From Haematococcus lacustris (lineage: Eukaryota > Chlorophyta > Chlorophyceae > Chlamydomonadales > Haematococcaceae), in NCBI GenBank assembly GCA_030144725.1, contig JASKMD010000024.1, positions 2,099,076 to 2,163,075 of the forward strand: DNA of 64,000 nucleotides. Direction: 5' to 3'. The translations under genes and the position numbers were made by a program. Shown piece after piece: positions 1 through 64,000 of this stretch; position 1 is the stretch's first letter, and each line of letters opens with the position of its first letter. The notes under the pieces are model-generated. The model was not told where the DNA came from and made no database searches. It saw nothing but the letters and a program-made list of their open reading frames with translations.

Positions 1-3000
1 TGCACCAGCCCCGGCTGGGCTGCCTTAGCCCTGCTGCTGGCACTGCTAGCTGCTGGCACTGCTAGCTGCTAACACTGCTAGCTGCTAACACTGCTAGCTG
101 CTGGCTGTTGGCACTGCTAGCTGCTGCCTGGTGGCACTGCTAGCTGAAAGACCCAGGAGGGTACCTGTCTGGTAGTGTCTGAGCTCTGTGAGCTGACGAT
201 CAGCCTGATAGCAGGTGAGGGCAGCGGAGCTGGTGGCCCGCCCACCCACCAGGAGGGAGTCGCTGCGGGACAGCTTAGTGCGGGGGGCGGAGGCAAGCAT
301 CTGTGTCAGGGACGCGTTCACGTCTTCATCCGCACCCAGGCCGTGCTGGTCCAGCCTGTTTACCACCTGCCCGGCAACCAGGAGCACGACAAGGACCTGG
401 GGTGGGCCGGCTTCCATAATTGAAGCAAGAGTGAGCATCATCAAATGACACTGGCATCGTGGAGTGTGCACCAAGGCTGCTTCAGGTGAAAACAGCAAAG
501 CCATTGCTGCCCTTGTCAGCCAGCAATGATGTGCCAGAGTCGTGAGCGCGGCTACTTGGCTGATGTGCCGCGTCACGAGGTGTAGCCACAGGGTCTTGGC
601 TTTTTCGTGGCTCAAACTATTTAAGGCATTTTTAGTTATACATGCACCCACTGAGTGCTGCCAGGAGGTGCAGGCCCATTTCAGAGGGGTTCAGCGGGAT
701 ACGGGGCCACATCGAGCAAGCCAGCCAGCCACCTTCACGTGGATTGAGCGCCACACTTGCCTGTTTGTCTAGGTCTGTTGGTGCCAGGAGGTTGAAGCCA
801 CCAGCCAGGATTGCGTTCCTGACCGCCAGCACCTCTTGCATAGCTACCTGTCAGTATCAGGGCCAGCAGGGCAGAGCGTGATCAGGGCCAGCAGGGCAGA
901 GAGTGCTGTGGGCTGAAAATGAGCCATCTGCAGTGGCACTGCCAATTTTTGCATTGCTGCTAGCTAATGAGTGAGCGAGTGCATTAGTACGTGGATGTGT
1001 GCATGAGTGTGTGGATGTGTGCATGAGTGTGGGTGGGTGGGTGGGTGGGTGGGTGGGGGGGGGGGGGGGGGGGGGGGGGGCGGGGGGGGCGTGTGTGGGT
1101 GTGTGCGTGTGTGGGTGTACGTGAGAGGATGAGAGGAGGGGCATGCAAGCTGCTAGGTACGTCCACTTTTACTACTGGTCTCATGACCTGCAGCCCAGCT
1201 GCTGCCTGATGTAGTGATGTGCACGCAATTGGCGGTGGTGAGGGGTGTGTGTTGATAAGGGCTGAGAAAGAGTTGCCGGGTGGTGGGCAGTGATGTGCGG
1301 AGTGGAGAGTGATGTGGGTGGCGGGTGCTATGAGGGTGTCAGTTGCATGCAGGTGACTGCCGCCTGCCCACCTGGACGCCATGCATCATCTTGTCCAGCA
1401 GGTTCAGCGCCTTCTCAGCCGGTGACAGGACCTTGAGGCACCTGCAGCATGGCACACCAGCCTCTGGAGGCAGCAGCACAAGAGGTGCACAGAACCCTGC
1501 GTCCCCTGCACTGCTGCCAGCACGGGCTGGCGGGGCTGGCTGGCAGGCTGGCAGGCTGGCTGGGGTGGCGGGGGTGGCTGGGGTGGCGGGCTGCCTGACC
1601 GGGGCCCCTGCTGCTCTCATGGGGCTGCTAAGGCCGCAGCAAGCCTTGGGTCTGGAGCTGGGTGTGCTAGCCACCGCCGGGTTGCTGGGTGGACACACTG
1701 CCGCACAGCTGTCAGCCAGGCAGGCAGGGTGTTCTCGGCACACACCAGCTGCAGCCACACATATGCAAGGCACACGGGCACATGGGGAAGGCACTCCAAT
1801 CAGAGTGTGCATGGGGTTATGCATGCCTGGGTGCCAGTGAGCCCTGACACTGCATGCGTGAGGACTCCGAGCCTGATGAGTCAGGGCCTGGGCAGGGAGG
1901 GAGGGTGTTTGTGCATGGAGCATGCATCACACGGAGCATGCAGTGCACGCCCAGGGGCCTGGGCCTGGTGCCTTACTCGTCATCCTCAAAGCTGGGTGCG
2001 TGCTGGGGCCCGCCATTGGACTGGTCCTGGGTGGCCAGAGCTTCGTCCAGTGCAGCCTCCAGGCTGGAAGCAAGCACAGCGCAGCAAGAGCAACCGACAC
2101 CTCACTCAGTAAGTCAAGCACTGAGGCAGGCACTGAGAGCAGGCAGGCAGGCACTGAGGCAGCCAGGCACACTCAGTCAGGCACACTCAGTGCTAGAGCC
2201 ATTATGAATTAACAGAGGACATCATCAGGCTCCCGTGCGTCTTGAGGGGAGCCCCAGTCGTGTGGCAGCGCATGCACCCGGCCTTCTGGCATTCAGTGCT
2301 AGGGCCATCATGTGCAATGACAATGCTCCTATGAAACTTAAGCCAGCCCCGACAGTTTTGCTAGGCTGCATGGCCACACCCTCTCCTAGGCTGCGTGGCC
2401 ATAGGATCACGTGGTTGCTCTGGGGTCAGCCTTCAGCTGGGCCTACTGGGACCATCGCTCATGGACAGACAGGCGGGCAGGCAGGTTGGGCAGGCAAGCT
2501 GGAGGGCGGGCAGGCAGGCAGGCAGGTCAACTGGTCACACTTTGTAGGCAACTGGGCAATTTTAATTTCAAACACATACTCCAGCAACTGCCGTGTATTG
2601 CCATGTATTGCCATGTAATGAGTGCGGCCCACTTACTGCAAGTAGGCTTGTTCAGTGACCAGCTTCTGCTGCGCAATGGCTACAGCCTGCTCATGCAGCA
2701 CAGCTACCTGCAAGGGATTTAGGCAGCAGTGGGGCCACATGATGGAGCACCCTGACTGCCTGCTGTCGCTGCTACCGAGGCGCTGCTGATCTGGTGCTGG
2801 TGACGTTCCTTTCTCTGTATGCTGCTGCCGTTATGTTGGCACTGGAGCAGACTGTTGAGCAAGCAGGTTGTGGAGGGAAGCCATGACGCTGAGGTGCCAT
2901 CATAAACCCAACAAAAGATAAACGTATATGAATGAGATTAGGAAATACTAGCAAGGGGAGGCATGGCACTGAGGTACAGGCTGGACCCGCCCTGCCCTAC

Positions 3001-6000
3001 AGCCAGCACCCGCCTGGTGCTTCAGCTGGGCGACGACCTCATCTTGGCTGGTCAGCTGGTCATACAGCTGCTGCCGGTCCATGGCATTCTCCCGCTGCTG
3101 CAGCTCTACACCGTCCTTGGTGGTCTGCGTCTCCGCTGCCATCGACTGGGGCACCTCACTTTGGGTGGCGGCCTGCAGCACAGCGTGGCAGGGCCATGAG
3201 GTGGGTAGCCAGGCCACCATGATGGTTACATCAGAGGCGACCTCACGACAGCCTGTGCCTGTCACTTGGCAGGAATAGGGAGCTAGGGTGAGGGGTACCC
3301 AACCCAGCTACCACCTGCCACTTGACAGGGGCAGCCTGAGATCATGGCTACATCAGGGGCTCGCTCCATGACAGCCAGCGCCTTTCAGCTGACAGGGGCA
3401 GCCTGCAGTGCCTAGGCTGCATAAGGGGCAGCCTGCAGGACAGCCAACACTTCCAAAGACGGGGAGCACTCCTGACAGGGGCAGCCTGCATGACGGCCGC
3501 ATGGCAAGCATTACTAGGCTGCATGGCCACCCCTTATCAAAGCATGTATGCACTGCAAGAAAAAGAGTTAGTGTGCACATGTCAGGGAACATACAAATGA
3601 TGCATGGCACGGGATGCTCCATGAATGATGTAGGGCGCACCTGCTTCACTGAGACGGCAATGGGCTTGTCTTGCTGCCCTGCCCTGCTGGCTTGCGCTAG
3701 TGAGTCACTCGGCACCTCTGCGTCCAGCGGCTGGAGCTCTTGTAGCTGCGGTCGCTGCAGCTCCCCTCTCCGCTGCAGCAGCTCTGCGTGCTGTTGCTCC
3801 AACGCCTGCTGCTGCTGCCTCAGCTCCTGCTGCTGCAGTTGCAACACCTCCTGTTGCTTCTCCAGTTCCTGCCGCTCCTGCCTTAGGTTTTGCTGCTGCT
3901 GCTGCACTGCCTCCTGCTCTATGTGCAGCTCGGTTTCCTGCTGTTGCTGCTGCTGCAACAGCTGCTGTTGCTGCTCCCTCAACTCCTGCTGCTGGAATTG
4001 CACCTCCTGCTGCTGCTGCCGCAACTCCTGTTGCTCCAGTCGCAGATTTAGCTCCCTCTGTTGTGACTTTTCCTCCTGCTGCTGCTGCTGCTCTAACCGC
4101 TGCTGCTGCTTCAGCTGTTCGGCCTGCAGGCGGTCCACCAAAGCCTGCAGCTTCAGCAGTTGCTGTGAGCAAGCTGCACACATCCCGTCAGTTTGCGTGC
4201 TCACACACTCCTGCACAGCCCAAGAGCAGGTCCGAGCAGGTGTCATGTGCTGACAGGCTTGACGGTGATGGCGGTTGGTGGAGGTGCCTGTTGCCAATGG
4301 TTGTGGGGTGCATGACGATGGCCAGCGGTCACAGCAACAGGTGAGCAAGATGGCTGCAGATTGACAAGCATCGGTGGGCAAGTGGGCGTGGGCGTGGCCA
4401 CTCCACCCATACCCAGCTGCTGCTGTGGGCTGGGTGGTGAGGGTGCTCTCATGGCCCTGCCAGCGTCCTGCACAGGAGGCCAGTCACCCTTGCTATGCAA
4501 GCCCCAGGTGCAAGGAGCATGGTGGGCTGGGTGCACCTGCCGTGCTGGTCAGGCCTGGCGAGCCAGTGAGCAGTGGTGAGCTAACGGGTAAGGCCGCCAC
4601 TGCTGCCTGAGCTGCCGCAAATCAGCCCCACTGCACCAGTTGAACCTGCACTGCTGGGTGCTAGACCCTCTCTGCTGAGCCTGTGCCAGCACCATATGGC
4701 ATAGCGTGCTTGCATGCAGCGAGCATGAGCATGGGTATGGGCATAAACGCTGAACCTATGAGGCTGTGTGTTGCAGCAACGCTGACAGGCGGCTGCCATG
4801 TGATGATGAACATGATGCTGATGATGAACATGATGGTGCTGCGAAGTGGGCCTTGAGAGGAGGCCCTGGGGCAGCAGCAGGCAAGCATCCTACCATGCTC
4901 CCACACAGGCAACAGCAGGCCCCTCATGCAGCTCCCTGCACCTGAGGACCCGTGCCACTGTTCACTGATGATGGGTAGCGTATCACTGAGGCTGCCAAGG
5001 GGCCCCTGCCATTGGACTGGCCCCTGTGGTAACACCAGCCCATGCCTGCTTCTTGCATCTTCCACCTTCACCTGGCACTGTCACTAACAATAGTTGGGCC
5101 TGATAGGCAGCCCCTGCTTCCTCAATGAGAGGCATAGAAGAGCAGGCCAAGCTGGGCTGGCCATGGCTGGCAGACCAGGCCTGGGCCCCCTGGTTCCATC
5201 CCATGCACGACCTGCCCTCCACAGCCTCGCCTTAGCCTCTTGCAGCCACTACCAGCCTCTGCTGCCTAGCGTACACCCTCTCTGGCTGCTGGCAGTGGAG
5301 GCTTTGAGGCATTGCCTGCCCACCTGCTGGCTGAGATGTCCAGGGAGCCCGCCAAGTGAGCCCAGGGGGCCTTGCTGGCTGCTGCTCTCTGTCTGGGTGC
5401 CTGCCGTCACCTGCACACCCGGCCAGTGCCAGTGCCAGGGGCCAGGCATGTCTGCAGGCACTGTCACCGGCATCACTTGCAAGCTGGAGCCCTCCACAGG
5501 CCACAAAGCCAGCACCGACAGAGAGAGCACCACAACAACCACCGCTGACATCGGAACCACCACGTGCATGACCGTCACTGCACAGCTTGCATTCTTGCAA
5601 GCTGGTTGTGGTGCATGGTCACATGCACATGAGGGCCTGCAAACCAGCCCGTCCCGAGACACCCACCAGCAGGATTGTGATAGGGCGCAGCAGCTGTGGC
5701 ATGTCTTCTGTGGCCATGGTGGAACCGCTGCTGTTGCTATGAGAGTAGCCAGAAGCTTGCGCATGGAAATGCTGCCCAGCTTGCTGCTGCTGGGCCTGGG
5801 TGCTGGTGAAGGGCTGTGTGTGTGATGTGCCAACGCTTGTGTGGCCCTGAAGCTTCTGAGACTCTGCTGGTTCCATCACATGCTGGGTCACACTATCCAG
5901 CGAGGCTGAGGACCCTGCATAGCCTGACTTGGCAACCTGGGCGCTCAGCTGCGGGTAAGCGCGGCTGGCAGCCTTGCTGCCTCCTTGCCGCCTGCCCACT

Positions 6001-6449
6001 GTCATGCTGCTGGTCCTGCGCTGGGTCACCCCGTGGGCATACAGTCGGCGTATCATCTCCCGGTCATTCTCGAACCGCACCAAGTCTGGGCCTGGCGGAT
6101 GGCCGGCTGAAGGGGACTGGGATGGTTCTGCCACCACCAGGCGCCAGGCCGGCCTGCTGCCCTTCACCCCTGGACTATTGGCTGCTGCTCTTGACAAGCT
6201 GAGGGCGGTGGTGTCAATTTTATGGCCATTTTCCTTCACATAGTTCTGCACCTGGGGCAGTCTGAATTGAGCAGGGGTTGTGGCTTGCAGCTGCTGGTAG
6301 TCAATAGCTTGGCTAAGGGGCTGGGTAGCTGGGAGGATGTCCTGTAATCGCGGCAGGCTTGGTGAGTTGCCAGGGCTGCGGATTTGCAAGGGGGGAAGCT
6401 GTTCTGTGTAAGCTCTCTGAAGGTCTAGTCCTGGACTATCAAAATCCAT
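1..6449 (-). CDS. Membrane-anchored Gln-rich coiled-coil protein, 5' part (possible cyclic-nucleotide phosphodiesterase), cut by window edge
   Basis: Coding blocks that splice in phase on the minus strand: 6449-5667 (starts MDFDSPGL; low-complexity, about 261 aa), 5593-5411 (hydrophobic segment VVVPMSAVVVVVLSLSVLAL, probably one membrane pass), an exon from about 4170 to 3641 (long Gln/Glu coiled coil with heptads), 3172-3014 and 2707-2637 (coiled coil), 2063-1977, 1441-1372 (LSPAEKALNLLDKM), 847-761 (EVLAVRNAILAGG) and 366-250 (ADEDVNASLTQML). The junctions 2707/2063/1441/847/366 preserve phase. Exons between 5411 and 4170 are uncertain. The donor at 760 is GC (CAG|GCAAGT), and the one at 3013 may be. 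The order PAEKAL-LLDKM, then AVRNAIL, then a D-V-SL-QML block reminds me of the linker before the catalytic domain in chlorophyte cyclic-nucleotide phosphodiesterases, but the catalytic domain would lie outside the window. The gene is well supported; the function is a weak guess from memory. Confidence 0.55.
38..150. repeat. CTGCTAGCTGCTGGCA-type minisatellite
   Basis: Seven or so imperfect copies of a unit around CACTGCTAGCTGCTGG are repeated head to tail, with units of about 15 to 21 bp. It lies in an intron or downstream part of the minus-strand gene. Confidence 0.8.
1021..1115. repeat. GGGT repeat leading into a poly-G run
   Basis: GGGT/GTGG units pass into an almost pure run of about 28 G, then GTGTGTGGGTGT. 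The run length is probably unreliable in the assembly. It sits in an intron of the minus-strand gene. Confidence 0.85.
2455..2530. repeat. GGCA tetranucleotide repeat
   Basis: Imperfect GGCAGGCAGGCA array with interruptions, in an intron of the minus-strand coiled-coil gene. A looser GGCA-rich repeat lies at about 2110-2200. Confidence 0.75.
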
Positions 6450-9400
6450 CGTGCTGTCTATGCCCGCTTGGTCAGTCTTCAAGCCCAAACAGTTTGTCCG
6501 GCATATGCGGTACCTGCAAGATGATGCCAGGTCCTAAGTTGCCGAACCCATGTCTGGCATTTGACGCGTTAGCGTGCGCAATTGAGCAGCCACCTACGCC
6601 CAGCGCGAGCATCTTGAGGCGCGAGGCCATGCGTGTCAAGGGCACGTCTGGCTCTTTGTGCTTGACAAAGCTCCAGTGGTGTATGTCCGGTTGGGAGCTC
6701 ACGAGGCTAGGCAGTAGCCCTTGTGGGCCAGCATTCTTCCAACATTTTGCTAGCAAACACTTTCACTCACATTCACTCACATTCACTCACCACATTCACT
6801 CACTTGTGCGCACGAGGGCAGGGGCAAGCATTTACATTCACCTGAGCGAACCCCATTCACTCACTTGTGTGAACTGTGCAAGAGCGAATCTGGCACAAGG
6901 CTCCGGCTCTTGGCACATTGATTTCCCCTCGCAGCGATGTACAATGCTATTACGAGTCAGTTCAAGCTGCTTCCATTGGTTTTGTCGCGTCTCCCACCAG
7001 ACATAGCTGAGCATCTACTATGCGAAATGATGACAGCGGACGCGGGAAGGCACGTCGGAGTGCGTATTACTGGGCAATTGGGTTTGCGTCCGGACTGGCC
7101 ATTGTGGGGTCCGTACTGTGGACTGCTCGTCGACTGGTGCAAGGGGCTCGGCGTCTGGGTGGCTAACGCATTCGTGGCCTTTAACCTTGACGACCGGCAG
7201 CTGAAATGGGTGAGTGGCCGCTTTGAGGTTCGTAGTCGACGAGGTGAAATACTTATCTGGTGCTATCTTGTGCTACGCAGCACAAAGACAGCGGGAACGT
7301 TGACGTTGGTCGCGTAGTTGTCAACCTAGGCGGTGGCGGTGTAGTGAACCTTCGGTGCGGCGGCGAGGAGCAGTGCCATTGGCTCCCGCACGGCTGGGCC
7401 TACTTCATGGGCCCGGTTGCGAGCGGGAAGCTCCCCGTCCGCCCCGGCCTATACTGTGAGCATTCAGTCGGCATCCATTAGTCAGCCCATCGGCATCCAT
7501 TAGTCAGCCCTGGAGCCGCACAGTAGGCACCTGCTCACTGATCATTGACGTCAACATCACAAGCTGGAACGTCAGCGCCCCACCGTCACCCTCTCCATTG
7601 CCTTTCCCCCTGTTTCCCTCTCGCATCTGGCGTCACCCTTCGTGGTTCATCCTACGCGAGAGCCTACCGATTTCCGGACGTTTCCGGGCATCAATGTTGG
7701 CAGCTGCGCGGGCAACCCGCCGGGCCTGGAAGGACAAGGGTGCACGGAAGGCAGCTGGGCATCCACCCACACTCCGGGACAAGCAGCTGCATGCAAAAGT
7801 GGTGAAAGCTGGGCGGTCGAAGGCAGCGGGCTATGAGCTTGGTGTGCTAGGCAATGAGTCTGGTTTGGTGGGATATCTGGACACTTTGCCGGGGTGGATC
7901 GGCGCTTAAGCAGTGACATGTTCCTGGTCTCCCTGTGTTCCTGGTCTTGGACATGACCTGCTTGGACATGTCCTGCTCTTGACCTGGCCTGAAGCACACG
8001 CGGTGCGGGACAGTGCTCCTAGAACAGCCCGAGGCACATACACGACCAGCAGTTTGATATAGCTGGTACTACCGAATGGCGTAACCCTTGACAAGCCCAC
8101 TTCTTGCACGGTGCTTGTAATACGCTGAAGCACCTAAAGTTGGGGGTGTTTATTCACAGTCGGTCACCCCCGCAAACCTTTGTCGGGCGCGGTCTTGCCA
8201 CACGGGTTGATTCAACCGATGAACAGCATACCTTCCCAGTTAGAGCATTGCGGTTAGCACGCTTCCCCCTCTGGACGCACACATGCGTCCGCCAGACCCG
8301 AACATGAAAAAAAACGTGCGCTAAACAAACATAAAACTAACAGGAAACCAGGCAAAAAACAGGAAAACCAGGACATCGAAGGCAATTGGCGCCACAGTTA
8401 GCGAAGCGAGTTAAGAAAATGCAGCGAAACAGACAGCGTAAACGTAATCGTAATGCCTCGGACAGTTAGGTTGACCGCCGTCAGCACAGGCTCAGCGGAA
8501 CATGCAGGCCAACGGTGCAGCGCACTGGGCCCACAACCACAATAACAATAGCTATAATAGCCAGCCATATTTGCTAATTTTAGCTCCCGATTCTTGTCGC
8601 GCCTTCGTTCGCTTCATAGCGCAATGAATAAGCTTAGCTGCGCTGCACCCCCTGAGCATCTAAGTGATGATGCGCCATCGGAGGCCGCTTCATGGACACA
8701 AAGACATAAGAACAAGACCCACACTGTCGCAGCCCTGCTCAGCTGTGACACGCCTGATAAAATGTTTGCATGGGTCAGTTTGGGTCACACAGGCCACCTC
8801 AGGACATCGCGTTTGCACCAGCCCGCTCTATAGCTCAAGCCGTGTTTGTGTCGCTGGCCTCTAGTACGGCCGCGATGGTGGTGGGCGAACATGTTCCCCC
8901 GCGGATGAGCCTATAGTAGTGGTCTCTATCACTAGGCATCGCACAAATTGTTCCGGAGACGCGTTGCAATATCACGTGACTGTCAAGTCGAGCGCAACAG
9001 GAGCCGTAGGTGCATCTATAGTCCTAGTTTGCCCAGGTACGTGGCGTAATACCAATAAACGCGACATGCCCCATGCCTTGACTGACCAAATTTCGGTGTT
9101 TCTCTGACTGGCGCCAGGCACTAGCAATGGCTCCATCCGCGACCGTTGGCACACACATGTGTCCGTAGCAAGCACATCTACACAATAGGTAACGTTACTG
9201 CAACATGCATGTGAGGTGTGAGTGGCAGCCTCACAGCAAGCCCATGGCACGCCCAGCCATGCCACAGCCATGCCAACTAATAATATGGTATACCACTTAG
9301 CTACTGGCATGTTTGCACCCATATGAAACTACAGCCCAAGTTTCATGTGGCGCTGACGATGCGTTCAACACTAACATGGGTATGCAACCCCCCAACCTCA

Positions 9401-10353
9401 TGTCCTCTCACTACCACCATGTGCCATCCTATTTGGCTGCAGGAAGGCATGCCAAGGTGTCTCTGTTAAGGTGTGTGATGGCAAGCATGGGTCTAGCTGG
9501 TGACAGGTGACATGTGCACCGCCAGAGCATCCAACCAGTCAGCCATGTGCATGTTCCGCACTGGCTTCACGGTGGGCTGGCCTTTGCCCACCACAGCCCA
9601 CAACTCTTGCAGCTGATTTTCAGCAACTTTGAGGTGGTTGGTGGCAGCTTGTTGCTAGCTAGCTTGCAGCGGTACAAAGCTACTGCCTGCAGGTGCCTGC
9701 CCTTATCTGTAGCCTTGTCCGCTGCATACTGCTTTGCCTCCTCTTACCCATGTTAGTGTTGTCTAGTCAAAGTTGCTGAAAAACCGTGTCACAGCTGAGC
9801 CCTGCTCTCAAAGATATGCAAAAGTTATGAAAAAGGTCATAATCGCGTGCGTGATGTGTTGGGCGACTGTTAGCTGCTCCAACATGACGACTGGACAGCG
9901 CCAGCATCATGGCCGCTGCTTCAAGGGGGCCGCTACTATACGCTTTTTTGCGTTTTTCATGGAAGTGTTTGTCACAACTCAACTGGTTTGACCTACTGGG
10001 TGCTGCCGGGGCTGGGGGCTACCGGATTGCCAGCTACCGGATTACCGAATTGCATTCTTGCAGTGAAGCGTTGCATATTTGCACTGCAATAATTCCACTG
10101 TATGATTTCACGAAAAGAACCAATTTTTCCCATGCCTGCTCCTAATCCTTTGATAGCTCCAATTGTTGGCTGTGCCTTGAGAATATGGCCCTGGCCCCAC
10201 TGCCAACCAGCCTAGCCCCTTTGTTGGCCGGGTTGAGTTGCTCTGGATGGCCCCTTGGCAGGACATCGTGGGGTGGCGTGGCGACCCAGGTAAGTAAAAT
10301 TGTGACAATGGCCATTGACTTGCGGCATCACATGTGCAACATATGTGCACCAA
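6450..10353. other. Intergenic stretch, lower GC than flanks, no convincing gene
   Basis: I see no family I recognise on either strand. Small tandem repeats occur at 6762-6870 (ATTCACTCAC units) and 7468-7509 (a 20-bp unit around CGGCATCCATTAGTCAGC, twice). One plus-strand ORF at 6937-7317 (126 codons) has fairly protein-like composition but no recognisable motif. The interval may contain decayed mobile-element sequence. Confidence 0.5.
6937..7317 (+). CDS. Hypothetical ORF, 126 aa
   Basis: Uninterrupted ORF starting MYNAITSQFK and ending TLTLVA. It is hydrophobic and Trp-rich in the middle (PDWPLWGPYCGLLVDW). No family recognised, no splice partner found and no clear promoter. It could be a chance ORF or a relic. 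Confidence 0.15.
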   Translation: MYNAITSQFKLLPLVLSRLPPDIAEHLLCEMMTADAGRHVGVRITGQLGLRPDWPLWGPYCGLLVDWCKGLGVWVANAFVAFNLDDRQLKWVSGRFEVRSRRGEILIWCYLVLRSTKTAGTLTLVA

Positions 10354-12399
10354 CAGCTGGTCACCCCCGCCATTGGCTGCACCCCTGATAACTATCCGAC
10401 TGATCTTTAAGAGTTTTTCAGCGATTCTTGCGCAGGGCTGTTCAGCTCACGAGCGCGAGGCTAGCGGGCTGCTCGGGCTGATATGCACCTGTGCCGGGGC
10501 GGGCGGGGGTGTTGGAAGAGGGGGTCGCGTTGTGCCGGGAATGGGCTGCTTAGTGGGGCTGTGATCAGGAAACAGCTATCGCGCTCGGTGGCTCCGCGGC
10601 ATGGACGCTCGAGTTTATTTTGTGTCACGTGACCCCATGTCAAATTTTTCAAAATGTGGGCCTTTTTGCAGTCCACTTAACTTTCCAACCAGGAAGTCAA
10701 ATGGTGGGTTGACAAGCTTGATTGGTTCTTAGTGAGGAGTACCAACGTGTCCCTTTGACAAATGCGCGATGCCCTCCTTTGTGGGCCGTCTGTGCTGCTG
10801 TAAAGTTGACTCTCATGCACCATGCACCCAGTCACAATCTCGGCCATTAGTACGCCATTGGTACGGGCCGCTGGTGATCTTCCAAAGTAGACCCCCGTGC
10901 ATCTTACACCCAGCCATATCCATTGTCCGACTCATATTCAGCCTCCAGCTGCTCACTTTGCAACTCTCTCAGCACCCAACGACGCAATTCCCGACGTCCC
11001 TCTTCCCTCTTCCACCCCATGTGCATGCGATATCGTTCACAGTGTTTGTTGGTCAGTTTGCCAAAGCACACCTCATCATGCAGCAAATCGGAATGGAACA
11101 ACATCAACAATGCATAACACTCTTCATCATGCTCCCTCCACTCCCTCTTAATCACGCCACCCTCAGAGTCATGCGTGCTCTTGAAATGCGATGTGGCACC
11201 ATATGACCATTGCACAGGCACCCCAAACCTATTGGCTAGGTGCCAATGCAACCTGATGGCCTCCATCTGCTGTTTGTTTAGTAGCAGGTCTGTCTGCTGC
11301 TGCTGCATGAGGTGCTGCTGCTGAGCCAGCTGCTGAGTCAGCTGCTGCTGCACCTCGCGTTGCACTTCAGCCACCTGTTGGGCCTTGAGCTCTTGCTGTA
11401 AGCTGTGAAGCTGCTGTGTCAACGTCTGGATGCGAGCTTGCTGCTGCTCCCTGGAATCTAGGTCTGCCTACAGCTGATGCAGCTGGTGCTTCCGCTCTGT
11501 CAGATCCTGCTCCCTCCGGCTAAGGTCCACCTGCTGTTGCTGCAGCTGGTGCTGCCGCTCAGTTAACTGATGCTCCCATTGCAGCAGAGCTGCCCGCTGC
11601 TGCGCCACCAAATCAGCAAGTTGCTGCTCCTTGCGCTGAAGCTCACTCCGCTGGAGGTCCTGGAGTTGTTGCTGTAGTTGCTGCATGCGCTGGTTGTGAG
11701 CAAGTTGTAGCTCCCTGTCCTGCAGGTCTGCACCAGCAACAGCCTGGGCCTGAGCCTCAGCAGCAATAACCCCTGCTTGCGCCCCAATCTCAATGGGACC
11801 AGCAGCCTCTGCAGCCCTCCGCTGTGCCGTAACCTCCCTCGCTTTCTGCACATTGGCACAGTTAGCCTTCACTCCCCTTTTCTTGTCAACCATGGCTTTC
11901 ACTAGCCTGCACAAACGCAAACATAGTTATCAGCTCAGTCCCTTCATGTTTCTGACTAAATTTTACTGCCCATTGTTGCTCGGGAGCCACAGGCACCAAT
12001 GCGTTCAGCATCTTGTGCAACCTATAATTCGACGGCTTGCACCTGCCAGCAATCCGGCGTCGCAGTCATGCCCCTAGCTTGGGAAAGGGTCTCAATGCGT
12101 GCTGTGACGTAGCAACACTGTTGCGTGCCGACCTGAAAACTTGCAATGTCCAGTCACGATGCGAATTCACTCCGCGCTGGGTCCAGGCTGCCTAAAGCAG
12201 TTACTAGGAGTGTCTACGAGGCCCAAGAACACGTCGCATGTTGGGGGCCAGCTACCCGGCAAACCGTTGGGACTGGCAGCACACTCGTCAGGCCACAAGC
12301 AGCCCATCGCACCAATCGGCGGCTTCATCCGTGCAAAAATGAGTTAGATGTTATGTCTTGAGCCATGGGGGTGCAGCCAATGGCGGGGGTGACCAGCTG
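10354..12399. mobile_element. 2-kb segment bounded by 32-bp terminal inverted repeats
   Basis: The left end (10354-10385) begins CAGCTGGTCACCCCCGCC and runs on to GCACCCC. The right end (12368-12399) is its exact reverse complement, ending in CAGCTG. The repeats face inward around the coiled-coil ORF at 10904-11906. I found no matching target-site duplication outside them: the flanking 8-mers are TGCACCAA and CTACAACC. The CAG...CTG termini would fit a cut-and-paste DNA element of hAT type, but no transposase domain is recognisable, so the class is unassigned. Confidence 0.6.
10904..11906 (-). pseudogene. Gln-rich coiled-coil ORF interrupted by one TAG
   Basis: One minus-strand frame is open from about 11906 (after a good acceptor, TTTGTGCAG) to the stop at 10904, except for a single TAG at 11468-11470. 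Heptad-rich Gln/Leu/Glu sequence continues on both sides of that stop (ERKHQLHQL before, ADLDSREQQQARIQ after), so a CAG-to-TAG change is the simplest explanation. The segment from M11893 would encode about 330 residues. A basic and Ala-rich N-terminus (MVDKKRGVKA) is followed by a coiled coil of about 190 residues. A C-terminal region of about 115 residues rich in Trp, His and acidic residues follows (HWHLANRFGVP, SHFKSTHDSEGG). I do not recognise the C-terminal region. Upstream exons may exist. It lies inside inverted repeats and may be an accessory protein of a mobile element. Confidence 0.55.
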
Positions 12400-12719
12400 C
12401 TACAACCAACATCTTGCCACCCCTCCTAATGTTGGCTGCAGGTGAAGCGGGTCGGCCATTGGCTCTGCCTTGGCCTCGAGCCGGTCGTCGCCGATGGCGG
12501 CAGCCGGGCGCCAGGTGGCCTTGGCCAGCAGTCGCCGATCGTGTCCGAGATCCGCAAGGTGTGCAAGTATATGCCCAGTTGACGGGGCGAACTCCAGCGA
12601 CCTGCCTACAAGGACATGCGCCGGAGTCGTGAGAAGCTGAAAGAGGCTGGATTGGTAGGTCCGCCACTGGCTTGGGAGCGCCACAGCGTGGTCCACATCT
12701 TTCTGTCTTCTTCATTTCT
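12400..12719. other. Unassigned stretch
   Basis: GC-rich sequence between the right inverted repeat and the stop codon of the membrane-protein gene. Short ORFs exist on both strands, but none has a recognisable motif or splice partner. It probably includes the 3' UTR of the minus-strand gene. Confidence 0.4.
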
Positions 12720-14685
12720 TCAGATTTCAGCTTCGATTGGAGGACTGTGGACACGGCTTTCGCTGCTGCGCACACCCATGTCTAGCAGCCCCATGCCCAT
12801 CAGTGCAACACATGCAAGCACTGGTTGCCAGTAGCCATCGCAGGCCAGTGCCATTGCCCCATTGACGGCTATCAAGTACAGGTTGGCAGCCACGCGAGCT
12901 GCGTCTTGCGCACCCTGCAGAGCATGACAGGAGGAGCTGGTGGCGCAGTGCATTCCACACTTATACCTCCACAGGACTATGCCACACTGACAACACTCTC
13001 AGCACTGCATGTGTCGCTGGCAACAGTCAGAAAAGCCTGCCCTTGTGCCCTCCTGCCTTTGCGTTACCCCGTTGGGCTGATGAGGGAGATGGTGGGGAAA
13101 AAACGGGTTGGGAAGGCATTCACCTGGACCATGATGGGGTGTGCTGCCCCTGGCCCCTGGTCGTCAAGGCCCAGAGCCACTGCCTTGCTGGTGACCTTCC
13201 TGAACTCAACCACCGCCAGCAGCAGGACATTGAGGGCCCCGACTACCAGCAACGGGATCGCCACCCCTAGCAGCGGCTGCATACATCCAGCACCCATGGC
13301 TTGCTGCGCTGCTGCGACCTCATCCCCAGTGCCCGCTGTTGAGTGCAGCACCCAGGCCACCGCATGACCCACAGCCTGCATGTGGCCCAGCTGCAGGGCA
13401 CTGCACCAGAGCTTGCGCACACTGTTCATCACGCTGCCTACACGGCGCAGTGTGGGGCCCTGGGCTTGCACCCACCAAGCCATGAAGTACCTGGAGGCAG
13501 CAGGGCAGCTGACATTGTCGCCTGTGTGCCGCAATTGAGCTATGGCAGCAGGGGGGATGAGGGGGGCAGGGGCAGGGGCAGGGGCAGGGGCAGGGGCAGG
13601 GGCAGGGGCAGGGGCAGGGGCAGGGGCAGGGGCAGGGGCAGGGGCAGGGGCAGGGGCAAGGCAGGGGTGCCAGGGCAGTTTTGTGGACGTGCCAGCTGGG
13701 GACGAGGCAGATCATGTTGACTGACAAGCAAACGGCACCTGATGCCCACCCAGCTGCTGTCATGTCAACCCCAGACTAAAATGAATGCAATCAATCTCAG
13801 CTCACATCAGTGCATGTCAGCTATGCCAACTCTTGGCCGCAGCCTCGTCACAGGGGTCGGGCAATAGCATAGCTGGAAGGCACCCATGCCGCACAGAGAA
13901 AACACTACCCCTAGTGAAACACTTGTAAGTTTACCTTTGCGCTGATAACAGGAGGCACACACTGAGCTGTTGAGGAAGGTGCTCTTCCCTCTACTCACCC
14001 CGCAAAGATGACAGATGTGGCGCACACAGCGTTGGCAGTGCAGCGAGCTAGAGCAGCCGCAGGCAGGGAGGCCTTAACAGCCAGGTGTGGCAGCAGCAGC
14101 AGGGCATTGTCCAGGCCAGTCAGCACCAGCAGCACCAGGGGTAGGCAGGCCAAGGGTGGGGTCCCCCGTTGCTCGCTGGCTGTGCTGGCTTGCCTCTGGC
14201 TGCGGGGCCTGTGCTGCCGCCATACTGCGCATGACAGAAAAGAGCAAGGCATGCACATGCACAGCAGTCAATTCATTACACTAGTTGCCAAGGTGTTCTG
14301 GTTGCCACACAAAGCGCTGGCTACAGCATCAGGGGTGTGGGATGCTATTGCTGTTGTACACTGCTCTTGCAATGACCCGCAGGGTGGCATCCAAGCGCTG
14401 CCAACGAGCCATCGTCTTCGGCAATGCATCATCTGTGAGATGGTGGTGGCACGGTCCAGATCCCATTAGGAGGCATGCTGTGCATTACGTTGAACGCAGT
14501 GCATGATCGTGCCTTTGTCCTGGCCAGGGCTTCTCACAGGCCGTGACACCCAGACCCAGACACATGCGCACACCATGACTCCAGCACTACCACGACAGCA
14601 GCATGAGCGCTGCCAAGGAGCAGACTCAGACCTTGCACACCACTGCCGCAGCCAAGGCCAGCTGCTGGGGACGCAGGGCGTACTC
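12720..14685 (-). CDS. Multi-pass membrane protein, family unknown
   Basis: Three exons join in phase on the minus strand. The first starts near 14190 and ends at 13999; it has a hydrophobic segment around LACLPLVLLVLTGLDNALLL. The second is 13433-13124, with segment MQPLLGVAIPLLVVGALNVL. The third is 12914-12720, containing ANLYLIAVNGAMALA and VLACVALMGMGLLDM, and ends at a TGA. A further probable exon is 14685-14632 (EYALRPQQLALAAAVVCK), and coding-like sequence near 14440-14350 may be another. That makes at least four membrane segments, with Arg/Lys-rich linkers such as EFRKVTSK. I do not recognise the family. The N-terminus and promoter are not resolved; the 5' end abuts the Fanzor fragment on the opposite strand. 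The intron between the first two listed exons holds the GGGGCA array. Confidence 0.5.
13562..13660. repeat. (GGGGCA)n hexanucleotide array, about 16 copies
   Basis: Near-perfect tandem GGGGCA units on the plus strand, inside an intron of the minus-strand membrane-protein gene. Runs of four G separated by CA could form G-quadruplexes on the non-transcript strand. Confidence 0.95.
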
Positions 14686-14790
14686 CTGCACCCACCACAG
14701 CCTGCTGTCATAGGTGTTGAGTGCTTGTTGTTGCCAATGTAAGTGTTGTCAATGTAACCGTTGCCAATGTAAGTCGCGAGAGTGACAGTC

Positions 14791-15596
14791 ATGAGAGGTG
14801 CGCAGGAGATGGTCCTGGAGCGCTACTTCAAGACGGTGGGAGTGCCAAGGGTAGGGGGGAAGGGGCAGGACCACAGGCTGATAACTTCCCCACATGTGAC
14901 CTGCTGCCCATGTCCCCAGTTTTGCCAAGGATGTCATCTGCATTGTGTGCCTTGTGTGCCTTGTGTGCCATGCAGTTGGAGGAGGAGGCAGCCAGCGTGT
15001 CCCAGCAGGAGTGGGGGACCCGCAAGCAGCTAGTGGTGTTCTTTGGCAACGCAGGCATTGGCACCCGGGGTCGGTGGGGGGCCAAGGCCGTGCTGCAGGC
15101 CTGCCGCAAGGTGGTGGAGAGGCCCAACAGCGGCAAGCCAACCGACAGGGTGCCAGGCAGGGTGGTGACAGTGGATGAGTTCCGCACCGACAGGGTCAGC
15201 TCAATCTTGAACAGCCCCCAGCCCTGTGAGGAGGAGCTGGACAGCAGCAAGCCCACCAGGCCTGAGGGCTGGATGCCCAAGCCGGGTCAGGTGCAGGACC
15301 GCTTGTTGCGGTCAGCCTGGAGCAAGCGGTTTGAGGCACCGGTGCGGGGGCTCAAGTGGTGCCCTTGGCTGGCCCAGGCCACCCCCGGGGTCCTTGGCAA
15401 ATGGGTGGACAAGGACTGCAACGCAGCCCTCAACCTCCAGCGGGCAGGGGAGAGCAAGTGGCGCCCACTGGAGCTGTGCAGGTGGCAACACCGAGGAAGG
15501 CTTCCTGCCCAGGGCAAGGAGCACCCAGCATTGGGCTTCAAGAAGCTGCGAGAGCGAGCCCCCAAGGCCCTAGCCCAGCAGCCTGTAGCACAGTAG
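14791..15596 (+). pseudogene. Fanzor (eukaryotic TnpB-like) nuclease, C-terminal part only
   Basis: Two exons splice in phase: 14791-14835 (AQEMVLERYFKT, donor at 14836) and 14976-15596. The long exon carries QLVVFFGNAGIGTRG, then VVTVDEFRTDRVSS, then WVDKDCNAALNLQR, then WRPLELC, and ends in LAQQPVAQ and a TAG. In TnpB/Fanzor nucleases the last RuvC motif is D-x-x-N-A-A-x-N, matched here by DKDCNAALN, and the D-E-x-R-T block precedes a zinc finger. The position where TnpB has the RuvC-II glutamate reads GNAG. As I recall, Fanzors often use a displaced glutamate, which the VDE could supply. Only single Cys residues remain where CxxC pairs are expected. The N-terminal half and first RuvC motif are not found upstream, where an unrelated gene lies on the other strand, so the copy is 5'-truncated. 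Confidence 0.75.
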
Positions 15597-15786
15597 CATG
15601 TGTGCACCGCGCAATGCTTAAACTGTTGCTTACATCAGAGCATGTGTTTCATGCCAACATAGATTGCCCGGCCTTCGCAAGCGGGTTGGGGTAGTGAATC
15701 AGGTATTGGTGCCGGATGCTTGCTGCATGCAAACAGTTCGGATTACAGATAACACAGCCCCTGCCCTGAAGTAATAGTAGGGGAAC
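14791..15786 (+). mobile_element. Fanzor-type element, 3' end with conserved post-stop segment
   Basis: The Fanzor fragment plus about 190 bp after its stop codon (to about 15786, ...GTAGGGGAACAA) is matched by the second copy at 37377-37676. Similarity ends abruptly at that point in both, which marks the likely right end of the element. In TnpB and Fanzor systems the guide RNA is made from this region, so it is a candidate for that role by analogy only. Confidence 0.55.
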
Positions 15787-16409
15787 AACTGTGCTGGGGA
15801 CGCAGGGGTTTTTTGAGGACAGGCAGTTTGCCATGCCTATTCTAGGCTATAGCCCTGTTGAAAGGGTTAGACAATAGTGTAGGTGGATGGCTCCCATGCA
15901 ATATGCATGGGAGTTTTACTCCATACATGCGTTGGTACTAGTTACCTGTTGCGTTGGTACTAGTTACCTGTTAGGCTGATGAGGGAGGTCACGAGCACCC
16001 ACCTGGCGCCCACAGTGGACTAATGCGAGGCGGGCGACGACAGGGCGGACCTGCCAGGCTGTGGGCATGGGTGGCGCGGGTGGCGTGGCCTTTCACCGAG
16101 CAGCGGTGACGCGGAGGCAGCAGCATAGTTCAACCGCGGGGGGGGGGGGGGGGGGGTAAGGAGGAACTAGGTTGACATGTTAATGACCTAGATAGGACTG
16201 CCAATAACAAACTGCGCAATAGACGCCTCAACCACACATGGCAAGATCTTTACATCGGGCAAAAGACAAAATAAGGGAGAACTAAGTAACGGAAAGCTGT
16301 TGACCCGCACCATGCTCATAACTGCATTGATGTTCCTTTGGACGCTGCGCAGTGAGGTCGACTCACGTGGCGAGCATATGGTCTGATCGTCGTGCTCACG
16401 GTTGGCTAG
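15787..16409. other. Intergenic region upstream of the P5A ATPase
   Basis: Contains a tandem duplication of a 22-bp unit (GTTGCGTTGGTACTAGTTAC..., 15927-15972), a palindromic CCCATGCAATATGCATGGG at 15893-15911 and a run of about 18 G at 16139-16156. The ATPase promoter should lie in 16157-16409; I see no obvious TATA box. Confidence 0.5.
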
Positions 16410-19400
16410 ATGGCAGCTCGACCACACCAGCCGGGCGTGGTTGCCAAGGGCGTGTCAAAGCTGGTGCTGCTGCGGCACAAGCAACAGATCGCCAGGAACG
16501 ATGTCTGGCCCTTCGTCACCATCTACTGCAGCCTAGCAGCTTTGGCTGCCTTCTACGCGACGCACTTCCGATGGTCAGCACCGGTTGCCCTTGACGCCCG
16601 CCAGCTTACCAGCTTCCCTGTGCAATGTCGTTATGGCTTTGGCTGCACCACAGGCACGCCATGACAATCAGCTGCTATGCTGCAGGAGCAACAGCCCTGC
16701 TGCAGGTCCTTGCTCTTCTGGGGTCCCAGTGGAGTGTGAAGTTCAGGGCATTTGTTGGCTACTCACCCGCAAGCAGCCTGGACACAGCGGAGTGTGTGCT
16801 GGTAGTGCCAGAGAAGTTTGCAGGCCAGCCTGAGATTGCCAAGTTGGAGCGCAGGACATTGGTAAGGTGTAGAGTCAGGGTGAAAACTGTGAGCTGCCAG
16901 CATGCTGCCATGACGGCTTTGAGAGGTCTGGGTGCTGCATTTGGTTACATTGCAGTTGGTGTGTATGCTACTGCCCTGCAGAGGGAGGGTCTGAAGGAAA
17001 CAGAAGAGCTTGGGTTTGAATACCGCAAGCAGCGGTTCACCTATAATGAGCAAGAGCATGCATTTGAAAAGCTGAAGTATCCAGTGAAGGCAAGCGAACT
17101 TCTGAGCTGAAGCTGCATGTCATGACGGTGGCAACTCAGTCAGTGCCACTGTGACTGAGACACAGGCAACATTCTACAAGTGGCGTGATGCATGGTCTCA
17201 TGGTGATGCTTATGGTGCGCAGGAGACGTTTGAGTACTACATGAAGGCATCAGGACACGGCACTGAAGCGAAGTCACTGGCAGCATTTGACAAGTATGGG
17301 TTGAACAAGTTTGACGTGCCCGTGCCTGCCTTTGCGGCGCTCCTCCAGGAGCACCTCGTCGCGCCATTCTTTGTCTTTCAGGTGTGGCCCCACCCAACCA
17401 GCTGTTGACCAAAGGGCACAAGCGCATGGCAGCAGTCAGCCATATTGGGCTGAAGGCATGGGATGTTTGCCCTTGGTCTTGAACACCTGAAGGCAACCAG
17501 CAGCGTAGCCGGGGTCAGCACAGCACACAGCTCTTGTCACGCGGTTGGGGTAGGGTTAGAGTCAGGGTTAGGGTTACGTAGCACCAGGGCAAGGGGGTCA
17601 CTACAAAGCAAAAGGATGGCCGGAAGCACGCGGGTGATTAGGGCCATGCGTATGGTTCAAGAATGCAGTGGCAGCACGGCACACATTTCCTATCATGGGG
17701 TTAAGGTTAGAGTTAGGTAGCACACAGTGCCTGTCATGGTTTGCCTGCTGCCTGTGTCGTGGGCGACAGCAGCTGCAAGGGCTGTTGTGACACATGCCTG
17801 GCCTGCATCCATTTGGATGGTATTTATCAGCACTGCTTGCGGCGCATGGCAGGTGGCGTGCATGGCTGCGCTGCAGGTGTTCTGTGTGTTCCTCTGGATG
17901 ATGGATCAGTACTGGTGGGTGGGGTGCAGGGCAGCTGGCAAGCGGGGAGCCAGCACCGCTGCAGCTTGACAGGAAGCAGGGCGCAGGAAGCTGCTGAGCA
18001 AATCCCCTTGTCCCCCTATAACTCCTTGACCCTAACCAGCCATGCTGGCTAGCGGGATGCTTGGCATTCGAAAATTTATGTGGGTTTTGTCACCATGCAG
18101 TGCAAGCCTAGCCAGTAGCATCATCTTGTTGGTGTCAGTGAGGTATCAGCTGTATCACATATTTTGTCTCACACAGTCTCATTGGCAGACATGCTTGCAT
18201 CACCATCCACCATCCACCTGCATCCTCTGGTCTCATAGGCGACCACCACCATTGTACAACCTGTCAGTGTTGCAGGCATGTGCATCTTTAGTAGGTATCT
18301 GCCCAGATGCCAGATGCCATGGTCCAGGCTCACGTGCTGTGCCACGCCATGCTTTGCTGCTCTGGCACATGCTGAGCTAATGAATGTCCAGCAAATCGCA
18401 AGCGTGTGGGTGTGCCGCTTGCTGTGAACGCTACGAGATGATGATAAAGCTGATGTGTGTGATGATGCCGAGGATGTCAGCGTACGGACCTAGCTCACTT
18501 GTGATGTCAATGCATACACCGTGCACTCCACACCACCCCAGGTACTACTCGCTGTTCACACTGTTCATGCTGGTCACCTTTGAGTGCACCCTAGTGGGCC
18601 AGCGGCTACGCAGCCTGAAGGAGCTGCGCTCCATGACCACTCCCAAGCAGCACATCCAGGTCTACAGGTGGGCTCAGGGGTTCAAGCACACTGTCCTAGT
18701 AATGCCAGTACAAGCGGTACAAGCACAAGCACAAGTACAATTAGCACTACAAGCAGTACACGTATCACTAACCTGATGATACCAGCTGAAGCAGTGCTGC
18801 CCCATCAGCGCTACCAGCCCAAGCAGCAGAGGCCTAGCAGCGCTACCAGCCCAAGCAGCAACGGCTCAGCAGCACAAGCAGCAGGGGCCCAGAACCACAG
18901 GGTCCTTGGCTAGGAAACATCTCGATGTGCATGTGCGCATGCTGTGCTTGCATCAGGTGCGGAAAGTGGGAGCTGCTGCCAGGCGAGGCTCTCTTCCCTG
19001 GTGACATCATCTCCATAGGCAGGCCAATGGGCGGTGAGTGCCACCACCCTGCTGCTGACCCCTGCCCTGCCTTCAAAGCTGGCTGCCCGCTCACCACAGG
19101 GTCCCAGCCAAGCTGTCTGCATGACCAGCCATGTGCCGACAGACCTGCGCATGCGCTGATATGCATGGCGCACAAGCGTAGAAATACGAGTACCTGCTGC
19201 AGGCGACCTGTCTGGCAAGGCTGGCAGCGTGTCTGGCATCTGTGTGAACATCTGTGTGACAGCTGTGTGAAGTTTAGTGCTGGTGTTCAGCGCTGGCCCA
19301 TGTCTCCGGGTCTGCCTGGGTAGAGCTCTGCCTGGCTGACTGCGTGCACCGCAGGCCCCAATGCGGAGGACAAGGTGGTGCCGGCGGATTGCTTGCTGCT

Positions 19401-22400
19401 GGCTGGCACATGCATTGTGGAGGAGGCTGTGCTGACAGGTGAGCAGGCTGGCCCCGGCTCCCTCTGGCCAAGGCAGGAGAGCAGGAGGGCAGCTTGACAC
19501 TGGCCAAGGCAGCAGGGCGAGGGCGAAGTGGCACAATGTCAGGCTCGGACAGGAGTGGAGGACGCGAGGATGAACAGGAAGGGATGTGGCGCCAGGGGTG
19601 GAGTTGTGCAGGTTCATGGGTCAGCACCAGTCATGCTGGTGTGCTAAGCTGGTTTGCGAGGACTTGCATGTCTCAATGCCGGCTTAGAATGTGTGGCTGA
19701 CAGAGCTACCTATGCAGCTGACACTGCTGTGCCAGTCTACAGCTCCTGGATAAGGGCTCGGGTCTCCTGAGCGGCGTAGGGCTGCCAGCCTGGGGTGCCA
19801 TCCACGGGTGTCACACGGTGCGGTGCTGGTTGGAGAGACACACCATGGTTGCCGCATGCGGGCCAGCGGGCAGGGGGTGTGGGGTCTGGGTGCGCCCCAC
19901 AGGTGAGTCCACCCCACAGTGGAAGGTGCCCATCGCTGAGTTGGACCAGCGGCAGCGCCTGCACATCAAGCAGGACCGCAACCACGTGCTGTTTGGTGGT
20001 ACCAAGATCCTCCAGCACACCCCTGACAAGGCAGCACGCATCAGGTGGGCCCAGGGGCTGCTTCTGGCACCCAAGCCATTTGCCCACGTTGCACCCATTG
20101 CACCCATTATGAGCATCAAGCGTGGAGTCACGTGCTAAGGCACCAGCATGTGGGCACGTCCTCAGGTCAACGACAGCCGTGTCTAAATTGTTGAGGCGTG
20201 GATGATCCTGCCACTGCTGCTCTGACCTGGGTCATTGTCCCTCAACCAACTCATATGAGGCTCAACTCACTGGCCATCTGCTTGTGCCTGCACTGCTGCT
20301 GTTGTGCCTTCCACCTGGGGCTGCCACCGCTGCTTCCACTGCTGCTGTTGCTTCTGCTGCCAGTCACGCTGCTGCTGCTGCTGCCACTGCTGCCACTACT
20401 GCTGCTGCTGCTCATGTGGGTGGTTCTCCCAGGACACCTGATGGCGGGTGTCTAGCCTTGGCGCTGCGCACCGGGTTTGAGACAGCCCAGGGACGGCTGA
20501 TGCGCACCATCATGTTCTCCTCTGAGCGCATCACTGCAAACAGCTGGGAGGCCGGACTGTTCATCCTATTCCTGCTCATCTTCGCCCTGGCAGCATCCTG
20601 GCACGTGTTCTCTAACGGCATGCTGGTGAGCCGTCTCCAGGGCCCCTAGGAACCTGCATGCTTGCATTCCCATGCCGCAGTGCACCCCTCATGCGCAAGA
20701 GCAGCACTGGCATGTACTGGCTGACTCCACCTCAATGTACTTCAGACCATTGACTGTGGTTTTGCCTGTCGTGGCCTTCCACTCCTGGCATGGTCTAGAT
20801 CAAGCAGCTAACATGCACATCGTCCCCAGGAAGACCCTGCTTCTACCCCATCGTCCTGCACATGCCATTGACAGTGCTTCTCGTTGCAGTGCTTGTATTC
20901 CAGGCCCTTGACCGTGGGGCTGCCCGCCTTGTTCCTACCCTTACCTCCTGCAGTGCTCCTGGTAGCGAGGCTTACACCGCCTGCTCACCCGCCCCTGCCC
21001 CTTTGCTGGGGCTGGGGCTGGGGCTGAAGTAGAGAAAGGGGTAGAGGTAGAGTACAGCAAGGCAAGGAGGGAGCAGGGAGGCTCAGTGAGGCAGTTGGTG
21101 GCTGGGGCAGGCAATTACTGGCCAGTGCAGGCCTGTCAGGTGAGGGTTGACTGTCAGACAGGGCAGGGCCAAGGCCAGGTGGCATACAGTGGGTGAGACT
21201 GGGCCCAGGCTGCTGCCTGTTGATCCGACCCTGCCTGTTGATCCCAGGACCCAGACCGAGACCGCTTCAAGCTGGTGTTGAACTGCATCATGATCATCAC
21301 CAGCGTCATCCCGCCTGAGCTGCCCATGGAGCTGTCCATGGCTGTTAATGCTTCCCTGGTGGCGCTGGCCAAGAAGCACGTGTTCTGCACGGAGCCCTTC
21401 AGGATCCCTTTTGCAGGGAAGGTGGGTGCAGGGACTGGCAGCAGCCCAGGTAGCCAGCACTGCCAAGGCCTGCAGGCAGGGGTGACCGCGCCCAGGGGCT
21501 GGGCACAAAGGGTCCTGGAAGAGGTTCTGTCTGGGCATGAGCCAGAGGCATCTCGCTTGTTGGGACAATTGTGATAATGAGGACAATTGACAGCAGCTGG
21601 CTTTTGGGTAGCTAGGGGTGATGCAGCTGGTGGCAGCTTGCTGGGGCCAGCAGCCATCAGCCAGCTATGCCAAGGAGCATGCTGCTCTACCCCGCGCCTG
21701 GCTCCACGATTGCTGCAAACCTCAGTGGGCTCAGCCTCACTGCACCATGCAACCAAGCAGGCAAACTGGCGCCAATCACATAGGCTGAATGCCTCCACCC
21801 CCCATTGCCTCTACCCCTCATGCTGTCCACCAGGTGGAGGTGTGCTGCTTCGACAAGACCGGCACCCTGACCAGCGACCACCTGCTGCTGGAGGAGGTGG
21901 TGGTGGGCAGTGAGGCGCAGCGCCCTGCCGCACACCTGGTGATGGCAGCCTGCCACTCCCTCGTGCATGTGGCCGGCGCCGATTCAGACATCATTGGGGA
22001 CCCCCTGGAGAAGGCGTCCCTGGAGGTGGGGTGGGGAGCAGGCAGGAGGGGACAGCACTGGCCTTGGCACTGTCTGACCCCTCTACTGCTTGTCCCTGCT
22101 TGTCCCTGCCGCCGCCGCCGCCGCCGCCGCCGCTACCGCTGCTGCTGCTGCTGCCGCTGCTATCAACACATGTGATATTGACTATCTCAATGACCCCTGC
22201 CTGCTCCTGCCAGGCTGTGCAATGGTCCTATCTGGCCGATGTGGCCCGCAGCCCCGACCGCAGCACCACCGCCACCATCACCCAGCGCCACCACTTCAAC
22301 TCGAACCTGAAGCGCATGAGCGCGGTGGTGAAGGTGGAGGAGGCCAGCGGCACGCAACCCAGCTACCAGCTGGTGATGAAGGGCGCGCCAGAGGTGGTCA

Positions 22401-25400
22401 AGCAGTTCCTGGGTAAGGCTTGGCCTCCCTACCCCTCTTGCACCGAGTCCTGAGGTACAAACCACTCCCACTTGTGGCTGTCACAAGGTTTGCTTCCCTT
22501 TCCTCCTACCTCACCACCCTCTCCTTCTACCCCTGTGACCTCCACCTCCTGACCCATCTACCACTCTGCCCCTTTTCCCTTCACCCACACCTCTCACCCT
22601 CATTTGTCACTCTACTGATCAGGGTGCAGCAAATGCTGCTGCCACATGGTTGGACCCTTTGCCAGTCAGCAAGGCATGTGTGGCGCCATATCCTCCTCGT
22701 TGCGCATGCCATGATGCGCGTGGCCGCAACCACAGTGTCTGGTGTCATGGCAGGTGGCAGGACCCCCCTACCTCATCCATCACCTCAACCACTTCCTTTT
22801 CCTGTGGCTTCCACAGATGTCTGCCATGTTGCTGCCACCTGGGCGCTACAGTGCTGGTGGAGGTCCTCAATGAGGCTAACCAGCTTAGGGCCTTGGAGCG
22901 CTGCGTGCTGCCTGAAGTGCCTGAGACAATCTGCACAGTCCTTACCACCACCATGTCTGCTGGCCGTTCCTTTGTCGACCTCCCTGCCTGCAGTGGACTA
23001 CCCGGACAACTATGACGCGCTGTACAAGCGCTACGCAGCGCAGGGGGCGCGTGTGATCGCCCTGGCTGTGCGCAACCTGGGCCGGGCTCAGGTGGGACTG
23101 GCTGCTGCCGCTGGTCGTCTGGGGACATAGGCAGGGGTACTGCTGCAAGGGTTCAGGTTTAAGGCAGGGAGCCACAAATGGGCAGCATGGCCACACTTGT
23201 GAACATGAAGGGGAAGGGGAGGATGAAGGGGGAAAGGGGGTAAGCCAGGCAGGGAGGTCGACAAGGGAACGGCCAGCAGACATGGTGGTGAGGACTGTGC
23301 AGGCTGTCTCGAGTAAGGAAGGGAAGCCACGAGGCAGCAGCAGGGCAGCAGGTTGTTAACCCTGGAGGGGTAGGCAGTAGTTGGATTAGCAGGAGAGCAG
23401 CTAGACGACTCTGTTTCAAGGGCAATGCAACAAAGTCTGCTAGCTGCTCCCCTGGGTTGCGCCTTTGAGAATCTCCCCGCAATGCCCTTGCAACAAAGTC
23501 TGCTTGTGTGGTGTGAGCAGTTCATGGATGCTAGTAGACTTTGTTGCGAGGGCAACGCAGGGAGAACCCTAGCACCACAGGAGGTGCAAGGGCACCCTTG
23601 CGCCCACCCTTCAGCTCTGGGCTGCCCTGCCCCCACTGCAGGATCTTGACCTGGCGGCCCTGCGCAGCACCCCACGAGAGGCGATGGAGCAGGGCCTCAG
23701 CTGGGCTGGCTTCGCCATCTTCAGCGTGAGTGCCCCTACACCTAGACCTCGCCATCAACTTCCCTGGGGTGCATCCCTAGGGACCTGTCCCAGCACTCAC
23801 CAGCAGCTGCCTGCCCGCTCTCAATGGTGGTCTCAGGTACTTTGTTTTCTTGGTAATCTGGATTAGGACGAACCTATGCCAAGCAGCTTCCTACCAGTTT
23901 CCCTGTTTTACCCCACACACCATAACAAGGAGCCTCACACGACCCTCTACAGTGCTGATTCACATCAGGGCATCCATGTACCCACCAGCAATAACCCCTT
24001 CCTCTATCCATCTGTTGTGGTCCCCTGTCACCCCTGCCCCGCCCCTGACAGTGCCCCCTGAAGCCTGAGTCAGAGCCGGCTCTAGCCCAGCTGCGGGCCA
24101 GCAGCCACCAGCTGGTCATGATCACTGGGGACGCCCTCCTGACGGCCTGCTTTGCCGCATCCAAGGTGCGCACCCCTGCCTCCTTCACCAGCTCCACGTC
24201 AGGCTCACCAGCCTCAGCCGCAGTCTCAGCCTCAGCTACTGCCGCTGCCCTTGCAGCTTTCCTCTCAGCTGTCCCTACTGGCCCTGCATGTGTGGCGGTG
24301 GTCTCTGCTGTAGCTCCAGCTGCTGCTCCAGCTCCTGCTGCTGCTCCAACTCCTGCTGCTGCTCCAACTCCTGCTGCTGCTCCAACTCCTGCTGCTGCTC
24401 CAGCTCCTGCTGCTGCTCTAGCTCCTGCTGCTGCTCCAGCTCCTGCTGCTGCTCCAGCTCCTGCTGCTGCTCCAGCTCCTGCTGCTGCTCCAGCTCCTGC
24501 TGCTGCTCCAGCTCCTGCTGCTGCTCTAGCTCCTGCTGCTGCTCCAGCTCCTGCTGCTGGCCCTGTCACTCGGCACATCAGGTGCACATCGTGACCAGGG
24601 ATGTGCTGGTGTTAGGGCATCGAGCTGAGGAGAAGGGCCAGGCAGTGCATGGTCCCAGCAAGAGCAAGGTGCGGGGAGGGCTGCACGAGGCTGAGGTAGG
24701 CAGGCTGGCTCATGAACATTGGGTGGTGGGTACTTGGGGAATCTGCCCATGTCATCCTGGGGAGGGTGGGGAAGGTGGGCATGGCTGCAGGAAGGTATGG
24801 ACAGGTGAAGTAAGGAGTAATGAGTAAGCAGCAAAACAGGCAGGAAGGCAGGCCAGGTGCTTGAGCAAGGGGAGGGCATAGGGTTGGGCAAGAACAAGGA
24901 GGAGATGGGCCTCCTGCCTACCAGCTGCTTGTCTGCTCCCTTGTGCCTACAGGTGCAGGTGCAAGACACTGATGCTGACTTTGCCTGGGTCAGCCCCGAT
25001 GAGAAGACCATGGTGAGGCCTGTTGCCAGGGCTTACTCAGCACACCTGTACACTGCCCTCCTGCCCTGCCCTGCCCTGCCCTGCCCTGCCCTGCCCTGCC
25101 CTGCCCTGCCCTGCCCTGCCCTGCCCTGCCCTGCCCTGCCCTGCCCTGCCCTGCCCTGCCCTGCCCTGCCCTGCCCTGCCCTGCCCTGCCCTGCCCTGCC
25201 CTGCCCTGCCCTGCCCTGCCCTGCCCTGCCCTGCCCTGCCCTGCCCTGCCCTGCCCTGCCCTGCCCTGCCCTGCCCTGCCCTGCCCTGCCCTGCCCTGCC
25301 CTGCCCTGCCCTGCCCTGCCCTGCCCTGCCCTGCCCTGCCCTGCCCTGCCCTGCCCTGCCCTGCCCTGCCCTGCCCTGCCCTGCCCTGCCCTGCCCTGCC

Positions 25401-28400
25401 CTGCCCTGCCCTGCCCTGCCCTGCCCTGCCCTGCCCTGCCCTGCCCTGCCCTGCCCTGCCCTGCCCTGCCCTGCCCTGCCCTGCCCTGCCCTGCCCTGCC
25501 CTGCCCTGCCCTGCCCTGCCCTGCCCTGCCCTGCCCTGCCCTGCCCTGCCCTGCCCTGCCCTGCCCTGCCCTGCCCTGCCCTGCCCTGCCCTGCCCTGCC
25601 CTGCCCTGCCCTGCCCTGCCCTGCCCTGCCCTGCCCTGCCCTGCCCTGCCCTGCCCTGCCCTGCCCTGCCCTGCCCTGCCCTGCCCTGCCCTGCCCTGCC
25701 CTGCCCTGCCCTGCCCTGCCCTGCCCTGCCCTGCCCTGCCCTGCCCTGCCCTGCCCTGCCCTGCCCTGCCCTGCCCTGCCCTGCCCTGCCCTGCCCTGCC
25801 CTGCCCTGCCCTGCCCTGCCCTGCCCTGCCCTGCCCTGCCCTGCCCTGCCCTGCCCTGCCCTGCCCTGCCCTGCCCTGCCCTGCCCTGCCCTGCCCTGCC
25901 CTGCCCTGCCCTGCCCTGCCCTGCCCTGCCCTGCCCTGCCCTGCCCTGCCCTGCCCTGCCCTGCCCTGCCCTGCCCTGCCCTGCCCTGCCCTGCCCTGCC
26001 CTGCCCTGCCCTGCCCTGCCCTGCCCTGCCCTGCCCTGCCCTGCCCTGCCCTGCCCTGCCCTGCCCTGCCCTGCCCTGCCCTGCCCTGCCCTGCCCTGCC
26101 CTGCCCTGCCCTGCCCTGCCCTGCCCTGCCCTGCCCTGCCCTGCCCTGCCCTGCCCTGCCCTGCCCTGCCCTGCCCTGCCCTGCCCTGCCCTGCCCTACC
26201 CTACCCTGCGCTGGGCAAACCTGGTTTAGCCTGGCTTCAACTAGGCTTAGCTGCCTTGTCACCCTGTCCTGCCACAGATCCCCTTCTCCAGGGACTTCAC
26301 CACCTTGCTGGACACTGCAGCAGCCTATGACCTGGCGGTGTCAGGCGATGCTCTGGCGTATGCAGAGAGCATTGGGCTCAGCGCCCAGCTCATCCCCCTG
26401 TGCCAGGCAAGCCACCCAGCATACTGAGCACCAGAGCGTACCTCCCCTATCACCCTTGTTACAAAACCCTCACACCTCACCAGCACCAGTTCAACTGCAC
26501 ACCTAGGCCAGGGTCCGCCATGCAAGTCATCAAGAGTGTCAATGCCAAGCAGCCATACCAGCCAATACGTCTTGTGTGTGTATGAAACTAGCGACAACAG
26601 CTAGGCCTGGTCCAGCAATAAGCTTGTGGTCAGCAGCCTTGTCCACACCTAAACAGCAATGTCTCAGTGCAGATGTTGATGGCTGCGGCAAGGATGATTT
26701 TGGTGATGATGGTATTCGTGGTGGTGATGTTTGTGCAGGTGCTTGCAGTGTCTTAAATGCCCAGTGAAGCCACTGGCAATGTTGTGATTGCAACTGTTGA
26801 TGGGTGGTGGGGTGGGGTTTGTGGTTGTGATGATGGTGTTTGTGGTGGTGGTGGTGCAGGTGTTTGCACGTGTCAGTCCAGAGCAGAAGGAGCTGGTGCT
26901 GGTGACCCTGAAGGCGCATGGCCGCACCACCCTTATGTGCGGTGACGGCACCAACGACGTGGGCGGCCTCAAGGCAGCGCATGTGGGCGTGGCGCTCCTA
27001 TCCGCCACTGACTCAGCGGTGGGTCCCCCTCTCGGTCGCTCCCCTGAGGGCATGCCTACTACCTCGCAAGCCCCTTCTCCTTCAACCTGACCCTTATCAC
27101 CTGCAAGCCACCCACGTTCCCTGCCTTCTAGCTACACTCCCCACCCCTTTTGCCACCTTCTGTACTCCTGCACGCTTGCAGGGTCATGCGGGGTCGCACA
27201 CAAGTCATGTCGTGCTGCATGTAATGTGTAGCAGTGTGCTCTATACAGCACTGTGCCTTGTCTGTGAGTCATATGTCGTGCCCCTGCACAGATCAAGGCA
27301 TTGAAGGCTAAGAAAGCCGAGGCTGCCAAGAAGCTGGAGCTGGAGGCAGAGAACAGCAGCAAGCGCAAGGCCAAGGCGGGCGCAATGGTTGCGGCAGGGC
27401 CTCCCGCCCCACCTGCCCTGGGGCCTGACGGCAAACCCAAAAAGTGGGTGCGTGAAATGACCATGGAGCAGGCCACCCTGCAAGGGCCAGCGAGGGTCAG
27501 GGTCAGCAGGGGCTGGGGGGCTGGGGGGCAGAGAAGTGGCTGATTCCCCAGCTTGGTCAGCCAGCGCTTCTGGTGTTGCTGCAGCCCACCCTGCAGGCGC
27601 TGCTCCTGCTAGTGCTTTGCCAAGAGTGTGGTACGGCTGCAGCTGGGGCAGCAGCTGGGTCTCCTGGGTGTGCTGCCACTCCCAGGTGTTCTTATTCCAC
27701 TGCTGCCGCTGGTCCATGCAGGATGGCACTTAGTGGTAGTAGCAGCAGCATCACAGCGACAGTAGCACTTGCCATGTTAGGGACAGTGGCTACCTCATCA
27801 GCTACAACAGCAGCAGCCACAAGCAGCTTAGCAGCAGGAGCAGCAGCAGCCCCAAGCAGGAGCAGCAGCAGCAGCACACTGTGGTGTGTGCGGGCTCATC
27901 AGGTCCAGAGGTGGGCCAGGGTGGTGGTTGCGTGGTGTGCAGGAAAACACAAGGTCAGGAGATGCTGGACCGTATGCGTGCTGCTGGACGGCCGGTCACC
28001 CCTGCCATGGAGAACATGGCCAAGTGGATGGACCAGATGGAGGTCGACACAGCTGGGGAGGTGCCCATGCTGAAGCCAGGTGACCAGCAGCCCCAGCCAG
28101 CACACTGCCGTGGCGTGTGTGTGCCATAAGCCTTGGCCCTGCACCACAAACTCAGCAAACCCTGTCCACCACGTTCCCCCTACCTGAGTAAAGAAGGGGA
28201 TAGCCCTTTCCTCCCAAGCTAGCGTGGTGGTGATTGCTGTTCTCCGCTGCTGTAGCCATTGGAAAGGCTTGACGAAGGGCCCTGCTGCTGCTGCTGCTGC
28301 TGAAGCTGCTGCTGCCTCCAGCATCCTGGTGCTACTGCCCCCCCTCACCTGACAGGCCCACTGGTCTTCATGACCTGCAGCTGGTGCTCCCCCTCCCCTG

Positions 28401-31121
28401 TCGACCCCCTGTGGTGCTCCCCTCCCTTGTTGACTGTAGACCCCATGTGGTGCTCCCCTCCTGGCTTGGCCCAGGTGACGCCTCCATGGCCTCCCCCTTC
28501 ACCGCCAAGGCATCCAGTGTGCTGCCCTGCACCGACATCATCAAGCAGGGCCGCTCCACCCTGGTCACTACCGTACAGGTCAGGGCGCCGGGCCCAGCAT
28601 TGCTGCAGTCAATGCACGCAGTGGTGAAACTCAGCGGTGCTGACGTACACTGCTACAACCTGCGCTGCTGAGCCTCGTGCGCACTGCTGCCCTCTTGCTG
28701 CACTAGTCATGGGCCCTGCATGTGAGCCTCATGCCTGCTGCTGCACCTGATGGTGCAAGTAATGGTGCCCTTGTGGGTGGGCGTCATGTTTGCTGCTGCT
28801 GCCTCCTGCCCTGGGGCTGTTGTGCACTCATGCCCCTGACCCACGCAGGATGGTGGGGTGACCGGTGGGGTTGCAGGCAAACAAGAGCAGGCAGGCAGGA
28901 GCGCTCCCTCCTGCCCCTGCCTCTGCCACATCACAACTGTCGTCACCTCTGGCACTGGCTGCTGCATGCTCTGCGAATGGTCTGCCCTGCAGATGTTCAA
29001 GATCCTGGGCCTCCTATGCCTCTCCACGGCCTATGGCATGTCAGTCATGTACCTGCAGGGCGTCAAGCTGTCAGACTCCCAGGTCCGAATCACAACAACA
29101 GGCACAAGCACAACAACAGGCACAACAACAGGCACAATCACAGGCACAACCACGGGCACAGGCACAAGGCTGGGATCCCATGCCATGCCCAGGTCCTTTT
29201 GAAGCACTGCCACCGGCACCCCACCCACCAGCTGTCGCAACAATGACATCTCCCACTTTGCCCTTCTGCAGCACATCTTGTCACATATCCAGCCTGCCTG
29301 GTCTGAAGGCTGCCTACATGCACCAAACACAACTGCTGTGTTGTGCTGTGCTGTGCTGGGGTGCGGAAGCAGGCCACCACCAGCGGCATGCTGACCGCTG
29401 CCCTCTTCTTCTTCATCAGCCAGGCCAAGCCCCAGGACACGCTGTCACCAGTGCGCCCTCACCCAAACATCTTCACGCCCTATTTCTTCATCTCCCTGCT
29501 GGGCCAGTTCAGGTGAACGGGGAAGCTCATCTGCATTACTTTCTATTGTAAGATAGTACCTCGCTATCCCTCTGGCTTACTTTCCTTATATAGGAAAACC
29601 AGGTTGCTGATCATTTTGAAGTCACGGGGTTTTTAAAGACACAACATATATGCAGGGTCAGCGACGTTGCTGCTGCTCAGATCCCTGCTGCTGCTGCCGC
29701 TGCTCAGCTTAACCCTTGGCATGCCCTTGTTGGCACTTATGCTGCGGTGGCTTCTGGTGGTGTGTCTGCCTGCAGCGTGCACCTGGGCCTGCTGGTGTAC
29801 ATGTACCAGCTGGCGCTGGCAGAGATGCCTGAGGGCGACCGGCTGCAGGCTGACGCCACCTTTAAGCCCAACCTCGTGAACAGTGTGACCTACATGGTGG
29901 AGGCATTCATTCAGGTGTGGGCAACCACCCATCCCGCCACCCACCCACCCTCACCCAGCACTAAGGCTGGAGCATGGGTGAGCATCCCTAGCCCTTCTCT
30001 CAACCACCCAGGACCAGCCCACCATGTGGCACCTGCACAGCAGCAGCAGGGTAGTGGTGCAGCCCTGGCCAGCGCGGTGATGGTGGGTGGTAGCCCTTGT
30101 TTACAGGTTGCAGGTGTGCAGCCCTCCATGACTCCTGTGCTGTCAGGGCCGGCTCACCCCTCACCCTCCTTCTTGCCTTGGCCTCCACAGTTGTCCACCT
30201 TCACGGTCAACTACATGGGCCACCCCTTCAACAACTCCATCTTGGAGAACAAGACCATGTTCAACGTGCTCAAGTGGATGACCATCTTCTTGCTGCTCTT
30301 GCTGTTTGACATCATCCCAGGTAATCATCTCTTACTCTTCCTGATGCCAGCTGTGCTGAGGGATAGAGGTGACAGGCAGGGAGAAGGCTTTGTGTACGTA
30401 TCCTTGGGAAGGCAGCAGGGCTATTGCAGTTGACAGCCTGCAGCGCAGCCCTGTCCTTGCCCTACTCTTGCCCCACCCCTGCCAATCCAGATCTATGTGC
30501 ACATGACACGCCTGCTTCACATGTGGGCTGCTGTTGTTGGGCTGCTGTGACCGCTGCAGGGCTGGGAGAGATGTTTGGCATGGTCGTCATCCCGCACCAC
30601 ATCCGCCTGCGGCTGGTGGTTCTGGGCGCTGCCATGTTCCTCTTCAACTACAGCCTGGAGAATGTGAGCTGAGGGAGTGTGCACAGCCTACACAAGCTGC
30701 GCATGCAATTGTTTACTCTACCTCCACCTACCCTGCACACCAAACATGCTGGCACCTTAGGAGGCACTGATAAGCATGAGCATCCTTGCTTGACTGCCCC
30801 TCTGGTTGGCAGCTGGTCATTGCATACCCCAGCTATGTGCACGTATGCTACGTCAGCCATGTCAGCCATGCAGTACACTACACGCACTACTGGCATTCAG
30901 GCTGTTCAACATCCACTGGATGTGCCTAGCTCAACTACATCGTGTGCCCCTGCTGTGATGAGCACTGTGGGCCTCCCTGTGGACTGGCCATCCCTGTGCA
31001 GGCCCTGCGCCGCATCTTCCCAGCACCCATCCCACCAGAGAAAGGCTACATGCAGTACTTGCCAGGGAAGAGAGGCAAGAAAGTCCCTCTGTCACGGCTG
31101 GAGGCAAAGAAGGAGCTGTAG
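16410..31121 (+). CDS. P5A-type ATPase (ER transmembrane-helix dislocase), 29 exons, about 1257 aa
   Basis: Homologue of yeast Spf1, plant PDR2/MIA and animal ATP13A1, ER P-type ATPases known to extract misinserted transmembrane helices. Exons in phase: 16410-16573, 16654-16861, 16982-17089, 17223-17381, 17877-17914, 18542-18667, 18957-19033, 19355-19438, 19903-20044, 20433-20625, 21248-21421, 21834-22025, 22214-22412, 22994-23091, 23642-23725, 24052-24165, 24582-24695, 24953-25012, 26278-26406, 26860-27018, 27292-27495, 27959-28079, 28475-28578, 28993-29082, 29373-29512, 29776-29914, 30191-30320, 30560-30663, 31002-31121. Motifs: LTGES 320-324 (actuator), PPELP 455-459 (P5A signature in M4), DKTGTLT from phosphorylated D498, KGAPE 611-615, TGD 707-709, GDGTNDVG 849-856. 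A Lys/Ala/Glu-rich insert follows (about 875-1000). The C-terminus KKEL fits the KKxx ER-retrieval rule. Introns after exons 3 and 19 start with GC. Least certain: the 16574-16653 intron, the end of exon 17 and the exon 21/22 junction. Confidence 0.93.
17535..17722. repeat. Degenerate TTAGGG-like tracts in ATPase intron 4
   Basis: GGGTAGGGTTAGAG...GGGTTAGGGTTACG at about 17545-17577, and GGGGTTAAGGTTAGAGTTAGG at 17699-17719. Short and imperfect, so interstitial rather than a chromosome end. Confidence 0.7.
22931..23302. repeat. 57-60 bp inverted repeat flanking ATPase exon 14
   Basis: The arm 22931-22990 (CTGCACAGTCCTTACC...CCTGCCTG) is matched in reverse complement by 23246-23302 with a few mismatches and a 3-nt gap. 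The left arm covers the polypyrimidine tract up to the acceptor of exon 14; the right arm lies in intron 14. The 98-nt exon is in the loop. Confidence 0.85.
23405..23570. repeat. Three copies of a GCAACAAAGTCTGCT motif (two direct, one inverted) in ATPase intron 14
   Basis: AATGCAACAAAGTCTGCT occurs at about 23425-23442, CTTGCAACAAAGTCTGCT at about 23487-23504, and the inverted form AGTAGACTTTGTTGCGAGGG at about 23532-23551. It could be a small foldback repeat. Function unknown. Confidence 0.65.
24305..24562. repeat. 15-bp minisatellite (GCTGCTCCAGCTCCT)n in ATPase intron 16
   Basis: About 17 head-to-tail copies with A/G and C/T variants (CTCCAACTCCT, CTCTAGCTCCT). The array is open in several frames and would read as an Ala-Pro repeat, but it lies between well-supported exons 16 and 17 and is intronic. 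Confidence 0.9.
25062..26207. repeat. (CCCTG)n pentanucleotide tract, about 229 perfect copies, in ATPase intron 18
   Basis: An uninterrupted CCCTG array of about 1145 bp, ending in a few CCCTA variants, between exon 18 (ends 25012) and exon 19 (starts 26278). Because 5 is prime to 3 and the unit has no stop in any phase, all six frames stay open through it, which produces large spurious ORFs. The opposite strand reads CAGGG, with G-triplets spaced by CA. Confidence 0.98.
29090..29170. repeat. ACAGGCAC/ACAACA-type short repeat in ATPase intron 24
   Basis: Imperfect ACAACAGGCAC units repeated about eight times just after the exon 24 donor. A similar ACAAGC-rich stretch lies at 18710-18770 in intron 6. 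Confidence 0.75.
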
Positions 31122-31677
31122 GGCCACCCCAGAGTCGCTAGCCTCCTGACCCAGGCCGGCAATGCAGGCCCCTGGACTCAGCCACTGAGCCGTGGCTTCA
31201 GCCTCTCCACGTCTGTGCTCTCGACTGTCGCTGCCAGCGGCAGCACCCATCACTGGCCAGTTGCAGAGCACTGTTGTGCTACAAAGTGCAGCACCATCGC
31301 TACAGCCGCCTGAACGTCCACAGCTGTTGTGTCCACACGCAGCTGGGGCAGGTCGGGCAGTGCCTGGTTCCACGCCCAGCACCCCTCGTAGCTGCAAAGG
31401 CCGACAGCAGGCAGCAAGGGAAGGATGGCGAGGCAGGCCATACCCACAGCACGCCCACAAACAAGGGAGGGGGACAAGTCTGCAGGCCCCTGCCCCTTGC
31501 CTCGCCGCCAGTCCCCAACACCCCAGACTGGCCCCTCCACCCCTGCCTCCCTCACCCTTGGCTCTCCTTTCTTCACTCCTGCCCACTCAACATAGGTAGG
31601 GAGGTGGGCAGCAGGGACAGACAGCAAGCACAGGAGGAGCCTCAAGAGCCAAGCAGCACAACAGCAGCTCCTGGCCA
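31122..31677. other. Convergent 3' region between the ATPase and the kinase-like gene
   Basis: About 556 bp between the ATPase stop and the last possible stop of the minus-strand gene. A TGTAA motif on the plus strand at 31729-31733 could be the ATPase poly(A) signal; if so, the two transcripts overlap tail to tail. No other gene seen. Confidence 0.4.
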
Positions 31678-32523
31678 TTAACATGGCCAGTGTGAATAGT
31701 GTGGGGCTTCCCTCCTGAACTCCTGAAGTGTAAGAGAGGCTGAGCAGCTCCACAGCTGTCTACTTGAGTGTTGGCTGCAGGGATGGGCGGCATGCCTGAC
31801 AACAGCCTGGCAGCACAGCTTGGCAGCCACCTGTAACCCCCACCTGTTGATCAGGCTCGTCAGCTCAGCCCAGGAGGCAGGCTTGTGGCAGGCCGCAGGG
31901 GGTTGCAAGGCATTGCGCTGCACCAGCCGAGCTCTCCAGGTGGCCTCGTCAGCGCACACACACTCCACTAGCAAGACTCTGGCGCCGTGCTGCAGGCAGT
32001 GGTGTGCTACAGGGTGACGGGGAGTGAGAGGAGGTGGCTGGTGACTGTGCTTCAGTGGGCACATCTATGGGGGTGCTTACACGTGTCATGGGGCTGGCAG
32101 TGAGGGCGGCAGGGTGGGGCTCCAGGCTTACTTGTCTGGCGAGCTCTTGTGCTGTTTGGTAGAGGTGGAGGCGTGCAAGTGGGCAATCCACGACGACACT
32201 AAGGCCAAGGGATAGCTGTCGGGAGGCAAAGCTGAACATGCATGAATAGGCAGCAGTGTTTAAGGCTGCCGCGTCCACCCATGCTGCCAATGACTGCAGC
32301 TGGTCCCGTACGTCGTCTTTATCTGCCAGTGGCCAGCCCAACTGCTCCGCAGCACCCCTGTATAAAACACCTATCGAAGCTGTGAGTTTGCCCTGATCTA
32401 AAACTTCAGCTGTTGGGATCAGGCATGGTGGCGCAATGTAGCCTACTCTGCTATGGACGACTTGCCCACGCAAGGGTGCCCCTTCAGCAACAGCAGGATT
32501 GGCTTGTGGGTTGGTGTGGCCAT
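31678..32523 (-). CDS. P-loop kinase-like protein (AAA_33-type small ATP-binding domain)
   Basis: Three exons splice in phase on the minus strand: 32523-32447, 32132-32357 (transcribed from 32357 down) and 31989 down to a stop at or before 31678. Exon 1 encodes MATPTHKPILLLLKGHPCVG followed by KSSIA, a Walker A motif (GHPCVGKS). Exon 2 has WPLADKDDVRDQL, the LID/acidic block typical of small P-loop kinases, then LSLGLSVVVDCPLA, a Walker-B-like strand. Exon 3 has ARVLLVECVCADEATWRARL, then RNALQPPAACHKPASW, as in AAA_33 kinases. An in-frame upstream ATG at 32634 would add 37 residues; I chose 32523 because conserved sequence begins right after it. The last about 45 residues (after INRWGLQ) look non-conserved, and the true end may be earlier. 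The substrate is unknown: relatives phosphorylate small molecules or nucleotides. It is divergent from the DUF789 gene and convergent with the ATPase. Confidence 0.7.
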
Positions 32524-33493
32524 TGGCGGAAACAAGGTGTGTGCACTCAGCGCATCAGACACTGTTGCAGAGCGCATTGCGCTTCTTTCCGTGAACAGTT
32601 TGCCCATTTGCGAGAAAAAATTAAAGTGTCGCAAGTCCGTGTGGCGTTAGTTTAGCCCAGACCCTGGCCTGTCAGGAGGAGCAAACCAGCAAAACTTGAC
32701 GCATTGCCTGAGAACCCGAGTGCACACTTGCGCCATCGCCGCTGATACCCCCGGTCCGGACACAGCTGCACGGTCACAACACGTTAGTACAGACGTCCCA
32801 TGGACGTTTCTCCTCTACGCGCGCAGGGCATCGCAGACCTCGTCTTTGAGCAGTTGGAAGCAGCGACAGCTTGCGCCAGCCTCTGCAGCTTTTAGCTCTT
32901 GACCTTTCTGCACGCTCGACCTCGTAACCTAAGAGCGTGGCAGCCGCAGCCTTCCTGCGATAGACCAGGAAGCGACCTGTTTGTTTCGATTCCTCGTCAA
33001 GGCGCCTGGGTCACGCGCTGTATCAGACTTGCAGCAGGTGATCTGGCTTCGTCCGTCATGGGGTCATGCAGCTGTTCCTAATAGATCCTCATGTACTTGC
33101 CTGTAGGAGCAATCTTTCAACATCGACACAGCAGGGCAGCTGCCTTGCGTAGGAACAGTGGCACTGTCTGTCACTGCCGTCAGCCCTACGCCAGCACTGG
33201 ATGACACGCAGCTGTCGTTGTGGTCACAAACGTTAGCCAGCAGCCGGCAGCAGCACCAGCCTCCTGCCATGGAGCCGCTGGTCATGCAAGCCGGCCTTAG
33301 CGACAACATAAGCTCCAATTCCATCCAAGGTGGCCAGGATAGCAGATTGCTCACGCCATTGCCCACTCATAGCTGCATTTGCATCTTAGCAGCTTAACAT
33401 TCATAAGAGTCCACCTTTGCTCCTTAACAACCAGTTCACTTAGTGCTACCTCGTGTAGGGTTGTGCAAGTGCCACTTTATTACAATGTGATCT
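32524..33493. promoter_or_regulatory. Probable divergent promoter region between the kinase-like and DUF789 genes
   Basis: The two genes are transcribed away from each other across this 970-bp interval. No strong core-promoter motif is visible. A plus-strand ORF at 33158-33397 could belong to a 5' exon or UTR of the DUF789 gene, but no splice join was found. Confidence 0.35.
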
Positions 33494-36400
33494 GTGCTGC
33501 CGCCTAGCTGTTGTGCAACACCCACCAAGCTGGGTAGCCGCCTGACCAAAGATTTGGCCTGCCCTGTAGTGAGGCACGCTGCTGGGCATCAGGAGTCTGC
33601 CGGCCCTCACCATAACTGCCAGCCCAGCAGCCAGGCAGTGGGTAGCACAGCGGTGGAGAGCATGCCCCGCCAGCCCTCACAACTAGAGTGCAGCAGCGGC
33701 CTGCTTCCACCCACCAGCAAGGGCGTGAATGGCCGCATCAGGAATGGGATGCACGGGGCCCACAGCGGCCATCAGCCCTGGTACCCAACGGCCAATGGGC
33801 ACCACAAACGAGCTTCCAGCCTCGGCTCCAGTCCAGCCTTTCCCGACAGCCTCCAGCCAGTCGGTGCAGCTGGGGCCAAGGACAGCAGCATAGACATGGC
33901 AGGGCAGCCGCATGCTAGTGGGCACAGCGGGCCAGTGGGTCTGCCTGCCTACCCACTAACACAGCTGCTACTACAGCCACAGCTTGACTCGGACGTGGGG
34001 CACCAGGCCAGGCTCCGCCACAGCTACAGTGCAGCCAGTTTGAACACCCAGCCCGCGGCACTGCAGGGTCCTGCAAGCCACAGCCCTGGCATGCAGCAGG
34101 GCGAGGCAGGGGCAGGCAGCGCCAGCCTTGCCAAGGGCGCAGGCGCACATCAGCAGCGTGGCCTGGGTGGCTTTGCCCCTGGCCGTGACACTGGGTTTGC
34201 TCACAGTCATAAAGGCGGTCGAAGCAGTTACAGCAGCCTTGTCCCAGCTGCTGTGGGCAAGTGGCCTACGGGGGGCCGCAACGGCACCTATGTGAAGGGC
34301 CAAGGCAAGGGCAGCATGGACGACCTGCTGTTGCCCATCTCGCAGCAGCAGCCCCAACACCAGCCGCAGCCGCCGCAGCCGCCACAGCACCCTCAGCAGC
34401 AGCTATCTTACCAGCAGCCTGCAGCCCAGCCCCGCTCCTCCTCACGCCCTGCGCCCAGCCACACCCGGGGGACAGGTCAAGAAGGCGGCGTGCAGCCCTG
34501 CACCGCACCCGGGCCCCAGCAGCAGCTGTCCCACCAGCCCTCCGCCTCCTCCGACCTGGAGCGGCTGATGGTGCAGGTGACCCCCATGATCTCCTTGGAC
34601 TGCAGCGGCCAGCCTGTGGCCCAGGCGCTGCGCAGCTTGACGCTGGACGCGGTGTGGCGCTTTTACGCTGAGCCCAGCGTGTATGGGAGAGAGGTGGGCT
34701 GCAGGGTGGATTGCAGCCAGGCCTGCAGCGGCCACACTTCTTGTCATCGTCACCATCACATGGTTGACTAGCATGGTCGTCACCATGACATGGTTGACTA
34801 GACCATGCAGCCAGCAGGAAACCAGCTGGAGCTGAGGCCGTGCTGCTGACTGCTGCCACCAGGGACCCCTTGTGACTGTCACCGTCTGTTGTACTGGGGG
34901 GCTTTGCGGTTGCTGGTGGTACAGCCTGTGTAGGTGTAGGTCCACATCAAGCGCCTGTACTCCCCACCCTGATGGAGTAGCATCTGTCAGCCACAGGCTC
35001 TGTGACACCCACCTTCCCTATCATCATGACACCAGCCTTCAACCAACCAACCAACCAACTAACCTACCTTGCTCGCCCCCATGTTGAGTAGCCCTGGCCG
35101 CAACCCATGTGCTGCTCTCCAACCTACCCACAGCCCCCTACCCACCTTGGGTGGGCAACTGAACTGTTGGCTGGACAGGCCTTGTGGACCCCCCTGCTGG
35201 CAGTGACTGCCCTGGCCCCCTGCCCCTGCCCCTGCAGGTCTACACCCTAGGGGGTGCCAGGGGCCCCTCCCTGTGCTACTTCGTGCCCTACCTGTCGGCC
35301 ATCCAGCTCTTCACCGCTGCATCTCCCCGGGTGGGTCGTCGCTGCCTTTCGCTGCCCGTAAGGCTCAGCCAACCGCTGGGCTGCTCTACCCTGACGCACT
35401 GCTGCTATAGCTGCTAGGCTGCGGCGGATAGGAAGTGCTGTGCAGAGCAATGGTGTGTGTGGAGAGGAGTGTGTGGAGGGGTGTGTGCAGTGCATGCGCA
35501 TGTCTGCTGGTCTGCGAACAGCAGCATGGGGCAGCAGCGAACACTGAGAAGCCAGCCTCCAGCAAATCAGGGCAGCCATGTAATGAAGGTGGCAGAGGTG
35601 GCAATGTGAAGGCCTCTCACTCGCTAGACCTCTCAGCAGCTCGACCTAGCCAGCTGATCCATGTGGGTCCCTCTCGCTGCCAGACAATCAAACCTGCCTG
35701 CAGGGTCAGCTCCAGTTGTGCAGCGCAGTGCTCGCTCGCTCAATGACCAGTGCAGCAACACCAGCAACAGCACACCTGCTGCATGTACGCGCATGCCATG
35801 TAAGACGTTGTCCCGGTGAGTTTGGGGCTGGCTGTGTGTGGCTGGCGACTGGCCACTAGGGGCTGCTGCTGCTGCTGCTGCTGCCCGGCTGGCTGGCTGC
35901 AGGACCCTGGCACCAGCCGCCTGTATGTCAGCGACACGGAGGGCTGGCCCAAACACATGCACCTGCGGTTCGAGCACTTTGAGACAGAGCTGCCATTCAA
36001 CCGCTACCCCCTGTACGAGCACATTAGCCTGCTGGCCCGCCAGCAAGCCGCAGCAGCCGCACCCCGCACAACCACCACCACCACCACCGCCACTGGCATA
36101 CCAGCCCCAGCTCCTGCCACCTCCCCAGAGTCAGAGTCCCTTACCCAGGCCCCTGGGCAGCACCGTCAGCTGGCTGGGAGCACACAAGGCGGTGGAGACA
36201 GCAGCGCCAGCAGCAGCCGGCCACCGAGCCGCGGCCCGTCCTTAGACGCAGGCAGTGGGGGCCCATCCTCCAGCAGCACTCCAGGCCTGGGCCCCGGACC
36301 AGCCCAGCTGGCAGACCCTCAGGCCGGGTCAGGTGGTGGTGTGCTGCACGCCATGCACATCGCTGACCTGCACCCTGCGTCTTGGTATGCGGTGGCCTGG

Positions 36401-36904
36401 TACCCCGTATACCGCATCCCAGACGCGCCCCTGAACGCCCGCTTCCTCACCTTCCACAGCTTTGCACCCTTGGTGGCAAGCATACAGAACACGCTGGCTG
36501 CGCTGCAGGACGGCCAGCAGCGGCCCATGCAGGTGCTCCCGGTGGGCATTGTGGGCTTGAAGTGGTATAACATGTTTGGGGAGCGCTGGCTGGAGCCGCT
36601 GACGGTGGATGGGCCAGGAGGCCAGGTCACCAGCGTGCTGCGAGGGCAGGAGGAGGCACAGCAGGCAGCAGGCAGCGCGGGGTACGGAGCCTGGACCCCC
36701 ACGGGCCAGCCTAGGTGGCAGCAAGTGCAGGCACAGCAGATGGATCTGCAGTTTCAGGCTCATTTGTCGGAGCTGCAGACAACAGCAGAGAGGCTGGCTC
36801 GTGGCCATGGGCTGCGGCTGCTGGGGCAGATGGGCGCTGAAGAGGTGCGGTTGCGGCACCCTGATTTTGAATTCTTTGACTCGCGCAGCATAGCGCGAAC
36901 CTGA
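33494..36904 (+). CDS. DUF789 family protein
   Basis: Three exons in phase: 33494-34693, 35238-35330 and 35903-36904 (about 764 aa if M at 33494 is used). Residues 1-350 are low-complexity, rich in Gln, Pro, Ser and His, and probably disordered. The conserved region starts at LERLMVQVTPMISLDC and continues with exon 2, GPSLCYFVPYLSAIQLF. It resumes in exon 3 with HLRFEHFETELPFNRYPLYE, then LHPASWYAVAWYPVYRIPD and FLTFHSF. These match the DUF789 family of plant proteins, where ...YYVPYLSGIQLY..., ...LLFEYFE... and ...SWISVAWYPIYRIP... are typical. A linker of about 110 residues in exon 3 (Thr, Pro, Ser-rich) interrupts the domain. Function unknown in all organisms that I know of. A TGTAA at 37344-37348 may be its poly(A) signal. 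An additional upstream exon is possible. Confidence 0.8.
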
Positions 36905-37343
36905 GGTGGCCTTGGGCACGCAGCAGCAGCAGCAATGCAGGCAGCAAGTGGCAGCCAGGGCTGGCAGCTGTGTTGAGTTGTGTGGCCATGCCAGCATGGA
37001 GTGGCATGCTGGGTGGTGGCTGTGACATGGCTTCTCCTGGAGCCCCTCTGTGTTACTAGGGTAGTGAGTGGACTAGCTGCCGCTGCAAGGGCGGTGGGAG
37101 AAAGGGGTTCACCACCATGCGGGCATGGCATCTTGGACAAGGCTTCACCATGGAAAACAGTGTCCTACGAGCAGGGGTGTCAACCTGGGCAGCTGCAGGT
37201 GTGGTTACTGTTGGGAGTGACATTGTCCTGCGTTGCTTCCACCACCTGCTGGCAACAACTGCTGGCCATTGCTGACTGGCACACATTTGCATTACATTTT
37301 CATGGAAGGGAGTATGTATCTTTGCATACTATGCAAGGGAGCG

Positions 37344-37348
37344 TGTAA
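37344..37348 (+). terminator. Candidate TGTAA poly(A) signal of the DUF789 gene
   Basis: TGTAA is the common polyadenylation motif of green algae. This one is 440 nt after the stop codon, just before the Fanzor fragment. A 5-mer is weak evidence alone. Confidence 0.3.
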
Positions 37349-37376
37349 ACCGCAAGCCATACTGCTGGGAGGAGTC

Positions 37377-37676
37377 AGGTGGCCACACCGAGCAAGCTTC
37401 CTGCCAAAGGCAAGGAATATCCAGCATTGGGCTTCAAGAAGCTGCGAGACCGAGCCCCCAAGGCCCTAGCCCAGCAGCCTGTACCACAGTAGCATGTGTG
37501 CACCGCGCAATGCTTAAACTGTTGCTTACATGAGAGCATGTGTTTCATGCCAACATCGATCGCCTGACTCTAGCAAGGGGAGAGAGGTAGGGAATCAGGT
37601 ATTGGTGCCGGATGCTTGCTGCATGCAAACAGTTCAGATAACAGATAACACAGCCTCTATGCCTTAGTAGGGGAAC
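37377..37676 (+). mobile_element. Fanzor-type element, 300-bp 3' fragment (second copy)
   Basis: About 88-90 percent identical by eye to 15478-15786. Its coding part reads LPAKGKEYPALGFKKLRDRA, then PKALAQQPVPQ and TAG, so the reading frame of the last 31 codons is intact. The post-stop segment ATGTGTGCACCGCGCAATGC...GGTGCCGGATGCTTGCTGC is nearly unchanged. Similarity starts at GTGGC near 37380 and stops after GGGGAACAA. No more of the gene is present upstream. Confidence 0.8.
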
Positions 37677-37798
37677 AATGTGTTGTTGAAGTGTGCTTGA
37701 TACAGAGACCTGACAGATACATGGCGACAACCTTCTGTAACAGAGTGGCACTGAGCAAGCTCACCTGTCGGTGGCATGTTTGCGGGTCTCCTACCCCT

Positions 37799-37980
37799 TT
37801 CGCCCACCATGTCACACTATAGTACAGAAGTACCTCGAGGCGAGCTAGGCTTTATGCCACAGCCAGGCAGGCCAGGCCAAGTGTGGGTATACCTGCCCGA
37901 CAAGGCCTTGTTGCGCAAGTGGCGGCGCAAGGGGCGGGGATAGCCAGCTACAGCAAGACAACAGCAACATAAGAAAATAT
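37799..37980. repeat. 182-bp direct repeat, copy 1 (copy 2 at 41891-42068)
   Basis: CGCCCACCATGTCACACTAT... to ...AACATAAGAAAATA is repeated almost identically right after the N gap. After the shared end the flanks differ. Confidence 0.95.
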
Positions 37981-38115
37981 TAGTTATAGTTTCCGAGGCC
38001 TCGGGAATCGATCGGGAGAGTACGGTAGTACATAGGGGAATAATCGTGTAGGGGTCGTATAGGGGTATAATGTGCTGCGCGAGCAGAACCCATACGTGTA
38101 AACCGCAAGCCAAGT

Positions 38116-38555
38116 ACGGCGCGAGGTATGCTCGCGGAGTACGGACCTAAATTCCTTTCTTTTGACTTTTGTTGCATGATGTTTGTGTTACAATTACATC
38201 ATACTACTGAGCTCGCTGTAGCATCATATCAATGCAGCGACATATCAATGCTATGTTACACGCCAGTTCTGAGCATTTGTACATTTAACAATGTGCTGCG
38301 AGGAGGAGTCAGTAAGGCGCGACCGGCCAACCTAGAATTCTATTTCTAGGTTTCTAGGCTCAGGAAAAAATTCTAGGTTTCCGAGCCACCTAGAATTCTA
38401 TGGGCGTGCCCTAGGAGTCAGTGGAGGAGTGTGCGGCGCAAGGTATGCGATGTTCTGCTCGCGGAGTACGGACCTAGATTCCTTTCTTTTGACTTTTGTT
38501 GCCTGATGTATGTGTTACCATTACACCAGACTACTGAGCTCGCTGTAGCATCAGT
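38116..38555. repeat. Pair of about 110-bp direct repeats with AT-rich palindromes between
   Basis: The unit CTCGCGGAGTACGGACCTA...TTACTGAGCTCGCTGTAGCATCA-like sequence occurs at about 38132-38229 and 38457-38553. Between them lies CTAGAATTCTATTTCTAGG and a second CCTAGAATTCTATGGG, forming short inverted repeats. Origin unknown. Confidence 0.85.
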
Positions 38556-38699
38556 TTTCCGACTTTACCAACCAACATAATGTGTTACCAACGGCCTAAA
38601 CACTAGAGTAGGCCCAAACAACGGCCTAAACACTGTGCTTGCATAAGCATGGCTAGTCGGTACCCATCGCCTTCGTAGCGCACGACACGATAGAATTGC

Positions 38700-39443
38700 A
38701 TGCTATGCACCTTCAGGCGAAACCTGCCGGGAACCTTGCAAACCCGTCGAATCTGCCACGTTCCCCCGCACTGATCGTTTTGCCTGAGAGGGCGACTTGT
38801 GTCTCGCAAGCGTCGCGCCCCGGAGCGCAGCCCAAACCCCAGGTGCGCCGCTCTTTTGAGCTATCCGTTCCAATGCAAGAGATTGAGTCATTAGCCACTG
38901 CGTTGGCCAGATTCACATCCACTAGAGGTTCAAGACACCCACAGGGAGTGGCATCACGAGACAGAAACCATGAGAGGCTTTGGCTTGCCGCAGGAAGATG
39001 GCATTGTCTCAGCCTACTTTGAAGCTGTTAGGGCGTACCGCAGCCTGCAGCGTGCGCTGGGTCCAGCGGCTGTAGCCACAGCAAGGCAATTGTCCAACAG
39101 CCCCCTGGCAGGAAGCAAGGACGCATGGGTGTCTGCAGCTGCAGCATGTGGGGTGAAAGTAGAGCTTTTCGTAGAGCTGGCTTCAACTCGTGCAAGCCTC
39201 CTCCATGACCTACCTTACGTCAAGTGCTGCGCCCAGCAGGAGGCAACCACGCCTTGGATGGCCGGTGAGCCCATCCTGGCCAACAGGAGCACAGGCTGGG
39301 AGTCGCAGCACCTCCCTCATCAGCCCGGAAAGGCAGAAGCAGGTCCTCTTACTAGGGGTGGTGTTTTGTCTGCATGGAGCTACATGGCATGGGCGCCTTC
39401 CACCTACACTATTGCCCAACCCCTGCCCCAGGGTATAGCCTAG
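38700..39443 (+). CDS. Hypothetical protein, probably incomplete
   Basis: An ORF at 38970-39443 (MRGFGLPQEDGIVSAYFEAV...) has protein-like composition. An overlapping ORF from 38696 has an Arg/Ser/Pro-rich start that could be a plastid transit peptide, but no clean splice joins the two frames. The coding potential stops shortly before the CTG tract, and the gene may be interrupted by it. No family recognised. Confidence 0.25.
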
Positions 39444-39504
39444 GGGTTGGCATGATGAACATGCACTAACTGTAAGCTGATGATAGCTGACATGGGGACA
39501 CACA

Positions 39505-41390
<1,886 letters not shown>

Positions 41391-41890
41391 NNNNNNNNNN
41401 NNNNNNNNNNNNNNNNNNNNNNNNNNNNNNNNNNNNNNNNNNNNNNNNNNNNNNNNNNNNNNNNNNNNNNNNNNNNNNNNNNNNNNNNNNNNNNNNNNNN
41501 NNNNNNNNNNNNNNNNNNNNNNNNNNNNNNNNNNNNNNNNNNNNNNNNNNNNNNNNNNNNNNNNNNNNNNNNNNNNNNNNNNNNNNNNNNNNNNNNNNNN
41601 NNNNNNNNNNNNNNNNNNNNNNNNNNNNNNNNNNNNNNNNNNNNNNNNNNNNNNNNNNNNNNNNNNNNNNNNNNNNNNNNNNNNNNNNNNNNNNNNNNNN
41701 NNNNNNNNNNNNNNNNNNNNNNNNNNNNNNNNNNNNNNNNNNNNNNNNNNNNNNNNNNNNNNNNNNNNNNNNNNNNNNNNNNNNNNNNNNNNNNNNNNNN
41801 NNNNNNNNNNNNNNNNNNNNNNNNNNNNNNNNNNNNNNNNNNNNNNNNNNNNNNNNNNNNNNNNNNNNNNNNNNNNNNNNNNNNNNNNNN
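41391..41890. other. Assembly gap (500 N)
   Basis: Exactly 500 N, a conventional placeholder, so the real gap size is unknown. Confidence 1.
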
Positions 41891-42068
41891 TCGCCCACCA
41901 TGTCACACTATAGTACAGAAGTACCTCGAGGCGAGCTAGGCTTTATGCCACAGCCAGGCAGGCCAGGCCAAGTGTGGGTATACCTGCCCGACAAGGCCTT
42001 GTTGCGCTAGTGGCGGCGCAAGGGGCGGGGATAGCCAGCTACAGCAAGACAACCGCAACATAAGAAAA
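41891..42068. repeat. 182-bp direct repeat, copy 2
   Basis: Begins at the first base after the gap and matches 37799-37978 with only two or three differences. The copy may extend left into the gap. Confidence 0.95.
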
Positions 42069-42333
42069 TACTGAACCCCTTGCAAAGGGGATGTGTGTGA
42101 GCAAGAGTTACTAGAGTAGGGTAGGGCTCGAGCTAGCAATAGATCTGGAGGCACACACACCAGAAGGCTGAGCTGAAGTCGGCATTAGGCACACTAGCAG
42201 TAGCCTTTACAGCAGCGATTTCGCAGCCTGTGTTTAACCACAACTCGTGCTTTATTTTGGTGTTGCATGAGGGCTGTAGCGATTTAAAACTGCAGTCATT
42301 GCTCTGCAGGCAGCTGCCAACGCGTATTCGACA

Positions 42334-45300
42334 ATGTGTCTAGCAACTCAAATAAGCGCGGATCAGGTTGACCTACGCAAGCCGGCAACGCAACCACCTT
42401 TCACCCTCGCTGACATAAGACGTGCTATCCCAGCACACTGCTTCCAGCGATCGCTGCTGAAATCGGTGTCGTATCTGGCCGTGGATGTGCTGCTCGTCGC
42501 CTTGCTTTTTACTGCTGCCTGCTACATTGACCACCTCGGCCCGGCTAAATGGCTCTTGTGGCCTGCCTACTGGTTTTTACAAGTGAGTGAATGTGGGCGT
42601 TAGCACTGAGTACTGAGCACCAGCAACCACCGGCGCCGTTGCCACCGGCGCATGCAGGGCGCTGTCTCCACTGGAATCTGGGTCATTGCACATGAGTGCG
42701 GCCACGGCGCATTCTCAGATACTGCGTGGATCAATGACGGCGTCGGACTAGTGAGCACTCTATCGGAGACAGCAAGATTGATGCAAGTCACCTGACCCTA
42801 TCCCCGCAAGTCCCCTGCATGGTACCATCTGCAGGTATTCCACTCCTTGCTGCTAGTGCCATACTTCTCTTGGTGAGTATGGCGATTTAAGAAGTATGAC
42901 CACAACTCAGCTCTCGAGGCACATAGCTGTTGAAGATTGTGAGCAATAGTGTAGAACCGCTGCTGACACTGCATCGCTTGGTCCGCCCTTGTAGGAAGCA
43001 CTCCCACAGACGGCACCACCAAAACACCGGCAGTGTAGACAAAGATGAGGTGGGGATGAGGCCTCAGACCTGCAGCATGGCATGTTGCATGCTGAGGAAG
43101 TGAGCACTTCAATGAAGCAAAATGCTGGTTGGCTGATGTTCACCTGTCACAATCACGTTTGTGGGAGCTGCAAAAGCCGTGGAGGATGAAGGCCCCAACA
43201 GGGATGAGCTCAGTGTCAGGGAGGGCCCAGCTGGTCATCCTCTGCAGCACACAGGCTTAGTGGCATGGTGTATGCATGCAGGTGTTTGTCCCAATAGTGT
43301 TGCCGGTGGGTTCAGACTTCCACTGGCTCATGAAGACCCCAGTGTACCGGGCCCTGCACATCGCCTTCATGTCCCTCCTGGGCTGGCCGTCATACCTGTT
43401 CTTCAATGCAGCTGGCCGCCACTATGACAGGTGAGGTCAGGATGCGTCAGGCTGACCCTAACCCTCACCCCTATCTCCGCCAGGTGTAAGCTGGGTTAGG
43501 GTTAGCTAGGTAACCCCAACCTTCACTATAACCTTAACCTTAACCCTAATCCTAATCCTAATCTTGACCTTAACCCTAACATCTACCCTCCTCCTAACCT
43601 TCCTCCTAACCTAACCCTAACCCTAACCCAAGAATGATAGGTGCATGACCATCCAGCCGTCCGCCCTCCCAGTTGTCCTGTATCCAAGCCGCCCAGCTTG
43701 CACACACCAGTGGTCAGGGCTGAGTAAGGCTGTGGCACCAGGGCTTGGCTGAGCGGCTATTGAGGTCCAACTGGGCATGCGGGCCTTGATAGTAGGACAG
43801 GGTTCTGCACCTACAGCAGGCTGGAGTCCAGTCAAAGCATGCCACAGCTGCCATGCCTTGCTGCTGGTGGTGCAGGTGGGCCAACCACTTTGACCCCTTC
43901 TCCCCCATCTTCAGCAAGAAGGAGCGTGTGGAGGTGCTGTACAGTGATATCGCCCTAGGTCTGGTCCTGACTGGCCTGGGCCTGCTGTGGAAGACGTTTG
44001 GCTTCATGTGGCTGCTGAAGATGTACATCATCCCTTACCTTGTGGTGAACCACTGGTGGGTGGAGCCGCAGCAGTCCTGAGCCAGCCTGAGCTCTTCCCC
44101 ACAGCTCCTGATATCCGACCCATCGCTCTGCTCCCTTAGTCTTGTCCGCCCTGGATGTGAAAGCTGTGTGCTCTGCTGGGTCACAGCACACCTCTTGTGC
44201 CTCACTCACCCTCAAGCACAGCATCTTTGCTCATTGGCCACTGGCATCTGCAGTCAGGCCCCTGCTGTCCTTGCTGCTGGCTCCTCCTCCCAGCACCCCT
44301 TGCAACGTGCTGTGCAACAGCAGCAGTGGCAGTGGCAGCAGCAGTGGTAGCAGCAGTGGTAGCAGCAGTGGTAACAGCAGCAGTGGCAACGCAGTGATGC
44401 CAGCTTAATTACTGTGGCCTGCCTTGTGATACAGAGTGCGTGCTTGCACCACAATGTGTGCTGACCTGCCATGCATGTTGCTGACTTGCCCCTGACGGTG
44501 CCCCTGCAGGCTGGTGATGATCACCTTCCTGCAGCACACCCACCCCAGCCTGCCCCACTACGATGACAAGGAGTGGGACTGGCTGCGTGGCGCCCTGGCC
44601 ACCGTGGACAGGTGCTGTGAGGGCTGTAGGTGCAGTGGTACAGTGGTGCTGTGAGGGCCGCATCACATGGCCCCTGCTGCCAGCCCCTGCACCCCAGCCT
44701 GCATGTTGAGAGCCACTACTGCGGCGCATGGAGTGACACCATGCGGGGCCACACCATGTGCACCCTCACACATCCTGCGCTGAGTGTCGACCACCACACA
44801 TCCTGAGTGTTGGCACTGGCTTGCCGAGTGCTGACACTGGCTTCCCTGAGTGCTGACCATGAGTTGAGGCCGTCAGCCGGCATGGGCACCAAACAGGCGG
44901 CTTGTTGCGGCTCCCTCACCGCTGGTGGAGCAGGTTGTGTTGTTTTCTGGTCCTGTGGGCACTGAGGCAGGTGGTAGAGCGCTGCCAGGCTAACAGGACG
45001 GCAGCCTCATCAGCAGGTAGCTAGGCATCAGGGATGATAGGCATGGGTAGGCATGCAGGCCTGGAGAGGCATGGACTGGAGTTGGAGCCTGCTGCCCATG
45101 CTGTGCCCATGCTGTGGCTGCAGGAGCTATGGTGTGCTGGACCATGTGTTTCACCAGTGAGTGACCGGGTTGCAGCGAACCTGGCCAGGGCCTGGCCCGG
45201 AGGGGTGTAGCCCTTGTGGCCAATGCAGTGGGCGGGCCGCAGCAGACCACACAGGCTGTAGTCCTCGTTGCTGATGCAGCTGGCAACTAGGCTTGTGGCC

Positions 45301-46570
45301 AAAAGCAACAGCCCAAGGCAACCGCTGCTAGGCCCTTCATGGCCAGGCCGCAGCAGACCCTGAACAGGGCCTGGCCTGGAGGGGTGTAGGCCTCAGGGCC
45401 AACGCAGCTGGTGACGAGAGCCATGCTAACATCAACAGCTAGAAGCATCCACTGCGCTATGCTCGACAGCAACAGGCAGCCATTGCGCTGTGCTCGACAG
45501 CAACAGGCAGCCATCGCCAGGCCCTTGATGACCTCCGCCTTTCCTGTTGCTCCAAGGCCAGTGTGTCTGCTACTCCAGCAGCTTGCATGCTGCTGTCAGA
45601 TCCAGGTTCAGCCCAAGAGCGTCAGGCTTTGAGTGGCCAAGGTCAGGGCTAGGCCTCCTGGCCGCAGTGCTGCCAGCAATGACTGCAAGCACCTGGCGCC
45701 GTATGACCCTGCTGGCCCCCTCTCCTGCCTGTGTGCCTGCAGCATCGCTGACACCCATGTGTGCCACCACCTGTTCTCCTACATGCCGCACTACCATGCC
45801 CAGGAGGCGACAGAGGCCATGAAGAAGGTGAGCGACAGGCGGCTGTGACCCACAGGTGCAGGCTCCAAGCTGCTTGGTGCTGTAGCCAGCATCTCGCGAA
45901 CGGAACAGACCCTGCTCATGCTGAGCTGGTGGTGCCCCATGTGGGTGTTAGGGATGCTTCAGGCGCACAGGCAGGAGAGGGGGCTCGACTGTGTACTCCA
46001 CCAAATGGAGCTCAGACTGCATGCATGCTTGGCTGGTGGTGGCATTGGAGGTCAGGCTGCATGCTGTGTCCAGTGCCACCTGCTGAGGGATCACACACCA
46101 CATGCCTGGTGTGTTGTGGACCGTAAGCCTAGACAAGCCTGCCCACAGGGGCAGGAGCTTGGCAGGCAGGCAGGGGTGTAACTCTAAACTCCAACAAGTG
46201 GAGCCTAGACTGCATGCTGTGCTTGTTAGGCAGGTAGGATCTTAACTGTATTTCCTTACAAGTGGAGCTAAGGCTGCATGCTGTGCTTGTCAGGCAGGCA
46301 GGGTCTTCCCACTGTATTCCCCAACAAGTGGAGGTTAGGCTGCGTGGTGTGTCCGGTGCCACCTGCTGAGGCATCCAAGCACTCACACGCCACATGCCTT
46401 GGTGAGTGTGTGTGTAGGTGTTGGGCCCTTACTACGCCCAAGACAAACGCAACGTGTTCCAAGCGCTGTGGCAGGACCTTGCCGCCTGCCCCTTCGTGAC
46501 GGTAGACGCCCCGGGTGAAGCCACTTACTGGTTCCAGCAAGGCACTGCCGGCAAGGCGAAGCAATCCTAG
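42334..46570 (+). CDS. FAD2: Delta-12 (omega-6) fatty acid desaturase, ER type, 10 exons, 378 aa
   Basis: Introduces the delta-12 double bond into oleate on ER phospholipids, making linoleate. Exons in phase: 42334-42582, 42658-42750, 42835-42872, 42995-43049, 43282-43430, 43876-44055, 44510-44611, 45124-45156, 45743-45827, 46418-46570. The three histidine boxes of the di-iron centre are present: HECGH 95-99, HRRHH 131-135, HVCHH 305-309. The surrounding sequence ([44 protein letters not shown]) is of the ER FAD2 type rather than plastid FAD6, which has a different first box. Hydrophobic segments at about 50-90 and 215-255 fit the usual membrane fold. The length equals the usual about 380 aa. 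It ends KAKQS, a KxKxx di-lysine ER-retrieval motif. The start MCLATQ is the first in-frame ATG of exon 1; no transit peptide is visible. Intron 5 holds telomere-like repeats and intron 6 a GGTAGCAGCAGT repeat. Confidence 0.95.
43440..43632. repeat. Degenerate telomere-like (CCCTAA)n in FAD2 intron 5
   Basis: CCCTAACCCTCACCCC, then AACCTTAACCCTAATCC and finally CTAACCCTAACCCTAACCC, with many one-base variants (CCTTAA, CCTAAT). Between them is GGGTTAGGGTTAGC in the opposite orientation, so the tract contains a head-to-head arrangement. Confidence 0.9.
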
Positions 46571-46867
46571 GCCGAGGTGTGAATGGTGTGTATGGGGCAG
46601 CTGCAGGATGAGCACAAAATTGACGGAGGAGGGTGGTGGTAGGATAGAGGATGTTGTGCTGACTAAGCATACCAGTATTCCTCAGTTGCAACAAACATGT
46701 AGGAGAGGTAGTAAACCTTTGGTGTACATCACGGGTAACTTTCAGAGGGTACCCTCATCTTGGCACCCTATATTCTCTTGCTAGGAGTTGAGTAAAAATG
46801 GCAGCGAAGGAGAGGTTAGAAAAAGGGTAGTTGCGAGTGATTTGTGATGTCGAGGTATGATTTGGTG
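46571..46867. other. FAD2 3' flank
   Basis: Probable 3' UTR. No TGTAA until 46916. It contains no other gene that I can support. Confidence 0.4.
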
Positions 46868-46920
46868 TTACACGCATTACAGATAGGGTGTGATGAGAGG
46901 AATTCCAGGGTATAATGTAA
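46868..46920. repeat. 50-bp dispersed repeat (second copy 56448-56500)
   Basis: ACACGCATTACAGATAGGGT, then TGATGAGAG and AATTCCAGGGTATAATGTA, occurs in both places with four differences. It marks both edges of the mobile-element block. The copy here ends in TGTAA and could also act as FAD2 poly(A) signal. Confidence 0.85.
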
Positions 46921-46929
46921 TATCTGAGG

Positions 46930-47215
46930 TGTATGCAAAATAAAGGATCAAATAATATTCCATGACTCGGATGAGTGTATCAAGGTTTCAAAGCGCGTGT
47001 TGTCCACAAGTGTATCGCAAGTCGTGAGTGTGCTAGTTGCATGTAAGGCTTGCACGTCGAAACCTGCAAGTCGCGAGTTACCCCGAGAAAGCTCGCATAC
47101 GCAACTTGTGCAACTTGAACGCAAATGCAACAAAGCGCGGTAGCTTAGCCAGGCTGGCATGTATACTAATAATTGCCAGGCTGGCATGTTGACTACAAGC
47201 TTCGGGCTTTGGGCA
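46930..47215. repeat. Element family A, copy 1 (related to 52918-53175)
   Basis: Shares GAGTGTGCTAGTTGCATGTA, GGCTTGCACGTCG and GCCAGGCTGGCATGTTGACTA with 52918-53175, with many differences elsewhere. The GCCAGGCTGGC(ATG/GACC) palindromic core recurs also at 49772, 50056 and 50080. Confidence 0.7.
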
Positions 47216-47360
47216 GGCGCTCACTGCGGATAGACAGATAGTCGTTGCTGCTAAGCCACTTTGTTGTCCAAAACTTCAGATATTTGACCTAACGTTGACC
47301 GCGCTTTTTATATAATTAACGGGCTGCGGGGAGCACTTTTGTATAATTGACGATAGACGG

Positions 47361-47534
47361 TAGATAGTGGAAGCGCCGGTAGTTTTAGGTGCCCTAAAAA
47401 CGCGAGGCCGAGGCGCTGGTGCTTCAAAGCTCGAGACCGAAGCCAGCTGGCTGAGGTCGAGAGCTTTGAAGCACCAGCGCCGAGGCCGAGTGTTTTTGGG
47501 GTGCCTAAAACGCCCCGGGCGATGCCACTATCTA
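47361..47534. mobile_element. Foldback element 1 (174 bp)
   Basis: Almost perfect palindrome from TAGATAGTGGAAGCGCC to ...GCCACTATCTA, with the core CGAGACCGAAGCCAGC-TGGC. No coding capacity. It is followed by the 198-bp companion segment 47536-47733. Confidence 0.9.
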
Positions 47535-47535
47535 A

Positions 47536-47733
47536 TTTAGTTCCGTTCTTGGTGCGTTGTGGATACATTCTGTGCGGCGAAGCCGCACTTCTGGATCAAC
47601 ACTTTGTTTTGGAGCGAAGGGCGGGGCGTGGTGGCACCATACGCGACTTGCAACGCACGCGGGAAGGTAGCTAGTTTGAACCAGCTATGCACTTTTCTAA
47701 AATGGTCCGCGTCCCGCGTTTTTAAGAGCATAT
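47536..47733. repeat. Companion segment of the foldback elements (198 bp)
   Basis: ATTTAGTTCCGTTC...GCGGCGAAGCCGCAC...AAAATGGTCCGCGTCCCGCG-TTTTTAAGAG. It is also present, in inverted orientation relative to here, after the foldbacks at 55080-55250 and 55535-55705, and in the same orientation at 56155-56337. Confidence 0.9.
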
Positions 47734-48202
47734 CTGAGGTATAGGGAAAAATATAGGCGTCCTTATTTTCTCATAATGGAGGCATAATAGGGGCATAATA
47801 AGGGGTCAACCGCGCCGGTACTCAGAGCTTACAATCGCACGTTTACAAAAACGTGATGGCCTAATGCTAATGTGACCCTGCAGACGTCGATGGCCTAGCG
47901 AGTTGCACGAAATGAATGAAAGAAATCAATCGCTGCACCATTCCAATGCCAAGCCAAGCATGAAGCCAAGCATGAATGCAACATGCCCTGGTGCTGGCAC
48001 ACACAGCTGCTCATTGGCAGAGAGGAAGGCCATGGCATCAGGGCAGACTCCCTGGGGAACGTATGGCCATGGGGCGGGGGAAGGGTACAGGGGCCGCATG
48101 ACTAGGGCCAGGCTGTATTGAACATGGCGCGTTGAAGCCGATAGCGGAGCGGAGACTGCCTGCGGGCTGTTTAGGACATAGAAGGACATAGCATAGAACA
48201 TA
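47734..48202. other. Unassigned stretch within the repeat block
   Basis: Begins with ATCTGAGGTATAGGGAAAAA-TATAGGCGTC, which recurs at 52871-52900. Short ORFs only; no gene supported. Confidence 0.5.
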
Positions 48203-48640
48203 GCAGCGGCAGCAGCAGTGGCAGCAGGGGCAACAACGGCAACACTGGCAGCAGCAGCAGCTGCAGCAGCAGAAGCTGCAGCAGCAGCAACAACATCAGC
48301 GGCAGCAGCAGCAGCGGCAGTGGCTACAGCGGCAACACTGGCAGCAGCGACAACACCGGCAGCAGCGGCAACACCGGCAGCAGCGACAACACCGGCAGCA
48401 GCGGCAACACCGGCAGCTGCAGCAGCGGTGGCAGCAGCAGCAGCAGCTCGCGCGGCAGCAGCAGCAGCAGCAACAGCAGGGGCAACAACGGCAACACTGG
48501 CAGCAGCAGAAGCTGCAGCAGCAACAGCAGCAAGCGGCAGTGGCTACAGCGGCAACACTGGCAGCAGCGACAGCAGCGGCAACACCGGCGACAGCAGCAG
48601 CGATGGCAGCAGCAGCAGCAGCAGCGGGATTGCGCTGGTT
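48203..48640. repeat. Imperfect GGCAGCAGC/ACAACACCGGCAGC tract
   Basis: Trinucleotide-rich array with a higher-order 15-bp unit (CGGCAGCAGCGGCAACAC and variants). It reads as Ala- or Gly/Ser-rich sequence on plus and Cys- or Leu-rich on minus, with no flanking exons, so coding use is doubtful. Confidence 0.85.
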
Positions 48641-49789
48641 GGTGATGCGCAACATGAGTGATGTGGCGTTACACTTGCTCTTGGTGTGCATCTGTGCAAT
48701 AGAGCAACATGTGAGCAAGCATCAGCAAGTGGTGGCAGAGCAGTGCACGGGACACGTGTGGTGGGCAAGGTGTTGTAATGGTGACAGAGAGCGCAGCACT
48801 CACTTGGCACAAACATGCACATAGCACCACACAGCAGCTTGGGCCTCCTGTAGTAGGCGTCATGGAAATGGGTCTGATGGTAGAGTTGGGATGAACCTCC
48901 AACTGCACGGGTACAGATTACAGCACGTGAGCACATGTTGCAACAGATATAGGCTGCTCAGCATTCCCGCTACTGCACATGCTACCACGGTGTTGCTGCA
49001 ACACCACTTGCAATTCTCACCTGCTCGGGTGTTGCGTTTGTCCCCGTAATGGGGAACTTGAGCGTCGGAACTGCAAAGATAGTAGCGTCCTGAGTCGCAA
49101 GACCCTCGCGCTGCTGAAGAGCTGTGATTAAGGGCTGTGATTAAGCAAGCCGGCCGCCACCACCTTGACCATTGACAACGACCACCTCCTGCGCGTGTGC
49201 CGCTGGCATACTTGCATCTGTCGCTACGTTGATATTGGCAATGGGTTGACCATGTGGTGGATGCGGGCTTTGGAGCGAACCGTTTGGGCTGCCAATAGCC
49301 AGGGTGGACGCCACGGCTTGCCACAGAGACACGACCAGAACAGGGAGGTACGGTGCAGCTTTGGTCAATTAGCTCCCAGGTGCCTAACAGTGCTATCTCG
49401 CTAGATGTTGCAGGGGCGCCACTGCTCGCTGCTGCGTCGCTGCCGCATGTGATAGCTGAAGCTGACTTGCGGCCTCCTGACAATTGAGTAGCATTTTCCA
49501 ACGTGGCTGCCTGGCTGTGCGGCTGTCGGGCTGTGCGGTTGTCTGGCTGTGCGGCGGTCTCTGTCGACTTGACTGTGGTTGACCTCATCTTGACCTCCTT
49601 TTGAATCTGTCACACGTCAGTGGCCGCGCAAGTCGTGCAAGCCGCACAAGCTGTGCAAGCCGCGATGGCGTGCAAAGCAGTCGGGTAGAATAAGGCCCTC
49701 AATGGGGAGGAATGGCTAGATGAGGCTGTCGGCAAGTCGTGCAAGCCGCTTATACCGAGCTACTTATAACTGCCAGGCTGGCGACCGGC
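48641..49789 (-). other. Unassigned stretch; possible relic exons on minus
   Basis: A minus-strand ORF at 48860-49588 begins MRSTTVKSTETAAQPDN and has a repeated QPDNRTARQPHSQ segment. Another frame at 49141-49368 (VSLWQAVASTLAIGSPNGSL) looks equally protein-like. No family recognised. These may be exons of a decayed mobile-element gene. Confidence 0.25.
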
Positions 49790-49895
49790 AAAACATAATG
49801 GTCGAGCGGCAAATGATAATGGTCGAGCGGCAAGTGCACTTTTTGATAATGGTCGAGCGGCAAAGTGCACTTTTTGATAATGCTCGTGCGGCAAA
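49790..49895. repeat. Iteron array 1 (GGTCGAGCGGCAAAnnATAAT units)
   Basis: Five units of about 20-21 bp with core GTCGAGCGGCAA; some are extended by GTGCACTTTTTGATAAT. The same arrays recur at 50091 and 53261. Confidence 0.9.
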
Positions 49896-50090
49896 TGAGA
49901 GCGTTGGTCCAGCAACTGCGTTGCGAATGCGTTGTTCGTAGTGCTGGTCAACGTGGGATAGGGGCGGTCAACGTGGGACGGGTATACAGCTACTACTATT
50001 GCTACCTCTACGTTGCTCAAGCGACTCTACGCGATAGCTTAGCGGACGTGCTACCTGGCTGGCATGTATACTTATAACTGCCAGGCTGGC

Positions 50091-50192
50091 GACCGGCAAA
50101 ACATAATGGTCGAGCGGCAAAGCATAATGGTCGAGCGGCAAAACATAATGGTCGAGCGGCAAGTGCACTTTTTGATATTGGTCGAGCGGCAA
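50091..50192. repeat. Iteron array 2
   Basis: Five units of GGTCGAGCGGCAAAGCATAAT type, starting from GCGACCGGCAAAACATAAT and ending with the GTGCACTTTTTGATATT variant. Confidence 0.9.
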
Positions 50193-50317
50193 GCACGCTT
50201 CTCGCAATACGTTTCGGGGGAGCCTTTGCCTGGCTGTGTCTAGCGGCTGTGTCTAGCGGTTGCATACAGTGTTGGTCAACGGTGGCGGTTACGGGAATGC
50301 GAAACCTCAGATATACC

Positions 50318-50472
50318 AGATAATCGCCGTTACCTCTCGCATTATGCGAACTAATGGTCTCGTCCTCGGCTCTGCTACCATACATCCCTCGGCTGCGCCT
50401 CGGGATGTATGTCCGCGCCACCTCGGCCTCGTCCATTATTTTCGCATAATGCTCTCGGACCGCCAATTATCT
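50318..50472. mobile_element. Short inverted-repeat element B, copy 1 (155 bp)
   Basis: AGATAATCGCCGTTACCTCT...GCATTATGCGAACTAATGG at the left is the imperfect reverse complement of CCATTATTTTCGCATAATGC...GCCAATTATCT at the right, with the core palindrome ACATCCCTCGGCTGCGCCTC-GGGATGT. Copy 2 is 53534-53688, nearly identical; a lone left arm is at 56407-56447. Confidence 0.85.
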
Positions 50473-50479
50473 ACTACAT

Positions 50480-50975
50480 AATAGGGAAATAAGTCTTCTA
50501 AACAGCAGGCTATTAACTATTATAACGCATGAAAACGGAACTAAAGTAGTAGATAATGGTGTCGCGGGTCGTTTTAGGCGGTTGTAACAGGCGAGGCCGA
50601 GGCCCTGGCGCGGGACAGCTCGAGACCGAAGCCAGCGGTCACGGAGCGTAGCGACGTGGCCGCTGGCTGAGGTCGAGAGCTGTCCCGCGCCAGGGCCGAG
50701 ACCGAGCCTTTTTCAACTGCCTAAAACGGCCCAGGCGACTCCATTATCTAGTGTAATTGAGTTTTACGTAGGCGAAGCTCTATTGGCGCGGCGAAGCCGC
50801 GCAATGTGATGCTCCTTGTGACCTGCGATGGTGTTATACTGCTGTTACGTGTTCGTTGGGAGCACTTTTTGTTAATACACCAGGTCCGCTGCAGTTAACG
50901 ATTCTTAGTTCCGTTTTCATGCGTTATAATAGATAATAGCCTGCTGTTTAAGAGACTTAGTTCCCTTGCCGGAAG
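50480..50975. mobile_element. Composite element: outer 62-bp inverted repeats enclosing foldback element 2
   Basis: The outer left arm is 50480-50544 (AATAGGGAAATAAGTCTTCT...ATGAAAACGGAACTAA); the outer right arm is 50908-50970, its reverse complement. Inside, foldback element 2 runs from 50550 (TAGATAATGGTGTCGCGGG) to 50750 (...CCATTATCTA), a 201-bp near-palindrome. GGCGCGGCGAAGCCGCGC at 50794-50811 is a small hairpin. Confidence 0.85.
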
Positions 50976-51214
50976 CCTATTAAGTTCATTAAAACGTCTA
51001 TTATGCTCTTAAAAACGGGGACGCCAATTATCTAAAAAAGTGCTCGCATGTCCTCAAAAGCGCAAATTCACTCATGTTGGAGCATAAGGCCCATGAAAAC
51101 ACCACCAACCGATGGCATCTAAACATCAAGCACCAAGCATGACTGTCACTCCATCAAAGCACCAAGCATGAACAACACCAAACACCCAACATGACTCATG
51201 ACCAAGCATAACTC

Positions 51215-54200
51215 TCACTCCTTCTTGGAAAGCATGTTCTGCTGCATAACCTGGACCTGCATTTGCAGGCTTGTGAGCTGCATTTGCACTTGGAAGGCCG
51301 CCATCTGCTGTGCCATCGTGGCCATCTGCTCAGCCAATGGCACGCCACTTGAAGGCCACTTGACAAAGCCATGCATGAGTGGATTAGGAGGTGGTGGTGT
51401 GCTGCAGCTGCCTGACGCCACACCCTCCCCAACACACACTCCCAAGGATGGGGTGTGAGATGGAATGGGAGGGTGCACGACAGAGGGTGTGGAAGGGGGG
51501 ACTGCGGCCTCTGCAATAGAGGCAGTGGGAGTAGGCGGAGGCACAACCACAGGCACAGCAGGTGCTGGCAAGGGCACACACACTTGGGACGACATTAAGG
51601 CTGATGCTTTAGCCCGCTTAGCGACACCATGATGCGCATATGCTGCCATGGCATCCCGCGACTTCCAGCCTCCCATGGCCAGCCGAAACTCATCTGAGCA
51701 CGTCTCATCCTCAGCCAGCGCCGTAGCCCCCGTGCGCTTCATGCAATGAGAAGAGTAACCCGTGACAGCCTTCACACGCTCACTCAAGGTCTTGATGCCC
51801 AGAGGTTGAGCAATGTACCACAGATTCTTCTTTTGGTACTCAGCATTTGCCTTAAGGAATAAGGCATCCACCGCGCACGGTGTAGGCAGCTTCTCCAAAA
51901 GGAGCTTGACGCAAAGAAATGGGCAATGCTGCAAATAACATGCAAAAACGTGCATGCCATGAATTAATGAATATAAGTTCATAAACACACATTGCACACA
52001 TGTAGCCAGAGTAACCATTCTAATAAGGTCTAAAAAGCATTGCTCACCTTGGCATCAGCATAGCTGTCTCCAGTGGCAACGTAGTCGGGGTTGGGCACAA
52101 TGAACTTGCAAGGAGGGGGACGTCCAGCGTCCTTCAACCCCCCATTCCAATTCTTGCAAGCCAATGGATCAAGCTTGTACATAACGCGGCTCTCAGCGTC
52201 TTTGGGATCCGTGTACTCAGCAAAGCTGTTGCGCGTCAAGGAGTAAAGCTCTTTTATGCGAAACTGCAAGATAACAACATCATGGACCCCATTAAAAACA
52301 ACACGACCACAATCGCAACATTACAAACCCTGTTTTAAAACAAATGACCATACCTGACCATGCACACCAAGGTAGATAAGAGCCATGTTTTGCAGCCCCA
52401 CAGGTGTGTGCGTGTCCAGCAAGGGCTCAGCAGCTGCTAAGACACTGGGCGTAATTGCAGGAGCTTGCTTGGGCAACAAGCTCACCTACGTGGGTGCAAC
52501 AACAAACATCATTAACACAAGGTCGTGGATAAACAGCAAGCTAACCTACCTCGATATCAACAACTCACCTCACCAGCCTGGGCAGCTAGCTTGGATGCAC
52601 CATCCACAGTGTTCCACAGCTGGCCCCACACCCGATGTTTGGCATCCAGGAACTGCGGCCGCATAAAACTGGGCACAGCCCGCCCTTGGCGATCAAGAGA
52701 CTGATGGTGCAAAAACAGCTGATGAGCAATGCAATTGAAGCGATGTACAAACGACTTGGGCGGAAACTTCAAGCCAAGACCATCCTGTTCTTTGGCCTTG
52801 GAAAACTGCATCATAATGTGAATATAACTGGCCATTATTCATTAGTCGCATGCAAACATAATACAAAATATTTGAGGTATAGGGAAAAATATAGGCGTCA
52901 ATATTTTTCCATAACTCGGGTCAGTTTACCAAAGCCGCAAAGTGCTAGCAGCCAGATCCGCGTGTTCCGCAAGTGAAGCGCAAGTCGCGAGTGTGCTAGT
53001 TGCATGTATGGCTTGCACGTCGCAACTTGCTAGTCGCGAGTTATTCAAAAACAACATCCTTCCGCAACTGATGCAACCTCAACGTAGCCAATGCGACGCT
53101 ACGCGATAGCTTAGCGAACATATTGCCAGGCTGGCATGTCTACTTATAAGTGCCAGGCTGGCATGTTGACTAGAAGCTACGTCTTTCGTCGTTTTTCAGG
53201 TCGGAGTAAGCCGCTTAGGAGAGGGATGAGGTTATAGGCTAGTAAAGGCAGTCGATATGTGTCGACCGGCAAAGCATAATGGTCGAGCGGCAAAGCATAA
53301 TGGTCGAGCGGCAAAGCATAATGGTCGAGCGGCAAAGTGCACTTTTTGATAATTGTCGAGCGGCAATTGATAACTGTCGAGCGGCAAAGTACGATTCTCG
53401 CAATCAGTGTCGGGAAGCATTTATAGAGCAGCTGTGTTGAGAAGGGTTGGTAATAGTGTTGGTCAACGGGAGATATGGTGTTGGTCAACGCGGGAGGGGG
53501 GCGGTTACGGGATTGGGGAACCTCAAATATACTAGATAATCGCCGTTACCTCTCGCATTATGCGAACTAATGGTCTCGTCCTCGGCTCTGCTACCATACA
53601 TCCCTCGGCTGCGCCTCGGGATGTATGTCCGCGCCACCTCGGCCTCGGCCATTATTTTCGCATAATGCTCTCGGACCGCCAATTATCTACTACATAACAA
53701 GAGAGTGTAGGAGACACTTACGTGCGGCATAGGCACAGAATAAGACGCACAGGTCAGCAGCCCGCTCATTGACCCAGACATAGAGGCGATGCGTGATGTC
53801 TTGGATGTCATCGGACACATCAACCAGAAGCTCACGCAGCAGACCCTTGTAGCACAATGGCACAGTAATGCCATCTGCATAAACACCCTTCAAGTGAGCC
53901 TCCAAGAAAAAGGCAAATGTGCTCTTCAACAAGGACTTTTCTGTGGCATCAGTCTTTGGGCAGACCGTGCTGTGAAGCTGAGCCTTAGCAATAGAGGGAT
54001 CCATCGCCATCATTTGATAGCGAGACACATCTGCAAACAACATCATAAGCACCAACAACCGTCCAACAAGGCAGAATCCATACCATCAAATACAAGGATA
54101 CATACCATTGGATGCAAATAGGGAAGCGCCTCTAGGAGCACTTGGGCCAGCTTGCTCATTATCTTTGAGACATCAGAACAACAAAGGTGATATAACAACA

Positions 54201-54682
54201 CCCAACATGTTGGTGAGTCGCGATACATACCTGTAGGCAGAGCAGCCCCGCGAATGTCAGGTCCAGCCTTCAAAGGGAAGCGGGCGACGGTCTTGCCAAA
54301 GCCTACAATCCAAACAATATAGAGCAGTGGGCAGCGAACAAACACAAGCAGTGCGTACAAAGAAGCAATGCGAGACATACTCGGCAAGACAGGAGAACGA
54401 ACACGCGCAGATAGCAGTCTTCCATCAGCAGGGTCACCTGCAGGGAGAGAAGGATCACCTGCAGGGCAACGATTGGTGGTTTCAGACCCAGAGAAGAATC
54501 AAGACCGTACAAAAGGGCCGTACACACGGAAGCAAACCTGGAACAGGGGCATTCACGTCGGGCATAAGGTTGAAAACACCAAGCGTAAGGGGCACATCAT
54601 CACAGTCGCCGTCCACCAAGTCTGCTTCCTCTTCATCGTAGTCCTCAGCTGGCGTAGGCCCAAGGAACGAGTGTTGAGACAT
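51215..54682 (-). CDS. Tyrosine recombinase (Crypton-like), multi-exon, element-encoded
   Basis: Minus-strand exons: 54682-54538 (starts MSQHSFLGPTPAEDYDEEEA), then blocks near 54500-54410, 54300-54235 and 54170-54105, then about 54035-53720 (SRYQMMAMDPSIAKAQ...). After an intron that holds a repeat insertion, exons continue at about 52805-52575 (KFPPKSFVHRFNCIAHQLFL), 52265-52045 (RIKELYSLTRNSFAEYTD, DPLACKNWNGG) and 51930-51215. The last exon has the recombinase fold: CPFLCVKLLLEKLP, ALFLKANAEYQKKNLWYIAQ, then GYSSHCMKRTGATAL, then MGGWKSRDAMAAYAHHG. The Tyr in AAYAHHG is the likely nucleophile. In most tyrosine recombinases the second box is H-x-x-R; here it reads H-C-M-K, then R. A Pro/Ala-rich tail and a short coiled coil end the protein. 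Some exon junctions, notably around 53700/52805, do not keep phase in my reading, so the gene may be damaged. Confidence 0.6.
52870..53695. mobile_element. 825-bp insertion in an intron of the recombinase gene
   Basis: Starts near TTTGAGGTATAGGGAAAAAT and ends with short element B copy 2 (53534-53688). It contains an element-A-like part (52918-53175), iteron array 3 (53261-53390) and element B. The flanks (GCATGCAAACATAATACAAA on the left and AACAAGAGAGTGTAGG on the right) belong to the recombinase intron. Confidence 0.65.
53261..53390. repeat. Iteron array 3
   Basis: Six or seven units of GGTCGAGCGGCAAAGCATAAT type, the last ones diverged (TTGTCGAGCGGCAATTGATA). Lies inside the 52870-53695 insertion. 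Confidence 0.9.
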
Positions 54683-54796
54683 AGCGCAATAGATTGAAGC
54701 ACCACTTCCCGATGAACAACCACTATCACACATTGAAAAGTGATATTTGCTAAGCGCGGCTTCGCCGCGCATTGAGCTTTAAGAACGCATGAAAAC

Positions 54797-55923
54797 GGAA
54801 CTAAATTAGATAGTGGAAGCGCCCGGGGCGTTTTAGGCGCCCTAAAAACACTCGGCCTCGGCGCTGGAGCGTAACAGCTCTCGACCTCAGCCAGCAGCCG
54901 CGTCGCTACGCTCCGCGGCTGCTGGCTTCGGTCTCGAGCTGTTACGCTCCAGCGCCTCGGCCTCGCGTTTTTAGGGCGCCTAAAACTACCGGCGCTTCCA
55001 CTATCTACTACTTAGTTCCGTTTTCATGCGTTATAATAGTTAATAGCCTGCTTTTTAGGAGACTTAGTTCCCTATTATGCTCTTAAAAACGCGGGACGCG
55101 GACCATTTTAAAAAAGTGCATAGCTGGTTCAAACTGGCTACCGTTGCAAGTCGCGTATGGTGCTACCACGCCCCGCCCTTCGCTCCAAAACAAAGTGTTG
55201 CTCCAGAAGTGCGGCTTCGCCGCACAGAATGTAGCCACAACGCACCTGAAACGGAACTAAATTAGATAGTGGAAGCGCCCGGGGCGTTTTAGGCCCCCAA
55301 AAACACTCGGCCTCGGCGCTGGAGCGTAACAGCTCTCGACCTCAGCCAGCAGCCGCGTCGCTACGCTCCGCGGCTGCTGGCTTCGGTCTCGAGCTGTTAC
55401 GCTCCAGCGCCTCGGCCTCGCGTTTTTAGGGCGCCTAAAACTACCGGCGCTTCCACTATCTACTACTTAGTTCCGTTTTCATGCGTTATAATAGTTAATA
55501 GCCTGCTTTTTAGGAGACTTAGTTCCCTATTATGCTCTTAAAAACGCGGGACGCGGACCATTTTAAAAAAGTGCATAGCTGGTTCAAACTGGCTACCGTT
55601 GCAAGTCGCGTATGGTGCTACCACGCCCCGCCCTTCGCTCCAAAACAAAGTGTTGCTCCAGAAGTGCGGCTTCGCCGCACAGAATGTAGCCACAACGCAC
55701 CTGAAACGGAACTAAATTAGATAGTGGAAGCGCCCGGGGCGTTTTAGGCCCCCAAAAACACTCGGCCTCGGCGCTGGAGCGTAACAGCTCTCGACCTCAG
55801 CCAGCAGCCGCGTCGCTACGCTCCGCGGCTGCTGGCTTCGGTCTCGAGCTGTTACGCTCCAGCGCCTCGGCCTCGCGTTTTTAGGGCGCCTAAAACTACC
55901 GGCGCTTCCACTATCTACTACTT
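54797..55923. mobile_element. Tandem array of a 455-bp unit (foldback plus companion segment), two and a half copies
   Basis: The unit starts at ACGGAACTAAATTAGATAGT: 54797, 55251 and 55706. Each has a 200-bp foldback (54807-55007, 55263-55462, 55718-55917). The first two are followed by the 62-bp TTAGTTCCGTTTTCATGCGT arm and the companion segment. Copies 1 and 2 are almost identical, pointing to recent duplication. Confidence 0.9.
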
Positions 55924-55951
55924 AAAACGAGGTCTATTCACTATTACTTAG

Positions 55952-56151
55952 TAGATAATGGTGTCGCGGGTCGTTTTAGGCGGTTTAAAAAGGCGAGGCC
56001 GAGGCGCTGGAGCGTAACAGATCGAGACCGAAGCCAGCAGCCGCGGAGCGTAGCGACGCGGCTGCTGGCTGAGGTCGAGAGCTGTTACGCTCCAGCGCCG
56101 AGGCCGAGTGTTTTTGGGGGCCTAAAACGCCCCGGGCGCTTCCACTATCTA
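55952..56151. mobile_element. Chimeric foldback element (200 bp) in opposite orientation
   Basis: The left arm (TAGATAATGGTGTCGCGGG...) matches foldback 2 at 50550; the right arm (...GGGGGCCTAAAACGCCCCGG, CCACTATCTA) matches the foldbacks at 54.8-55.9 kb. It is followed by the companion segment 56155-56337 and an outer arm 56338-56400, mirroring the array on its left. Confidence 0.85.
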
Positions 56152-56447
56152 ATTTAGTTCCGTTTCAGGTGCGTTGTGGCTACATTCTGTGCGGCGAAGC
56201 CGCACTTCTGGAGCAACACTTTGTTTTGGAGCGAAGGGCGGGGCGTGGTAGCACCATACGCGACTTGCAACGGTAGCCAGTTTGAACCAGCTATGCACTT
56301 TTTTAAAATGGTCCGCGTCCCGCGTTTTTAAGAGCATAATAGGGAACTAAGTCTCCTAAAAAGCAGGCTATTAACTATTATAACGCATGAAAACGGAACT
56401 AATACCAGATAATCGCCTCTACCTCGCACATTACGCGAATCTAATGG

Positions 56448-56500
56448 ATTACACGCATCACAGATAGGGTCTGATGAGAGTAATTCCAGGGTATAATGTA
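56448..56500. repeat. 50-bp dispersed repeat, copy 2
   Basis: Same sequence as 46868-46920 with four differences and the same orientation. Confidence 0.85.
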
Positions 56501-56763
56501 CAATCAAGACGTTCATATGCTCATGCATAGTCTGCATCGGCGTCCCTCGTGACTCACCGGCATCTACTTCCTTGAAGGTAGCAACTAGATTACCCAACAA
56601 ATCTATATGGAGAATATGATATAGTGCGCCTCACATGACTGCCAGCCTCCTCCTCTTCCTCCTCCATGCCATACATTGTCACCCAGAATTAACACTTACT
56701 AGCACCTGGCCAGAAATGCCCCCAGGCGTACTAGTCGCACAAAGCACTCGTCGCTACTGGCAC

Positions 56764-59700
56764 CTAGCCTTCTAGTTTTCTTGGCCCCCTCCTCATGCTG
56801 TCCAAAAACGTGAGGAGTTGCAGAACCAGAATGCTGACCATGACGCCCATGAACACCCAAGAGTACTTGAAGCCAGATGACACTGACTCGGTCTGCCCAC
56901 GGCCTGCCTTGTTGCGTGTTTGCTGTGCAACTCGAGCACCTGCAGTGGGGCTTCCCTCCTCCTCCTCCTCCTCCTCTCCTGAATACTCGATGTCTTCGTC
57001 TTCATCAACATCGTCCGGATGAGCTAGATCCTCCGCCTCCAGATCCACCTGCCGTGACCTCACAGCTTTCACTGTTGCGCTGGAAGCAATCGAAACTGGT
57101 GTTAAAGGTACTTTGTGGCAAGCAAACAGATGAAAGGCTAAGGGCAGCTGGCCATGCCCCCATCTTGTGGCAAAGGGGCTGTGAGCTGCTAGACTCTACA
57201 ATGCAAAGAGTTGACACTGAAGCCAAGGGCACATGTCCCTCACCCCACACTACGGCCAGGGGCGCATGCAGCGTGTCCCATGACCACCCACAATTACGCC
57301 CGTGCATGTGGACGTTGGGCCAGTGCGCGGGCCGTGCAAGTCGTGTGTGCATGGTAGCAGTGCGACATGGCACAGCAGCCTGTGACAGCACCTCGACTTG
57401 TGTGCCACGGCAAACATGGCCCCCTCCCCCAAGGGACTAGGCCTAGATGGTCGCCAGCAGTTCAATGAGGGAGAGGGCGCCCTGCCCTGCCCTGCCCTGC
57501 CCTGCCCTGCCCTGCCCTGCCCTGCCCTGCCCTGCCCTGCCCTGCCCTGCCCTGCCCTGCCCTGCCCTGCCCTACCCTGGCCTGGCCTCACCTGGTGATA
57601 AAGCTCCACAGGGTTGAGGTGCAGAGGCCCCAGCAGCGCTGCCAGCAGGGCCTCCTCATGCTCCAAAGCCTGCACAGCGGCCCGCCCGGGGTCCTGCCGC
57701 GTGTGGTGGGGCAGCGGCCAGGCATGCTGTAGGTGGCCTGTGAGCAGCGCATCAGGGCATGCAGGCGGCTGCACCCCGTGCTTGCATGCCAGCAAGATTT
57801 GGCTACCCCGTTCCTTCATTTAACAAGCCACACCTGACGTGAACAACAGCTGGTAGCTGCTGGCCGCTCGTACCTGCCCACACATGGACAATTGCATTGC
57901 CCTGATAGAAGCCCTGATAGAAGCCTCGACAATTGCATTGCCCTGGTAGGAGCAAAGTGTAGGTGTAAATGTGTGCAGTGTATGCAGTGTATTCAATTAG
58001 ACGCAATGTGTAAAAGCTGATAGGAGCAAAGTGTAGGTCTATATAAGAGCAGTATACGCATACAGTGTAAATCAGTGTCTACAGTGCAGCAACTGTGCGG
58101 CCACACAAGGATCTGGCCACACAAGGACCTGCACTGTACTGACCTGGTTGAAGCAAAGGGGACGAGCTGTGTGCCCAGCTTTACAGCAGCATGCGGGGCG
58201 GGGAGAGCATGTCCAGACAGTGTATGGGGGAGTTGGAGCCCTTCCAGGCCTGTGACGCTGGTTCCACCCGGGCTGCCAGCCAACAGGCACCCACCTAGTG
58301 ACACGAGCCAGTCTGCACCTGTCAGCAGCAGCCTCGACAGCGCTACCAGGCCACTAGCAGGCCAGCCTCAGCAACAGCCTGCCCAGCACAGCCCACCCTC
58401 ACCAGGCTTGAAGCGGTTGAAGAAGCTGGTGCAGGGCGCGCCATCACGGAGCGTCAGATCCCTACCACCGCTTGGTGTTAGTGTGCCGGCCGCAGCACCA
58501 CCACCACGCTCAAGGCTGAGCCCCTCATCAGTAGCCTCCACCTTGCATGCCCCCTCTGCCATGCGGCTGCCACCTGGCTGCTGGGCTGCATTAGGCTGGC
58601 CAGCCTCAGCTTCCACGGCATGGAGGTCCACAGGCAGCCACACTGGGGCGTCCAACACCTCACCTGGCCCAGTCAGCGTCAGTGTGTGCTCATTGCCGCC
58701 CTGCAAGCAGGGAAGGCAGCCAACACTTTGCTTCCCCATATGCACTTCTACTGTGTGCCATGCTGAATGTGCAGTTGGTGCAGTTGGTGCAGCTGGTGCA
58801 GTGTTGGTGCAGGTGGTGCAGAAGTACGCCACGCTGGCAGGCCTGGCTGAGCAGCTAGGGCTTGTGAGTAGTCTGGTGGAGCAGGCAGTGGAGAGTGAGG
58901 TGTGACAGAGATGTGGCAGTGTGGTGAGGTGTGACAGAGATGTGGCAGAGTGGTGAGGTGTGACAGAGATGTGGCAGAGTGGGAGTGTGGTGAGGGGTGT
59001 GACAGAGATGCTGTCCCCTGTGGTACTGGTTTACTGCTCCCAACATTGACGCCGACGCGTGGTAGCGGCACTGGCATTGCCTGGCCTGCCTGCCCTAGAG
59101 GTCAGTGGGTGGATGCTTCCCAGCTGCGCACCACACAGTTGAAGGTGTAGGCAAGGCGCAAGGTGGCTGGGCCAAAGAAGGGGTTGTCTAGGAAGCGCCA
59201 TCGCACTGCACATCACCGCCAAAGGGGTGGAAAGGCTGTTGCTTGGCAGGCGTCTGCTGACAGGCCTGGAAGACCTGCCTGGCAGTAGAGCACCTGGGCC
59301 CCTGCAGCCTGCAGCCTGGCATGCCATGGCAGCCCAGCTCTGCTTCTGCTGACATGCCACTGCTGCTGCCCTTGCTGTCATGCACAACTTGTGGTGTGCT
59401 TGTGAAGGTCAGCTGCCAGGCAGGTGCTCAGGGCAGAGGGGTGCAGGGGCCTGGCAAAGAGTCCCAGTGCGCTGCCTACAGATACACTGGTCCCTGGTGG
59501 CATCCCTGGCAATGCAGGCAGGCAGGGTCAAATGCGCTGACCAGGTGCACATACATAGATACACACACACCCGTGCACTTGCGCCACGCCTCTTGAGGCG
59601 AGGGGACGTGCTGCCAGTCCCACTCCACAGCCACGTCCGCCAGTGCTGCCAGTGCCAGCTCGTCCCTGCTGCTCACTGCCAGGCAGCCAATGTCGGTCGC

Positions 59701-62561
59701 CTTGAGCGCCCTCAGCCAGAACAACGGCGGGGTTGTGGTCAGCAGCTGGTGAGGCTCATCCGTGCTGCTGTCACCATCATGGCTGCCACCACCACTGCTG
59801 CCGCCGCTGCTGGGTGCCAGCGCATCAGTAGTCCCAGTACTAGGCCAGCAGGGGGTGGCAATGCGGACAGGCGTCCTGGCCAGCAGCTGTGCTCTGCGCT
59901 GCGCCAGCGCCCGGCTGCTGGCGTCTGCCTGCTGAAGCACCTGCCACTCCCCTTGCCTCAGCTGCACCATCAGCTGCTCCACCTGGGCATGCAGGCCTGA
60001 CAGGGCATGCACCACGCGCTGCACGCTGGCTGGCGCGGCAGCCAGCCCCCCCGGCGCCAGGTGCCTGCCGGCAGTGCGGCCTGCCACCAGCTGGAAGCCC
60101 TCCTCGCTCACCTCCTCCTCCTCCTCCTCAGTGTCGTCATTGGCCTGACCGCTGGCTGGTGTGGTGGAGGTGGGCGACGACCCTGCTGCCTGCACCGCCG
60201 CAACAACAAAGTGGGAGCAACGTCAAGGGCAGCGTCAGGGGCAGTGCTGAATAGTTGCGTATATCATGCCCATGTTGCAGAGCAAGGGGGTGTGAGGATC
60301 ATGGTGTTTGGGTGTCTGCAGCAATGGCATATGCAGCAATGTCAGGCTGCATGCAGTGTAATGCATGCAGTGCGATGTGATTGCAGGGGGGAAAGGGCTG
60401 TCATGGCGCACTGGTGACACGGTGGTGCATGAAGCATGGTGACGTAATGGTGCGTTGGGTGCACTGGCAACCCACTTAACTGAACTTCGTCCAGCGGGTG
60501 TGAGGGGGCTGACGGGCACCTCTCACCTGAACTGCCTGCAGATACAGCTCCACTGCCCGAGGAATCACGTTCTTTACCAAGGCAGACAACAGCAGCATAT
60601 CATGCGCCCTGCAGATGAAGCAGAGCAATACCAACAGTGGCTGCAGTGGCAGCAGCAGGAGCAGCAGCAGCGGCACCGGCAGCAGCGGCGGCAGCAACAG
60701 TGGCAGCAACAGCAAAGTCAAGATGGAGGACGCCAATATTGCCACGTGTACCGGCCTGACAGCAACCTGACAGCTATTGGCTCAAGCGGTGTGAGCCATC
60801 ATCACACTCATTCCAGGCAGGCATGGGCAGCTGAGGGGCTGGCTACCTGCGCGCTGCTGTTTGGTCTTGCAGGCCGTCTGGGCCGCCAGCACCCTGCTCG
60901 TTGTCAAGCCCATCGTCATCCCCCTCGGCATCAGCTTCATCACCGCTGTCAGCCGCTGTGGGGTCCCAGGTCGTGTCGGCAGCCCCCTTGCCGACCTGCA
61001 TGCCGCATGCATGCAAGGCCCTGTCTGCATGCCCCATGGCTAGGCACCTGGGAGCGGCATGCTTTGGCGCATGACACTCGCCGCTGTGCAGCCGGCCCAG
61101 GGCCACGTCCCACTGAGCTGTGCAGGCTGGCCGCGGCTGGTGGCGGAGCATGCTAGGCAGTGCCCCCAGCCCTGCTGCTTGGCCAGTGCATGGCAGCCCC
61201 ATGTGCAGGATTGCTGCGGGTGGTCAGGTGTGGCTGCTGCTCACCTGGCGGGGTGTCAGGGGCGTGAAGAAGCGAAAGAAGCTGGGTACAGAGTGCACAG
61301 GAGGCCTGGGGCCATCAGACTGTCAAGCAGCAGGCCAGCCAGCCAGTGTACAGAGCAGCTTTGCGGCTTGCGCTGCCAACCAGTATGGCGGGTGGCACTG
61401 TGCCGACATGCACTATGCTGAGAGGAGATGGTGCGCTGGTGCGCCGTGTCTGCTATTAGGTGGGAACAGCGCATGTGTTTTAACTTCGGCAGGGTATGGC
61501 CGAGGGCATGGCAGGAGTGAGGCATGGCGGCAGCATTGAGGAGGAGAGACTGCTGCAGCATGCATGCAAGGACGCACCGTGACTGGACTTCTAGTGCTAG
61601 TCACCAGCAGGTTGCAGCCGTGGCGCCAAATGATGTCTGTCGTCTCCTCTGCCGCGCTGACAAGCTGACCCTCGTCATCGCGGATGTAAGACAAACCACG
61701 CCGCAAGACCTAGGTGGCCAGGACAAAGTGGCATTTACTTGCCCTTGGCCCTTGGCCACACGCCATGTTGCAGTCATGCTAGGGTGTCACATCAACAATT
61801 CACTCATGTGGGCTGCATGGCGCCATGCACCACTCTGTAGCCATGCCCACCGTGTTCTCAAAACAGGGGTTGTCATCGTCAAAGTGGAACTCAACCCATG
61901 TGCCGAACGGGCCTTGCACATAGCGGATGTCCGTCAGGTGAAGAAGGGCTCTGGTGTCTTGGGGGTGTAGGTGCGGTCCCACCACAGGCTGCAAGCGGGT
62001 AAGAAGGACAAGTTCATACTGCTCATACGTTGCAGTGTGTTCAACACTGCACATCACTTACATCAGCCTTCATAGCATGGTACCAGAAGCCAGGCACACC
62101 AGCTGGCGGACCATTCTGGTTGCCACCCTTTGTCAAGGTAACCTCACAACCACGGAGCTCTTCTTCTGTGGGTTCACATGACCCATTGACCAGCTCCGCT
62201 CTGCAATGGAACAGACCTTGTTGGACTACACGTGTGTGACAGGGTGACATTGCTAGGTCGTGGCTAGCTATAGCTGTGTATTGTAGCTGTCTTAGGTAGG
62301 TATTGTAGCTGTCTTGCTGATGTGGAGTGTGAATACTGCCCACCTCCGTAGGAAGAGGGGTGCGCAGCGTTGAAGGTGTGCGTATACTAGCTCGTCTTTC
62401 GCTAGTCGTGTTTTAGGTTCGATGCCTTGCAGCTCGGCCTGTCGTAAGAGGCCCCCACAGGTCTCATAGCCCGCCTGGCTACTGCTTGCGTTGCTACTCC
62501 GATGCTCCCTTACCTCAATGGCCGACAACGACGACACCGCTCCCTTCTGCGCCTTGCCCAT
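56764..62561 (-). CDS. Double NAP-domain protein with C-terminal tail anchor, 12 exons, about 774 aa
   Basis: NAP-family proteins are histone chaperones with a long dimerisation helix and an alpha/beta earmuff domain. Exons (high to low, all in phase): 62561-62344, 62200-62062, 61988-61851, 61709-61605, 61319-61245, 60995-60847, 60608-60527, 60189-59571, 59205-59135, 58700-58403, 57737-57592, 57048-56764. NAP domain 1: RRAELVNGSCEPTEEEL, VPGFWYHAMKAD, LLHLTDIRYVQGPFGTWVEF, DDDNPCFENT, TTDIIWRHGC, SFFRFFTP, VKNVIPRAVELYLQ. An acidic EEEEEE stretch then leads straight into domain 2 (about 357-680): a helix ALSGLHAQVEQLMVQLRQGE, FWLRALKATDIG, LALAALADVAVEWDWQ, FLDNPFFGPATLRLAYTF, TSFFNRFKP, LLGPLHLNPVELYHQ. 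A second acidic stretch (DVDEDEDIEYSGEEEEEEEG) precedes one hydrophobic segment at about 742-762 (YSWVFMGVMVSILVLQLLTF) and a 12-residue basic tail. Borders of exons 8, 9 and 12 are the least certain. The histone-binding role is inferred from the family. Confidence 0.85.
57479..57573. repeat. (CCCTG)n, about 19 copies, in the last intron of the NAP gene
   Basis: Starts about 18 nt beyond the donor of exon 11 when read on the gene strand, where it is (CAGGG)n. Same unit as the tract at 25062-26207. Confidence 0.97.
58900..59010. repeat. GTGTGACAGAGATGTGGCAGAG-type tandem repeat in a NAP-gene intron
   Basis: Four imperfect copies of a unit of about 36 bp containing GAGGTGTGACAGAGATGTGG. Confidence 0.85.
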
Positions 62562-64000
62562 CGCGGCTTGATTCCTACGTGCTGTCACGGCACATGCCAC
62601 GGAATACCCACGCGCACGTCCGCCCAGTACCTGCAACGGTGCAGGTTACTACAGCATTCCACAGCATTTTGATTGGCCAGGGTACGGGTACATCATTGAT
62701 TGCTTCGTAATGAAGTTCGGACGCGCGCCAGAAACTGTGGGTGACGAGGCGTAGTACGCTCGTCGTGTCGAAGACATTCTCCAACCGAAAGCCAGACGCA
62801 GTTATTCACAAGTGGCGGGCGCAAAGAGACCAGCGTCTTCACCGTCAGGTCCGGAACAGTCCGTCAGAGACAGCGGCAGTGCAGATGTTGTAGAGCTGTG
62901 GGGCTAACGCCGCAAGTGGGTTCACAGCTTCGTAACTAAAGAAGGTGCGTGGAGCACAAGGCTGGTGCTCTGTCTGCTAGCCTGCCTGCTGCACTGCCTG
63001 CTGTCTACTCTGCTGCCCGCCTGCTAGCCTGCCTGATGCCCAGCTAGCTACACTGCTTGATGTACTACACTGCTTGATGCCCGCTGCACAGTCCAACTCA
63101 GCCCACCACACCTCCCTGCGCCGGGTTTGCGCTTGCTGGACTGCATACGGTCACCCCGGCCATTGGTCAGGTTAGACAAGCAAGGGGAAAATTGGGTACC
63201 ATGCTGTTCTCCACATTCAGACCACCATTTGCTACCGCGATTGCACCGCTAGCTTCAGCGTGCTAGAAAAGTTAGCGGCTTCGAAGCGCAGGCCCACAGG
63301 CTGAACATGGTTGTTTGGGCCTAAAGTTGTGTCCACGCAACAAGGTCGCTGTAGGTAGCTACATATATACGTATTAAGTCTAAGGCCGGGGCCCGTCTCT
63401 CTCGCTAGCCAGTTCCGTTCAGTCGGTTGTACTGGGTAGCTCGGCTTCCTAGCTCCCGCAAAGCTGTGAATGTTAGTACTGCCCCGCAACCACAAACTCC
63501 AGCTCCGAACCATCCTATCTCATAACATGTGCGGTGGACTTTGCTTAAAAAGCTGTTTGCGGCTGGCCCGTCCTTCATCATTACATCCAACCTCACATCA
63601 TTACCTTATATCATCCAACCTACATCATTACAAACTGGCACTTGTGTCTCTGTAAGCTGGCACTTGTGTTCTCTGTAAACTGTCACTTGTGTTGTGTGGC
63701 ATTCACTGCATGCATGGTATGGGCTAGGGCTCTGGCACTTGGAAGGGCTAGACTCAGGGTCAACACCAGGGGGCTGAGTAAGGCTGGGCAGGGCAGGGCT
63801 GGGCTCGGCAACAAAGGCAAGCTTTGTTGTCAGCGCATTCGCATAACGTTGTCGGGAGCATGGCGCTTGGAAGGGGTGATTGTTGCCACTGCTGGTGCTT
63901 GCTGATGTTGCTGTTGCTGATGCTGTGAGATTGCTTCCAAGCATTGGATCCTACTCTTGGCACCCTTGGTAGCTAGGTTCAGCCGGACGCAAAGCTGCTT
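62562..64000. other. Region upstream of the NAP gene, no gene recognised
   Basis: 62562-62780 should hold the 5' UTR and promoter of the NAP gene. Further right are short repeats (CTGCCTGCT units at 62976-63070; GGCACTTGTGT(C)TCTGTAA units at 63636-63690). A sequence GGTCACCCCGGCCATTGGTC at 63149-63168 resembles the inner part of the inverted repeats at 10354/12399. Short ORFs near 63700-63960 have no recognisable motif. Confidence 0.5.

What the first reader, a model, noticed from the sequence alone, without database searches (positions are those of the whole stretch)
56764..62561. Two NAP histone-chaperone domains fused in one tail-anchored protein
Twelve in-phase exons encode two successive NAP-like domains, each with an FW-x-x-x-K block, a D-I/V strand, an NP(F/C)F-like block, an SFF-x-F-x-P motif and a helix ending near VELY, joined by an acidic linker. 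Domain 2 has the long dimerisation helix. The protein ends in a single 21-residue hydrophobic segment followed by 12 basic residues, the layout of a tail-anchored membrane protein. NAP proteins normally act as separate subunits that dimerise and are soluble. A built-in pair tethered to a membrane (ER or nuclear envelope) is an arrangement I have not met.
Basis: partly seen in the sequence, partly recalled or inferred. Interest (0 to 1): 0.85.

Follow-up and report, generated by a model that had tools for sequence, protein, structure and literature searches.

The report
Membrane-anchored double NAP histone-chaperone protein
A green-alga gene encodes one protein with two histone-chaperone domains in a row and a membrane anchor at its end; related algae have the same layout, so it is a real and apparently undescribed variant of a well-known protein family.

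Summary
It encodes two successive NAP domains (Pfam PF00956, E 1.2e-42), acidic stretches, one C-terminal membrane segment and a 12-residue tail. Proteins from Gonium, Edaphochlamys, Volvox africanus (two records), a JGI source and Scenedesmus keep NAP-NAP-acidic-TM; in Scenedesmus, as annotated, a NUDIX domain follows. AlphaFold of the Edaphochlamys protein gives two NAP folds with 53- and 51-residue helices; pTM 0.57 fits two domains held together better than one alone (estimate). The halves are unequal: domain 1 has an acidic stretch before its last helix in 6 of 7 proteins, domain 2 in none. Best reading: an asymmetric built-in NAP pair facing the cytosol from a membrane, probably ER/nuclear envelope. 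Membrane, client and intramolecular pairing are not shown. Ten literature searches, seven aimed at it, showed no description. Rated new variant of a known kind.

The parts
62514..62561 (-). exon 1 (aa 1-16), start codon, beginning of domain 1 dimerisation helix
   Evidence: splice supported by P0002 and by the alignment with P0003-P0008
62439..62513 (-).
   Evidence: no counterpart in P0002 or in the other relatives
62344..62438 (-). exon 2, rest of domain 1 dimerisation helix
62062..62200 (-). exon 3, domain 1: EPTEEEL accessory stretch and GVPGFW block
61851..61988 (-). exon 4, domain 1: DIRYV and NPCFEN strands
   Evidence: Pfam NAP on the open frame 61800-62057 alone E 1e-4, 22.1 bits, below the 28.6 cut-off
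61578..61709 (-). exon 5, domain 1 last strands
61245..61319 (-). exon 6, domain 1 SFFRFF block
   Evidence: SFFRFF in 8 of 8 aligned proteins that hold this part (P0008 lacks it)
60847..60995 (-). exon 7, acidic stretch before the last helix of domain 1
   Evidence: 15 D/E in 60 aa
60527..60608 (-). exon 8, last helix of domain 1 (IPRAVELY)
59571..60189 (-). exon 9, acidic linker, domain 2 dimerisation helix, FWLRALK block
   Evidence: Pfam NAP on the open frame 59476-60222 alone E 3.8e-6, 26.7 bits, just below the 28.6 cut-off
59132..59205 (-). exon 10, domain 2 FLDNPFF strand; the P0002 annotation ends just after it by reading into the next intron
58403..58700 (-). exon 11, domain 2 last strands and SFFNRF block
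57592..57737 (-). exon 12, last helices of domain 2 (LNPVELY)
57479..57588 (.). 22-copy GCCCT tandem repeat inside the last intron
56764..57048 (-). exon 13, acidic C-terminal stretch, transmembrane segment, tail, stop
   Evidence: junction HQ|VDLEAEDL aligns with AQVEVEEGDV of P0003
56803..56859 (-). transmembrane segment WVFMGVMVSILVLQLLTFL (aa 729-747), followed by DSMRRGPRKLEG
   Evidence: (segment); similar segment end in relatives
56449..56453 (-). candidate TGTAA polyadenylation signal, the only one between 55500 and the stop
   Evidence: position; role of TGTAA in green algae recalled

Best explanation
The gene encodes a tail-anchored protein of chlorophycean green algae in which a NAP1-like chaperone domain was duplicated in tandem and joined to a C-terminal membrane anchor. 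The two NAP domains most likely pair through their own two long helices into one intramolecular 'earmuff', so that no second polypeptide is needed. The pair is asymmetric: domain 1 keeps an acidic segment before its last helix and is the likelier binder of a basic client, with H2A-H2B the leading candidate; domain 2 is the more diverged structural partner and carries the anchor. The pair faces the cytosol (or nucleoplasm) from a membrane, probably ER/nuclear envelope, and would hold or hand over its client at that surface. Shown: gene structure, two NAP domains, conserved architecture, predicted folds, asymmetry. Inferred: intramolecular pairing, membrane insertion, membrane identity, client and role.
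Against: The AlphaFold model of the Haematococcus protein itself is weak (pLDDT 48.5, pTM 0.30; its query kept the retained intron and the alignment had 5 sequences). Inter-domain geometry was not inspected; the good model is of one relative. In the window protein the two domains do not find each other significantly by BLAST (E 0.36). Residues matching yeast Nap1 D201/D205 are P/P in Haematococcus domain 1, and neither is acidic in 7 of 7 domain 2 sequences. Scenedesmus is an exception on acidity (domain 1 stretch 9 D/E against 11 K/R in 83 aa), has a second weak hydropathy peak at 361-381, and continues for 454 residues with a NUDIX domain after the membrane segment, so as annotated it is not tail-anchored. 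The C. reinhardtii model P0008 lacks most of the domain 1 earmuff, part of domain 2 and most of the anchor. The P0002 annotation ends before the anchor. No transcript, localisation or binding data were available.
Confidence: 0.55

Rival explanations
1. Same protein, but anchored in the mitochondrial or chloroplast outer membrane, with a client other than histones (for example ribosomal or other basic precursor proteins).
For: The Haematococcus tail DSMRRGPRKLEG has four basic residues, net +2. The review PMC8644595 (passages) ties basic tails to mitochondria/plastids and non-polar or negative tails to the ER. Several mapped histone-contact acids are missing. NAP1L1 has been solved with UBE2O and the ribosomal protein uL2 (entry titles).
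Against: The five other tails (P0003-P0007) carry two or three basic and one or two acidic residues (net 0 to +1), and the segments are strongly hydrophobic, which suits the ER better. Acidic stretches are usual in histone chaperones (recalled; CTAD).
Confidence: 0.25
2. The two domains do not pair with each other; each pairs with the same domain of a second molecule, giving a membrane-bound four-domain assembly.
For: Canonical NAPs are homodimers (PMC9128123, passages). AlphaFold was run on one chain only, which favours pairing within the chain.
Against: pTM of the single-chain model fits a fixed mutual placement; helices of matching length (53 and 51 residues); 34 residues between the last helix of domain 1 and the long helix of domain 2 in that model (376-409), which I judge long enough for pairing within the chain.
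Confidence: 0.15
3. Mainly a soluble protein: the anchor is removed by alternative splicing, or the model joins two genes.
For: The P0002 annotation reads into the intron after exon 10 and ends at 527 aa without an anchor. The acceptor before exon 13 has a poor pyrimidine tract. Gene models disagree in C. reinhardtii and Scenedesmus.
Against: P0001 and P0003-P0007 include both domains and anchor. At junctions 1/2, 8/9, 9/10, 10/11, 11/12 and 12/13, which I checked by eye, P0003 continues through in one chain (the linker at 8/9 aligns with gaps). A P0002-like product would cut domain 2 in half.
Confidence: 0.07

Closest known systems
NAP1 / NAP1L (yeast Nap1, C. elegans NAP1, NAP1L1)
   Same: NAP fold in both domains of the modelled relative, long dimerisation helix, EPTxEE stretch in domain 1, IDW-like and SFFxFF blocks, acidic C-terminal stretch
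   Different: Canonical proteins have one NAP domain per chain, form homodimers and are soluble (recalled); here two unequal domains share one chain that ends in a membrane anchor
SET/TAF-I beta and plant NRP1/NRP2
   Same: Earmuff domain aligns. With the Haematococcus protein SET scores slightly above yeast Nap1, and with the domain 2 profile SET also ranks above yeast Nap1
   Different: The best matches of the domain 2 profile and of the Volvox and Edaphochlamys proteins are Plasmodium NAP, NAP1L1 and C. elegans NAP1, ahead of SET and NRP
Arabidopsis NAP1;1 with CaaX farnesylation
   Same: NAP1-type protein whose location depends on a lipophilic C-terminal modification (PMC12197051, passages)
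   Different: Prenyl group versus a genetically encoded transmembrane helix; one NAP domain (recalled)
Plasmodium NAP (3hfd, 3fs3, 3gyv)
   Same: Best sequence match of the domain 2 profile and its best structural match; like domain 2 of the modelled relative it lacks the accessory helix
   Different: Single NAP domain, no anchor described (recalled)
Fission yeast Ccp1 and Vps75
   Same: NAP-family fold
   Different: Single-domain and more distant

Membership tests
NAP domain family (PF00956) | Sequence match above the Pfam gathering score in each half | tested here: met
   halves 106.2 and 45.3 bits against 28.6
NAP domain family (PF00956) | Earmuff alpha/beta fold | tested here: met
NAP domain family (PF00956) | Long dimerisation helix | tested here: met
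   helices 2-54 and 410-460 in the relative's model
Canonical NAP histone chaperone (soluble, one domain per chain, homodimer) | One NAP domain per chain | tested here: not met
   two NAP domains in one chain
Canonical NAP histone chaperone (soluble, one domain per chain, homodimer) | Soluble, no membrane segment | tested here: not met
   one C-terminal hydrophobic segment; insertion itself not testable here
NAP1 subfamily | Histone-contact acids: yeast D201, D205; C. elegans D125, E129, E132 | tested here: inconclusive
   Window: none of these in domain 1, only the D125 match in domain 2. Of 7 proteins, domain 1 acidic at D201 3, D205 0, D125 6, E129 3, E132 0; domain 2 acidic at D201 0, D205 0, D125 3, E129 0, E132 0. 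The references themselves differ: yeast has P at D125 and T at E132, and the review says contacts vary
NAP1 subfamily | Acidic C-terminal region | tested here: met
   D/E 25-35% of 85 residues upstream of the membrane segment in 8 of 8 measured, P0001 counted beside the window; P0008 not measurable
NAP1 subfamily | Binds H2A-H2B | not testable with these tools
   no binding data
Tail-anchored membrane protein | Single membrane segment close to the C-terminus, none elsewhere | tested here: met
   one hydropathy region and tails of 8-14 residues in window, P0001 and P0003-P0007; not in P0009 as annotated
Tail-anchored membrane protein | Post-translational insertion by the GET or another pathway | not testable with these tools
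   needs experiment

The most novel reading that the evidence does not exclude
Chlorophycean algae evolved a histone chaperone that is physically tethered to the ER/nuclear envelope as a ready-made asymmetric NAP pair. It would act as a surface-bound H2A-H2B depot or hand-over station that supplies the rapid successive S phases of multiple-fission division (their division mode is recalled, from no call), a way of storing or gating histones that I know from no other eukaryote.
Probability: 0.22. Interest if true: 0.87.

Novelty: new variant of a known kind. Interest (0 to 1): 0.62.

Why it matters
NAP chaperones are treated as soluble homodimers. A conserved, genetically fused, unequal pair fixed to a membrane would separate the roles of the two halves, which homodimers cannot do, and would tie a chaperone to one place in the cell. 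If the client is H2A-H2B, it makes the poorly characterised cytosolic stage of H2A-H2B handling (so called in PMC12933015, passages) testable in Chlamydomonas, where an apparent orthologue exists (P0008). If it is another client, it shows a NAP fold recruited to a membrane task.

Tried and rejected
Two separate genes: not favoured, because exon 9 has no ATG before the domain 2 helix and relatives run through the junction. A chance hydrophobic reading of the last exon: rejected, because a like segment with a like end recurs in relatives. Assignment to SET/NRP: not favoured, though SET scores slightly above yeast Nap1 with the Haematococcus protein and with the domain 2 profile.

A scan of viral contigs gave no relative (29 pattern matches, none confirmed). 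The window's own genome could not be searched: the genome search was tried eleven times and never answered, so whether the alga also has an ordinary NAP1 gene is unknown. Literature: seven searches aimed at the finding and three on background showed no description of a tandem or membrane-anchored NAP protein. Searches listed 20 of 149 and 20 of 29 papers, and most subscription papers are not held. PMC4357127 places C. reinhardtii NAP proteins in a tree; the word transmembrane does not occur in its main text (word count and passages).

The small tree of 124 columns does not settle the root or the order within domain 1 (support for the domain 1 group 23%); only the domain 2 clade (97%) is used. 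Structure model 1 was too weak to rely on; its Foldseek list is consistent but not used as proof.

Full report
What is there. The minus strand of 62561-56764 holds one spliced gene. A public protein of 784 aa from Haematococcus lacustris (P0001, QJQ45_028610) is 99% identical; over the 759 shared residues it differs at 7 positions. I therefore use 13 exons and 759 aa. All 12 introns are GT-AG with matching phases. At junctions 1/2, 8/9, 9/10, 10/11, 11/12 and 12/13 the JGI protein P0003 continues through in one chain (by eye; the linker at 8/9 aligns with gaps).

Two NAP domains. hmmscan gives PF00956 in two stretches of the 784-aa form, E 1.2e-42; first half alone 106.2 bits, second half alone 45.3 bits, cut-off 28.6. 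Two single open frames also match, at 22.1 and 26.7 bits, below the cut-off.

The anchor. Only one region of the 759 residues passes a hydropathy mean of 1.6 over 19 residues: 725-750. The segment 729-747 is followed by 12 residues of net charge +2.

Conservation. Three protein searches returned nine proteins. Two are the Haematococcus gene (P0001; P0002, truncated at 527 aa). P0003 (681 aa, JGI, contigs of at most 2,373 nt), P0004 (Gonium pectorale, 782 aa), P0005 (Edaphochlamys debaryana, 751 aa), P0006 and P0007 (Volvox africanus, 840 aa each) have NAP-NAP-acidic-TM-short tail. P0009 (Scenedesmus sp. PABB004, 1173 aa) has NAP-NAP-TM followed by further residues with a NUDIX domain, 454 after the membrane segment; this may be a merged gene model or a real fusion. 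P0008 (C. reinhardtii, 443 aa) lacks most of the domain 1 earmuff, part of domain 2 and most of the membrane segment, but ends in a like tail (VLTFMDTLEFVRSRFSWAA). Counting the window and leaving out P0001 (same gene), P0002 and P0008 (incomplete), 7 of 7 have both domains and the membrane segment. The end of that segment is alike: LQLLTFLD, AQVLMALD, AQLLLAQE, AQILVFMD, AQVLVFLD (twice) and AQFFVFLD; the pattern was written after seeing the sequences. A contig of 2.4 kb with 681 uninterrupted codons is best explained as a transcript (inference), which would put both domains and anchor on one mRNA.

Origin. The two domain profiles find each other (hhalign 99.6%, E 1e-24), with 33-35% identity between the two domains inside each of P0004-P0007; inside the window protein itself BLAST gives only E 0.36. 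In a small tree of 124 columns with three reference chains, rooted on SET, the seven domain 2 sequences form one clade (97%), the domain 1 group has 23%, and all 14 domains together stand apart from the NAP1L1 and Plasmodium chains (93%). Haematococcus is in Chlamydomonadales and Scenedesmus in Sphaeropleales, so the fusion would predate their split. The best PDB matches of the domain 2 profile are Plasmodium NAP, NAP1L1 and C. elegans NAP1; SET follows, ahead of yeast Nap1 and NRP. For the Volvox and Edaphochlamys proteins NAP1-type chains lead. For the Haematococcus protein SET leads narrowly.

Asymmetry. Yeast Nap1 holds one H2A-H2B between helices 4-6 of one subunit and helix 8 of the other (PMC9128123, passages). 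A fused pair could divide these jobs. Between the SFFxFF block and the last helix, domain 1 has 15-24 acidic residues in 57-65 aa in 6 of 7; the exception is Scenedesmus, 9 acidic against 11 basic in 83 aa. Domain 2 has 1-4 acidic residues in 25-29 aa in 7 of 7 (the segment ends were set by different patterns in the two domains). Positions matching yeast D201 and D205 are non-acidic in 7 of 7 domain 2 sequences; in domain 1, D201 is acidic in 3 of 7 and D205 in 0 of 7. The C. elegans D125 position is acidic in 6 of 7 domain 1 and 3 of 7 domain 2 sequences, E129 in 3 and 0, E132 in 0 and 0. The reference proteins themselves differ at these positions, and the review stresses that contacts vary between NAP proteins. 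So the residue test is inconclusive; it weakens, without excluding, the histone-chaperone reading.

Which membrane. The review PMC8644595 (passages) links long hydrophobic segments with non-polar or negative tails to the ER and basic tails to mitochondria or plastids, with many exceptions. Tails of P0003-P0007 have net charge 0 to +1; Haematococcus +2 with four basic residues. I favour ER/nuclear envelope, with the organelle outer membranes as a serious rival. A related fact is that the location of Arabidopsis NAP1;1 depends on its C-terminal farnesylation (PMC12197051, passages), so C-terminal lipophilic control has a precedent in the family.

Novelty. The literature searches listed in Tried and rejected showed no description. 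The parts are known; the combination of tandem unequal NAP domains with a tail anchor, shared by Chlamydomonadales and, as a TM at least, by Scenedesmus, appears to be new. I rate it a new variant of a known kind.

Noticed in passing
window 54793-56402: About 2.5 head-to-tail copies of a 455-nt unit (54793-55924) followed by an inverted copy (arms 55467-55925 and 55944-56402, 97% complementary, 18 nt apart), with inner inverted repeats of 63-82 nt; ends about 360 nt downstream of the gene's stop codon. Could be a small inverted-repeat mobile element.
   Followed up: partly
window 57479-57588: 22 copies of GCCCT in the last intron of the gene.
   Followed up: no
window 58895-58989: 3.3 copies of a 29-nt repeat in the intron between exons 10 and 11, the intron that the P0002 annotation reads into at its other end.
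   Followed up: no
P0009 (Scenedesmus sp. PABB004 NUDT19): Annotated as one protein: NAP-NAP-TM followed by a zinc-ribbon and NUDIX domain; either a merged gene model or a real further fusion.
   Followed up: partly
P0008 (C. reinhardtii XP_001701235.1): 443-aa model seems to miss exons of the orthologue (most of the domain 1 earmuff, part of domain 2, most of the anchor) although it keeps a like tail.
   Followed up: partly
P0003-P0007 and P0009, domain 1, between the last strand and SFFRFF: Basic insert (such as KKGKKGKK or RKHGKH) where canonical NAP1 has its hairpin with a nuclear-localisation signal (recalled); the insert is absent in Haematococcus.
   Followed up: no
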